A stretch of 64,000 bases of DNA, taken from positions 2,852,001 through 2,916,000 of the forward strand of contig OY751491.1 in the NCBI GenBank assembly GCA_963565915.1. The letters run 5' to 3'. Below the pieces are notes generated by a model. It saw only the letters and a program-made list of their open reading frames with translations, had not been told where the DNA came from and did no database searches. This DNA comes from Entoloma clypeatum. Lineage: Eukaryota; Basidiomycota; Agaricomycetes; Agaricales; Entolomataceae. Shown here one piece after another: positions 1-64,000 of the stretch. A program made the position numbers and the translations under genes. How positions within the stretch are numbered: position 1 is the stretch's first letter; each line of letters begins with the position of its first letter.

Positions 1-670
1 TTCGGGTTGCCTCAGGGACTTCCCATTTTTATGGTTGCACGATCTCAGATTTGATGCTGACTTAAAATCGTTCCTAGATGAAAGGATCTTGCATCTGCTT
101 CCATTATGGTTTCATTCAAGCAAACCATTGGTCACACCGTGACATCCGCGTCATTCAGCGTGATGACGGTTTCCACAGACGACACCTCTGTACTCTGAAT
201 TGCATGGTCACACCACGCATTCGGAAGGTGAGAGTCACGCAATTGCGATACGGACGGCATGCACGCCATATCTGTACTCGCAAATTGGAAAGAAAAAAGC
301 AGTATGTGTCCCCATCTACATTCTCTTCACTCGTTGAACTATGACTCTAGGATCCCTGGGCGCCACGCCCGAGTAACATCCGGAGAGCTCGAACGAGGGA
401 CTTACCGTCCCCCTTCAATCACAGTGACGATGAAGAAAGGAGAATCACACCCGGGGTTACACCCGGGGTAATAAAGATGGAGCAATCGCCTGAACTGTAG
501 GCGACCGTCTTTATGTAAATACCACAGCATTGTGACCCTTAGTCACATAAATAAAGGCTATTACATAAACTCTCTCTGACATGTGTCACAAACAATTCAG
601 AACAATACCTCTTATCGGTTCAAATTGGTCTTGAATATTTGCTGACCACTGTTTCTTTTTAGAAACAAAC
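1..670 (+). other. leader of copia-like element 0, no gene
   Basis: I see no convincing coding region here. It lies just upstream of a copia-type gag. A pyrimidine-rich 3' splice site ends at 661-662 (CTGTTTCTTTTTAG), nine bases before the gag ATG at 671. The LTR of the same element further right carries a consensus 5' splice site at 5213, so this stretch is probably the 3' part of a leader intron. The 5' LTR and primer-binding site would lie left of the window. Confidence 0.45.
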
Positions 671-1534
671 ATGTCTTCAATCACTTCTTTGATTGCTGTT
701 CCCGTTCTTGACGGCACAAACTACCCTGAGTGGGCGAACACCATGTGTTCGTTCCTTAGATCTCAGGGTTTGTGGCAAATTGTTGATGGTGCTGAGAAGC
801 GACCCTTGATGTCTGCTAACCTTACGAGGAAAGCCCATACAACTAAAGTCAAGGCATGGAACATTAGGGATCAAATGGCTTTAGCCAATATTCGACTTCG
901 TATCGACCCGTCGATCAAACTCACCAAAAATATGTCTTCTGAGACTTGGTTTGAGTTGAAGAATAGGTTCGGACGAGCTGTTTATGAAACAGTTCTGTCT
1001 GACATTCGTGCTGCATTGTCCTTCAAACTTTCTATGAAACGACAACCTGCAACTGAGATTGATTATCTTGATAAAATCTTTGATCATCTCGGCGCACATC
1101 ATTCTATTTCTCCATCGACTCGGGCCCTAATGCTTCTATCTGCCCTCCCGTCTCCTGATTGGGATGACTTTGCCATAGAAACCCTTCTTTACAATGATGA
1201 TCTCACCTATGATAAGGTTCGAGAATTGATTGTTGAAACATACAATCATCATCGTGTTGACCCTGTTCCCGATTTGTCACTTGAGGATTACCTTTACGGC
1301 ATAGGTATCTCCTATGATCCTCAACCGACATCGTGCGATGTTTTTCATCAGCCGTTTCGGAACTTATGGAAAAAGAAGTCTTTCTTATCTGCACCAACAG
1401 ACCCTGGTGCTCTGCGCTTCTCTAGCTGCGTCGCCGGTCTGGTGCATGATGCCGTCATAACAGAACAATGCAAGGGTCCACCCGTCGACAATTACGACAT
1501 AGCGTTTCCACGCCTGGACCTTATAGCAGCATAA
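671..1534 (+). CDS. copia-type Gag of a pol-less element
   Basis: The frame encodes 287 residues beginning MSSITSLIAVPVLDGTNYPE. The DGTNYPEWANTM motif followed by a Trp/Phe-rich helical region is typical of the N-terminal Gag domain of Ty1/copia elements (UBN2/DUF4219-type). It recalls the Gag of copia copies 1 and 2 in layout (FDGINYQSWAEKMKSYL there) but is a different family. There is no CCHC knuckle, no protease and no downstream pol; the frame ends at a TAA and 3.3 kb of non-coding sequence follows before the LTR. The last 80 or so residues lose family character and contain the first hairpin of the array (1414-1429), so true Gag may end earlier. Gag would form the particle, with RT and integrase supplied in trans. 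Start chosen at the first ATG after the leader acceptor. Confidence 0.7.
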   Translation: MSSITSLIAVPVLDGTNYPEWANTMCSFLRSQGLWQIVDGAEKRPLMSANLTRKAHTTKVKAWNIRDQMALANIRLRIDPSIKLTKNMSSETWFELKNRFGRAVYETVLSDIRAALSFKLSMKRQPATEIDYLDKIFDHLGAHHSISPSTRALMLLSALPSPDWDDFAIETLLYNDDLTYDKVRELIVETYNHHRVDPVPDLSLEDYLYGIGISYDPQPTSCDVFHQPFRNLWKKKSFLSAPTDPGALRFSSCVAGLVHDAVITEQCKGPPVDNYDIAFPRLDLIAA

Positions 1535-4500
1535 TCATTGTGTAGAATGATTGTATTTTCTTTCTTTGCAATCAAAACATTGATTTGCAATGTGTTCATA
1601 TTTTGAACGAAAGAAAGAGAGATTTAAAAATGCAAATGCATTTTATGTTCAAATAACTTATATCCAATCTGGAATAATTCCAATAAGTTGGGTGTGCCGT
1701 TGAGCCACCTACTATAAAGGAAACAGCTTAATAAGCTTGTCAAGAAGACTGCGCGAGTCATTAATTTGTCTTTCTGCTGCGTCTATCTTTCCTTTTCAGG
1801 GATAAATATTCCACCTTATATTGGATAAGACAAAAAATGCTTTCAAAGCATTTAAAAAGTAATATTGTATTTGTGCGCTATGGCATTTGCATAACACTTA
1901 TTTCTGCGCCTTGACAGGCTGCGATAGTGTTCAAAAATTGTCATTCTGGCTGCCAATATATAATACTTTATTATCAGAAGAAGAGTTTTTCAACCCTTCA
2001 ACCTAAATCGATTCAAATTGGTCTAGCCAACCAATCTTGTTTCTCCACTCTTTCACCAAAAAGTAAGTGATGATTTGGGGCAACGCAAAGCTTCTTATCT
2101 GAACTCTCCATTTCTTGCATGGGAATGATCTCTGATGCATCTTGCGCCTTTTAGGCTGGCATTGCATTTTGACTTATAAGGCATCTGCGCTTTAATCAAG
2201 CAGCGATGGCCTTGTCACAGAATCATATAGGGATGACCGCGATGGTACACACCCTATGGCAAAAATGGATATAGTCAAAAAATCAGATTGTATCACAGCT
2301 TACAAATATTGCTGGAATAAATCGCCTGAGAGTAATTACCTCAGCATAACTTGGAGAGTAATTCCTCCGCAGTTTGCGATTATTTTTTCTGCATGAATTT
2401 CTGGTTTCCCAACCAAGTTCTGCATCTATTTCAGTATATGCTCTTTGAAAGCCAAAGATACATGGGAAATGATTGCCATACTTGACTGTGAAAAGGGGGA
2501 GAATATAGAGAAGCATTTTAATGGCAGCATTCTGCGCTATTTGCTTTGCGATACCATTGCTAGAAGACTGAACTTTGATCTTTTGATCTCACCATCAGAT
2601 GCATTGCTTCGTATACAACACTCTATAGGTTGTACCATTAAAGGAGCGCCGTGACCGCTGCATACTTATCAAATGGTCAACTTGAACAAAAGAAAAAGCT
2701 TATCCCAACTTATACCCCTATGATTTCTCACCTAGAAACGATGAATTCTGGATAAAAGAGAATATCATATGAATCGATCCGTTAGTCTTATCAGACTATT
2801 GTTGGGTTCTATATCCAAGTATATCTTCTATGATTACTTGATGAAGCATCTTAATTGATAGCTTACAAATAATGCATTAATTTGCATTATATGGTTCTTG
2901 GAATATCAAGATTACTATTGATTGCATGAAACGCATCAGAGTGCTTGTTACACTCTTGAGATTTGGATCAACCCATCATCTGATCTGCGCCTTGTTTTGG
3001 CTGCAACAATGATCTGGTTCTTGCATTGAATAGAGCGCCTGTGTTGGCTGCCTCCTTTGACAAACAAGACCAAATAACACCCTCACGCATTATTGTTGTA
3101 TCATGCAACAAACATAGTAAATCTGTGTTGATGTCTTAGAGTGGATTCTCTATTGACCTCTGAACATAAATCGGTTGTTCACCAACATAAAGTATTACCA
3201 ACCACAAAGAACTACATTGCAAGTCATTTATTTGACTATAATCTGCAATATTGCTTGCACATCATCACATATAACAGTTGGCTTGATTGCCTATAAAATC
3301 TGTAAAATATACTCCATGGAATTGGTTTTCAGGGGGAGATAATTCATTCTCTATTGATCTTAAAACAATCCACATGATGTTTGCTTGTCTAGCCTTTGCA
3401 TAACAATGTGCGCCCCTTTGGGCTTGCCACAGTTACTAGGCTTGATTATATCTGCGCTCAAATAATGGCTGCAATATCAATCATTGCGATTATATTTTGC
3501 AATAGCTTGGATAGTACGTCAGACGATATGGGAAACGATGGCGAAACTACCAGCTGTCTCAGATATTATATTCTGAAGACTCGACGTCCACTATGATGAT
3601 AAACTGGACCCTACTCCGGAACAGAGCATAAACTATCACAGTGGACTCTGAACCTAACTAGTTCATCCACATCCCTGAAGTCTGGAGTATTACACTCGAC
3701 TCAGATGACATTATCTATAAGCGCATCTAAAGTGTTGCCATGATAATATTACATACTCAGGATAAAGGCACCCTTGTCTAAAAATCCATGGTTGTTAGCG
3801 CCTTATTTGGCAGCTTCCCAGAGTATAAATAAGCTATTTATAGCTTAGATCATGCCAAGCATGATATCATCAATTGGTTAAATGACCCTTTGAGCCAGAT
3901 CAAGTCTAACGAGCTCTTAATTGAGTTATGTCTTCTGACTTATCCCCGGCCTTAGTGCCACATGCTCTTTCTATACTAGTTCTTGCGCTACTACTGGCTG
4001 CAACTACTATGTGATCCATAAAAACTGAGTACCACTATGTCTTGAGCGCCTTCTTGGGCTGCCTGCATTGGTAGTCTCATTTTTGTGTGAATCATGGTCA
4101 AAACCATTGATACTCGTCTGGAATGACAATAAACTATCACACGTGGTTCGCTGATGCAATCAGGCCAAACACCTGACTCAGCATGGTCCGTGCGAGATAG
4201 GCAAAGCCTTAAATACGCTCCTCAAAAGGAATTTTAGAGCAGGCTTCCAATGGCATTCTTCGCCTACTTCTCCACCGCCTTCTACACTCGCTTCGCACAT
4301 GCCGACCAGTTGGCGCATGTTGCCCCGACCAACGCCAGCACCACCACCACCACCATCACTACTGCAGCCTCCGCCGCTGCTTCCTCATCGCCCTCTAGCA
4401 GTAACACTGCTACGACCACCGACGACAAGAAATGTCGAAGGAAACTAAAGTAGATAGTGGTAGAAGTAATTAGATAATCAATTACTTCAGTGGCTGCTCT

Positions 4501-4732
4501 AAGCGCTACACTAGGCTGCTTCAAGCGCCATTAATGGCTGCATGTTTATTGCGCTATTTCATATCTCTCAAAGGTATTTTTATCCTTTGATGATCTATTG
4601 ATCTCAGATTGACTTCTGATGAGACCTGTCTATTCTTGTTTTGGAATTAGACTCATGGGTCTCTGATAAGACCTTAAATGACAGCGTATGCTAAACGACA
4701 CAGCAGATCCCCTTTAGCGCCCTTATGGCTGC
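1414..4732 (+). repeat. array of about 16 bulged GC hairpins
   Basis: A short motif recurs on the + strand only: GCGCY, a 5-8 nt variable loop, then RGCWGC. As RNA it folds into GC / GCY paired with RGC / GC with one bulged U or A on the 3' side. Strict copies: 1414-1429, 1906-1922, 2987-3004, 3035-3051, 3454-3472, 3798-3814, 3985-4001, 4046-4062, 4503-4519, 4525-4541, 4717-4732. Variants keep pairing: 2187-2204 (GCTT with AAGC), 3410-3427 (GCCC with GGGC), 3721-3738 (GCA with UGU), 2646-2661 and 2144-2160. Loops and flanks are unrelated between copies, so this is not a longer tandem repeat. No function is known to me. Confidence 0.7.
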
Positions 4733-4819
4733 TGCCATTTATTTTGGCTCTTCACTAGGACTTGAATGTCTTCTTGTGAGCAAGTATTGAAACCTGACGG
4801 AATCACACTTGAGGGGGAG
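1535..4819 (+). mobile_element. non-coding interior of copia-like element 0
   Basis: The stretch is AT-rich, has stops in all frames and shows no protease, integrase, RT or RNase H remnant I can recognise. It ends in a polypurine tract (GAGGGGGAG, 4811-4819) directly against an LTR start. Together with the upstream gag this is the layout of a large non-autonomous LTR retrotransposon. It carries most of the hairpin array. Only one compositionally different patch is visible, near 4245-4460. Confidence 0.6.
4250..4453 (+). CDS. possible small Ser/Thr/Ala-rich ORF, unrecognised
   Basis: A 67-codon frame begins MAFFAYFSTAFYTRFAH and continues as a Thr/Ala/Ser-rich run ending in a basic KKCRRKLK tail. 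The patch is clearly more GC-rich than its surroundings, which is why it is listed. Homology is not recognisable and the low-complexity run (ACC and GCC repeats) may simply be simple-sequence DNA. It sits inside the non-coding body of a retroelement, so coding status is doubtful. Confidence 0.2.
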   Translation: MAFFAYFSTAFYTRFAHADQLAHVAPTNASTTTTTITTAASAAASSSPSSSNTATTTDDKKCRRKLK

Positions 4820-5246
4820 TGTTGAGAATACATTCTAGACGGATGTCTCAACAGTCAATCACATGTCAATAAACATGTGTATTCCCATATGAAGTTACAT
4901 ATGGAAGTGTTCTAGACTTAGAACAATCTAGACTCGCTCTAGATCCCTGACTCATTAGATATGTGTCAGACGTACATAACATATGTCATGTTATGTCACA
5001 TCATGTGCTTGTCACACTATATGACTATAAGTCACATATTACCATATATGTGAGTTTATGGTTCTGCGACAGAACTCAGTTTGTACTTGTTTGTACATGG
5101 TCTGTGCGCATCCTTGTAGGTATAAATACTTGATGTATCTGTATCTGCAATAACAGGACTCTTACCAAGTACCTTCATCACTCAAGCTCTTCACGCTCTT
5201 CTTACCTCCAATGTGAGTATCTTACCCAGGCTTCCCTGCGTATGTA
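4820..5246 (+). mobile_element. 3' LTR of copia-like element 0, truncated
   Basis: The LTR begins TGTTGAGAATACATTC right after a polypurine tract, has a TATA-like ATAAATAC near 5121 and a pyrimidine-rich stretch, and carries the 5' splice site AT|GTGAGTAT at 5213. The copia-1 and copia-2 LTRs have an equivalent site (AT|GTAAGTG) about 90 bp before their ends. No terminal CA inverted repeat follows; instead the sequence passes into a gypsy integrase at about 5247. The LTR is therefore probably cut short by that junction, and the exact right edge is uncertain. Confidence 0.55.
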
Positions 5247-5247
5247 G

Positions 5248-6135
5248 GTGTGCTGTTCAATACTTGGCATTAAGATTGCTGCCTCGACAGCCTACCATCC
5301 GCAGTCGGACGGACAGACGGAGCGGGTCAATCAAGGATTGGAACAATATCTTCGCCTATTCGTCAATGAACGTCAAGACGATTGGGACGAATGGCTTCCG
5401 ATGGCTGAATTTGCATACAACAACCATGTTCACGCATCGACACGTCAAACTCCGTTCTACATTGACACCGGCCGCCATCCACGCATGGGATTCGAACCTC
5501 GCGAGAAGCGGACGGAAATCGAGGCGGTAGCGGATTTCAGCGAGCGGATGAAGTCCGCTCTGGAAGAGGCTCGCGCAGCACTAACAAAGGCAAAAGACGA
5601 CATGGCGCGATACTACAACCAGCATCGGAGCACCACTCCGACATTCCGCCCGGGGGACAAGGTCTTTTTAGACTCATCGGACCTCAAAACCACCCGACCC
5701 ACAAAAAAACTTGCACATCGGTACGTAGGCCCTTTCCCAGTGGTCCGACCTGTCGGAACACATGCCTACGAACTTCGCCTTCCCCCTTCCATGTCCCGCA
5801 TTCACCCAGTATTCCACGTTGTCAAACTTTCACTAGTTCCCGACGACCCTTTCCGACGCCAAGTCCGCTCTCCTCCGCCTCCGACGGTAGTGGGAGAAGA
5901 ATTGGAGTATGATGTTGAAAACCTCTTGGACAGCCGACTGCATCGAGGCAAGCTTCAATTCTTGGTCAAATGGAAGGGATATGGCTACGAAGAGAATTTC
6001 TGGGAAGCAGAAGACAATGTCCACGCTCCGCGCCTAGTCCGCGACTTCTACCGACGTCATCCGGGAGCTCCGCGTCGGATCTCCGCTGCGATATTCGACT
6101 CGTTTCGCCTGACACGTCGAGACGCCGTGCCTTGA
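5248..6135 (+). pseudogene. 3' part of chromodomain gypsy integrase
   Basis: About 295 codons remain open. They start inside the integrase core: TAYHPQSDGQTERVNQGLEQ carries the last catalytic Glu. The AEFAYNNHVHASTRQTPFY region, a GPY/F-like module (RYVGPFPVV) and a C-terminal chromodomain (ILDSR-type start, then LVKWKGYGYEENFWEAEDNV) follow. This order is that of Ty3/gypsy chromoviruses, whose chromodomain guides integration to particular chromatin. Everything upstream (gag, protease, RT, RNase H and the first integrase aspartates) is missing, so this is a 5'-truncated relic. The stop at 6133-6135 lies 11 bp before its LTR, as expected for an intact 3' end. Confidence 0.9.
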
Positions 6136-6146
6136 AGGGGGGGTGA

Positions 6147-6579
6147 TGTAAGGGCAACCACTTTCACTTTTCACTTTTCCTTTCCTTTCTTCCTTTCCTT
6201 TCTATTCCACCATCTCCGACGTCCTCCGATCGTATCCGCTGTCTCCGACATCTTATCCGCCTCTCCGCATCCGACGACTCCGCCCCCATCCACTACTCCG
6301 CACGTCGGATCGCAGGTACTATCATTCATCTCGTTTCCATTCATCTCCCATCCCTACTCCCGACCATTACTCATCATTCCTATGTCTCGTTTTATCTTTT
6401 ATTTCATATCTCATTTTACTATTTATCTCGCTAGCTTGCAGGGGAATCCTTAGAACTTTCTCTTCGGATCTCCCTTGCAAGGTGTGTGTTGTATTACTTA
6501 TCAGACTGCTCAATCTAATCTTCGGATCTCCCTTGCAAGTATCTGAGTTTGAGTCTTGGATCGTAAGGTCGCCCTTACA
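6147..6579 (+). repeat. 3' LTR of the chromodomain gypsy element
   Basis: This 433-bp LTR starts TGTAAGGGC and ends GCCCTTACA, a perfect 9-bp terminal inversion, right after the purine tract GAAGGGGGGG. It contains an internal direct repeat of about 20 bp (cttcggatctcccttgcaag) near 6462 and 6521. Immediately right of it the copia-1 gag resumes in mid-codon, so the element inserted into copia-1. The 5' LTR and the matching target duplication are lost; the candidate duplication on this side is TTGAC. Confidence 0.9.
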
Positions 6580-6581
6580 TT

Positions 6582-9500
6582 GACTCCATCGTCATCTTCG
6601 ATGGCATCGACTACCAAAGCTGGGCCGAAAGGATGAAGTCCTACCTCCTCCATCAAGGAGTATGGCGCCTTGTTTCTGGCGACATCACCCGCCCTGTCAT
6701 TGCCGACTTCACCACCACGGTCTCCACCACTGGGGCCACTGCTGCTGCTCCTCCTGTACTGGTTACCACTATTGACCAGCCCGGCTTCCGCAAGGAAGAA
6801 AAGGCCTGGATTAGGGACGACGATACAGCCCTTGGAGCGATCCGTCTAAAAGTCTCTGAGGCGATCAGACGACACATCAAAGACAGCACCTCGGCACTTG
6901 GCGCGTGGAAAACGCTGAAGGATGCCTACTCCAAGGTATCCCCGGCTGTCATCTTCGGCGATTTCAAGGCCGCCGCCACCTACAAGCTGTCTGGACGCGA
7001 CCCCGTGCCTGAAATTGAACGCCTGGGGTCTCTTTTCGCCCGGCTCGCCGATTCGAGCTTTGTCGTCCCCGATCTGATGCAGGCAATGATCCTGGCCAAT
7101 GCAATTCCCGACGCCTGGTCGTCACTCTCCACCGCCCTTTTCCAGGTCTATGACGCCGATGATTTCACCTATAAGGCCGTCGCCGAAAGCATCATCTCTG
7201 AATACCGGCGCAAATATGCGGTAGGGTCTACTCGGGCGTCCAACGAGCAGGCCCGGAAAATCTCCGGGACAAAGTGCAAGGGGCAGGACCCTAAATGGGA
7301 AAGGCAGCAAAAGCCGAGTACCTCGCAGAACGATGCTGACGAGCAGCCTAACTCGGCCGATCCAAGTACCGCTTCTGAGAAGAAGAAGGGAAAGGGACAT
7401 TGGCGCAATCAGAAGAAAAGTGCTAACAATGCGGACAAGACGTCCGACCATGTGGAAGAAACAGTTGAGTTTGTTGCTCCTGCCATTCACTTCCCCCCTC
7501 TTCCGGCACCGTCCTTCACCACCGTCACTGGTCGCGGGAAAACGACAAGTACCGCACAGCCCGATTCCGAAAAAATGCAGTCGCTCCTGCAACGCATGAA
7601 CCCCCCTCCGTCACAGTACACCGGGCTTCCTTCTGGAAAGCCGTCAGTGTGGAAAAAGAATGAAAGGGTGCGAAAGCTCGCCCGAGAGATCGGCGCACAA
7701 CCCTCTGGATCGAACCTTTGTATCCTAGATACCATCATTCCTGACATCGACGAAAGGCCGGCTAAACAGCGTCACGTAGCCCCGTCAATAGAAGAATCAC
7801 TGAAGATGATGGACATCGACCAGGAACGAATGGGGCCGGATCAATTCGAAGATGGGCTTATCGAACTTGACGGTTCGTCATCTCCCTCTCCTGAATCTGA
7901 CCAATTAAGGAAAGCTAATAACACCTCCTTTCAGATGTGTAAAATATTAGCTAGTACTAGTGCAGAATGTATGGATCATATTGACAGCGATCTATATAAA
8001 AAATATACAAAGCACTTTGCGTCATGCACACACTGTAAGGAGAAAGAACGCGCACAATGGATCTTAGACTCCGGTGCCTCGTTACACTTTACCCATGAGT
8101 TCAAGGACTTTGCGTACTACAGGCCTCTCAAGGCTAAGTGATTTGTCCAAACAGCTGCAAAGGGAAAGAAACTGGAGATACTCGGAGTTGGGGCCGTTCC
8201 AGTATGGCATACCCTAAATGGGGAAACTAAAACCCATCTCCTACGACTGGTATTTTATATTCTGGATATGGACACACGTCTATTGTCCCTAGGCGTCTTC
8301 CTTAACCATGGTTACAAAGTTGATGGAATGCGCGGAGAAATTAATATCTCTAAAGGGCTGAACAAAATACAGTTTTCGCCTCATTTCATCGGACAAACCA
8401 TTTACTGGTTAGACACTGAAATACGCTATGACCAAATCCACGCGATCTCTAGCAAAATCACTGTTGAAACCTGGCATAAACGTCTTGGCCACCCCAATGA
8501 CCAGGCGCTCAATAAAATTCCCACTAGTACCAAAGGAGTACCCAGAACGTTAGTACGTGAGAAATCACAGGAAAGCTGCACGGGGTGCCTCAAAGGGAAA
8601 ATGCCGAATCAGTCATACCCCAATTCAATGACGAGGGCTGTCAAACCCTTCAACCTGATTCATTCAGACCTGAAACAGATATCCACGGCATCGTACCACA
8701 AGTACAAATACTTCCTCACATTTCTGGACGATTTTTCATCTCATGTCTGGGTCGTCTTGCTTAGGAAAAAGTCTGGTGCCATCACGGCACTAAGACAGTT
8801 TCTTGCGATGATCCAGAACCAATTTGCCGCTACTCCTAAGAAGTGGCGAGTTGATGGAGGTGGAGAATTTGACGAGTACAAAGATGTACTTGCCGATCAT
8901 GGAATTCTGATCGACGTCACGCTCCCATATCAGCACCAGCAGAATGGTAGAGCAGAAAGGATCAATCGAACACTATGGGAAAAATCTCAGGCATTGCGCT
9001 TCGATGCATGCTTACCGCCCATGTGGTGGGAATTCTGTTTGGAACACGCAGCATTTCTCTATAACAGAACCCCCATGCAGCGTCTTGAATGGAAAACCCC
9101 TTACTTCAGGGTGACCAATGAGATCCCCGACATGTCCAGCATCAGAGTATTTGGATGTCAAGCATATGTATATATCCCAAAGGAGAAACGTAGGAACTCC
9201 CTGGAATCAAGATCCCGATTGATGATTTATCTCGGATCAAAACCAGGGGTCAAAGGATACCGCTTCATGGATCCTGAGACCAACACGATTTTCATGGGAG
9301 GGAAAGCTATCTTTGATGAAAGCAAGTACCCTAGATGCCATATCGACCCGTTGCCAGAAAATCACCCAGAAATGGATAACCCAGAGCCGGCTGATGAGTT
9401 TGAGGATCTCATTCCCGGCAGCAATGACAACGACAGTCACAACGAAACACCTCATGACCCACTTCCCATTGAACAGGATCAACCTGAATCAGACAACGAA

Positions 9501-11279
9501 TTGCCTGCCAGTGAGCCTGATGATGAACCGCGAGTACCCACTCCGGAACCCGAGCAAGTACCAGATCGACCGATCAGGGAACGACGAGTTCGGAAGATGC
9601 CAGGAAGCATCTATGGGGAAGACACTCCAGCGTCTGATCTTGAAAAATTAGATCGAAGACGGAGATTGGGCGGTCAAACGGCATGGATGAATGACCTCCT
9701 GATGGAGGCGATATCAGTCCAAGTTGGCACTGTCGACATGTCCCATAAAGACATATACCCTCTTCCAAATAAAGAAGACTGGTATGCGGCTGAACATAAA
9801 GAGCTAGACATGCTCAAACACCGCGGGGTGATCACAGAGCTAGTACCCCTGCCTGCAGGAAGGAAAGCTCTAAGGAACAAATGGGTTTACAATGAAAAGT
9901 CCGACGGCCGCCTGAAAGCACGTCTCGTCGCAAAAGGCTTTTCACAGGTAGAAGGGATCGACTTTGATCAGATCTTCTCACCAGTCGTAAGATATGAAAC
10001 CGTCCGACTAATACTGGCATTGACAGCCCTTGAAGGGTGGTTCATGACACTTTTGGACGTCTCATCAGCCTTCCTCTATGGAACGCTCCGTGAAGTCATT
10101 TACATGCGACAGCCTGAGGGCTACATAGTAAAAGGGAAAGAACACCTCGTGTACCAACTATTCAAAGCTCTATATGGACTTAAGCAGGCCGCATTAGCCT
10201 GGTGGAGGGAACTTGATTCCTCCATGAAAAAGCTCGGCTTTGTCCGGCTTCACTCCGATGCGGGAGTGTTCATTCACAAAAGTACCAGCAAGGAAATTGT
10301 AATCGCCGTCATCTATGTCGACGACTCTGCTTTCCCCGGCACAAACCGGGAATATACGCTAGAGAAAAAGAAGGCCTTCATGACCACATGGAAATGTAGG
10401 GACCTAGGGCACCTTGTGCCTGATGGGGAACCGAAAGAATTTCTCTCTATCCAAATAAGGCAACACGGGAAACGTATCTTCATCGATCAAGTACCTTACC
10501 TTGAGAAAATACTCGAACGAATGGGGATGAGCGAATCTAATGCCACCCATACCCCACTTCCTACGGGCTACAAACCCATGATGTCCGAAGATGAACCCAA
10601 TGCAGAACTTCGATCAAAGTACCAATCCGTCATCGGATCACTTCTATATCTGATGATTGGAACAAGGCCAGACATCTGTTTTGCCGTGATCAAAATGTCG
10701 CAATTTTCCGCAAATCCCACCAAACGCCATTTAGAAGTGGCTAGGGATATTTGCAGGTGTCTGAAAGCGACAAAAAATTACGCAATCATGTATGATGGTG
10801 ACTCAGGGAAAGGAATCTATGCATTCACAGACTCCGACTGGGCGTCAGATGAAAACACGAGGAGGTCTACCACTGGCTTCTTCATATCACTGGCGTCTGG
10901 AGCAGTGACATGGGTATCATCGGCGCAAAAGACCATCGCCCTCTCTTCCACAGAAGCAGAGTATATGGCGTTATCAGACTGCAGTCGCGCAGCAACATGG
11001 CTGAGAAGCATGCTTGCCGAACTTGGAATGCAGATCGGATCAGTACCGATCTACGGAGATAACAACGGCTCCGTCTTCATCACATCCAACCCTGTAACTG
11101 AGAAGCGATCCAAGCACATTGACGTGCGATTCCACTTCGTCAGAGAAAAAGTCTCCGAAGGGATAATTACGGTCGAATTTATTGAAGGAGTAAACAACCC
11201 TGCAGACCTCTTAACTAAGAATCTGGGAAAAATCCTCTTTTCCAAGTTTATCCTGTACTTCGGATTGATAAAAAACTAG
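6582..11279 (+). pseudogene. copia gag-pol, copy 1, one nonsense codon
   Basis: One frame covers gag to RNase H with a single in-frame TGA at 8139-8141, where copy 2 has CGA (Arg). Recognisable parts in order: Gag (MKSYLLHQGVWRLVSGD); protease (WILDSGASLHFTHEF); GAG-pre-integrase (WHKRLGHPND with CTGCLKGKM); integrase core with catalytic acidic residues (HSDLKQIS, WRVDGGGEF, NGRAERINRTL); RT (NKWVYNEKSDGRLKARLVAKG, LDVSSAFLYG, VIYVDDSAF with YVDD intact); RNase H (FTDSDWASDENTRRS, LSSTEAEYMALSD) and the KHIDVRFHFVRE terminus. Gag has no CCHC knuckle but a basic Lys-rich tail. The damage is limited to the one TGA and the missing 5' end, so inactivation is fairly recent. Copy 2 shows that the TGA is a mutation and not a programmed stop. 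Confidence 0.92.
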
Positions 11280-11354
11280 GCGAAACAAAGTACCTATATA
11301 TATATGTGGGAAAAAGTAAGATGTATTTAGAAATATGTACTAAATATGGGGGGG

Positions 11355-11664
11355 TGTTGAAACTTTTCCCATCACGTAGATTAGATTAGATTAGATTACA
11401 TCACATGACCTTTACATATCTTCATTACATACTTGTTTGGTTGGTACAAACAGTAGTACGGTATATAAGACCAGGAAACTGTCAATATCAACAAGTTGTC
11501 TCTTGACTCTTAACCAGCTCCATCGCTCTCACCAGCCTCAACTGCTCTCACTAGCCTTACCCCCTCCAAACCATGTAAGTGACCATAGCGGTATCGTAGA
11601 GTACTTCCACTGTAGCTATGTTGCTCAGTACACCTGTGGCTAGCGCCCAGGTGGAACTTCAACA
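11355..11664 (+). repeat. 3' LTR of copia copy 1
   Basis: The 310-bp LTR starts TGTTGAAACTTTTCC and ends GTGGAACTTCAACA, so the termini are inverted. It carries a short ATTAG pentamer run near 11382, a TATA-like GTATATAAG at 11461, and a consensus 5' splice site in CCAT|GTAAGTGA at 11575. The copy-2 LTRs (18313-18624 and 25130-25430) are clear homologues and conserve the splice site. The right flank enters inverted gypsy leader sequence, so copia-1 inserted into an older gypsy copy. Confidence 0.92.
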
Positions 11665-12509
11665 TTACTGGTGAAGTCTTCAAAGAAGCGCGACGTCTTG
11701 ACTCGTCTGGTAGTTGCTCTCTTCGCTCTGGGCGAACCTAACGAGATTTAGCAACTTGTTATGCGTAACAAACCGTTCCAAGGTTCGGGCAGAGTATGCA
11801 GGAAGATGGAAAGGCAAAGAGCAATGTGATTGCTAAATCTAAGGAATGTAGCTATGGTACATGGGGTTTATATAGTACTGGCTACGAGCGGTAGCGAGTG
11901 AGTCAGTAGCTGCGGAAGGCAGTGCGGATGAGTCAGTAACTGCGGAAAGGCAGTGTGAAGTGAGTCAGACGACTGTGGACTGAGTAATCCCTACTGCGGA
12001 GTGCGAGTCAGCGCGGGAGCGAAGTATACTAAAGGAGAATGGTAGAGTAAAGGTATGAATAAGCGGTCCGATGAGTCAAAGAAATGACAAAGGTACAATG
12101 CAAGGGAAAAGTGCGTAACATACAAACCGGTAAGTCTGTAACAAGTATGCAGGAAAGTGGAAAGGCGAAGAGCAAAGTGATTGCTAAATCTAAGGAACCT
12201 ACTATAGTACAAGAGGTTTATATAGGTACTGACTATAGGCGGTAGCGGATGAGTCAGTACTGCGGAAGGCAGTGCGCATGAGTAAGGCAACTGCGGAAGG
12301 CTATGTACAGTGAGTAAGCTGACTGCGGAAAGCGAGTCAGCGCGGGAGCGAAGTATACTAAAGGGGATGACGAAGTAATGTAATGAGTCAGACTGGAAAT
12401 CGAAGGTTGCGAAAGTAGACATTAGACATAGTAAGCTCGTAAGAGGGCGCCGAGTCGGGCCGATAAGTAAAAGATATGACGTGGTCCTCATACCGTAGAG
12501 TCCGTAACA
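11665..12509 (-). mobile_element. two inverted LTRs plus leader of gypsy family 2
   Basis: Read on the minus strand this holds LTR-B (about 12509-12130), LTR-A (about 12129-11750) and 85 bp of the leader that follows the LTR (to 11665). The leader and LTR-A match 12510-12975 closely in opposite orientation. LTR-B and LTR-A are diverged from each other. The two orientations meet at 12509/12510 in a perfect AGTCCGTAAC / GTTACGGACT palindrome with one central base. No body sequence separates LTR-A and LTR-B, as would result from LTR-LTR recombination or a nested solo LTR. No gene is present. Confidence 0.75.
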
Positions 12510-12878
12510 GTTACGGACTAACGACTACGGACATATACGCTTACTTTTTCACTTTTACTCATCGGCCCCCGCTTACACATATCGTATTATACTTTATTTC
12601 CTTTAGTATACTTCGCTCCCATGCTGACTCGCTTTCCACAGCTGTCTGACTCATTCCGCAGTCAGCTTACTCATTAGTGTATAGCCTTCCGCAGTCGCCT
12701 TACTCATGCGCACTGCCTTCCGCAGTTACTGACTCATTCGCTACCGCTCATAGTCAGTACTATATAAACCTCATGTACCATAGCTACATTCCTTAGATTT
12801 AGCAATCACATTGCTCTTCGCCTTTCCATCTTCCTGCATACTCTGCCCGAACCTTGGAACGGTTTGTTACGCATAACA
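12510..12878 (+). repeat. 5' LTR of gypsy family 2 with TGACTCA sites
   Basis: The LTR runs from GTTACGGACTAACG to TTACGCATAACA. Its U3 has a repeated module of CCGCAG followed by T(G/T)ACTCA: TGACTCA at 12647-12653 and 12730-12736, and TTACTCA near 12668 and 12705. TGACTCA is the binding site of Gcn4/AP-1 bZIP factors. A TATATAAAC box follows near 12762. This predicts bZIP-driven, possibly starvation-responsive, transcription; that is inference. Confidence 0.85.
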
Positions 12879-12980
12879 AGTTGCTAAATCTCGTTAGGTT
12901 CACCCAGAGCGAAGAGAGCAACTACCAGACGAGTCAAGACGTCGTGCTTCTTTGAAGACTTCACCAGTAACCCATTCAGC

Positions 12981-14536
12981 ATGCCAGAAGCCCGACAGGA
13001 GGAGCTAAGTCCTCGAGACAGTATCGATTTTACACTCATCCAGCAGTACATTGAATCGGAGATCCGTCGCATCCTACAGCAGGTGCTTGATGAAGAACTA
13101 GACAACGACGAGCATCGCCCCCACGGCGAGATAGCAGAGAGCATCCATCTTGCTCGGCAACACCAGATCGCGCGTTACAACGCCCGACAGAACGAACTCG
13201 AAAGCTTTCGCGTTCAAGAAGGACCTCAGACAGGTCGGATCACAGAGATCAGAGAGTTTATCGGTGTCCAGACAACCGTTATCAGAAGATTGATTAGGAC
13301 GCTCACATCGAGACGTCCCAGAGCCACATCATCACGTCTTACTCGAAGCAGCAGATCTACGCCCACTTCACCACCGAAGAACAACAGACCGAGTACAACC
13401 GCTGGGCACGAAACGAGAGACTTGACCCCTTCTCGAGACCAACAGACGCGCAGGAACAGAGATTCCTTAGAGATTTACAGAGGAAATACTCTGAACGTTT
13501 TGCCACCGATTCCGCCGACGAGTCCCCTGACGAATTTACTTTTGACTCCGTGCAGTCAGATATCGAACAGACGCCTAGAACAGGGACTGATTTTCAACCC
13601 CTACCTGTATCCCGAACCCCATCTTCATCCCAACAATCCGACACCTCTCCTACTCCGCAGGTTCTAGACATGGCAGAAGCACCGACAGTACAAACAATGG
13701 ATACATCCAAGATCATCAAAGATCCTGGGATGTTCAAAGACAGACACACCTTTGACGAGTGGTGGAAAGCCACCAAATTATACATCAGGTTCCAGAAGGG
13801 CCTGTACGACGATCAGAAGATTCTTGCGGTGTTATCCCGCATGATGGAAGGGTCCGGTAAACACTGGGCCAGCAACAAGTTAGACGACCTTGCCACCGAT
13901 GGCGAGAACATCACCTGGTTAGGGTTCTCAGACGACATCGCTACGCGATTCTCTATTGCCAACAAGTCGGCAGCAGCCAAGGCGAGACTCGAAGTCCTGA
14001 AACAGGAGAAACGCACCATCGACGAATTCTTGGACGAATTCGAAGAGCTCTTGAAGCTGTCAAACCTTGGCGAAGAAACTGGGAAATACATCCTGGAAAA
14101 GAACGTCAACCGCAGAATTTCTGAACAAGTGGCTAGCGATGGCAAGACGTACACTGATTACGCAAAGGAGATCCGAAACAAGGGACGACAGATGGAGGGA
14201 CATGCATTAGTCATCCGAGGGGGAGGCGACACACGCACCGGATCGGGCACCACTTATGGTGGTCAAGGCAAAGCCATGGAGATCGACAAAGCAGGAGTAG
14301 CCCGTTGCTACAACTGTCAGCGCTTTGGTCACCTTGCCAAAGACTGCAAAGCCCCAAAGAAGAAAGATGGTCGTAAGTGTTTCAACTGCGACCAAGAAGG
14401 ACATATCGCGCGCAACTGCCGCAAGCCGAAGAAGAACTCTGGAAAGATTAGGAAGGTGTCTGATGGAGATACCGATGATGATGAAACCATCACCATAGAG
14501 ACTGATGAGAAGGATTTTCCCGAAGGGTCCGATTAA
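12981..14536 (+). pseudogene. gypsy family 2 Gag, one frameshift
   Basis: The frame opens at 12981 (MPEARQEELSPRDSIDF) and is coherent to about 13298. The protein then continues in another frame (HIIT..KQQIYAHFTTEEQQTEYNRW) to a stop at 14534-14536, so a one-base indel lies near 13298. The central part (FDEWWKATKLYIRFQKG, then a helical region) is the retrotransposon Gag core. Two CCHC knuckles follow: CYNCQRFGHLAKDC and CFNCDQEGHIARNC. An acidic tail ends the protein. The length, about 518 residues, is normal. The pol frame is open across the last gag codons (from about 14509), as needed for -1 frameshifting, but I find no canonical slippery heptamer. Confidence 0.85.
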
Positions 14537-17034
14537 ACGACGCTAAGTCGCGACCCTTATCCATTAAACGAACTCGCTTGCCTGGTGCAGCTACAGACAA
14601 TATAACTTATGTTATCCCTGCAAAGCGAGCCGTTGCGTCAACTAAGATTGTCAAGGGAGATAAACCTCCGAAACGACGAGAGATCAAGCTGCAAGCTCAG
14701 ATCAAAACACGACGAGGACCGAAGGCCATTCGACCCGAGGTTGATAGCGGATGTGAATGCACATGTATCCATCCCAGAATAGTACGCGAACAGAACCTTC
14801 CCACACGTGGAATAAAGCCCATATCAATCCTAAATGCGGATGGATCGCCGAACCGACAACAGAAAGCAGAAAAACTTGCCGAAGTCAAGCTGGACTTAGG
14901 AACACACCAGGAAACCATGGAAGCAATGGTATTGAACATTGGGAGAACGGACATGCTTTTGGGACATGACTGGTTGGTGCACCACAACCCCACAATCAAT
15001 TGGACGACCGGCGCTGTAACATTCAACCGGTGCCCATCAACATGTCAAACCAAACACTCGGATTTCAGGGTTAACCTTAATGGTCGCAAACATCGGGTTC
15101 GCATGGTGGAAGTACGAGACAAGGACGCGCCCAAGAAATCGGATCAGAAATGGAAGCCCGGAGACCCCATATTGGAAGCAGTTACTCCCACACCACCTCC
15201 CACAACCAAACGACCCTCATACGTTAAACGTTTTGCCCATCTCTTTGAAAAAGAAAACTTTGACAAGATCCCAAAGGAAAGAGAATGGGACCACAGCATC
15301 GAACTTACACCGGACGCACCAAAGGAGCTAGGAGGAAACACGTACCCTATGACCCAAAAGGAGCAAGAAGAACTGGACGAATTCATCAATGAAGGCCTGG
15401 CAACCGGAAAGATCCGACCGTCCAAATCCCCTTATGCATCACCCTGCTTCTTCATTAACAAGAAAGACGGTTCCAAACGATTGGTACAGGATTATCGCAC
15501 GGTCAATAAATTCACGGTTAAGGACAAATTCCCACTCCCACGTATCAACGACCTCTTGGATGTATTGAAGGACGCAGTCTACTTCAACAAAATGGACATC
15601 ATGTGGGGATACAATAACGTGCGGATCAAGAAGGGTGACAAATGGAAAGCTGCCTTCCTGACCAGCCGAGGATTGTTTGAACCATTGGTCATGTTTTTCG
15701 GTCTCTGCAACTCCCTGGGAACGTTCTCTCGGATGATGGCCAGCCTATTCAGGGATCAGATCCGTCGGCGCATCTGTGTGATTTACATGGAAGACATAGT
15801 GGTTATTGGTAAAACCAAGGAAGAACTCGCCCGGAACACCGAAGAGATCTTGCAGATTCTGTCAGACAATGACCTGTTCCTAAAGGAGAAGAAGTGTCTT
15901 TGGGAAGTAACGAAATGCCCCATATTGGGATATGTCGTTGGAGAAGGATGTGTTGAGATGGAAACTGAAAAGGTGGACACAATCCGGAACTGGCAAGTAC
16001 CCACATCAAAAAAGGAAGTCCAGAGGTTCCTGGGATTTGCCAATTTTTATCGACGCTTCATTGAAGGATACTCAAACATCGCAAAGCCACTCACAACACT
16101 TACGGGAAATACAGCATTCACATGGGGACCAGCGGCGCAAGAAGCATTTGAAGGTCTCATACGGGCAATCACAACGGCACCAGTCTTGGCATTGCCCAAA
16201 CCGGACGGACAGTTCAGGGTCGAAACCGATGCATCGGGTTATGCGATTGGAGCGGTACTTTCACAGAAACAAGACGACAAGTGGCATCCTATCGTGTTCT
16301 TGTCGCGGACCATGTCCGCGGCCGAACAGAATTACGAGATATATGACAAGGAACTCTTGGCAGTCATGGAAGCACTGAAGGACTGGCGACATTATCTACT
16401 TGAAGCCAAGGAACGTTTCGAGATCTTAACCGATCACAAAAACCTGGAGTATTTCCGGCGTCCTCAGGACCTAAACCAACGACAGAGGCGCTGGAAGATG
16501 AAGTTACAAGACTATGACTTCGAATTGCGACATGTACCTGGGAAGACAAACGCGAAAGCAGACATCCTGTCACGTTTACCCTGGTATGAGACGGAACTCA
16601 AGCCGCAGTACAGCGACCAAATGCTCAAGGAGGGGCTATTTTTGAAACGATTGGAATCAGAAGATGTGATACAAATGGAGATGTTCACGGAGGAACAATT
16701 CTTTGAAGGGGGTGAAACATCTGATTCCATCAAAATCGGAAACATCGCAACCGTCGAAAACCCATGGATCGCACGCATCAAGGCCTCGAATCGCATGGAG
16801 ACAGAAGTAGCCCAGGGTCTGAAGAAGAATCCTCACTGGTACCAGCAGGAAAATGGCATCACCTACGCAGGAGAACGAGTTTATGTTCCACCAGACCCAC
16901 AATTGCGCCAAGAACTGATGTTTGAAGCGCACAACACACCACTGGCAGGACATCCAGGACAATATCGAACACATGAACTCCTCACTCGCACCTACTGGTG
17001 GCCCACCATCCTACATGACGTAAAGAAGATGTAA
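14509..17034 (+). pseudogene. gypsy family 2 Pol: protease, RT, RNase H, start of integrase
   Basis: There is no ATG near the start; the frame opens upstream of the gag stop, consistent with a Gag-Pol fusion. Protease shows VDSGCECTCIHP in place of the usual DSGA. RT has KKDGSKRLVQDYRTVNKFT and FNKMDIMWGYNNV, but the active-site box reads IYMEDIVV, so the first Asp of the YXDD motif is Glu; the usual FGLTNSPATF reads FGLCNSLGTF. RNase H keeps its acidic set (VETDASGYAIGAV, YEIYDKELLAVM, ILTDHKNLEYF). The integrase zinc finger begins (HNTPLAGHPG, TYWWPTILHDVKKM) and then meets TAA at 17032-17034. The next frame resumes GCDTCQHNKIS, which shows a single-base deletion at about 17031. RT activity is doubtful. 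Confidence 0.88.
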
Positions 17035-17035
17035 A

Positions 17036-17690
17036 AGGTTGTGACACCTGTCAACATAACAAGATCAGCCGCCAAAGGAGACACGCCCCTCTACACCCTA
17101 ACGCCGCGCCAAGTCAACCATGGGAAGACATAGGGATTGACGTCGTGGGACCGATACCAGAATCTGATGGGAAGAACACAATTCTGGTCATCACGGACAG
17201 ACATTCAAAGATGCTTCATCTCATTCCGACAACCGTGGAACTATCGGCTGAAGGATTAGCCAAGATCTATCGGAACCAGATATGGAAGCTTCATGGGATC
17301 CCTAAGAAGATCATTAGCGACAGAGGACCACAGTTCGCCATGAAGTTCATGGAGATACTTTGCCGCATGTTGGGAATCAAGAGAAACCTGTCCACTGCGT
17401 ACCATCCACAAACTGATGGACAAGCCGAACAATCGCATCAGGAAACCGAGGTGTTCTTACAAAACTTTGTCAATCATCTACAAGATGATTGGGCGGAATG
17501 GATCGCAATCGCAGAATTCCAGTACAATGACAAAGAACATCAGGCGACGAAGCACACCCCATTCTACCTTCGCCTCGCCGTTCGAGGTTTAGAGTTTGCC
17601 ACAGCGGTAAACGATGAACTGATAAAGGATTGGGGTAACCGAGTTGACCCTGCCTGGGCCGATCCAAATGGCAACGATGGATGGGAGTAG
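17036..17690 (+). pseudogene. gypsy family 2 integrase remnant
   Basis: This continues pol after the one-base lesion. The zinc-finger cysteines (GCDTCQHN) are followed by the DDE core: WEDIGIDVVGPIP, ISDRGPQF, TAYHPQTDGQAEQSHQETEV. After KHTPFYLR the family resemblance stops; a short unrelated tail runs to TAG at 17688-17690, only 38 bp before the LTR. The C-terminal third of integrase is therefore missing, most simply by an internal deletion. No chromodomain is present. Confidence 0.82.
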
Positions 17691-17727
17691 GTAGTCTGTG
17701 AGGACACAGACCTTGAGGAGGGGAACA

Positions 17728-18097
17728 TGTTACGGACTAACGACTACGGACGTATACGCTTACTTTTTCACTTTTACTCATCGGCCCCTGCTTACACATA
17801 TCGTATTATACTTTATTTCCTTTAGTATACTTCGCTCCCATGCTGACTCGCTTTCCGCAGCTGTCTGACTCATTCTGCAGTCAGCTTACTCATTAGTGTA
17901 TAGCCTTCCGCAGTTGCCTTACTCATGCGCACTGCCTTCCGCAGTTACTGACTCATTTGCTACCGCTCATAGTCAGTACTATATAAACCTCATGTACCAT
18001 AGCTACATTCCTTAGATTTAGCAATCACATTGCTCTTCGCCTTTCCATCTTCCTGCATACTCTGCCCGAACCTTGGAACGGTTTGTTACGCATAACA
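17728..18097 (+). repeat. 3' LTR of gypsy family 2
   Basis: It begins TGTTACGGACTAACG and ends TTACGCATAACA, differing from the 5' LTR at only a handful of bases. TGACTCA sites recur at 17866-17872 and 17949-17955 and the TATATAAAC box at about 17980. Confidence 0.92.
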
Positions 18098-18312
18098 GGA
18101 AAAGGCGATGCATAAGTAAATGGGAATATGAATATGAAATGCATAAAGGCATGGAGTCATGAATATGAAATGCACGATGCCAATGTGCGGAGATGCGGAG
18201 GTAACGGATGTCCGGAATATCGGAATTGATCAGAGATCATTGGAGCGGAATTGATCAGAGATGATTGGAGGTTGTTGGAGCTAGAATGGTATATAACATT
18301 GAGGTTCCTCAT
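18098..18312. other. spacer, pre-insertion flank of copia-2
   Basis: The stretch has two imperfect tandem pairs, GAATATGAAATGCA (near 18132 and 18162) and GGAATTGATCAGAGAT (near 18219 and 18244). Its last five bases, CTCAT (18308-18312), are one copy of the copia-2 target duplication. Read on the minus strand, 18307-18157 is a 50-codon open extension of the frame that begins at 24648. Confidence 0.6.
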
Positions 18313-18624
18313 TGTTGAAGTTCCACCTGGGCACTAGCCACAGGCATACTGAGCAACACAGCTACAGTGTGGAAGTACTCTACTTAACCGTTCTAGCCAC
18401 TTACATGGTTTGGGAGGGGAAGGCTGGTGAGAGCAGTTGAGGCTGATAAGAGCGATGGAGCTGGTTCAGAGTCAAGAGACAACTTATTGATATTGACAGT
18501 TTCCTGGTCTTATATACCGTACTACTGTTTGTACCAATCAAATAAGTATGTAATTGAAGATGTGTAAATGGTCACGTGATGTAATCTAATCTAATCTAAT
18601 CTACGTGATGGAAAAGTTTCAACA
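18313..18624 (-). repeat. 3' LTR of copia copy 2
   Basis: The 312-bp LTR has termini TGTTGAAG and TTTCAACA on the + strand and matches the copy-1 LTR throughout, including the ATTAG run and the 5' splice site (reverse complement ACTTACATGG near 18400). A C-run (polypurine tract on the minus strand) abuts it at 18625. Confidence 0.92.
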
Positions 18625-18693
18625 CCCCCCCATATTTAGTACATACTTCTAAATACATCTTTACTTTTTCCCATATAGGTACTCTTTCTTCAT

Positions 18694-21202
18694 CTAGTTT
18701 TTAAGTAATCCAAAGTACGGGATAAACTTGCTAAAGAGGATTTTCCCCAGATTCTTAGTTAAAAGGTCTGCAGGGTTATTCACTCCTTCAATGAATTTGA
18801 CCGTAATAACGCCTTCAGATACTTTTTCTCTGACAAAGTGGAATCGCACGTCAATGTGCTTGGATCGCTTTTCAGTTACAGGATTGGATGCGATGAATAC
18901 AGAGCCATTGTTATCTCCATAAATCGGGACTGATCCAATCTGCATTCCAAGTTCGGCAAGCATGCTTCTAAGCCATGCCACTGCGCGACTGCAATCTGAT
19001 AGCGCCATATATTCTGCTTCCGTGGATGAGAGGGCAATGGTTTTTTGCACTGATGAAACCCATGTTACTGCTCCAGACGCCAGCGATATGAAGTAGCCAG
19101 TGGTGGATTTCCTGGTGTTTTCATCTGACGCCCAATCAGAGTCTGTTAAAGCGTAGATTCCTTTCCTGGAATCACCATCATACATGATCGCGTAATTTTT
19201 TGTTGCTTTCAAATATCTGCAAATATCCCTAGCCACTTCTAAATGGCATTTGGTGGGGTTTGCGGAGAACTGAGACATTTTGATTACAGCGAAACAAATG
19301 TTGGGTCTTGTCCCAATCATTAAATATAATAATGATCCGATGACAGATTGGTACTTGGATCTAAGTTCGGCATTGGATTCATCTTCGGACTTCATGGGTT
19401 TGTATCCCATTGGGAGTGGGGTATGGGTGGCATTGGATTCGCTCATCCCCAGATGTGCGAGTATTTTCTCAAGGTAAGGTACTTGGTCGATGAGGATCCG
19501 CTTCCCATGTTGCCTTATTTGAATCGAGAGAAATTCTTTTGGTTCACCATCAGACACCAGGTGCCCTAGGTCCCTACATTCCCATGTTGTCATGAAGGCC
19601 TTCTTTTTCTCTAGCATGTATTCCCGGTTTGTGCCGAGAAAAGCAGAGTCATCGACATAAATGACGGCGATCACAATTTCCCCTTTGGTACTTGTGTGAA
19701 TAAAAACTCCCACATCGGAGTGTAGCCGGACAAAACCGAGCTTTTTCATGGAGGAATTGAGTTCTCTCCACCAGGCTAATGCGGCCTGCTTGAGTCCGTA
19801 TAGGGCTTTGAATAGTTGGTACACGAAGTGTTCTTTCCCTTTTACTATGTAGCCCTCAGGCTGTCGCATGTAAATTACCTCACGGAGTGTTCCATAGAGG
19901 AAGGCTGATGAGATGTCAAAGAATGTCATGAACCACCCTTCAAGGGCTGTCAATGCCAGAATTAACTGGACAGTCTCATACCTCACTACCGAAGAGGAGA
20001 TTTGATCGAAATCAATCCCTTCTACCTGTGAGAAGCCTTTTGCGACAAGGCGCACTTTCAAACACCCGTCGGATTTTTCATTGTAAACCCATTTGTTCCT
20101 TAGAGCCTTCCTCCCTGCAGGTAGGGGTACTAGCTCTGTGATCACCCCGCGGCTTTTGAGCATGTCTAGCTCTTTTCGTTCTGCCGCATACCAATCTTCT
20201 TTGTTCGGAAGAGTGTATGTCTTTGTGTGACATTTCAATGATGCCAACCTGGATAGAGATTGCCTCCATTGGGAGATCATTCATCCATGCCGTTTGACCG
20301 CCTAATCTCCGTCTTCAATCTAATTTTTCAAGATCAGAAGCGGGAGTGTCTTCCCCATAGATGCTACCTGGCATCTTCCGAACTCGTCGTTCCCTGATCG
20401 GTCGATCTAGTACTTGTTTGGGTTCTGGAGTGGGTACTCGTGGATCGTCGTCGGGCTCGTTAGATGGCAAGTCATTGTCTGATTCAGGGTGATCCTGTCC
20501 AGTAGGAACTGGGTCGTGAGGTTTTTCATAATGGTTATCATTGTCATTATTTCCGGGAATGAGGTCCTCAAACTCATCAGCCGGTTCTGGACTTTCCATT
20601 TCTGGATGGTTTTCTGGCAGGGGATCGATATGGCATCTGGGGTATTTGCTTTCATCGAAGATAGCTTTTCCACCCATGAAAATTGTATTAGTCTCAGGAT
20701 CCATGAAACGGTATCCTTTGACCCCTGGTTTTGATCTGAGATAAATCATCAATTGAGATCTGGACTCCAGGGAATTTCTACGTTTTTCTTTAGGGATATA
20801 CACATATGCCTGACATCCGAAAACTCTGATGTTTGACATGTCGGGGATCTCATTGTTGACCCTGAAATGGGGTGTTTCCCATTCGAGTCGATGCATAGGG
20901 GTTTTGTTGTACAGGAATGCTGCATGTTCCAAACAGAATTCCCACCACATAGGTGGTAAACATGTGTCAAAGCGTAAGGCCTGAGATTTTTCCCATAGAG
21001 TTCGATTGATCCTTTCTGCTCTACCATTCTGCTGATGCTGATATGGGAGCGTAATATCAATTAGAATTCCATGATCGGCAAGCACATCCTTGTATTCGTC
21101 GAACTCTCCACCTCCATCAACTCGCCATTTTTTAGGAGTGGCGGTGAACTGATTCTGGATCATCGCAAGAAATTGTCTTAACGCCGTGATGGCATCCGAC
21201 TT
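18694..21202 (-). pseudogene. copia-2 pol 3' half: integrase, RT, RNase H
   Basis: Codons for integrase (FLAMIQNQF, KWRVDGGGEFDEYKDVLADHG, NGRAERINRTL) lead to RT (VIYVDDSAFLGTNRE) and RNase H (LTDSDWASDENTRKST, KHIDVRFHFVRE), ending FGLLKN. Two lesions separate the parts. The codon at 20317-20315 is TGA where copy 1 has CGA. One base is missing at about 20219 relative to copy 1, shifting the frame before the YPLPNKEDWYAAE region. The first integrase Asp lies on the other half, at 25130-28048. Confidence 0.9.
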
Positions 21203-22738
21203 CGCTTTCAATCGGTCGCCTACCGGGGGTGTCCTCGCTATTGCGGGGCTCATGCCTGCTAGACAACACATCACCAAGCTTGTGCAGCGCTCCCGAATCA
21301 GAGCCGCCCAGCTTCCCGTCACTCATCCTGTCGTCTGCGAGCTTTTGCTCAAGGCGGAGAATAAGACCCCTAGCCCAATCGTCGACATTCAGAACCTGAT
21401 GATCGCCGTCAAACTTGAGAGATCCGACTACCTGAGCGAGGAGGCTCGCCCAGGAAATCACATACTCGACCTTTATCCAGATTCCTTCATCTGGGATGCC
21501 CCACAGGTCGATGACGACAAGAAACGTTACACCTACCTCAAAGACATCCTCACCACTGCTGAGGAAGAAAATCACCAAGCGGCCTTCTGCATCGCTGCCC
21601 GGCCCAGTGTCGGTAAGACGTTGTCGTCGGCAGTTGCGGTAGTCCGGTTCGCCCCCTCCATTGGTCGTCACGCTCAAGACCCCCATATGACCAGAGCCAG
21701 CGCAGGTAGAAGTCTCGCCCCTGAGACTCTCATCGTCGCCACCCTTCTCGGCCTTAGCAAGGTCATCACCCACACTCCTTATGTCACGGAGATCCACATC
21801 TTCACCCGAAACATACAGGCTGTCCGACTCGCCCTCGATACAGGTTCCATTCATGCGGGCCACTCTGTCTCCTGCGGCATTTCCCGTCTCCTCCGGTCCT
21901 TCCTCGCTGGAGCTGGCGTCATCCATGTCCACCTCGACACACCTCTCACGTCTGAGTGGGGTTCTGCCTTCCCCGACCCCTCATGTCACTTCAAATCGAC
22001 TCAAGGAACAGCCTTGTCTCCCCTGTTGCCCAACTTTGCCCGTACTGCTGCCGCTACCAGCGCCGTAGATGGATGGCGCAAACTTCATTCCGCCCCCAAA
22101 TTCCGAGGTCGCTCCTTCCTTCCTCTCCACACTGGAGACAAAGAGAGGGTATTCCAACCGGACCACGTCAAAGGTGGACCGTGGCTCAATTCCTGGGCGG
22201 GCAACAACAACGCGCTGTTCGCTCGCCTCACCCGCGCCACCCTGGGCCACGCTCCCATCGGTGCCTATAGACAACGCTTCAACCATCCAGGCCCATTCAC
22301 ATGTGCCTGCGATGATGACACCCTCGAGACGGTCGACCACCTCCTCCACAAATGTCCTCTCTTTGATAGGGACGATGCCTCCAACAAACGGTACAACATC
22401 GGCAATTTCCTGGGGATGCTCGCAAACCATCCCGCGTTATTCGCCTTTCCCCCACCCTAACTTATCGGGTGAGCTTCAGTGTTATGTTTTCTTTCCTTCA
22501 CGGTCTCTCTAGTTACTACGGTCTCTGCCTACGGGCGTATGTAGTTTATATACGGGGTCTGTTCTGGTGGACTTGATCCATGGGCGGACCCCACTCTCGG
22601 ATACTTATATATTTCTCTCCGCACATGTGCCGTGACCACAGGGCATTACTATCCAATACTCTCATATGTAGTTCTCGTTAAATTTGTAACTTAGTGTACA
22701 AGACCGGACTGCGATCGGGCGCCGGAATATAAATTGAG

Positions 22739-22769
<31 letters not shown>
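21203..22769 (+). mobile_element. LINE copy A, 3' half, with poly(A)
   Basis: The sequence enters a LINE ORF2 in mid-gene (AFNRSPTGGVLAIAGL), continues to the ORF stop at 22458-22460, a 280-bp 3' UTR, and an A-tract at 22745-22769. The 5' neighbouring part of the same LINE lies inverted at 28049-28700. Only about 12 bp of LINE sequence is missing between the two parts when compared with copy B. Confidence 0.88.
21206..22460 (+). pseudogene. LINE-A ORF2 C-terminal part (RNase H-like and CCHC)
   Basis: About 418 codons stay open from the junction. A helical post-RT region (LMPARQHITKLVQRSRIRAA) and an RNase H-like segment (AETLIVATLLGLSKVI-type, IHIFTRNIQAVRLAL) lead to the conserved LINE C-terminal finger (CACDDDTLETVDHLLHKCP), which binds RNA or target DNA in this class. 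The usual terminal W-x-PGH motif of RNase H is not obvious. The family is a poly(A)-tailed fungal LINE, perhaps of the Tad1 group; that assignment is tentative. Confidence 0.8.
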
Positions 22770-24521
22770 CAAACTTCTACACCACCAAGGCACTCACGTC
22801 CATCCCCCTTCTCCTTGGCAACTCCTCATGCGGCCTCACACCTCGCCTTAAACGCCTCCTGTACGTATCATGTGTCATGCTGATCCTCACGTACGGATGC
22901 CAACTCTGGTACTATAATGGTCCACGCCTTCAAACCGCCTTCAACCTCATGAACTTGGTCCACTACAGAGCAGCCAGATGGATTACCGGCGCTTTCAACC
23001 GGTCGCCTACCAGGGGTGTCCTCGCTATTGCGGGGCTCATGCCTGCCAGACAACACGTCACCAAGCTTGTGCAGCGCTCTCGTATCAGAGCCGCCCAGCT
23101 TCCCACAACCCACCCCGTCGTCTGCGAGCTCCTGCTCAAAGCGGAGGAGAAGACCCTGAGCCCAGTCATTGATATTCAGAAACTGATGACCACTGTCAAA
23201 CTCGAGAGATCTGACTACCTCAGCAACGAAGCTTGCCCGGGAAACCACATACTTAACCTCTACCCTGACTCCTTCATCTGGGACTCACCACAGGTCAACG
23301 ATGATAAAAAGTGTTACACCTACCTCAAAGACATCCTCACCACTGCCGAGGAAGAAAACCACCAAGCGGCCTTTTGCATTGCGGCCCAGCCCAGCGTCGG
23401 TAAGACGTTGTCGTCGGCAGTTGCGGTAGTCCGCTTTGCTCCCTCCATTGGTCGTCATGCTCAAGACCCCCAAATGACCCGAGCCAGCGCAGGTAGAAGT
23501 CTCGCACCTGAGACTCTTATCGTCGCCACTCTCCTTGGCCTTAGCAAAGTCATCATCACCGCGCCTTATGTTATGGAGATTCACATCTTCACCCGAAACA
23601 TACAGGCCATTCGACTCGCTCTTGATACTGGTTCCATCCACGTGGGCCACTCTATCTCATGCGGCATCTCCCGTCTTCTCCGGCCCTTCCTCGCTGGAGC
23701 TGGCATCATCCACGTCCACCTCGACATGCCTCTCACATCTGAATGGGGCTCTGCCTTCCCCGACCCCTCACGCCACTTTAAATTGACTCAAGGAACAGCC
23801 CTGTCTCCTCTGTCGCCCAACTTTGCCCGTACCGCCGCCACCACCAGTGCTATTGACGGGTGGCACAAACTTCATTCTGCCCCCAAATTTTGAGGCCACT
23901 CCTTCCTTTCTCTCCACACCGGCGATAAAGAGAAAGTATTTCAACCGGACCACGTCAAAGGCGGTCCTTGGCTCAATTCCTGGGCGGGCAACAACAATGC
24001 ACTGTTTGCTCGCCTCACCCGTGCCACCCTGGGCCATGCCCCCATCAGTGCCTACAGACAACGCTTCAAACATCCGGGCCCATTCACATGTGCCTGCGAC
24101 AATGACACTCTCAAGATGGTTGAACACCTCCTCCACAAATGTCCTCTCTTTGATAGGGACGACGCCTCTAACAAAAGGTACAACATCGGAAATTTCTTGG
24201 GGATGCTCGCAAATCATCCCGCATTATTCGCCTTTCCCCCACCCTAACTTATCGGGTGAGCTTCAGTGTTACCTTTTCTTTCTTTCACGGTCTCTTTAGT
24301 TACTATGGTCTCTGCCTATGGGCGTATGTAGTTTATATATGGGGTCTGTTCTTGTGGACTTGATCCATGGGCGGACCCCACTCTTGGATACTTATAATTT
24401 TCTCTCCGCACATGTGCCGTGACCACAGGGCATTACTCTCCAATACTCTCTGTATGTAGTTCTCATTAAATTTGTGACTTAAGACCAGACTGTGATCGGG
24501 CGCCGGAATATAAATTGAGGT

Positions 24522-24546
<25 letters not shown>
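22770..24546 (+). mobile_element. LINE copy B, 5'-truncated, poly(A)-tailed
   Basis: Copy B starts directly after the A-tract of copy A, in the region encoding YATKALTSIPLLLGNS, and ends in its own A-tract at 24525-24546. It is a close relative of copy A along its whole length. It spans the point where copy A is broken, so it provides the reference for the inversion junction. Confidence 0.9.
22775..24247 (+). pseudogene. LINE-B ORF2 C-terminal part, one nonsense codon
   Basis: The frame carries the end of the RT thumb region (YGCQLWYYNGPRLQTAF), the post-RT region and the terminal finger (CACDNDTLKMVEHLLHKCP). It is interrupted by TGA at 23891-23893, where copy A has CGA (KFRG), and then stays open to TAA at 24245-24247. 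No other lesion is visible. The RT palm (YADD/FVDD box) is absent through 5' truncation. Confidence 0.85.
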
Positions 24547-24552
<6 letters not shown>

Positions 24553-24647
24553 CCGCCACCTTCCTCTTCCTCTAACCACCACCATCATGATTAGGCGCCC
24601 GCGTCTTTTCATCGATTGCTGTTGGTTGTAGTATATTGTAGTTCAAT

Positions 24648-25129
24648 ATGTCTTTCCATGATGAACCCCCCTCTTTTTCTGGTGATGGTAGGGCCCCCAA
24701 AGCTCCATCGCTCGCTAGATTGACCAGGATCGACACCCAGTCTGTTACAAAACCCCCCCCTCTCACCGATTGGCTGGACTCACCAGCTGATTGCGCTCAA
24801 TCTCCATCCTCTCCCGCACCATCTGGTAAGGCTGAGGAAATCCATCTCAGGCAGAAGGCTCACAAGTCTGCCCTTGGATCTGTCAGCCCTGTGGAAGGTA
24901 ATCCCACTGGTAGCTGGGCGGAGGAACCGATCGACATTGACACCCTTCCCGACGTTGACAACATCATCTCTGTAGGACCTATGGCTCCTACCCAAACTGT
25001 CTACCACAGCGACACCCCCTTCAGTGGGCAGGCCAAAGCGGTGAGGCACTCTTCTATCATGCTCCCCGCTAATGCCGGCCTCATGTCATTCAATGAGGCC
25101 CCAGATTACGTACTCAATGATCTGATGAG
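24648..25129 (+). pseudogene. unrecognised ORF cut by copia-2
   Basis: An ATG at 24648 opens a Pro/Ser/Asp-rich frame (MSFHDEPPSFSGDGRAPKAP, later EEPIDIDTLPDVDNIISVGP and MSFNEAPDYVLNDLM). It runs into the copia-2 5' LTR at 25130 and ends at 25163. If the inversion is undone and copia-2 removed with one ATGAG copy, the frame stays open for 50 further codons along the minus strand of 18307-18160, then TGA. It was therefore probably a coding exon before the insertion, either host or the N-terminus of another transposon protein; I cannot tell which. The 100 bp before it (24547-24647) follow the LINE-B tail and show no feature. Confidence 0.5.
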
Positions 25130-25430
25130 TGTTGAAACTTTTCCATCACATAGATTAGATTAGATTAGATTACATCACATGACCATTTACACATCTTCGA
25201 TTACATTGCTACAAACAGTAGTACGGTATATAAGACCAGGAAACTGTCAATATCAATAAGTTGTCTCTTGACTCTTAACCAGCTCCATCGCTCTTATTAG
25301 CCTCAACCGCTCTCACCAGCCTTCCCCTCCCAAACCATGTAAGTGGCTAGAACGGTTAAGTAGAGTACTTCCACACTGTAGCTGTGTTGCTCAGTATGCC
25401 TGTGGCTAGCGCCCAGGTGGAACTTCAATA
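25130..25430 (+). repeat. 5' LTR of copia copy 2
   Basis: The 301-bp LTR runs from TGTTGAAACTTTTCC to GGAACTTCAATA (terminal CA is TA here). It includes a GTATATAAG TATA-like element near 25224 and the 5' splice site CCAT|GTAAGTGG at 25339. Confidence 0.92.
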
Positions 25431-25788
25431 GGTTATGGGCCCCGGATAGCAGAGGGACTTGGGAACGCTGGCAACAGCAAGTACCTGCCCACTCTACCCT
25501 GGTTGACAGGAGAACCAATCACAAGATCTAGGTTCTGAGTCATACTTCTTCACATATGAACCTGGGAATGTCATTACGACAAGTACCTGTCATGAAGCGT
25601 CCCTAAAGGGAATTGGCTTAGTACACATCATGTGGAAACGTTGATCATACCTCATACACTTCTGACATAAAAAGGGTTTTTTCCACGACCACTATTCCTG
25701 AAGGGAATATGTCATGAGAAATCATTTATTTGTTTTCTCTAAATCAAATTCATATAAACATATCACTGATTGGGAAAACTCTTTTTAG
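25339..25788 (+). promoter_or_regulatory. predicted leader intron from LTR to gag
   Basis: A consensus donor GTAAGTGG at 25339 lies in the LTR and a consensus acceptor CTTTTTAG ends at 25788, ten bases before the gag ATG at 25799. The donor is conserved in all three LTRs of this family. Splicing would remove the primer-binding site, so spliced RNA could be translated but not copied, while unspliced RNA would serve as genome. The leader itself (25444-25798) has no other feature I can support. Confidence 0.5.
25431..25443 (+). promoter_or_regulatory. primer-binding site, internal half of initiator tRNA-Met
   Basis: GGTTATGGGCCCC follows the LTR without a gap. GGTTATGGGCCC is complementary to the anticodon-loop region of eukaryotic initiator tRNA-Met, the half-tRNA primer known for Drosophila copia and several fungal copia elements. 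This supports use of a cleaved tRNA as the minus-strand primer. Confidence 0.8.
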
Positions 25789-25798
25789 ATTCATTAAA

Positions 25799-28048
25799 AT
25801 GTCTACCTCCCGCTCTGCCCTTGACTCCATCACCGTCTTCGATGGAATCAACTACCAAAGCTGGGCTGAAAAGATGAAATCCTATCTCCTCCATCAAGGA
25901 GTTTGGCGCCTCGTATCTGGCGACATTGAGCGCCCTGACATTGCCGACTTTATGGTCACGGTCTCCACCCCTGCCTCTGCCACTTCTACATCTGCAACCC
26001 AACCTCCGGTGATCACCACCACTGTCGACCAACCTAGCTTCCACAAAGAAAGGAAGGTCTGGATCAGGGACAACGACATGGCTCTGGGTTCCATCCGCCT
26101 TAAAGTCTCCGAGGCAATCAGGAGGCACATCAAGGACGCCAAGTCCTCAAAAGACGCCTGGAAATCACTGGAAGATACATATTCAAAAGTCTCCCCCGCC
26201 ACCATATTTGGCGATTTCAAAGCCGCAGCCTCCTTCAAATTGTCTGGTCGGGACCCTGTGCCGGAAATCGAGCGCCTTGGGTCACTCTTCGCTCGCCTCA
26301 GCGACTCAAAATTCATTGTGCCTGATCTGATGCAGGCTATGATCTTGGCAAGTGCCATTCCTGATGCTTGGTCGTCTCTCTCCACCGCCCTCTTTCAGGT
26401 CTACGGCGCCAATGACTTCACATGGCAGGCCGTCGCTGACAGCATCATTTCAGAGTACAGGCGCAAGTACACAATAGGGTCTACTCGGGCGTCCAACGAG
26501 CAGGCCCAGAAAATCTCCGGGACTAAGCGAAAGGGGCAAGACCCCAAATGGGAAAAGCAGACAGCGCCGAGTACCTCGCGTAACAACGCTGACAAGCAGC
26601 CTAACTCGACCGACCCAAGTACCGCTTCTGAAAAGAAGAAGGGAAAGGGACGCTGGCGCAACCAGAAAAAGCGCGCCAACAATGCAGACAACGAGTCTGA
26701 TCATGCCGAGGAAATGATTGAGTTTATTGCACCAGCCATCGAACAACTCCCTCGTCGCTCTGCTCCTTGTCCTCTCCCTCCTCGTCATGCACCTGCCTTC
26801 ACCACTGTAACAGGCCGCAGGAAAACTCTGAGTACCGCACAGCCTGAGTCGGAAAGAATGCAGTCACTCCTGCAACACATGAACCCACCTCCCTCTCAGT
26901 ACACTGGGCTTCCTTCCGGAAAGCCGTCAGCGTGGAAAAAGAATGAGAAGGTGAGAAAACTTGCTCGAGAAATCGGTGCCAGACCCTCTGGGTCAAACCT
27001 TCGTATCTTGGATACCATCATTCCAGACATTGATGAAAGGCCAGCTAAACAGCATCAAGTTACTCCGCCGATAGACCAATCGCTGAGGATGATGGACATC
27101 GACCAAGAGCGAATGGGACCAGATGAGTTTGTAGACGAGATTGAACTTGATGGTTCGTCAAAACCTTCTCTCAAACCTTATCAATTGCGGAATGCTAATA
27201 ATACCTCTCAACAGACGTATAATATATTAGCCAGTACCAGTACAGTTTGCGTAGATCACTTCAGCAGTGATCTACATAAAAAATATACAAAACATTTTGC
27301 CTCCTGTACACATTGTAAGGAAAAAGAATGCGCACAATGGATTTTAGATTCCGGTGCTTCTTTACACTTTACGCATGAGTTTAAAGACTTCACATACTAT
27401 AGACCTCTCACGGTCAAGCGATTCGTCCAAACTGCTGCTAAAGGAAAGAAACTGGAAATACTCGGAGTTGGGGCCGTTCCAGTACGACACACCCTAAATG
27501 GGGAAGTTAAAACCCATCTTCTCAGACCGGTATTCTACATCCCGGACATGGACACACACCTATTGTCCCTAGGCGTCTTTCTTAACCATGGTTACAAAGT
27601 AGACAGGACTCATGGAGAAATCAACATCTCCAAAGGGCTGAACAAAATCCAGTTTTCACCCCACATCCTTGGTCAAACCATTTACTGGTTAGACACTGAA
27701 ATATGCTATGATCAGATCCATGCGATCTCGAGTGAAATCACTGTTGAAACATGGCACAAACGTCTTGGTCATCCAAATGATCAAGCACTCAGAAAGATTC
27801 CCACCAGTACCAAAGGGGTACCTGAAACATTAGTACGTGAGAAATCACAGGAAAGTTGCACAGGTTGCCTCAAAGGGAAAATGCCAAATCAGTCATATCC
27901 CAATTCAATGACAAGGGCAACTAAAACCTTTGGTCTGGTCCGTTCTGATCTCAAACAGATATCCACGGCATCCTACCACAAATACAAATATTTCCTTACG
28001 TTTTTGGACAACTTTTCATCCCACGTCTGGGCCATCTTGCTTAGAAAG
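25799..28048 (+). pseudogene. copia-2 gag-protease-integrase, 5' half
   Basis: ATG at 25799 (MSTSRSALDSITVFDGINYQ) is chosen because it follows the leader acceptor and aligns with copy 1. Gag, a Lys-rich basic tail, the protease (WILDSGASLHFTHEF), GAG-pre-integrase (WHKRLGHPNDQAL) and the first part of integrase follow without a stop for 750 codons. At the codon where copy 1 has TGA this copy has CGA. The frame passes the breakpoint into LINE sequence and stops at 28063. The remainder of pol is at 18694-21202 on the other strand. Confidence 0.93.
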
Positions 28049-28700
28049 CTGGCAGCTCTATAGTGGACTGAGTTCAACAGATTGAAAGCAGTTTTGAGGC
28101 GTGGACCGTTGTAGTACCAGAGTTGGCATCTGTACATGAGGATCGGCATGACGCACGACACGTATAGGAGGCGTTTGAGGCGGGGTGAGAGACCGCGTGA
28201 GGAGTTGCCAAGGAGGAGGGGAATGGATGTGAGCGCCTTGGTGGCATAGAAGCATCTGTGCTCATTGAAGGTCAGACGACGATCGAAGAAGAAGCCGAGG
28301 TAGCGCCAGAAGGCCTTGACTTGGAGGGGAGGTTGACCGGGTAGTCGAACGATAGGGTATGACGGAGAGACAGTTCGGGTGAAGAACATAAGTTTGTCTT
28401 TCGTCGGTTCAGTGGCCAGCCCCATGTCGATGAGGATGCCGTCGATGGCTTTTCGGCCAGCCCGTAGGTGGGAGCCGATGGCGTCAAGGTCAGAAGACTG
28501 GGCGATGAGCATGCCGTCGTCTACGAAGGAGAAGAGATCCAGGTATTGCGCGTGTCCACGGCTGTAGAAGATTCTGAGGGCCGGCGAAAGATAGATGCCG
28601 GAGAGGATGGGGGAGAGCGCCGAGCCTTGACCCACACCAAAGAGGATTTCGAAGAGGTCTGAGACATTCTGTCCTGGTGTAGAAGTTTGTTCTAACCACT
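28049..28700 (-). pseudogene. LINE-A reverse transcriptase part (inverted)
   Basis: On the minus strand the RT palm reads VGQGSALSPILSGIY, then FSFVDDGMLIAQ with the FVDD catalytic box, then the thumb (FWRYLGFFFDRRLTFNEH, ATKALTSIPLLLGNS, YNGPRLKTAFNLLNS) and HYRAA at the breakpoint. The rest of the gene is at 21203-22460 on the + strand. The element is 5'-truncated at about 28700 (minus-strand reading); a 16-base T run at 28706-28721 lies just outside. Confidence 0.88.
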
Positions 28701-28772
28701 CACACTTTTTTTTTTTTTTTTCATGGAGTTGGCATGAGCGACCATAGATTCATCAGTAACAGACAATTCAAT

Positions 28773-28858
28773 GGGCACATGGTGTAGTTGGTTATCACGC
28801 CCGCTTAGCACAGTAAGACCTTTGCGGGCGGTCCCCGGTTCAATTCCGGGTGTGTCCA
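28773..28858 (+). tRNA. tRNA-Ala (AGC) with 12-nt intron
   Basis: The 7-bp acceptor stem (GGGCACA with TGTGTCC) contains the G3:U70 wobble, the identity element of alanine tRNA. D arm, anticodon stem CCCGC/GCGGG and T arm CCCGG-TTCAATT-CCGGG are complete. The loop begins TTAGCA, giving anticodon AGC, and is interrupted after position 37 by 12 nt. Box B (GGTTCAATTCC) fits the pol III consensus, and a T5 terminator starts at 28860. The gene lies 52 bp from the LINE edge. Confidence 0.93.
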
Positions 28859-29070
28859 CTTTTTCTTGCTCCGTTTTTTTCTGAGAGCAAATTTCATCTA
28901 ATTCGTTGCACTACAACAACTGCCTTCTTTCCTGATAGTGTATATTGAGGATTATACAAATTGAACAGATAACAATACAGAAAGCTCGAAGAGAGAAGAC
29001 AGGATGGGAGTCAAAGTAAATAATAAAAAAAGATAGATGTTTCGAGGTATGGTGGTTCCAAAAAAGACCA

Positions 29071-32000
29071 TCATGAATCACGTCCGTTCGCGAGAGCCAT
29101 CCGATCATTCACACGTTGGCGATGTTGCCTATTCTTCAGATGCACTTCGTAGTTGGAAAGAGTCTCCGCTGGACCAGGGGTATACAGCTGTTTAAAACGT
29201 AAAAAAAGTGAGAAACTGTCAATTCTCGACTAGGGGCACGAATTACCTTGCCAGGACAGTCTAGACATTTGATGCGCCACTCTGGCGTGCTGGAAGCATT
29301 GACTTTGCGAAGAATGATCTCGAAATTGTCGTTCGGGTATTTTTCCATCATGGCTTCTTTGGCTTTTGAGAGCCACTGCGGGGGCTAGGTGGAAGAAGAA
29401 AGAAGGCAAGTCAGACGACGTTCTAATAGGAAGCAAAAAAATTCCCATACCCATACTTTGTTCGGACCTGAAGGGGGTGCCTCAGTCTTCACAGGTGTCC
29501 CTTTGATGGGCGAGGCCTCAGGTTTGGGAACAGGAGCCTTCGGCGTGACCGGGACTGCGGGAGAGTTGGACGATGGTGGAGGTGTCGACGGCCGCGCATG
29601 GCCATTCAGTTTGATCCGTTGCGCCAAGGGCGGTTCATCAGCACTTGACGCCGAAGACACCGGAGAGATGGCCCTGTCATCGTCCAAAGTCGGCGCAGGA
29701 GACTGTCGAGACGACATGTCGACATCGCCATTCGAGCGAGGTGGTGACTGCGCCTCAGAGGTCTCAGCAGGCGTAGGCACAGCAGAAGCACGCAAAGCGG
29801 CAGCCCCTCCTTTCTTCTTGGCAGCAGCAGTGACCTTGGCCACTTCCGATTCGCGCTTGATGCCACTATGGAAATCCGGATCCGGATTATACTCCACCGG
29901 ACGAGGCCGTCGATGTCTATGCCAAAATTTGCCTTCAAGGGGCCGGCGACGTCAGTGAATTAAAGCTAAGAAGCCACTTGATGACATACCACACGTGCCA
30001 CACTGTGACTTGTCTCCCAGCGGCCCTTTCCTCCGCCCGACGGCAATGCTCTCCGGGCAGCCACAGTTCGAACAATGCCAAATACCATTGATCATATTGG
30101 GATGTTGCCCATCCGCAAATTCCTTCTCCTTCGCTTCCCGCTCCAGCTCCCGGGCTCTCTTCATAGTAGCCATCTTCGAAGCTCGACTGTCTGGCGTAGT
30201 TAGACTGATCCCGGGAGCCAAGGGTATTTCAGGTGGTGGATCATTTTCCAGCGGCACCGGGAGCTTCGATACATCAGCAGCAGTCGAGGGTGTGGGTGCA
30301 GTTATCCTTGCACGGGTTTTCAATACCGACGACGGATAAGACGGTGCCTTGAAATGTCCCTTGACCGTCTTTTTATCCTTCATAATGACGGGGACAGGTG
30401 CCGCAGAAGGCACAGCCATCTGTGGCATGAACGCCGTCCCATTTTCAGAGGCAACCATGTTTGCGATGGTCAATTGAGCAGCGGCAGCGGCAGCTCTCCT
30501 GGACACAGGCGCATTAGCAGCAGCAGCCAGCGCCAACAGTGCAGGATCCAGTTCAGGGAACCCGATAGCGGGCGTCCTGTATGTCCTTATCGGCTCACGA
30601 TCAGGAAGAGCAACGCCTCTTCTGCCTCGCGTGTTCCTTTTCCTGCGTTTGTTCATATCTTTGTCTCGTTCCTTTTCGTTCCGCTCAATCTCCCCATCAC
30701 TGAGGAAATTCAGAAGGGGTGTGAAGGCCTGTATCTGATCAGACGCTCGGCTTGCCGAGGTCAGACTTGGGAGCAAGGAAGATCTCAGATCTTCATCTTG
30801 AATTGCCGATCCGTCAGGAGGGTGGCCCACGAGGAAAAGGGATTTCTGATACGCCTGGGCTTGTTCACGTATGCAGTGTGCTATTGCAGTTCTGGTGATG
30901 ATTGTTATCGGTGCTCAGACATGTCACTCATGCAAAATTTCGAGGCAAATCACATACTTGAATTCGCCACCCAAACCAAGCTCTTTAACATATACCTCCG
31001 CGAATCCTTCCGGCGATGCATGCTCATTATCAAGATCCCACTCAAACTGGTCATCAAGCTTCATGGAACCGACAATAATATCCAGCTGTACAACACCAAA
31101 AGGGATTTCCGTTAACTCCATGGTCAAGGGGGGAAGGACAAGGACCGACCTTGATTAAAATTCTCATATCCTCATGCATCGTCGACTCGGTAATTTCAAT
31201 CTCGTCGATCCTCAACGGCCTCTCCTTCTGCCGTGACTTCTCCTTCCCGCCATCCAGATCGTCTCCATCCATCCAATCCTCAATATCGCCGTCCGCCCCA
31301 TCCAATAGCTCTTCCTTTATAATCTTCCTCCTCTTTTTTGACCTCGTCTTTAAATTTTGCTTCCCCTTCCCTTTGTCTCCCATACTTAGTCGTTCTCTCC
31401 AGCCCGCCCACCATGCCTCCTCATCGCCCTCTAGCAGTCCCCGCCTCGGTAACCCTTCGTCGGTCAGCGCAGCAGCAAACGACCCGACGATGGGCGAGGA
31501 AGGCTCGCCGTGGTCCAGATCGTACAATCCTGAATGCGCCTTGAAGTCGCTCAGCTGGTCCTGAATTGATTTGACAATGACGGAATGGTAGCTCGGGGAG
31601 AGGTTATAATCCTCCACTACAGTTTGTGCAAAATTCTCGGGGGTAACAACTGGGTCTATCATGTTTTTTTTTTTTTTGAAATGAAACTCGATATGAAATA
31701 AAAGAGAATTGACGTACCGTTGAGATTCCACACAAATGTATCTCGCATCTTATGATGCTCAACATCAAACTCCAACCTGATCGGAACCAACTGCTCCGGT
31801 CGATTCGCGTGTTCCGGATTGAGCTTTCTCGGCCTATAATGAATCCAAGTCAAAATTTACATATTAAAACCACCATAGGAAGAAAAAAAACACTCACAAT
31901 CTCAGTCCCTCCCTCTTCCCTTTCCTCCTCTGCCCTGGTCCTTCTCTTCTCGACCTCGGATACCTCACATCAAATCCCTCCCTCGGCCTCCGCCACCGAT

Positions 32001-34443
32001 TCATATTCCCCGCTCCCTCCACACCCCCGCCCCCTTTCTCCCACCAGGGCACCTTTCCCCACCCAAACATCGCGTCTCTCATCTCCGCCTCCGCCCTCTT
32101 CTTCATCATACGAAATGTTCCCTCGTATTCCCGATCGACCTCCATCCACCCCTTGACGTCGGTAATCTCCTGCTCAGAGAGCGGCGGGATATGCGTGAGG
32201 GAGTCGACGAGGGGCACGACGGTGACGCGAGTGACGCCTGGGTTGAGTGAGACGTTGGCGGGGAGAGGCGGGAGCGAGGGGACAACGGTGGGTTGGGATT
32301 GGGAGGTGATGGGTTGTTGCTGTGGGGCCGGGCCTTGGTTTGGACCTAGCAGCGACGGGGGTTGTTGTTGAGGCGCCACGGGAGCGGCAGATGCAGATGA
32401 CGTTGAGGGAGGGAGCGTGGCAGGCAAGGCCGCGACGGGTGTAGTTAAAAGCGGCGCAGAAGGACCAGATAGAAGACTACCGCCTTGAGCCATACCGATA
32501 CCCTCACCCGGCGGCACACTGACACTCCCGCCTTGACCCAAGGAGACAGACCCTTGGCGCGGGACCGATCCATGCCTCTGTTGTTGTCCCGAACCATGTT
32601 TCTGCTGCTGGTGCTGCTGGTGAGGTGGTATCGACCGTATGTCTGCCATTGTTCCATTATTTGCACCAATACCGAATGCACCAGCAGAATCCCCGTTCAT
32701 CCCCATACTCGAACGTGGGCGTTGAGTCTGTGGCAATGGGATAGGGAACCCAGGATTCACACCATTCATGTCCCCGCTTGAAGCAGAGAGCGAGCGTGGA
32801 ATAGAATTGGGTGGGCCCATCGCGCCGCCTCCAGGTAAACCCATGTCAACTGTCCCAATCCTGGGCGAGTCTCCAACTTTTCGCTTGGCGCCGCGATATG
32901 GAGAACCAGGGAGTGGAGGAGATGTTGAAGTGGGGGTCGGGGTCGTGCGATGCTGTTGTTGGAGCTGGTTTAACTGGGATTGTTGCAGGTGTTGCTGATG
33001 GGATCCAAACTGGCCAGTACCCTGGCCCTGCTGGTGATGGTGCTGATGCTGGCCGCCAAATCCTCCCTGACCTTGCGGGTAAGGATTCTGGTGATTCTGG
33101 GCCTGAGACGGAGACATTCCACGTTGAGGTTTATTTACAGTGCCGAACCCGTTGACGCCTTCTTGCAAGGGTGTGGCGGCCATTGCTCTGCTCGGTGGAC
33201 GCATCATACCAGCGCTGGCTCCAGGTAGGTTTCGCGTATTGATGTTGGGGTCTCTCATGACCACGTTCATTCCTCCCATTCCGCGAGGAATGCTCGAGGG
33301 GGGCGGCATCATCGATTGATGTTGAGATTGTGGCTGAGGCTGTGTTGATGTGGATGAACCAGAGCTGAGAGGGCGATCGTAGAAAGGATTGGGATGGTTG
33401 CCCATGGCGGAGGGGGCACGCATGAGGCCTTGAAGCACGTCTTGGTTTTGCTGGTGCTGCGGCTGATTCTGGTTGGTGTGGTTGAACATTCCAGCACCCA
33501 TGCTGCCAGTAGCGATGCCCATACTGGATCCCATGCCCATGTTCATGATCTGCTGCTGTGAGGGGTATCCTTGCATCATCTGGTCACGAAACGGCTGCTG
33601 ATTTACAGAGACTCCCATTGGGCTGCTGCCCATGCCCATCGACATGGACTGGTCGCGAAAAGGCTGTTGTTGGTGTTGTGGTTGTTGTTGTTGTTGTTGT
33701 TGTTGCTGCTGCTGCTGCTGGGCTTGCTGCATGGCCATCAGAGATTGATCGCGAAAGGGCGACTGCTGCTGGCTGGTCATGTTCATGCCGCCGATGATGG
33801 GGTGCGAACCCATGTGCATTCCACCCTGCTGGTTGGGCATGGCGATGCCCATGGATTGCATCTGGGCCTGTTGTTGGAGCTGTTTTTCGCGATTGGCTTG
33901 TTGATGTTGCTGAAGGAGCATCATCTTGGCCTGCTTCTCCTGGGGCGAGAGTACACCGAACTGGGCGGGAGTCATTCCGAAAAGGGACGCGATCGAGTTT
34001 GTGGGGAGAGATGCGGACTGGAGCTGAGAGGGTGAAGGGGGCAGCTGAGAGGATGAGGACGCGATGGAGGGCTGGTGCTGGGGGATGGAGGGGGACGTGA
34101 GGGCAGAGGGATTGATGCTGCCTCCGCCCGGACCGCCAGGTGTGTTGATGCCCATGCCGTTCATGAGCTGGTGCTGCTGGAGGACCTGGCTGGGATTGAT
34201 GGGCATGGAATGATGCTGCTGCTGTTGCTGTTGCATAGGCATGGGCATTGCGGACATGCCCATTCCGCTCATGAGTTGGGCGGGAGTAGGGGTGGTATTG
34301 GGTCCGTGGTGGAATTTCTGCTTGTTCGGGGACGCGCTCTGGTTCTGAAAGGAAGCGAGGAGGGCGGGATTGATGGCGCCGCCATGGGCTGGGGAGTATT
34401 GGGATTGCTGGTACGGGTTTTGGCCATTGAGGTTTGTGTTCAT
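29071..34443 (-). CDS. SNF5: SNF5/SMARCB1-type SWI/SNF subunit with GATA-like finger
   Basis: Eight exons are predicted on the minus strand: 34443-31898, 31833-31718, 31655-31150, 31115-30958, 30891-29990, 29932-29451, 29384-29247, 29187-29071. They sum to 1654 codons plus TGA with every junction in frame. The first 700 residues are Gln/Met/Pro/Gly-rich with a poly-Gln run near residue 245. The SNF5 core follows: repeat 1 (LVPIRLEFDVEHHKMRDTF, from about 865) and repeat 2 (SMKLDDQFEWDLDNEHASPE, from about 1075, ending KELGLGGEFK). A zinc finger at about 1382-1409 has the form C-x2-C-x20-C-x2-C (CSNCGC, CGTCGKFWHRHRRPRP), like GATA fingers. SNF5 is a core subunit of the nuclear SWI/SNF remodeller and anchors it on the nucleosome acidic patch. 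The intron at 31149-31116 would be only 34 nt. The CDS is confident; the exact start is less so. Confidence 0.9.
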
Positions 34444-34749
34444 GGCCGCGGGAGCGGAGTCGGGGGACGGGTGGAGAGTGTGGTCGGGGGTGAATCTGGG
34501 GGCATGGTGCCAGTGAGCAGAGGGGGGAGGGGGGAGGGGAGATTGAGGGGAGAGACAGACCTTTGAGGATATAACACGAGGGTGAATTGAAATTTATAGG
34601 ACACAGACACACACAGAAGCGCACGCCTCAGCTGCTCTCTCTCTTCTCAACAGCGAGAGCGCAAGGTCAGATCAACACGTCACACGACGTGACGGGGTAC
34701 AGGGTTTGTTTGTCACACCAGCCACAGTACAAGTCTATCTCTCCTCACT
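34444..34749. promoter_or_regulatory. upstream region of SNF5
   Basis: The 306 bp between the SNF5 start and the OST4 stop show a short (CACA) run near 34600 (TGTG on the SNF5 strand) but no TATA box I would trust. It should hold the SNF5 promoter and the OST4 3' end. Confidence 0.3.
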
Positions 34750-34878
34750 TTACTCCTCCTTCTCCTTCACTCCCAGGTACTGCTCGTTCACAGCAACAAA
34801 ATGGTACCCCACAGCCGTCACCATCGCAAGCACCCCCAGCGCGTTCGCCAGCGTGTACATTGTTTCGTGCGAGATCAT
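34750..34878 (-). CDS. OST4: OST4, oligosaccharyltransferase mini-subunit
   Basis: A single 42-codon frame encodes MISHETMYTLANALGV, then a hydrophobic run and GYHFVAVNEQYLG, ending KEKEE and TAA. Known OST4 proteins are 36-40 residue single-pass ER membrane proteins beginning MI(S/T)D and carrying a YHxVAVN-like end after the helix. Length, N-terminus, one transmembrane helix (about residues 9-29) and tail all fit. OST4 holds the STT3 catalytic subunit to the other subunits of the complex that transfers N-glycans in the ER. The stop is 306 bp upstream of SNF5 on the same strand, and QCR8 starts 216 bp away divergently. No intron is needed. Confidence 0.85.
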   Translation of the reverse strand: MISHETMYTLANALGVLAMVTAVGYHFVAVNEQYLGVKEKEE

Positions 34879-35094
34879 CCTTGATCAACTTCTGTTCGTC
34901 ACAAGTCAGCCTAGAACACCCACGGCGCAGCCCACTCACCGCTATTAGTTGTATACGCAAATGAGAGTTCAGTAAGAGAAAAGATATGATGCAACACGTT
35001 CTTCAAATTCATTGTTTGTTTATGTCTATTTCCAATGCTTCCGGACCGAATCGCTTCATTTCCACTACCAACCAACACTCTCAATTCCACAAAA

Positions 35095-35773
35095 ATGAGG
35101 CCCTCCATCGCCCGCTTCAGCGACATGCCCGGACGTCAGTGTTCCATTCATCTTTACTAGATTGTGCTCTAACAGTAACACTACAATAGCTAAGGTCTAT
35201 GTAAGTCCCATCTCACAACCCAACACCCGTGACCATTTCTCAACAACACCTAGAACCTCTGGTGGGGCGACAAGAGTGGTATGAAGCAAAAGGGCATTGT
35301 CCAATATAGTGGGTATTCCACTTTCGTTGTCCTCTGCGGCTGCTCACTTGCATCTTTGATTATATCGCTCATACAACACTTCTCTATTCCCCCCTAACAA
35401 TAAAAAGCCCTCTCCCCTTACCAATCCAAGGCCGCGCCGAACATGATTCGCAACTACCTTTTCAACGGCTACCGCCGACTTTCCGGAGAAGCCATCTATT
35501 TCCTCCTCCCCTTTGGTGTCGGTAAGCTGGTCCTTTCGTTCTCTTTTCATTTTCTCTCCTCCAAGACCTCCAAAAAAACTAAACAAAAGGCGGTGAATAA
35601 ACGCCGAGTTCCTTGGTGTATATCCTACAGCTCATCTTTTCCATTCATCCAAAGACAATCACTGACCACCTGTCTTGCCAACAGGTTACGCTGTTTATTC
35701 CTGGGCCAAGAACTACGATGAATGGCAAAACAGCAAAGCAGGACACCTCGCCGCTGGTCATGCCGGACATTAG
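35095..35773 (+). CDS. QCR8: QCR8, cytochrome bc1 complex subunit 8
   Basis: Five exons are predicted: 35095-35134, 35190-35200, 35254-35308, 35408-35521, 35685-35773, giving 102 residues. The protein starts MRPSIARFSDMPGPKVYNLW and contains WWGDKSGMKQKGIVQYTLSP, the hallmark of this family, then FNGYRRLSGEAIYFLLPFGV and a helix running into YAVYSWAKNYDEWQNSKAGH. The family is about 95-110 residues long with one inner-membrane helix; it is nuclear-encoded and contacts cytochrome b in complex III. Exon 2 is a micro-exon of 11 nt (codons for PKVY). The acceptor of exon 4 lacks a pyrimidine tract (AATAAAAAG), so that junction is slightly uncertain, but the frame and family motif require it. Confidence 0.9.
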
Positions 35774-35982
35774 GACCCTTGGCTCAATTGTTTCGTCGCG
35801 GGCCTCGCGGCGAGCACTTCGTGAGTAGAGTGATAGATGATCGATGACAGATAAGACACTCAGGGAGAAGATAGAGGTGTTGGCTATCTAATAAAATCGT
35901 AGAATCCTTGGGCCGAATTCATGCTGGTGCGCCAGGTATCGAGAATGCAACGTTGTCAAATCATCGATGAAGGCCAACAGAG

Positions 35983-36067
35983 TGGACACACCCGGAATTG
36001 AACTGGGGACCACCCGCAGACTGCACTTGTGCTAAGCGGACGTGATAACCAACTACACCATGCGCCC
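35983..36067 (-). tRNA. tRNA-Ala (AGC) with 11-nt intron
   Basis: Its mature sequence is close to the gene at 28773: acceptor GGGCGCA with TGTGTCC again has G3:U70, the D arm is identical, and the loop begins TTAGCA. The intron is one base shorter and different in sequence. The T arm is CCCAG-TTCAATT-CCGGG with one A:C-type mismatch. No run of four Ts occurs in the first 80 nt downstream; the first lies about 87 nt away. It may be weakly expressed or rely on a distant terminator. Confidence 0.85.
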
Positions 36068-36419
36068 TTGATTCTCCAAACTTGAGAGCTTTGTTCCCGG
36101 CGAATACGTGGCTTCTTTTTCAAAAAAAAGAAGTCTTACATCTAAAAAAAATTCCATTCATGTGTGGATTTGGATTTCCAGACTTATACCCCATTTGTCT
36201 CTCGAACATTGCATGTTCCGATACCGATCCTGACGCCCTGATTGGGTCCGGAACAAAAGAGTGCTGTGCAGTCTGTGTATTCAAATTTTCTACGACACCG
36301 GCGTGATCAATGAAATTTCCTTTTTCTCCACCACGGCTTCTGGGATAGTTATCGTCCTGTCTCGTGCCCTAATTTCAAACGCCCCCTCTCGTTCTTTGTT
36401 CCCCTCTTGCGCGCTTGAC
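36068..36419. other. intergenic, tRNA to MYND gene
   Basis: This 352-bp stretch holds A-rich runs near 36121 and 36148 and CT-rich sequence before the next start codon. No other feature is seen. It should contain the MYND gene promoter. Confidence 0.3.
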
Positions 36420-38045
36420 ATGCCTCCCAGCTTATCAGTCTCGACGATGAGGATGTCTATGCCGATACACACCACTGGACGGGCGGCGCGGTTCGCTGAG
36501 ATGCTTGAAAAGTACAGACGGGGAGAATTCATGGACGATACCGTTCCCCCGATCTGCGGGGCCTGTAAGAAGGAAGAGCGACCAGGGCAGGTTGAGTGTT
36601 TTGTCCTGTTCTTGTCTTGTCCGCAATATGGCGGCCTTGTATATTCACTGATGGCTTTCTCGTGATAGCTGCTGATTCGATGCTCTGGTTGCAATGGGGT
36701 ACAATATTGTGATGCAAAGGTCTGTCCCTCGGGTCTGCCATCACGCTCTTAGGCCAATGCCCCCCAATTCCACCAGTGCGCGACGTACGGATTGACCAGC
36801 GGCCACCCGACACAGCTACACCGAAATATATGCGCCACCATAAAGGTTCATTCCTCCTTGAATGATCCGCCGATCCTTTTCTCACAACAGAGTTCCTCTT
36901 AGGAATGCGTGGCGAAGCGACCAGCGATGCAAGAAATTGCCAGACAGTTCCCGTGGGCGAGGCAGCAAGCGGACGGCACGTTCTCGTTCGACCTTCTACG
37001 GGCGGCGAAAGGCATCTTCGGTGTCGGGCCCGAATTTGGGTGGTGGACAGAATCACCGTTTTATAGCGTTGGTTCACGCTACGTATGGGGGTTCTGGCTG
37101 TTGGAAGAGGAGCACCTTCAAGAGAGCGAGGGATGGAAGCTGCCTGTCGATCAGATTCCATGGCTCGATTTTGCTGCTTCTTCGTCCGGCACCCCGCCGA
37201 CGATGGAGCGGTTCGAGCATAGTTGGCCCGGGTACTACAAGTGGCGTGGGTTGCCGATGGAGTCGCTAGCTGTGTTCCTTTTGCAGTGGCCATTGACAAT
37301 ATTCAAACTCTTGTACCTTCTGGGGTTGGCCCCACCTGATCCGCCGAAGGAAAGGCGGCAGCTCACGGTCCACCTGCTTGGTGTGGAGACGGAGCTTGAT
37401 TTTCTACCAGTGTGAGTCCTCTTTACGGGCAAAAGGACCTTGATAATTTCTGAAAACTCCAGGTTTGGAGAACTGGCACTACTTCTTCCCAATACTGATC
37501 TGGATCTGGTTCTTTTTGGGACCGGTCTCGGCGGGCTGAAGGCACAAGTTGATTCGAGATCCTGTTTGGCTGCGCGTCCCTTCGTCTACACGTACGCCGC
37601 ACCCGAGGTGTCCGGTGAAGGTAAGGTGCGGATCGCGCTGTCGCCATCGGGTCTGCTCTGGGATGGGATGGACGTCGCGCGGCTCCGGAACGAGAAGCCT
37701 GACGCCATCGTCGCCCTAAACGCGGGGTTGGGGGCGTATTTGGAGTGGCTGCCCGTGCTTTATGCATCTCGGGCGTTGGCGATTCCGTTCGCGGTAACGG
37801 ACTACCTGGAGATCAGTCTGGACACGAACGTCCGGATCCTGAAGAGGCTTGGGCAGATGCAACAGGGGTTGTGGCCGGTGGTAGGGTTGACAGGCGTAGA
37901 GCAGAAGAGGCTCTGGGATGCGCAGGAGGAGGAGTACCGAATTGAGCTGAACCCGTTCATGTGCCCCGGACCGAGACCACAGGCATTGGATGTTGGTCCG
38001 TCGGCGGTGAACGGGCATGTGATGGTGATCACTCCTGGGCTTTAG
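36420..38045 (+). CDS. MYND zinc-finger, MSS51-like protein
   Basis: Exons 36420-36590, 36669-36719, 36777-36845, 36903-37411 and 37463-38045 give 460 residues in frame. The MYND finger is complete if exon 3 starts at 36777: C46, C49, C62, C65, C71, C75, H89, C93 (CGAC, CSGC, YCDAKC, HRNIC), with a longer than usual gap before the His. The rest resembles the C-terminal domain of mitochondrial splicing suppressor 51-like proteins common in basidiomycetes (RRQLTVHLLGVETELDFLPV, DLVLFGTGLGG, LNAGLGAYLEWLPVLYAS, VTDYLEISLD). In yeast Mss51 promotes translation of COX1; most fungal paralogues have no tested role. An earlier acceptor at 36754 would also stay in frame but would make a 33-nt intron and spoil the finger. 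The start codon is uncertain because the frame is open upstream. Confidence 0.8.
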
Positions 38046-38282
38046 GCGGATGATTAGATTACGAACGAAGTTAACTCTGCTTATCAGTCGATGTCGTCGA
38101 GCATGTCCAGCTGTCGATAATTGCGATCATCGGTGCTTATCGCCAGGACTGACAACGGTGTGAGTGGAAACAGAATTATAGAAGACAGCAAGCGGTGATG
38201 GGGCAGGTGTCACTGCGCTTTTATACAGGATGACCATTCCATCCCTCCGTCGCTTCCTACAACGGCGGAACACAGACAACGG

Positions 38283-39672
38283 ATGAGCTGGGACGGTGCT
38301 AGGACCCGAAACCGCGACCACCCCTTTACCCATCTCCAACTGCCTTTCGAACTCCCTCAGCCATCCTCGCCGCCACGTCGCAGGCGATCCCCTTCACGGA
38401 AGTGGCAGCATATCTTGTCTTACTATGCCCGTCGTCCGCCGTACTACCTGGTCCTATACTTCGCCCTCAACCTCGCCCTCACCCTTTACAACAAGTCGCT
38501 CCTTCTCAGCTTCCCCTTCCCTTACACACTCTCTGCAATGCATGCTCTCTGCACTTCCATCGGCTCCTTTGTCCTCCTCCGCACACGTTCTTCTCCTCTA
38601 CCACGTTTGAATCAGCGCCAAAGGCTAGTCTTACTCGCTTTCAGTTGTCTCTATACCATCAATATCGTCGCCAGCAATGTCTCGTTAGGTCTCGTCACTG
38701 TTCCCGTCAGTACATCATTTTCCTCAGACCTATCATTTTCACCTGACTCGCCCGCTGCAAGTTTCATCAAGTCGTACGCGCATCCACGCCATTCTTCACA
38801 ATAGTCTTCTCGGCCATCATCCTCGGAACGCGAAGCAGTCACGCCAGATTAATAGCGTTATTACCTGTCGTAGCTGGAGTTGGGTTCGCGTGTGTATCAG
38901 ACTTTTACTCAAACTCTTTCGTCATCTCACATTGCTTACTAGAACCTATGGAGACTACTATTTCACGCCCTGGGGGCTCTGCCTCACTCTTCTCGGCACC
39001 GTTCTCGCGGCTCTCAAAACGATCTATACCAACGTCCTGCAGAAACCATCCCTTCCCCCGCCAACCTGGACCGCATATGCGGACAAACCTGCTTCTCCAT
39101 CCGCAGCGGATGTATCTAATGGCATTCGCCTGCATCGAACTGCGCTTCCTCCATTGTCTCCGCTCCACCTGCTGTACCTTTTATCCCCCCTCGCATTTAT
39201 CCAGACAATTCTCATAGCCCATTTTTCCGGCGAGCTCGAGCGCGCGCGTGGCTATGTGTCGGCCAAAACACTACATCCTCCGTCGGTCGGTGGAAGCGGG
39301 TCTATGTTTGTGCGGCTCCTGACCATCGTAAATATCGCGGAGGAGAGTTTCGGGGTTTCCAACTTTCACGTGGCGCTCCTCCTCATGAACGGCATAATGG
39401 CGTTTGCGCTCAATGTGGCTAGCTTTAGTGCAAACCGAAAAGTTGGCGCGTTAAGCATGACCGTTGCTTGTGGGTTTTTTCTTTTCTTCCTCGCCTGCGT
39501 CTGATCGTGGCCTTCAGCCAACGTCAAACAGGTGCTGACGATTTTATGCGCGGTTATCCTCTTCAATCTAACGATAACACCGATGAATGCGTTCGGGATT
39601 GTCCTCACGCTCGCTGGGGGTGTGGTTTATGCCTGGGTGGACCTGAAGGAGAGACAGGAGTGGATGGTATGA
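38283..39672 (+). CDS. triose-phosphate/nucleotide-sugar-type transporter
   Basis: Exons 38283-38705, 38762-38889, 38943-39469 and 39518-39672 give 410 residues. The family signature is clear: YFALNLALTLYNKSLL in helix 1, SNVSLGLVTVPFHQVVRAST in the centre, PVVAGVGFATYGDYYFTPWG, and a C-terminal block with ASNVKQVLTILCAVILF and ITPMNAFGIVLTLAGGVVYA. These belong to the TPT part of the drug/metabolite transporter superfamily, ten-helix antiporters of Golgi or ER membranes in fungi. The substrate cannot be told from sequence. A loop of about 60 polar residues sits between helices (LQKPSLPPPTWTAYADKPA onward). The last intron (48 nt) is set by the VASNVKQ motif, since the exon reads through to a stop otherwise. 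Confidence 0.9.
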
Positions 39673-39959
39673 TTGCTTTCTTCTGGGTGTTTTGACCCAT
39701 GTATTTTGAGATCCTGTTCCCTCATGGCATTCAGCCAGCTTTATAGAAACGAGAGCATGTTGCAATTGTATCGATGATTTTTTGAACTTTTTGTCAACTT
39801 TTTCAGTATAGATAATGCATGTACATATCTCCCATCAATACTTTGAACAAACGAACACATGATCGCGGCGCGTCTGCCAATTTCTGTCAGCCCCTCGAGA
39901 TATAAACCACGCAGGATGGCTGTCTCCTCATCCATACTTCTTACCATAGAGCTCCCACA

Positions 39960-42900
39960 ATGCCAACACCATCTCAATACACACCCTCTCGCGCGTGGCA
40001 GGGTCCCGCCACCCTCGCCTCTTGGCCTCCCCCGCCTTCCCGAGGGAGGTCTGAGCCCCCACGCAACCATTGCAAGGCGCGCGTTCCGCCACCCCGCAAA
40101 TCCTGTCCGCCCTCTCGCGCCTGGCAGGGTCCCACCACCCTCGTCTCCTGGCCTTCCCCGCTCTCCCGAGGGAGGTCTGAGCCCCCACGCAGCAAGGCGC
40201 GCGGTCCACCACCCCGCAAATCCTGTCCGCCGCAGCCCGGGCCATCACCCCCTCCAGTGTCCAGAAGCATTTGCAGGGAGAAAGTCACAGTGCCTCCGAA
40301 AGTGCAGACTCTGTCCGCCTGGCCATGTCTTCTGCTCTCCGTTACCGCCGTCATCGCCATAGTGCTGATCCTCGTTCGGACACTTGTGCCTGCACAAGCA
40401 CAAGTTCAAGGGCATCGCGTGGTGGATGCAGAAAGGCCAACCGTCAGACCTGTAGCCATCTTCGAGGCAGTCCGCCCGGTCGCTCGTCATATCGGCGGTA
40501 TTGCTGCATCCCCCGATCCCAAGGAACCGTCCATACCGTTTTTCTCCTCCGTCGTCTCACTGGCAGCTCCTGCCTCGACGACCCCCATCGCGGTAATGGA
40601 TAAACGAGAGGTAGTACCGGAGTCAACACCCAATCTGATCTCTGGACTTTTGGAAGTTCTCGGACCACCTAAATTGCCACCGCTACCGCCTCCGCCTTCC
40701 CCAACACTTCCCCGCTTGCCGCAGTTGACGAAACCGATGCTCAAGTCAGCCTGCCCTGTCCGCCCTGTCCCGTCAGCCCTTTCGTGGCATTTCATTTCCG
40801 CTACCTGCGCTATTCCGGTGATCCTGCTCAGCATGATCGGCAGCTCCATCTTGTTACGCAGGTACTCCAAGAGGTCCGGCAAGATATATCCCCCGTCTTC
40901 AAGGATGAACGACGAGCCCTTGGCGGCGACTGTGGCCTCAACGACGAACAGAGTGTCCGCTAGTGAAGGTGACGATGCGGGGGCCCAAACTTTTCCAGGG
41001 TCTTCCTCCACCTCCACCTCCCCGGTTCGAGCACCGTTGGCACCTGAACACATACCACCGCCCGTGGATGGATTGGACCCTCCAGCTCCTGCCACACCCA
41101 TTGGCGACGCACCACATACGGCCTCCACGAACTCTGCCCTAGCCGACGATATCGAACCAGGTTTATGCTCGACCCTAACAGCCAGTGACAGTCTCGAGTT
41201 GTTCCGTCACAAGCCAAGAACGCACCGTCTAGCGCCTAACCACGACGTCGTTAGTCGTATAGTCACCTATGCGCCGTCCGCGCCACCAGGGGACCTAACG
41301 GTCAAAGGCAGCGACGGGCTCAAGTACAAGCACAAGCACCCGAGGTCTCAGGAACACCAGTCCGAGATTCATGTGGAGTCCAGCATCAACAGCCCACTGG
41401 ACAGTTTCGATGACGTCTTTTGCGGTGACGCCGGCGTTGTAGCATTGGGTGAGTACCCTTTCTCTCCAAAATTCGTCCTTCGTTAACCATCCTCTCCCCA
41501 GTATTCTCAGCCGAACAACGGACCATCAAAGCATGTCGAAGAGAGGAACCGACAACAGGCCGCATCCGTGTTACACAAGCGATGGGTGACGAGCTCGCCA
41601 ATGGAGTCCCTTACACGGTCCCTAAGGCAGCTTTTAGTAAGTAGTTGGGTTTTCAAAGCCCATCCTTCCCGTGATCATTCGATTTCTTCATTTGCAGTCG
41701 ACGGGCAACATACTCTTCAACCTCAGAGACGAGATGACGCAATTGCGAGGCGCGTCACCGTAGGCAAGGGCGTTAGGGATATACCGCCGTTGAGGTATGG
41801 AAAGCGAGATTCCGATGACGATATCTACCACCCATCATCGTCTGCTGGAGCGAATACCGAGGGTCCCCAACGCACCGAAGCCGATATAAAGGACCGTTGG
41901 CGTCGCCATGCTCAGCCCCCACCTGAGCTTCTCCCAATCCGGCGTCGCCCTCTCAGCCTTGAAAATGACCCCGTCCCTTCCGACCGCTGCCGAGCGCCCG
42001 ACCTCCGCAACAATAGCACCAAGCAGCCTGTAGAGGCAGGAATCAGGCACCCGGAAGCAGACCACAAGACATCCGACGCTCGCTCTACGTTCAACTCTTC
42101 GCGCCCCCACCGTCCACTGCGCTTGGATACGAAGAAGCCTCGCCAACTCCCCAATCGGCTTTTGATTGTCACACCTCCAAGCACCGAGGACGACCGCTTC
42201 TCCTCCATCGTTAGCGGCCAAGCCCCCGACGTCCGTCTCGGTACGACGCGCGATGACACGAAGGAGCAGCCCGCCGACCCCGACGGCGGGAAACGTAAAA
42301 TACGGCGCCAGGATCACGGGGAAGTCAACCCCGTCCGGCCCGCCTTCCAACCCCCAAGGCCAGTCGACCCCATCCCCCGACTCCCCTTCCACCTCTTCCC
42401 AAACCCCCACGCTGGTCCCGACGTTGTGGACTCTCCCCCGATGAATCGGATGGCGTTCTTCATCCCAGAGGTCGTATCGGAGCGGTCGGCCAGCCCGGTC
42501 ATCTCCTGTCCGACCCCTGACCTTCCGTCACTCCCGTCGACATCGGACTGGCAGTTCCTCAAAGAGGTTGAGCTCGAGCGCAAAGAAACGAGGCATATGG
42601 ACGAGGTCCCCCCAAGAAGGGCTGCAACGAAACCGGAGGTCCCAGTGGCCGGTTCGTCGCGTCCCACTTCATGTGGCAGGTCCGCAGGTGTGATGCCACT
42701 GCAGCGGACGCAGGACTGGCGCGGAAATAGAAGGGCGGATGCAGAATCTCGGGGATTGGCGGCAGCGGCGAAGGAGACGCATCAGGACGCGGTGAAGGTG
42801 TTTAGTGAGATGAGGGCGAAAGAGGGCAAGGAGAAGACAGAGGAGAGGGACGTGGAAAGGGAGCGAGAGAGGGAAGAGCAGGTGAAGGCGGCGAAAGAGA

Positions 42901-43076
42901 GAGACGAGAGGGCGCGAGAAAGAGCTGAAGGAGAGAAGCAAAGGGCCCAGAGAGCAAAAGAAAGGGCCGAGAGAGCGAAAGAAAGGGTCGAGAGAGCGAA
43001 CGAGAAGGGGCTGAGAAGGCAGTGCAGGAGACGAGGAGGGGTAAGCCTAGGGAGAACTCCTCGTAGTATCATCTAG
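39960..43076 (+). CDS. unrecognised two-helix, disordered protein (paralogue 1)
   Basis: Exons 39960-41448, 41502-41636 and 41698-43076 give exactly 1000 codons in frame. I do not recognise the family. Seen in order: a Pro/Arg-rich N-terminus made of two copies of a 41-residue unit (SRAWQGP, SRGRSEPP, PPPRKSCPP); a hydrophobic helix near 116-142 (LLLSVTAVIAIVLILV); a second near 277-299 (IPVILLSMIGSSILL) followed by LRRYSKRSG; a long disordered region; a conserved block near 745-830 (NPVRPAFQPPRPV, PPMNRMAFFIP, SPDLPSLPSTSDW-like); and a Glu/Arg/Lys-rich coiled coil near 895-985. Its closest relative is the gene facing it at 43377-46740, which shares exon boundaries, the hydrophobic segments, the block and the coiled coil. 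It may be a membrane-anchored scaffold; that is a guess. The first exon start is the only ATG before the helix. Confidence 0.6.
39986..40230 (+). repeat. tandem 125-bp duplication in paralogue 1
   Basis: Two adjacent units (about 39986-40110 and 40111-40230) share CCTCTCGCGC, GGCAGGGTCCC, CCCGAGGGAGGTCTGAGCCC and CCACCCCGCAAATCCTGTCC in the same order. The second unit lacks 6 bp. The frame is preserved. Confidence 0.85.
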
Positions 43077-43376
43077 AGAATCAAAGTACCTTGTTTCCAC
43101 ACAAGATGAAGGCACCCTTGTGTCCTTCCGCTACCTCCCGGTCAAAAACACCGCTGAGTCCTGACATCGGAGGCACTGGATTTTGACGATTAAAAATTGG
43201 CGCCTGGCATTGATGTGTATTGTGGTGAGTCATGTTCTGACCCGGTGCGCAATGGCAGCCTCATTTCACGCAGTCCCTTTGGAAGCCCCATATCCATATG
43301 ATACGAAGATAACATATAGTTTACTTGGAGACATAGATAGATAGAAACAAAGGCGGAACATAGGCAATTGGATATA
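43077..43376. other. convergent intergenic gap between paralogues
   Basis: The 300 bp between the two stop codons have no coding frame or repeat I recognise. Each gene would end its transcript here. Confidence 0.35.
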
Positions 43377-46300
43377 TCACGATACCGGCACTAAGGTTCC
43401 ATACCATTTCCGGAGTCCGGAGGGAGTATTTGAAGGTGCACCCACCTTTTGGTGAAATCTAGTGGAAACAGTAAGGATCGGGAGGGATAGAGTACGCATG
43501 ATGGAGAGAGAACATACCCACGTTTGGAACCCCTCTCTACCTCGCCCTGGAAGCCTGGCGCGCAGGTAATTGAATAGACGGGCAGCGCTCCACCACCTAA
43601 TAACGAAAGAATATGAGCACGGAAATGTAAAGATCCTAGAAGGAGCAGAAAGACGCATACATCCACGTTTTCCGCCCCCGGCCCTGTTCTCCTCCCACCT
43701 CTCCATCCGTCTCTTGTGCATCACCCTTTCTGTTGCCTCAATCTCTGCCTCCCTCGCCTCCCTCGCCTTCCACGTCTCTCTAAACTCTTCTTCTTGTGTC
43801 GCGACCACCCCCTTCCTCTCCGCAACCTCTACCCTTTCTCTCTCTCTTTCAGCCCTCTCTTTCGAGTTGGCCGCATGGAGCTGCCTTTCCATTTCTCCCC
43901 CCTTCTCTTTATCCCTCTCCTCCCTCCCCTTTGTCCTCGCCTCCTTGACCGCCTTCACTGTTCCATCACGCGCTGCCACTGCCGCTTCCCTGGTCACTCT
44001 CTCCGCCCTTACGTCCGCAATCCAGCCCTGAGTTCCTCTGGCCCTCTGCAGCAGTGCCACACCCGCCGACCCTCCCGAGGCAGTGGGGCGTGATGGTCCG
44101 GTCACTGGAGCCTCCAGTTTCACAGCAGTCCTTGGTAGAGGGATCTCGTGGACACATCTTGCGTCATTGGGCTCGAGCTCATCTTCAGTATACAAGAACT
44201 TCCAGTCCGATGTCGACGGGAGGGAAGGAAGGTCGGGGCTCGTGCAGGAGCTGGAGGGGCTGACCGATCGCTCGGACGCGCAGAAATCTGGGATGAAGAA
44301 CGCCATCCGATTCATGGGGCGAGATTCCACAACGGCGGAACCAACGTGGGGGTCTGGGGAGAGGTGGAAGGGGAGTCGACTGGGGATGGAATCGACTGGG
44401 GATACCGGCCTCGGGGGTTGGAAGGCGGGCCGGACGGGGTTGACTGTCTTGCCAACTCGGCACGCTGTTTCGCGTTTACCGACATCGACATCCGCGGACC
44501 GCTTCCTGCCGTCTCTGAGCAGGCGGGCGTCGGGGGCCGAGCGGCGAGCTGCAGGTGGACAGGAGGAATCACGAGGCGCAAGCCTTGAAGGGATTGAGGT
44601 TGGGCGAACAGGGTCGTACCGCCTGGGCTCTGGGCACACCGGTTCGCGTTTTCCGGCGTCGGCGTCGGCAGGCTGTTTCCTGATGTCTTTGTGCAGGCTG
44701 CCAGACCAGAGAGGTACTTCCTTAGTACGCGTAGGTGGGGCGACGAGGGGGCGGACGGGGACTTGGCGGGGCTCAGGAAGACCGGGATGCACCAGATGGA
44801 TGGGACGGCGGGGACGTGGTACCCAAGGGGCTGAGAACGACCGAACGGGGTCGGATGCTTTGCCAGGGTCTGAGGATGCGTGTCTGCCATCGGCTTCCGT
44901 AGGTTGCTTATTGGTGTTGTTGAGCTGCCGGAAAAGACGGAGGTCGAAGGTTCGGCAGCCATTAGAACGGAAGGAGTCGTCATCAATGTTTGGAGGGAGG
45001 ACAGTGAGAGGGTCACGCCGGATTGGTAGAGATTCAGGTGTGTTCTGATCCTGACGGCGCTGATCTCTCTTTGTACGTCCAACTGCTTCGTTGCTCTGGC
45101 GGGCCTCGGTATTTTCAGATCGGCGGGGGACGTCGTCACCAGGATCTCGTGATGCATACTGCAGAGGCGGGATATCCTGAATGACCTTTCCTGTTGTTGC
45201 GCGCCCCGCAGTTGACTCCACCCTTCTCCGAGCTTTGGCTGTTGGCCGCTCATCGACTGCTAAAACAGAAAGCAAATGATTAGTTGAGGAATGGGCTTTA
45301 GAAGCTGTACTATTTACCCGCGGCCTTGTGAGGCACATATGAAGTGGAGACATGGCTAGCACCTGCAACACCCGCTGGGTGTCGTACAGCGTCATTTAAA
45401 TCTACCCTGCCGAGTTCTTGACCTGCCACTGATTTGCCGCCAATGCCCTTGTTCAGGTGTGCTTCTCTTCCATGCGCTTGGACGGCCCGTTGGTCGACTG
45501 CAAACCCAAGAAGAGACGTTTAGTAAAGGAATGAGCTTTGGGAGGAGGTAAAATCACCCGGTACTTGAACCTCCAGGGCCGCTTGGGTTGATATCCGGTT
45601 GACAGCGCCAAGGCCTAAAAAGGCGATAACGTCGACGCTGTCCGCCTCGTCTATCTCGAACTGGAGCTCTCGAGACTGGGGCTGCTTGTGCTTGAGCCCC
45701 TGCCTGTCCTGAATTGAAAAGGTGACTGTGCGGCTGACGGTATCAGGGCTAAAGGCTGAACGGTCTGTTCTCGGCTTCTGTCGCAGCAGCTGAAGGTTAT
45801 CAGTGGTTCGCAAGGCAAAGGACAAGGCGGGCCCGATGTCGTCCGTTTTGTCATCCTCTTCGGTGGATTTTGGCGCTGCGGTAGGCAGTGCGTCAGAGGA
45901 GAGCACGAGCATTGCATCGAAGGCCGAAGGATCCGATTCATCGTGGGGTGGCGGTATGCGTGTAGGTGTCAATGGTGCTTGAGCCTGGGAGGTGGAGGTG
46001 GAGGTGAACCCTGGAGAAGTTTGGGCCTCTGCATCGATAGCCTCGTCGACCGGCCTATTTTCCGTTAAGGCCGGGGTCACCACCGAAGGGTCGTCGTTCC
46101 TCGGGGAATCCTGCATGATCTTCTCAAATTTTTTGGAGTACCTGCGCAGGAATAAAGGGCTGTCGATCATGGGGGAGAGCAACACTGGGATGGAAGAGGT
46201 TGCAGAGATAACCTGCTAGGATGGGGCTGACTGATCCGGAGCACTATGACGGGTGGGGTGGCTGACGCGACCGTTCTGAGAAACGGTATTGACTGCCAGC

Positions 46301-46740
46301 GGGGTGGTGCCAGAAAGCGGTGGCGATTTGGGGATTACATGGATGTGAAGAAAAGCAGGGAGTGATTTCGGCGTCGACCACCTTCGGTATATCCATAACG
46401 GCGACGGGAGCAAGGGCGGCCGGTAAGACGACACGGGAAGATGTGGTAGCGCTGGTTCATTGGGATCGGGGATTGGAGAAGCGCATTATAAGGGACCGAA
46501 GGCTATCGAATGGTCTCAAAGATGGCGACAGGTCTGACGGTGAGCCTTGGTTCTGCACCCACCACGCGAGTCCCGGGAAATTGAGCCTGTGCTGGGAGTA
46601 GCGTGCTGAACTGATTGCAACTGCGGTGAGAGATAAGCATGTACGGCCAGGCAGAGCGAGTCGTAACATTGATAATGTCCCATTGCTGGTAGTGGCGGAT
46701 GCTGGAGGCGGCAGCGATGGACAAGATTTACACGGTAGGG
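43377..46740 (-). CDS. paralogue 2 of the two-helix disordered protein, N-terminus damaged
   Basis: Minus-strand exons visible with confidence are 46185-45558 (open from about 46210), 45497-45318 and 45259-43377. Their junction positions match those of paralogue 1 (for example YVPHKAA | AVDERP against TVPKAAF | IDGQ). Shared features are LLSPMIDSPLFLRRYSKKFEK, TSTSTSQAQAPLTPTRIPPP, PRTDRSAFSPDTVSR, NPVRPAFQPPRPVSPVDSIP, PMNRMAFFIPDF, SPDLPSLPSTSDWKFL and a C-terminal coiled coil. A DADAGKRE-type unit is repeated in the middle. Upstream, homology to paralogue 1 continues to about 46700 (TVRPVAIFE) but jumps between frames with stops, so the N-terminus is decayed or uses introns I cannot place. 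The true C-terminus may also differ, since the last 80 residues lack paralogue support. A MITE sits at its 5' edge. Confidence 0.55.
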
Positions 46741-47109
46741 TTGCGGAAATAACTCACCCAAGGTTTTTTTACCAGTAAGTTACCCAGGGGGGTCGAGGGT
46801 TCAGTTATTTACCCAGTAATTTACTGGTAAATTACCCAATCACGTGATATATATAACGTGCCGGAAAAATTTTCGCTCAACATGCCAACGAGAATTTTGA
46901 CTGACCATAGCTGGGCACACTGTGGTATCCTTGCCACGAAATATATTTATTTTTGTTTTTTTTTCCTCCACAGGCTGCACGTGACCCGAGTTAATTACCT
47001 GCCGAAAAGTTGGTCTCTGGTGACCCTAGTAAATAACTGGTAAATAACCAGTAAATAACCAGCAAATAACTATATCGGTAAATAACTCTGAGTTATTTCC
47101 GCAACCCTA
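46736..47109 (+). mobile_element. hAT-type MITE, 374 bp
   Basis: The ends are perfect 21-bp inverted repeats, beginning TAGGGTTGCGGAAATAAC on the left and mirrored on the right. They are flanked by identical 8-bp target duplications TTACACGG (46728-46735 and 47110-47117). An 8-bp duplication and a terminus fitting YARNG are diagnostic of the hAT superfamily. No transposase is encoded. Subterminal GTAAATAAC-like units recur near 46805 (inverted) and as a tandem set at 47026-47083, as in hAT transposase-binding regions. Perfect ends suggest recent insertion. Confidence 0.9.
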
Positions 47110-47239
47110 TTACACGGGGGGAGCTTGCTTGCGACATCTTCATCACGTGTTTCGGTTTGCACTTGCTTGTTTTCGCTTATTTGGGGTAACAGCACTGCCA
47201 AATCCCACTGCTACATCCCTTTACCCGCGACAAGAGCAA

Positions 47240-48915
47240 ATGCCGACGCGTCAAGCTACTCCTGGCACCAGCACAGGTCCCGTTCTCCACCCATCCTATA
47301 CAAACACGAAGAGCACGAAGAAAAGGAGCATGCCTGACTCTGAAAGTAGTACAAGTCTCAGGGATTCTAAGAAACTGAGGACAGAAGTCAATAAAGACAA
47401 GAAGCGGCGACGAAAGAGGAAGAGAAAGACGTCGATTGCTGCCGCTGCTATATCATCACGCCCAGAGTCACAGTCAAAGTCGAGGGGCACCACGACGGGT
47501 GCAAAAACACCAGTCCTGTCTTCGTCAAGAGAAACGTCGCCTCCCACCCATTTGACTCTCACCGAGGATGCAAGCGTAGCTGATCCTGTGGAAGAAGCGG
47601 ATCCAACTCCAAGTATTGTGAGTCATTCTCTTTCTATCTTGTCATAACGCCGTTTACCTTCGGAACAGTGCTCTGTAGACAAAGGGAAAGGGAAAGCAAA
47701 GGAAGATGGCGAAGAACCTCCGTCTCCATCCATCGAGCCTTACGATTCGAGGATAGCTCGCCTGACACAAGAGCTCAAAGTGCAGTCTCTGGTATGTTAT
47801 ACCCCTTTGTCTGTCTCTATGCGCTGCTTACTGTTTTCTTTCAGCTCCTCCAAAGACATCAAGCCCATCTGACACAGATCCACCAGTCTCTCACCTGCCA
47901 AATCTGCCTGGACCTCCTCCACAAACCGTTTGCGCTCGCCCCATGCGGCCACATCGCATGCTACGATTGCCTCGTCCGATGGTTTACCGGTGGTGGTGAC
48001 GCGCAGGCAAATGCAGGACCCCACAATGGCACCCACGTGTACAAGAGGAAGATATGCCCTGTTTGCCGAGCTGTTGTTGTCGAACGCCCAGTACAAGTTT
48101 GGGGCGTGAAGAGTATGGTAACGAATATTGTCCGCAGCGGCCTTGTTGAGCTCCTAGCGCCCGCACCGGCGCTGGCGGGAAACGAAACCCCTGATCCATG
48201 GCACAACATTTTCCGTCCGCTCAACCGGCGTGGCCAATTCCACGGCTTTCATCCTGCTCCACCGATCAACCATAACGGTGATGGCGGCGGCGGCGGATTG
48301 GAAGCCATGGGAATGTACGATGCAGAGGACGGAGGGGTTTACAGGTGTCTTGATTGTATGCATGAAATCTGGGGCGGAACGTGCTCCAATTGTCAGAGGG
48401 TATACCTCGGACATCCCACCGACGATGACGACGAAGATGATGACGGGCACTATGATGAAGACGACGAAAGCCTCGACGACGAACTGTTTATTGATCACCA
48501 TGGTGGGGGGAATGCATTGTTGGCAGACCTTTTAGAGATGGTCGCGGCGGGCGGGGCTGGGTGGGGGGATGGAGGGAGTGACTTGGATGAGGATGAGGAA
48601 GACGGCGACGGCGACGGCAGCAATGACTGGGAGGTCGCGTATGGTGAACCACAGGTGTTTGGAGATGTGGGGGCAGAAGAAGGTATTGCGGGAATTGAAG
48701 AGGTGGAGGAAGAAGAGTATGGGGGCAGTTTCATTGACGACGGGGAAGGGGAGGAGGGGTACGATGATAGTTTCATCGATGATGAGGTGTCTGTCAGGAA
48801 CGGAGACAGGGTGGAACACATTGTGATCAGCGACGACGAGGAGGATGACATGAGGCAGGCAGGGCGACAGTTTAGAGTGCGGGCAGCCATTGTGATCGAC
48901 TCTGATGAAGAGTAG
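47240..48915 (+). CDS. RING-finger protein with C-terminal SIM-like motifs
   Basis: Exons 47240-47617, 47669-47791 and 47845-48915 give 523 residues. The N-terminus is basic (KKRRRKRKRK, a likely nuclear signal). The C3HC4 RING uses C185, C188, C201, H203, C206, C209, C238, C241 with an unusually long 28-residue gap before the last pair. A second CxxC-x9-CxxC ribbon (CLDCMHEIWGGTCSNC) lies near 334-349. The rest is extremely acidic and ends with HIVISDDEEDD and AIVIDSDEE, both matching the hydrophobic-plus-acidic SUMO-interaction pattern. RING domains recruit E2 enzymes, so this is a probable nuclear ubiquitin ligase, perhaps SUMO-directed (inference). The start is uncertain: in-frame ATGs exist at 47129, 47240 and 47330, and the first lies 12 bp from the MITE target site. 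Confidence 0.8.
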
Positions 48916-49063
48916 ATGACGTAATACTCGCCCCTATGCCTCATGCAATACACGAGTTCATTGAATGATCTCCGGAACGCGTTCATCATGGCCCTCGCGT
49001 CTCATCCAGCGCCCATATATATATATTCAAATCAGACCCTCTTCTTCATTTCACCCTTTCCCC

Positions 49064-51716
49064 ATGGTAAACCCTGCAGCCACCGTCAGACGCCGCACCA
49101 GCACCCAATACACCCACCAAACGTCCCGCGACCGCCTGCCTTCCATACACTGGCTCTTTAGGACAAACATACCTCGCAGACGCAACTCTTACCTCCCCTC
49201 AGACCTTCAGAAGAGGAATTTCTTTGGCATGTCCGAGATAATCAGCGTCTTGAGCAATGTATGTATACCATCATTCTCGTGTACTACCAATCCACTCACC
49301 ATCTTCACCAGCCTGCACAGACCGTCCGCTCCCTCACAGAATCCAAGCGTCTCTTGGAAGAGGCACGCCGCGAGATTGCCGAGCACAATGAACGCTCCCA
49401 GATCCGTCCCAAACACACCTTTGCCCGCTTCCCCGGCTTTTTCCCCCGCAGGGCCGAAATGCAAGCCATTGAACGCGCTCTCGAGGGCGAGCCTTCTTTT
49501 ACCATTGTCTTTGGCGCGAGCTCTACAGGAAAGGTCGTTCTACATTCCCCCTCCATCCATCTCATCTTCTCACAATTCTTGTATAGACTGCCCTCCTTAG
49601 AGAAGTCCTCTCACGCGACCAGTGCCATGTCCTCCACTTTGACCTTCGGATACCTGGATTTGCTGATCTGGCAAGTCTATACATGAGCTTGAGCCAGCAG
49701 ATGCAGTTCTATTTCGAAGAGATCGCAAGACAGATGGACGGTTACGAAGAATTCCATAGGGAAGCTTGGAGCTTCAAGGTGTGCCCTTACTCTTCTGCGT
49801 TCCATTCTTCTCCCTTTACACAAGTTTCCCCTAGCACGATCGTATAGACGTCGAACGGAGAATTGTCGAAGCATCAGATGATGCCAAGTGCCGCCCAGTC
49901 AAGACGAGCGATATTGCTCGCCTCATGGAGTTGTTCCAAGTAAGCTATATGATTCAAAGCAGACTGCTGTCTCATTTTCTGTCAGAGTTCTTTGTTAAAA
50001 TATTGGGAGTTTTGCCCATTTGAAGCAGGCAGCGATGATGCCAAATCATCACCACGGCGGCAAGAGTCGGACGACACTGATAGGACACGCATCGACCCTG
50101 GTACTTCGCGCTCGCGGTCAAGATGGACGTTTCCACGACGTTGGAGGCCGAGCTTTGGTCGATCCAAGACGTTGCAGAAAGACAAGGATATTTCTTCTTC
50201 CGAGAAGGGCAAGGAGAGGTCTGCGACCAAGAAGATGCCTGTCAGTGCATCCTCTATCTTTTCTTTCGATACGTTGTTCTCATGACTCGCATAATACAGG
50301 TCATCTTCTTTGATGAGGCTCATAAATTGTCCGTATCTCATCTTATACCTTTCTTGAATCGTCCAATTCAGAACCACCACTGCAGGCCAGGGCTTATCCA
50401 ATCGACGGAGGCCATGAAATGTCTCCTCGACTCGATGCTTGTATTGACAAAGCAAGATCGCCTATGCCATGTCATACACTCCACCAGTGACCCTTTCTAT
50501 CAGACATGGTTGAGGCAGCTTAATGTCATGCAACACTGCAAGGTATGCAACAAATCCTTCATTCAAACAATCTCATATTCAAAGGTATGCAGACAATCAC
50601 CATTGGCGATTGCTCAAAGTCTGAGACGAGGTCATATTTCCGCGAACATATCTTGCCACGCGTTCCCGAGAGATTACGTCCAGGATTGAGCTTTCAAGTC
50701 TTGTATGAGGCATTTGGAGGGAAGCTGGCGCATTGGCATGATTATGTCACCGATTATGGTACGGAACTCTATGAAATACACAAGAAACCCCCAAACTTAT
50801 TTCATGTCTTGCAGTCAACTCCGGCGGAAGACTTGATCGTAGGTCGATTTGCCTGTAATGCAGAGAAGCTAGCTGACGCCCTTTTGCAGTCAAGCAAAGC
50901 TCACATTTTCTTCAAGCCCACGCCCTCCTCAACCTTCATATCATTCACTCCTCTCAATCCTCTTCCCCTGCCCAAGAAGCGGCCAACACCGCCCAAGCAG
51001 CAAATACCAGCAACCCCGAAACACTCCACCCCAGCCTCGGCCCTGCCGGCTTCAAAATGTACTCCCCCATCACCCAGCCTCTGAGCCCCATAGGTCTCGT
51101 CGGCGCCACCGCCGCTGAAGAGAACGACAGGCAGAACACGCTCATCGGTGGCGTCTACTCTGCCGAATTCACGGCGATGCAGCTCTTGAAGGTGATGAGC
51201 CGGCTGACGCAGCCGGACACGGAGTACATTCCGTATTTCTTGCTCTGCAGGGAGCTCGGTGTGCGGGCGGTGGACGGGATGGTGAAGGGGCGGATGTTGG
51301 ATTTGAGATGGACGGAGACGGTCACGAGGGAGGGACAGGAAGAAGGGACGTCGGTGAGGGTGAGGAGCGGTGTGAGCACCGTCCCGCCTCCATCTGCAGC
51401 AGCACCCCGAGTGCCGGGCTCTGGCGTCACGATGGGAGGCTCGGGCTCGGCTGTGGGTGTGCCGTATGGCGCGCGGAGCAGCGGGACGGCAGTGGACGAG
51501 ATGGAGGATGTGATGGTCCCGGTTTCTGAGGTTGATTTTGGGGCAGGGCAACCTCCGCCGAGGGATATGTATGAGGAGGTGATGGAGGTTGTCGGCCCAA
51601 AGCTGGTGCCGTTGACGCCGATTATGAGGTATGCGATGCGGGAGGTGGTGCAGGAGTATGAAGATGATGGGTCTGTTTCGGAGTATGCTTCTTTGTCGGA
51701 TGTGGATGAGTATTGA
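49064..51716 (+). CDS. P-loop ATPase of the ATPase_2/STAND-like type
   Basis: Ten exons are predicted: 49064-49258, 49312-49533, 49587-49778, 49835-49939, 49986-50240, 50300-50328, 50386-50542, 50593-50758, 50815-50838, 50890-51716, giving 723 residues in frame. Walker A (FGASSTGKT, about 133-141) is split by an intron. Walker B is VIFFDEAHKL (about 324-333). A Ser/Arg-rich insert (about 265-323) separates them. Later conserved-looking parts are HVIHSTSDPFYQTWL (sensor-like) and TIGDCSKSETRSYFREHILP (lid-like). The C-terminus is acidic and Gly/Pro-rich. The layout resembles fungal mitochondrial or cytosolic AAA/ATPase_2 proteins of unknown role. Exon 9 is 24 nt. Exons 8-10 were chosen to keep DYVNSGGRL and FLQAHALLNLHIIHSS in one frame. 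Confidence 0.78.
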
Positions 51717-53372
51717 TTCTAGTCCTTTCGAGTTCCCTTCATGCAGGTTCTTTGTATGTACTCTCGTCTCTCGATATCTTATTGTACCATACATCCCTAA
51801 AGTTCCTTCAGAACTATGACACCATTCTTTGATAGCTCATTATAGTACTAGTTACTAGTTTACTCCTAATGTTAGGCCGGCCATTCCTTCGATGACGATG
51901 AGCCTCTGTTCAGGGCAGTCTACAAGGCACACCTTGGCCAACATGGCGAAGAAGCTCAAAGTTATGTCCCTGTGCATGTAAGCCTCATGCGTGCTCCCGT
52001 CTGCAAAGCCGTTGGATTGCGTAGGGTGACGGTGGTCCTTGAGATCACTGTGTTCCATCGGACGCGATGAGTCCCTCAGGGGACGCTCTCAACAAGCCGC
52101 TGCAGAACCGTTGCCTCCATGTGGAGCAGAAGGACATCCTCTTTGATCTCAAGATGCTGCGGCATCCTGGTTTGTGCGCGGAGAGTACAACTGTTTTTTT
52201 AGACGCACGCGACAAAGTACCGAATTACGTGCGGCTTCCAGCTTGACATTAGTGACATGAAGTCGCGTTCGTATCTGTAGCATGTTTGCAGATTGTTATC
52301 CTCAGGCAAATCCGTCTTCCTCTTGTTGAAATACATGTCGCGCCAGGAATCCGTGCTCGAGTGCCTCCAACGGCCGGACATTTCCCATTGATGACACGGG
52401 TGTAGTGAGGAAGCGTACGGACAGCATCCATCCGTTCTCCGATCTTCCACCACACCCGATTTCTGGTCTGTGGTCAACATCCCTGACGATAAAGTCTTCC
52501 ACATCCCTGGCGTCGTCACCTCCGGACCTCGGCGATTAGAGAACAGGCTGTCAGAACGTGGTGGATGTTACCACGGACGGATGAGGAACGCTTTGCGCTG
52601 TGTGTACCGCCAACCTTCCCGGCTCTTCGGATGGGAGTTGGTCCCTGTCCCCATGATATCGTCGACAAGGTGACATCTGAGCTCTCCAACGAGCTTCTCG
52701 CACCATCAAACTTGTCGGAGTCCGGCGAGTAGGACTGATCTCGGAAGTTTCGTTCTACGACGATGGCGGCTTCCTCGTCGGCTTGAACACCTACAGTACC
52801 ACCGTGTGATGGACAAGTTTTTGTCAGTGGAGCTTGAAACAGTTATTTAAAGCCTGCTTGGGCTTGGGTCCTCATGGCGCGGTGTTCGCTAGTCACCTAT
52901 TCGAAGGCCTTCGTATTCGTTACACTTCTCAGGGCAGACGGTCGATATGCGCCAATGATATCGATAAGGGCCGATTCAGCGAGAAAGGATGGGCCATCTT
53001 CGGCCTTGATCGCAACGGCAGTGCTTCTCGCATAGAGAAAATGTGGATCTTCCCGTCGACGACTCAGCCCCGACGCAGACAATAACCCCTGTATGGATCT
53101 GTTCAATGGATTCCTTGAAGAGGCAGGCACATTAAGAGTGCTGTGGACCTTGGACGTCTTGCTCAGCAAGTGGATATTTGTTTCCTGGGTGAAGCATGGT
53201 GTGAAGAGATGTAGCCATTATATAATCAAACTTCATGAGTGCATCATCATCCTCTTTTTTTCATTTCATCCTCGACTTAATTCAACTCCCACTACCATTA
53301 CCGTCACTTTTCGTTTTGTAAACCAATCAAAATTCAAAAGCCTGAGACTCGGCCCTGGTAGGACTGACCTCG
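51717..53372. other. 1.65 kb without a supportable gene
   Basis: Short frames occur on both strands but none exceeds about 110 codons, and none carries a family motif or good splice sites. Parts such as NKPLQNRCLHVEQKDILFDLKM (+ strand, near 52090) read like coding sequence and may be decayed gene fragments. The last 150 bp before 53373 include a T-rich stretch and could be the promoter of the sugar carrier. Confidence 0.35.
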
Positions 53373-55670
53373 ATGACCGGCTTTGCACCTCTGTCCTTCG
53401 ACAACCACTCCCGCACCCAGAAATTCGTGGGCAAGGCGAAAATCGTTGGACCGAAATGGTCGAACCTGCCAGCATTGACGATTGGCCTCCTGGGGGTGCA
53501 GATCTTCTGGTCCGTCGAGATGGGCTACGCGTCCCCTTACCTCCTCTCTCTCGGCCTTTCCAAACCCTTCATGGCCGTTGTGTTCCTCGCGGGCCCACTC
53601 TCCGGCCTCCTAATCCAGCCCATCATCGGTGTCCTAGCCGACAACACAACCTCCAGGTTTGGGCGGCGGCGCCCGTGGATGTTGTTGGGGACGTGCATCT
53701 GCATCCTCGCCATGTTGCTTTTGGGTTATACCCGTGGCTTTGCCGCCATATTCACCGGCTGGAACACACCAAGTAATGACCGGTTCACGATTGTGCTTGC
53801 TGTGCTGTCAATATACCTCATCGACTTCTCCATTAACGCCGTGATGGCTGTGGACCGCGCGCTTCTGGTCGATACTCTACCTCCGGTTGTGCAAGCCTCC
53901 GGGAATGCTTGGGCAGCACGGATGCAGGGCTTCGGCTCCGTTATTGGATTCTTCGCCGGCAGTATCCCGCTGCCCGCGATGTTCCCCATCCTTGGAACAA
54001 CACAATTAGAAGTTTTGAGCCCCATCGTATCACTTCTTTTGCTTGCGGGACATGTCATCACCGCAATTTGCGTCAAGGAACGCATACTTTTAAAAGACGT
54101 TGATCAAACCTACTCCGCCAAACGACCCAATGCCTTTTTCCGAGAAGTCCGCGAAATCTGGACCAATCTTTCTACTCTGCCCCCCGTAATACGTCAGATT
54201 GTATGCCCCATCATTCCCATCATTTTCCCGTTCTCATCCTTTTCAGTGTATGATCCAATTTTTGTAGGTCCTGCCACTAGTCTTCAAAGACAAGAGCGGT
54301 CACACACTGCTTCAGTGCTTGGATAGCCTGGTTTCCTCTCCTCTTCTATACCACACTATACATTGGAGACCTCTACAAACGTGCAATCCCCCTCTCCTCA
54401 AACCCCGATGTTCATGAACTCCACAGTCGAGACGCGGAGGCAACACGTCTGGGCACACGCGCCCTCTTCTTCTTTGCTATTCTCTCCCTTTTACTCAACC
54501 TCCTGCTCCCCGCTTGTGTCGCTACACCAGCCAGCAGAACCCAGACCAGAAATGGAGTCGTGAGAGCAGAATGGTGGAAGAGGATGAGCATGCCGGAGCG
54601 CCTAAAGGTTAACCTCGCTAGCCTGTGGGCCATCAGTCATTTAGTCCTGGCTCTTTGCATGTTTGGTACTCTGTGAGTTCAGTTGCGTAAGTCTTTCTTT
54701 TGGTCGGTGACAATATGTCTTCTAGGTTTGTCGATTCGGTCGGTGGGGCGACATTCCTCATCACCATCACAGGGTTCTCATGGGCCATCACACAATGGGC
54801 TCCTTTCTCGCTGGTATGTGATATCTCTTCTTTCATCGACCGACGACACCTCATCCTCGCTTGGGTAGCTGGGCGAAGCGATTCTTACGAGTCCGGACCC
54901 ATCCTCCAGCCACGCATCCATCCTCCTCTCAGATGCGCGGACACCGACTCACGATCAGGACGAGGAAAGCACTGAAACACAAATATTTCTCGCACCCCAC
55001 GGGCATGCCGAATCTGAACACCAGGGGCTGGAGGATTCGGATGACGAAGGAGAGTCAGGGACAGATAACCCATCGATGACTCGTTCGCCAGTAGGAAACG
55101 CAACCATTTTGAGTAATCCGAACGCACGTATGAGCACCCTTCATGTCGGCTTGCATGATGCAGATACACAATGGGGGGACACTGACGAGCATTGTCGAGA
55201 GCGAACCCATGATGAAGCAGGAGAGACAGGTGGTGCTATGAGTGGATTAAGTGCAAAAGCGGGAATCATTCTTGTGCGTCCTCTTCTTATGTCCTGCTGC
55301 CAGACGAGTCATCGGCGTTGTATAGGGCATCCACAATGTATCGATCGTTATCCCCCAGTTTCTCGTAACTGGCTTGTCCGCCATTATATTTGCGATATTT
55401 GATCCAGTGCGACCACAGCCTGCTGTCCTGCCTCCACCACCACATCCTTTGCCTCCAGCATCAACGGCATCCGCAGGAGGTAGGAGAGAAATTAATACGC
55501 AAGACGAAAATGGGCAGTCGAATTCTGTCGTTTATATTTTCAGGTCCTTGTCATTCTCTCTGTCGAAGATACTCTGGCTAATCTTGCCCGATAATAGGCT
55601 AGGCGGTATCGCGGCTCTCATTGCTTTCATACTGTGTTGGCGGCTTGCCAAGGAGTTGCGGCATCAGTGA
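53373..55670 (+). CDS. SLC45/SUT-type sugar (sucrose or alpha-glucoside) carrier
   Basis: Exons 53373-54200, 54247-54263, 54316-54672, 54726-54813, 54869-55273, 55326-55543 and 55598-55670 give 661 residues. The MFS signature GVLADNTTSRFGRRRPWML after helix 3 is typical of plant sucrose carriers and the SLC45/Sut1 group. Other marks are VEMGYASPYLLSLGLSK, VDRALLVDTLPP, QFFAWIAWFPLLFYTTLYIG, TGFSWAITQWAPFSLLGEAI and the C-terminal helix GGIAALIAFILCWRLAKEL. Such proteins import disaccharides with protons at the plasma membrane. A polar loop of about 110 residues (HASILLSDARTPTHDQDEES onward) separates helices 10 and 11. Exon 2 is a 17-nt micro-exon coding CMIQF. The last intron (54 nt) can be read through in frame, so a retained form would also be open. 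Confidence 0.88.
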
Positions 55671-58082
55671 GACATCCTGATACGATAGAACTCAGGCAGC
55701 GATATGCCATTGTCGACTCGTGATTTTATGGTTGCTTTCTAGTGCTGTCTATTTGCTTGTAAGAATGATCTCAGGCTGTCTATAGTTTAATCTTATACCG
55801 TCCTTCATTCCGAGGGCAATGTTGCGTCAATTCATGAACGCACCATCAGTCTGGCTTCGGTCGACTAGTCGACAAAGGCGTTGATGCATCTGCATGGGCC
55901 AAAGCGCACAGAATCATCCTGGTTTGAAATGGAGTCCAACTTGAATTGCGGCTCAACTTGTCTCACGTTCGTGAAAAATAATCTGCTCCATTCACTGACA
56001 CTCCCGAGGCATCGTCTGTTCAGATATGCTAACTGGGGATTAACATCATAGCAGCATGCTGAAGTTCAGCCTGAACACCTGCATACTACTAGGATCATGA
56101 TGGTCCTCGGATTTTGAGGTCGATCTAAACTCCCCACAATTCAACCAGCATTACAAGCCGTCCTCTTTGCTGTGCAGACCGGGGCAACGTATATGCCAGT
56201 GAGCTTGTGTAATTTTTCATGAGTGAGTGTTCCCCTTTATAACTTTGTTTCTAAACTAAGCCAGCCAATAATCCGGCAAGGACATATCACTTTCTTCCTC
56301 AATTGCTGTGTACAGTATACCTGTATCTCATCAGCGATCCATTCACTAATTGTAGATGACTCGTGACGATAACTTCCTTGCTATCAAAATTAGGTTTTTC
56401 TTCTGGCATAAGTATGGAAAATCTAGTACGCAACTGGGCCATGTCGTCAAGGATGCGCTCGTATCTTTTTCATCACCTTGGAAGCTCAGTGGGTAACGTT
56501 TCAACAGTATATCATTATTCGCAAGCACGAATGCAATGACTTACCTAGTTTGACCTGATCAAGATTTTCAGGCCCACACCGTAAGGGCGGGGCGAGTTAT
56601 GGCAAGAGGCTGTCCCCCATTGAATAACCTGGTCTTCTCCGATATTGGATCTGACGAAGGAACTTCAAGTTGTGGGTCTTCTGAACTTGATCTTCTACTG
56701 AAAGATCGAGAAGTTGAATGGTCTGTCTTTGCGCTCCTTCATATGCGATTTGAACGGCATCAAAATACTGCGTGTAACGGCCTATGTAGGGAATCGGGAT
56801 CTTCTGAGCTCATCTTTGCCCTGAAAACGTTACCGGGACGAGGTTGAGGCGGCATTTCCCGACCTCCCAACCCTTCAAGGCAACTGGGGCCCTCGGCCGA
56901 CATCGTTGTACTGTACCAACGGCCCACAGAAAACAGTAGCGCCTGACTTGCGATCCATGGTTATCTTACCGGGGCATTGTTCAATAGAAAGTTTGATGAT
57001 CAGCAATCTGCGTGTCAATTGAAATTTGAAAAGACACTTCTTCCTTACCACACGCATGTACTATCGTTTATTCCCGCTTGATGTCATGCATTGATAAGTA
57101 TATGAAACAGGAGTTTTGAGAAGGTCCTTTAGAGGTCGCTCGATGAGCCACCCCCGGTTCTCCAAGCGATGCACCAATCTGATAACGCTTGTACTTGGAT
57201 TCGGGGCCACCAGTGTCTAAGGCAGCGTTGTTTGTATTAACTGGCCACATGTTGGGTACCTCAGGCTGATTAGGTTAATCCCAAGAGCAAGGCATGCGTG
57301 GAAACTTGCTCGTTGACTATTATAACAGCGCATTCATATCATCCCCGGAGTAATGATGAGGTGAGTTACGAAAGTCTATGTTCTCTTGTGATCATGACTC
57401 AACGCCTTGTACCGTGACATAGGAGGCGGTTTGATCATGCCTGACGTTAACATAAAAGAATCTGTCCATGATCTTAGGTGACCCAATTACTTTACGAATC
57501 AATCACTGACAGTTTAATAGCCTTTTAGTGTCAGTTGCACATGCATAGTTGCCAAGGCCGGTAAGCTAAAGAGCAAAAAGTTCGTCAATCCCGCTGTTCT
57601 CAAGATCAAGCGCAAACTCCTTCATCAATTGACCGGTCTACATACACTTACTATGATCAGATAATACTATCCACATCAGAGCTCTCGCTGAATTTCAGGG
57701 TCATGTATCGAAAACTACTGATTCAAACCCATTCTAGTAGAAGCTCTTCTGAACTTCCGGATCTAAAGCCTTTTTGGTTGGCAACATGCGCCAGTCCCGC
57801 TGCGATCCGCAAAAAATCCACTGGTGTTGTTGCCAAGGATGCGTGAGATCGCATAACTCGTCGCCACACGTGGAAACTTTCGACGTAAAGGACCGAAGTT
57901 CTTTCTTGTCTTTCACTCCCACAACCATGCAAGCAACCCCAGTTAACCTCAGTTACTTGCCTGACCTGCGCCCCTCGAGGAAGGTAAAATAGAACCTGGG
58001 TCAGCTTTTTCCCATCCTTCATCCTGCTCGATTCCTCCGAATCACTTCAGAATCCTTCCGCCATTCGCCATCCGCCTCCTCC
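55671..58082. other. 2.4 kb without a supportable gene
   Basis: Frames are short on both strands, the sequence is near 45% GC, and I see no tRNA, LTR, inverted terminal repeat or gene family motif. The final 80 bp are pyrimidine-rich (CTTCATCCTGCTCGATTCC and after), as in promoters of this genome, and precede the thioesterase start. Confidence 0.35.
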
Positions 58083-58923
58083 ATGTCCTCGTTCTCCACC
58101 AACACACGTTCTCATGTCTCCATTCCCTCCTCCCCGCCGTCGCGTTCACAATCATGCAATGCCTGGGTTGATCCCGCATCATTGCCTGATTATGGCGACA
58201 CCTCGTCGATCGCTGGGAACGCCCCCGACTATGTGAAACAGCTCAATTCCAATACATATTTCTCGTACGGCGTTGGCGACCAAGATTGTTTCGGTCATAA
58301 AGTCGGCAAGACAGTCACATTCGTAGAGGTTAACATCGACAGCAGGCAAGAACGACAGGGGAGGATGGAAGCAACGACGGTAGCAGAAGCAACCGTGTCG
58401 AAACGTAAATTAGCTATCAGATGAATGTTTCTGCGGACGCTGACTTTTCTGGGGCAAATGAACAGATATGCTCAACGGTGCTGGTATGTTGCACGGGGGA
58501 TGCGTGGCATACTTGATTGACAAGTACATGTCCTTTGTGTGTATTCGAACGCCCCATTCATGATCTTCGCAGCTGCTGCAGCACGCCGTTGGTAGTTCTA
58601 GGGCTGATAAAAAATGTAAACGGTGTTGGGGTGACACAAGCCATGAATATTCTGTTCCATTCTCCAGCTCCGCCGTATGTGTCTATAATTCATGTGCATC
58701 GTTTCTAGCGCTGACCCACCTATAGCGGCACTCGCTTAAGGATTATCAGTACTTCCGTATCTCTCGGAGGAAGAGTCATGACTTCTCGATGCGAGGTCAG
58801 TTGGGAAACCCGTTCAACTAGTGACATTCTCATTGTGAGTTCTAGATCGTGGATAGAGGCTCTGGCCGAACCATCGCATCCGCTTTTCTCAACAAAATGC
58901 AACCAACCTCATCAAAATTATAG
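58083..58923 (+). CDS. hotdog-fold acyl-CoA thioesterase
   Basis: Exons 58083-58404, 58466-58523, 58573-58674, 58726-58795 and 58846-58923 give 209 residues. The core MLHGGCVAYLIDNCCSTPLV is the 4HBT/PaaI-type signature: HGG for the active site and a downstream Asp on the central helix. VTQAMNILFHSPAPPGTRLR, SVSLGGRVMTSRCEI and GRTIASAFLNKMQP supply the following strands of the hotdog sheet. The nearest known relatives are ACOT13-like thioesterases that hydrolyse acyl-CoA. An N-terminal Ser-rich segment of about 45 residues precedes the domain and has no obvious targeting helix. The substrate is unknown. Confidence 0.85.
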
Positions 58924-61267
58924 AAGGGTTGAGCGAGCACAATGTACATTACCACAGAATTTATACCCTATCGTGATTACCCAAAAATCATCAATATCAA
59001 CAGCTATGCTGTATATATCGCCATCATCCTCCTTAACGGGTAGGTGGCATGAGATGACCTGGCGATTGCACAGAAAGGGGACCTTCTCATCGACCTTTCC
59101 GCCGGTTGTCCTTACCTCCATTAGCACTAGTCGAAATTCAGCCACATCTGAGGTCCTTCTCTTCAGATGTACGCCATCAATATATCACCTAACAGGCTAC
59201 AACCCATGGTTAGAGACGTAATTTGAGACGACGAGTGCAATACAATCGCAGGATGCACTCAAGATGCCTGTGGATCTGGGCAACGATTGAGCATGCGTTT
59301 AACCTTGATCACTAAAACCGACGATGCAGGAACGCCTGTCAAGATGGATGACGGAATGAGGTGTTTCTGCCACAAAATGACCTGAATTCTAGAAGGCAGG
59401 CTCGTCTTCCTCTTTACCTGAGTCCTGAATCTCACCGGGTTTGTCGTGAATTTGACCCTCGAAACAGTAGGTCCTCCGTAATCCCAATCAACCTCACAAC
59501 CCTCGAACGTTCCTTCAGATGACCTACAAATCTCCCGAAGAAGAGGAAATAGAACATGGTAATCGGTCCGCTGCGCCTTGACGAGGTTAGGTCAACTAAA
59601 GCGAGTTTTTTTACATTAAAAATGGAGCGACCTAATTTCGGATCATCATCAATGGTTCAAGCTTTCAAGGTCGAATATGCGTACCATTCTTTGGGGCTCA
59701 TTCTTGAGTCTTCCGACCCTAAACCTGGTTGTAGTTGAAAGATTTCATGACCTAAGTATAATATCCTCCAGGAGCTTAGTTCCTTTTTGAAGCAAGGCTT
59801 CCCTGGCATACTTCATCTCGGTCGTGCAAACAACGACTTACCACACATCATACAATTGAGTCTGTCCTATCCTTGCCAATAAGAATTCCCGAAAATCGCG
59901 GGCTTTACAGAGGATACCATCTTAAATATCATCGGGCTGTCCATGACGGTGTTCTTGTCCAACTCTTAATCAGCGTACGCCCTATATGACATTCCATCCA
60001 GAGCTGGGGGATATCGCCAAATTAACTGCCTGGCGCAGAGACCTGAAGACATACTCATCCACGGAGATGATAGCATGTCTTGGTGATTTGGGTAAACTCT
60101 TTTCTCGAAGACCTTGCCCACGATGTGTGATTCCGGCAAAATTAGCTTCTACTCTTTTTTTCCCCCTTTTCCTGGGGGTCGAGGATGTCAAATGCTACAA
60201 CTTGAAGCTTCACTTTGACATTGGAAGCATTGTTAAATGGGTGACTGAGAGGCGACTAAGATATTATCGTCTTGGACATCAATAGAAATATCACAGCGCA
60301 TCTGTTCGTGTGTATAAACAGGGATGTCAGAAAAGTACACTTGACTGGATGACTACAATAACTTAACTCTCCTTTGACTACCCTCGGAGAACCTTTGACC
60401 GTTGGCTTCGTATTGTTTCGTACTCAAACTTTTGAGAGCCAGGTCATCCGCAAAGCTTGAAGCTTTTACGGACTCATTAAGGCTCAGTAACCTTTCATGC
60501 CACATTCGTCTGCTAAACAGCCAGAGATCTTGTCGACGAGATTTGACCATCTACTTCGAAAGCATACAGGTTAGGTGTGTGCTCGTAGTAAGACCAGTGT
60601 TTGTACCTTTTAACGTTGAGCTCCATGAAACAGGCAAAGATAAGCGGTTAAAACCGATACTTAAGTAGTTCAGAGCACCGAGGCTAGACAAGATCTAGAC
60701 AAGAAGATCAGACAATATTCAGGTACCAAGAGTCTGTTGCCACAAGAAGACCAATCCAGATTCTGAGGGTAGATGTCGGGAGGAGTTCCATATTCTTATG
60801 GGTGTATCCTGAAATCAAGAGACATACCTGGGTGACGGGTGATGAATTCGCTGGAAGGCTCTGGCGACTAGAGGATTCATCGACAGGAACCACTGCGTCT
60901 TGGGCGGTATACATCGCGAGGGGTATATTGGTGACAAGACAACCTGTCTGTGGGCGTTATATACGGGGGTGGCACACATTGGGGGGCGTCGTTGGGCGTT
61001 TACCGGAAGGCTTTCAAACCACGAGTCTATGAGCATTAAACAAGTTTGAAACCCGAAGGTGACACTAATCCGGGGAGGCGTGTCTTGAGCGCTCGCTTGT
61101 CCGAAAGGCTTTCCAATGGATGGCAGGCGCACTCATGAAATCACGAAGATATGACCACAAGCAAGCGGCTCAATAGTGCACCTGAATGACAAAGCAGAAA
61201 GCACTTGAATAGCAGCGACATGAACAGCTTGGACGAGACCTTGATATACGACATAATCCTCCCTCGA
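58924..61267. other. 2.3 kb without a supportable gene
   Basis: Only short frames occur (under 150 codons), without motifs. The frame at 58778-59221 is the thioesterase last exon read in another phase. No repeat ends were found. This may be regulatory or decayed transposon sequence. Confidence 0.35.
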
Positions 61268-62559
61268 TCATTCCCTCAATTCCGTCGTCCTTTCTTCTGG
61301 ATATACTTCAGTCGCGAGGACGGTCGTTGGTCCTCGTCTCTCGAGCGGCAAAGTTCTTGCGCGCTCATCGCCACCCTGATCCCGCCTTCCTCGCTCACTC
61401 TGAATCGGAGATGGAGGTGATGTGCCGCGCCTTACAGGCGCTGGTGATCTGCTTCTCTCCTTTTGCCGCCCCGCATTCCAGACCCCTCCACCCCAGGTGC
61501 TACCCGGGGCCACCGGCGGGGTCCCGCTTCTAGAGCCTCTCCCACGGGAAGATGATGACGAGGTGGATGCAGTCCGTATCGCTTGGGATGTCAACTGCGG
61601 CATCGTCGTTGGGGACAAGGGCCCATTTCCCGTGGAGGTGGACGGGGTTATGCCCCAGAAAAGTAACTTCTCGCGCCACCATATCTTGTTGGCCTCGCGC
61701 CCTTTCTCTTCCCGTCGACGCTCGAATTGGGCTCGGTACCGCTCGTAAGACTCTTGAAAGTTCCTATCAACGCGCGAGGAGAAAATGAGTTCACCGCGAG
61801 GATTAGAGGCTGGTGGAATAGATGGGATAGGAAGGGTAGAGGAGGAACGAGAGCGAGAGACGCGAGTTGGGGAGGGCGGGCGCGAGGCAATTTTTGATGA
61901 GGCAGCAGGAGGTTGTTGAGGGCGAGGGAAAAAGAAGGAAAGGGGGTTGAAGTAGAATTTGGAGCGAAGCGGGGGCTTGCGCACGTTAAGATACATATTA
62001 AAGGAACGAAGGGCCCGGTTTGCCTGTGGAACATACCTGGGACCGATGAGGGCCAGAACGGGCGGGATGGCGGTGAAGACTTACTTGTTGGCGTAGGCTA
62101 TTTTCTCAGAGTACATGCCACTGGCAAAAAACAAGACGAGGGTGGTTACGCTCACGAAGAGCAGGCCGGTGGACAAGTAGGGGTGGACGGTGACCTCGAC
62201 ATCAGGTGTATATATGTCCGGCAGTACTCGCTGGAGGACGAACTTGTAGGGTATAGCGAGAATTGAGATTTCGGGGGGCAACAACACCTCAGCGAGGAGA
62301 AATGCAATTATGAGAAGTAGCTGCAGGAGGAAAACTAGAGGCAGCGATCAGGTGAAGGTTTGCTCGCGAGACGGCAGAACGCACGTTGATATCGTGCTTT
62401 GCGACGTTGAAGCCTTGTAGCATTAGTTTTGAGACGCTCCTCGAAGTAAAGAAGGTCCCGGTATGTTGCGTTGTCGTTGGAGGGATAGACGGAAGCCCTG
62501 GGAGGGGTCGAGCGCGGTGGCATCCAAGGACCAGAGTCGCGGCGGTCACGCATCCTCAT
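61268..62559 (-). CDS. SPO7: SPO7-like subunit of the Nem1-Spo7 phosphatase
   Basis: Exons 62559-62385, 62334-62085 and 62036-61268 give 397 residues. The conserved N-terminal half reads YRDLLYFEERLKTNATRLQR, then a helix (LFLLQLLLIIAFLLAEVLL, about 59-77), IPYKFVLQRVLPDIY, a second helix (GLLFVSVTTLVLFFASGMYS) and YVPQANRALRSFNMYLN, all characteristic of Spo7. The C-terminal half has GELIFSSRVDRNFQESYERY and then a disordered Ser/Arg/Pro tail. Nem1-Spo7 sits in the ER/nuclear envelope and dephosphorylates the lipin Pah1, controlling membrane versus storage lipid. The first ATG overlaps the QTRT2 start on the other strand; a later in-frame ATG at 62523 is an alternative. Confidence 0.88.
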
Positions 62560-64000
62560 GCCAAGTATCGTCCCCTCATCACCGCCGTCCCTCCAGTTTG
62601 CCCTTCTACCGACCAACCCCAAATCGACCTTGCGATTTGGACCAAGGCTGGGAACGATTACCCTCAGGCGGCCCAATGGTCATGAAATCAAGGTCGAAAC
62701 CCCAGGTTTGCTGACCTCTGCCTCTCGCGGTCTAGTGCCGCATCTTTCCAGGGATCATTGTCGATTGACCAGGGCAATAAAATGGGTGAATATTCCATTT
62801 GAGACGTTGTAAGTGAACCTTCGCCGATCCTCTCATCAGTCATATAGAGTGCCTTTTCCCTTTCTCTCTGCCAATCTTTTCTTTATAACTTGTGCATATC
62901 GGACCCATTAGTCTGGAGCATTCACCCCCGGTACCAACACTTCAATCGGGTCCAAACGCGCTACACAAATTCTTAGGATATGTGCCCACCCAGCATGTCC
63001 TTTCGATGTCAGCTAGGGACCCTTCAGATGGACATGAAATGCCACCAAACGGAAATGATCACATTTCTGTCCAGAGTCTTCGTGGTGTCCGTAAAGTAAG
63101 CATTCCCCTGTCCCACTGGTGGTCTCCGTATGCTGATATGCGCCTTCTCAAGCTCTCTCCTTCAGATTGGCGCAAGTATACATATGCATGCCAACCCGAT
63201 GTTGTTTTCGCCCTTAACGACACACCCTTTACCACACCCCCGTACTCCCAGAAACGCCTCACAAAAAGCATTGAGAGGTCCGGTGCATGGCTCTTGAACC
63301 TACTATCGGGCATGCTCGATCAAGGTCAAATCCCCCCCTCCACCTGTAGTCTCCCAATACCAAGTATTTTTGTCCATATGGCCGGATCAACAAGTCTCCC
63401 TGCGCGTCGCGCATTCGCCGCAAGTCTCCTTGAAAATCTGGACGGAAAAGAGGCAGAGGCATTGGCTTCCCTCGGGTTCGAGCGTCTCGATGATGGCGTC
63501 ACAGGGTACAGCTTCGACCTTGTCCCGCTGCAGCTTGCTCTCCTTGCCGCCAAAACAAGTCCGAAAAGTACCATTGCGAACTCTTTAGAAACGGACTCAG
63601 AATCGGATTTGACGCCTGATACCCCCTTCGCTGTTAAGGTTGAGGAAGACCATGAAAACACCATCATAGCCCTGGACGTCACGAATACCTTGACTTCTTT
63701 GCTCAGCACCTCCCTTATCCCCCTTCCCACTGCTAAACCTAGGGTGGTCAATTCCGTGAGGAACCCTCATGAAATGTTGAGATTGATTGGTGAGGTAGGG
63801 ATCGATCTGTTCGAGGCGGGATGGGCAATCGAGGCTGCCAGCATAGGCGTTGCACTGGATTTCAGTTTTCCTGCTTCAGGGCCTTTGAATGAGATCTTAG
63901 ATGGAACCCCTCACATCCCAAATGGCGGCCCTATCACAGGAAACAACACCAAACAGGGGAGTGGAGAGAAGGTAGGGAGGCGGATCGGGCACAACCTCTA
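62558..64000 (+). CDS. QTRT2: queuine tRNA-ribosyltransferase accessory subunit 2, partial
   Basis: Exon 1 is 62558-62808 and exon 2 is 62912 to beyond the window end; the frame stays open for the last 1089 bp. LRFGPRLGTITLRRPNGHEI, VETPGLLTSASRG and VPHLSRDH match the N-terminus of the TGT family, and the region continues with PDVVFALNDTPFTTPP, VTGYSFDLVPLQ and GVDLFEAGW-like GIDLFEAGWAIEAASIGVAL. The extended, less conserved middle fits the non-catalytic QTRT2 (QTRTD1) and not the catalytic QTRT1. The heterodimer exchanges guanine 34 of four tRNAs for queuine. A stretch after RGVRK looks like a donor (GTAAGC at 63099) but reading straight through preserves the family frame. About 30% of the gene lies outside the window. 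Confidence 0.85.

Follow-up and report, generated by a model that had tools for sequence, protein, structure and literature searches.

A strand-specific bulged hairpin repeated along a gag-only LTR retrotransposon of Entoloma clypeatum is shared with an intact copia family

Results

Element A, a 6.3 kb element with a copia-type gag and without pol, extends from upstream into the start of the window, by which we mean the whole 64,000-nucleotide stretch of the Entoloma clypeatum genome analyzed here. Its gag open reading frame (ORF; 671..1534, + strand, 287 codons) matches gag families only in Pfam (Retrotran_gag_2, PF14223, E 3.7e-10) and has a dN/dS of 0.31-0.37 against four copies of a diverged subfamily, A2. 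Protease, integrase and reverse transcriptase (RT) are absent, and no stop-to-stop frame of at least 120 aa lies between 1534 and the 3' LTR. A small second ORF of 67 codons (4250..4453, +) is present in the A2 copies L037 and L039, with dN/dS of 0.28-0.30 against these copies, a range based on few differences. The 3' LTR (4820..5262, +), preceded by a polypurine tract recognized from its sequence (4811..4819, +), is identical at 443 of 443 positions to the 5' LTR, which lies upstream of the window (C10:2850958-2851400, or L009:3958-4400), and a 5-bp target duplication, CTTGG, flanks the element. With identical LTRs, this insertion is recent; the genome holds at least 35 near-full copies of A, which implies past mobility.

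A preliminary description of this DNA reported eleven strict copies of the motif GCGCY-N5-8-RGCWGC on one strand, placed between gag and the 3' LTR. The array is real, although the number is 12: between 1414 and 4732, the strict motif occurs 12 times on the + strand and never on the - strand. Dinucleotide shuffles of the same interval contain it 0.01 times on average and none of 1,000 reaches 12, which rules out chance or base composition as its source. Each hairpin consists of two GC pairs, one bulged U/A on the 3' side, three to four pairs starting with GC, and a free loop. The array is not confined to the region after gag, since the gag ORF itself contains the hairpin at 1414, and four more strict hairpins and two variants are found in the 5' LTR and leader, which precede the window (L009, from C10:2850958). 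In total, A has about twenty hairpins, located in its leader, in the last part of gag and along the extended region that takes the place of pol.

The hairpins listed here are all on the + strand, and their per-site counts come from an alignment of 21 rows of A copies. The hairpin inside gag (1414..1429) reads GCGCTACTCTAGCTGC in most copies and is followed by GCGCCTTGACAGGCTGC at 1906..1922. The hairpin at 2187..2204 has a bulged A (G in 3 of 21 rows) and a GCTT/AAGC stem. Others lie at 2987..3004, 3035..3051, 3454..3472, 3798..3814 (bulge A), 3985..4001, 4046..4062 (bulge C in 3 of 21 rows), 4503..4519 (GCGCTACACTGGCTGC in 17 of 21 rows), 4525..4541 and 4717..4732. Five additional variants that preserve pairing had been proposed; variants that pair are present at three sites. 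The variant at 2144..2159 has GGCTAGC, with a two-base bulge, in 10 of 21 rows and GGCTGGC in the window and all remaining rows; that at 3410..3427, also with a two-base bulge and a GCCC/GGGC stem, is identical in all 21 rows. At 3721..3738, the GCA-with-UGU pairing that had been pointed out exists but is the minority form: 17 of 21 rows have a GCACAC type with GTGT, while GCGCAT/GTGT is found in the window and three other rows (4/21), and the A2 copy L039 has GCGCT/AGC. For the version in the window, structure prediction gives poor folding (about 0.1). The other GCGC words inspected, at 1875, 2534, 2646 and 4551, lack the described fold. With 40-80 bases of context, prediction leaves the hairpins at L009:4607 and 4525 unformed; those at 4652 and at 884 of family B (below) are predicted to be mostly unformed at 80 bases.

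The strand asymmetry holds across the family, with 246 sense and 0 antisense motifs (N5-8) in 17 full A copies. When the spacing is relaxed to N3-8, 12 matches on + and two on - are found between 1414 and 4732; both antisense matches sit at the junction of the adjoining hairpins 4503 and 4525, and the 32 antisense N3-8 matches in the 17 full copies are the same two junction words. If only the GCGC and GCWGC ends are fixed, the interval 601-4818 has 13 matches on + and four on -. The remainder of the window (5300-64000) contains 0 strict motifs on + and one on -, and three further stretches of retroelement sequence in it contain no strict hairpin. Regular spacing or pairing of hairpins is not claimed: among 20 gaps, seven measure 65 nt or less, against a simulated mean of 5.5 (P 0.26).

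The stems are conserved in a manner that supports the proposed selection on RNA shape. Among A copies, 0 of 85 inner-stem non-CpG columns are variable versus 325 of 3,871 outside (Fisher P 0.0006), a count that leaves out the gag hairpin at 1414, in which one of five such columns varies. In a permutation test on 21 distinct hairpins chosen by their GCGC and GCWGC ends alone, 20 can form pair 3 (P 0.0018) and 12 can form pair 4 (P 0.039; Watson-Crick in 11, P 0.007); this set includes L013:2833, a 6-bp hairpin that we since dropped as a feature of family B, as the five other covered B copies read GCAC. Between subfamilies A1 and A2, two pairs have changed on both sides, from C-G to G-C at L009:4607 and from C-G to T-A at L009:4513. 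Of 24 sites in A2, seven keep the hairpin (two of them with these both-sided changes), seven have lost the motif and 10 are not comparable; three of the four A2 copies have 2-3 antisense matches each. The compensated stem changes noted earlier are seen between subfamilies and between hairpins but not inside single copies, where changes are uncompensated, e.g., G to A in the first inner pair, in 1-2 copies at each of seven sites. Uncompensated stem mutation in other copies had been named beforehand as evidence against selection on shape, and to this extent such evidence is partly present.

The same strict hairpin is carried by family B, which is an intact copia family of this genome with at least 87 gag matches and open-frame copies. 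To our reading of the data this is the new observation, and it gives a concrete candidate to the earlier suggestion that a partner element's proteins are recruited. In B, the strict hairpin occurs in sense only, at 798/7165 (LTR), 884, 1784 and 2588; these are four sites in the 5' part (LTR-leader-gag), the first of which recurs in the other LTR. Under a relaxed scan, three B copies each show a single antisense match, with a bulged G. The B stems are mildly conserved, with 5 of 56 columns variable versus 370 of 1,978. B Gag has a basic stretch and lacks a zinc knuckle. ORF0 in the B leader, which contains a Cys-rich stretch, has a dN/dS of 0.2-0.34 against L041 and 0.47 against L035, and looks to be under constraint.

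The LTRs of A and B have about 170 bp in common at 78%. GGTTATGGGCCCCGG lies directly 3' of the 5' LTR in both A and B and would be used as a primer site (PBS-like). We considered the 15-base site after the LTR, identical in A and B, as proof of their partnership and dropped it, because the site is common (868 places) and does not single out B. The site occurs at 55 places in C1:1-3.14 Mb: sense hairpins lie within reach of 12 of them, antisense hairpins of none, and 43 lack the hairpin; L040, a copia relative with the same site, has no strict hairpin. A Gag and B Gag are 28% identical over 157 aa. Further copia gags of this genome reach 30-36% against A Gag; the sole copy of these inspected, L040, is without the strict hairpin. 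A protein search with A gag found two proteins of Gloeophyllum trabeum (29-30% identity); one with B gag, for wider spread, found no match.

Discussion

We consider it highly probable that the hairpin is a selected RNA-level signal common to A and B. The best reading of these sequences is that the hairpins act in cis as multicopy signals on the RNAs of both a helper, B, and a parasite, A, with packaging into particles as their most likely role; for packaging as such, we judge the case to be evenly balanced. Under this proposal, A would be a gag-only LTR retrotransposon parasitizing the intact family B. A protein encoded by B, most likely its Gag, would bind the hairpins, and the bound hairpins would draw the RNA into a particle holding reverse transcriptase and integrase. 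The about twenty hairpins of A versus the four in the 5' LTR-leader-gag region of B could let A compete for B particles. Protein binding, its attribution to B Gag, the packaging step and the movement of A through B are all steps that we infer.

The alternative that deserves most weight, possible though clearly behind packaging in our estimate, is that the hairpins work in the RNA at a different stage, for example in export of the unspliced RNA from the nucleus or control of its splicing, in dimerization, in RNA stability or in translation, with a host protein or B ORF0 as the binding partner. The data on strand, covariation and sharing between A and B fit it too, and ORF0 looks constrained and has its Cys-rich stretch. 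Both leaders also end acceptor-like just before the gag ATG (tttttag in A, tttcacag in B), so the leader may be an intron. Such a signal accords less well with the presence of hairpins well downstream in A and within the gag of B, and export or splicing would not obviously need about twenty copies.

The remaining explanations appear improbable. The fixed GCGC and GCWGC ends resemble a pair of half-sites, as would be expected of a double-stranded DNA site for a transcription, chromatin or integration factor, but the 246 sense versus 0 antisense motifs (N5-8, 17 copies) and the two pairs that differ on both sides of the stem between A1 and A2 make this very unlikely. A weaker argument in the same direction is that pair 3 in A1 and B is T-G four times and C-A never (five and one with A2 added), as expected of G-U in sense RNA, in small numbers. 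We give just as little credence to a functionless small hairpin unit that was copied or inserted: identical 16-mers do occur at L009:4513, L009:4607 and in the B LTR, yet the loops differ among hairpins, as do the flanks save for short partial likenesses (TCT before and GAT after several), and the differences among stems are paired changes, with less variation since the spread than in other columns. Marginally less remote is a host-derived or self-limiting role in which the hairpins would supply a silencing pathway or sequester an RNA-binding protein of the host. We found no direct support for it, and the Rfam 15 covariance models give no match at E up to 1 in window positions 1-5300. Against it, a family with a recent insertion keeps the hairpins, and small-RNA precursor stems are usually far longer than these.

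We know of no sequence or element relation between the encapsidation hairpin of totivirus L-A and the A/B hairpin. The two are alike in being a bulged-base stem-loop common to helper and satellite RNAs; the L-A hairpin has its bulged A on the 5' side and lies near the RNA 3' end, whereas the A/B bulge is a U/A on the 3' side, and L-A encapsidation needs the N-terminal part of Pol (PMC8951182). Among barley copia elements, the RNA of defective BARE2 enters BARE1 particles, consistent with conserved packaging and dimerization signals; A and B share the hairpin and an LTR segment, which would be packaging signals under our proposal. BARE2 is unable to produce Gag and belongs, as a subfamily, to the same element as its helper, whereas A has kept gag, lost pol and has many dispersed shared hairpins (PMC3735527). 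Plant TR-GAG elements have LTRs and a single gag ORF without pol, and one was shown transposing in Arabidopsis; A resembles them in its two LTRs, target duplication and gag ORF without protease, integrase or RT, and differs in being fungal, in its second small ORF and repeated bulged hairpin, and in a gag that is no close copy of B gag (28%) (PMC8704663). Large pol-less LTR derivatives (LARDs) are also described in another mushroom, Laccaria bicolor, in a text that has no occurrence of "hairpin", "palindrom" or "non-autonomous" (PMC3411680).

Other comparisons concern the hairpin itself. GalEa fungal copia elements have a conserved predicted hairpin, but a single one right after the LTR that replaces the PBS, whereas A and B have a PBS-like site and many, bulged hairpins (PMC5445492). 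Ty1, also copia-type, has a packaging region near the 5' end whose specificity is only partly explained; its packaging sequences are still imprecisely defined, and its Gag prefers a pseudoknot region, unlike a repeated short hairpin (PMC8396678). In stringent LINE/SINE pairs, parasite and helper have a common RNA stem-loop recognized by a helper protein; these are non-LTR elements with a single 3'-end stem-loop, recognized by the reverse-transcriptase protein (PMC5135761). A described equivalent of the A/B hairpin was not found among the titles and abstract starts listed from open-licence literature, which is weak evidence of novelty.

Conclusions

How LTR retrotransposon particles choose their RNA, and how pol-less elements gain entry, is poorly understood. 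We tentatively suggest, at somewhat less than even confidence, that a repeated and modular code in the RNA, consisting of a bulged hairpin of 16-19 nt whose loop is free, may mark the genomic RNAs of an LTR retrotransposon for its particle, and that a gag-only parasite may have come to carry about three to five times as many of these marks as its helper, so that hairpin copy number would record an arms race. Here a single genome contains a likely helper-parasite pair whose common hairpin is short, countable and strand-specific, so the number, position and pairing of the signal can each be altered.

Structure and copies of the gag-only element

The window starts within A, a gag-only copia-like element whose 5′ LTR lies upstream, on contig C10 (C10:2850958-2851400), and whose 3′ LTR occupies window positions 4820-5262. 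As the two LTRs are identical at 443/443 bases and the element is flanked by a CTTGG target duplication, its insertion is recent. After the leader come gag (copia-type, PF14223, E 3.7e-10) and then the hairpin-array stretch with a small ORF inside it; A has no pol. This ORF (4250-4453, 67 codons) has no Pfam match above cut-off, and is present in two of three scanned copies of the diverged gag-only subfamily A2 (L037 and L039), with a dN/dS of 0.28-0.30 from few differences. Near-full copies of A's own subfamily, A1, occur at at least 35 places including the window's own (at least 3,038 of 3,197 query bases matched), a lower bound from scoring 40 of 123 candidates.

Directly 3′ of A's 5′ LTR lies GGTTATGGGCCCCGG, a sequence common to A and to B, an intact copia family of the same genome. 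We take it to be a putative primer-binding site, presumably matching half of the initiator tRNA. It has 868 exact occurrences in the genome versus 0 for a mirrored control, so one primer site is probably common to many elements. An acceptor-like CTGAC ... tttttag stands immediately 5′ of A's gag ATG (window 601-680) and an acceptor-like CTGAC ... tttcacag immediately 5′ of B's (L013:1630-1710); a donor-like GTGAGT is close to the end of A's LTR. Possibly the leader is an intron that only genomic RNA retains, primer site and hairpins included.

A one-strand array of bulged hairpins

A pattern scan of window 1414-4732 finds GCGCY-N5-8-RGCWGC 12 times on the + (sense) strand and never on the − strand; shuffled versions of the stretch contain a mean of 0.01 motifs, and 12 was reached in 0 of 1,000 shuffles. 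The remainder of the window has 0 strict motifs on + and 1 on −. Upstream of the window (stretch L009), the leader contributes strict hairpins at L009:4513, 4607, 4652 and 4799, and variants at L009:4433 and 4747. In most cases the fold has an outer GC stem followed by three to four inner pairs, the first two being G-C and C-G, which close a 3-8-base loop; between the two stem parts, a U or A is bulged out on the 3′ side. Local folding predicts that most hairpins form; L009:4607 and 4525 are predicted not to form with 40-80 bases of context, and L009:4652 and B's 884 to be mostly unformed with 80. Across 17 full A1 copies (L010, L014 and 15 of 17 fetched loci, excluding L027 and L029, which overlap an inverted pair, and the nested copy L011/L012), the motif occurs 246 times in sense and 0 times in antisense.

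Conservation and covariation of the stems

For comparison among A1 copies, the best 17 of 34 further copies by similarity ranking were fetched, giving an alignment with 22 body rows from 21 copies and 19 leader rows. Non-CpG columns are variable at 0/85 inner-stem positions versus 325/3,871 outside hairpins (Fisher P 0.0006), and at 4/138 when outer pairs and bulges are added (P 0.009); CpG columns vary at 14/39 in stems and bulges versus 159/294 (P 0.024). These counts exclude the gag hairpin and the variants, and carry a slight bias from the selection of hairpins by motif match in the window copy. In the gag hairpin, 1/5 inner non-CpG columns is variable. Uncompensated stem changes are present in single copies: the first inner pair shows G→A in one or two rows per site (1906, 2144, 2187, 3035, 4525, 4717, L009:4799), the outer C-G of 3798 becomes U-G in three rows, and the bulge is C in three rows at 4046 and G in three at 2187.

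Covariation was assessed with only the GCGC and GCWGC ends fixed, in 23 sense hairpins (21 distinct) from A1 (window and leader) and B. Pair 3 forms in 20 of the 21 (12 C-G, 4 T-G, 3 T-A, 1 A-T, 1 mismatch), against a permutation mean of 16.3 (P 0.0018). Pair 4 forms in 12 (mean 8.1, P 0.039), 11 of them Watson-Crick (P 0.007), and pair 5 of the same hairpins gives no covariation signal.

The hairpin in subfamily A2

The gag of A2 (L036-L039) is 63-66% identical to that of A1, and A2 is an older gag-only subfamily with insertions and decay. Comparison by reading covered 24 sites, three of them poor already in A1. The hairpin is kept in at least one A2 copy at seven (L009:4433, 4513, 4607, 4747; window 3721, 4503, 4525), lost or different at seven where the site is covered (L009:4652; window 1414, 2534, 2646, 3035, 3798, 4717), and not comparable at ten. 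The fourth pair of L009:4607 is G-C in L036 versus C-G in A1, and that of L009:4513 is T-A in L036 and L037 versus C-G; the 4607 hairpin of L037 contains a mismatch, and that of L036 at 4525 has decayed. Antisense matches number 2-3 in each of L036, L037 and L039, some at junctions of adjacent hairpins, and a relaxed scan of the stretch read of L038 gave no match on either strand.

An intact copia family with the same hairpin

The reference copy of B, L013 (contig C1:310984-317700), has LTRs of ~349 bp, gag, integrase and reverse transcriptase (RVT_2, E 2.7e-72). Of the 87 B gag matches listed, 26 fall in an open frame of 1,745 residues; in two of the 26, the matched part contains stops. Some 170 bp of LTR are common to A and B at 78%. 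L013 has strict hairpins at 798 (in the LTR, repeated at 7165), 884, 1784 and 2588, all sense, with 0 strict antisense hairpins; this count was reached in 0 of 1,000 shuffles, and the unique sites all fall within the first 2.1 kb. Under a relaxed scan, three B copies each have a single antisense match, whose bulge is G.

Five further copies cover sites 798, 1784 and 2588, where stems are kept in 5/5, 5/5 and 4/5, with variable loops and bulge base (A or T); in L041 (gag dS 0.43) the last base of the 2588 hairpin is lost. The 884 hairpin is intact in three copies and has an outer U-G pair in L041, and the L002 alignment there is partial. Over L013:835-2889 the difference in variable columns is weak (5/56 in stem and bulge versus 370/1,978 outside).

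B also has a leader ORF, ORF0 (L013:773-1609, 278 codons), which opens within the 5′ LTR, spans the leader and precedes gag. Its N-terminal part is hydrophobic and its middle Cys-rich, and Pfam gives no match. The frame is open in both L013 and L035, truncated after ~99 residues in L015 and found as two tblastn pieces in L041; dN/dS is 0.2-0.34 versus L041 and 0.47 versus L035. ORF0 may encode an additional protein of B, with a function involving RNA.

Specificity in the genome

Genome-wide, the motif occurs at 1,911 places versus 930 for the mirrored pattern. In C1:1-3.14 Mb, sense hairpins lie within 7 kb of 12/55 places with the putative primer site, antisense ones of 0/55; for two of the 12 (240092, 1948618) the hairpins reached probably belong to a neighbouring element. 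There, 41/97 hairpin places are beyond reach of any site, and the position of five of these points to copies of A or B. In L040, a copia relative represented by one copy and sharing the primer site, strict motifs number 0 and a single match appears when only the ends are fixed; three other retroelement stretches in the window have 0 of either. As far as this sample goes, the hairpin is thus a mark of A and B rather than of copia elements generally.

Outside the array, the window has one more strict motif, GCGCTGGTAGCGGCAGC at 22063 (−); it recurs exactly at C1:2141290 and C1:2936273 and is thus part of another repeat. GCGCTGCTCCGGCAGC, at C1:1095778, 1106327, 1575412, 2959749 and 3063522 with both strands represented, is probably a further repeat, in which the motif may or may not be there by chance.

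A candidate packaging role

Each of the following has been described: gag-only elements capable of moving (PMC8704663), a copia parasite that enters the particles of its helper (PMC3735527), a virus that has a bulged packaging hairpin in common with its satellites (PMC8951182) and fungal copia elements with one conserved hairpin (PMC5445492). The literature searched yielded no account of a bulged hairpin in many dispersed copies that is carried by both a gag-only parasite and its LTR-element helper.

B Gag has a basic stretch (+14 across residues 201-280) and no zinc knuckle; A Gag has a net charge of −4, with neither zinc knuckle nor basic tail. Because of this difference, we propose that B Gag or another B protein reads the hairpins. 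However, A Gag is 30-36% identical to other copia gags in the genome versus 28% to B Gag, which counts against this reading. Ty1 packaging signals are reported within about the first 580 nt (PMC8396678), and B's hairpins are located where packaging signals of LTR elements may be. Judged from sequence, hairpin-mediated packaging of A RNA via B is a candidate role: A RNA would ride along with B's machinery, and the space of the lost pol would have been filled with additional hairpins.
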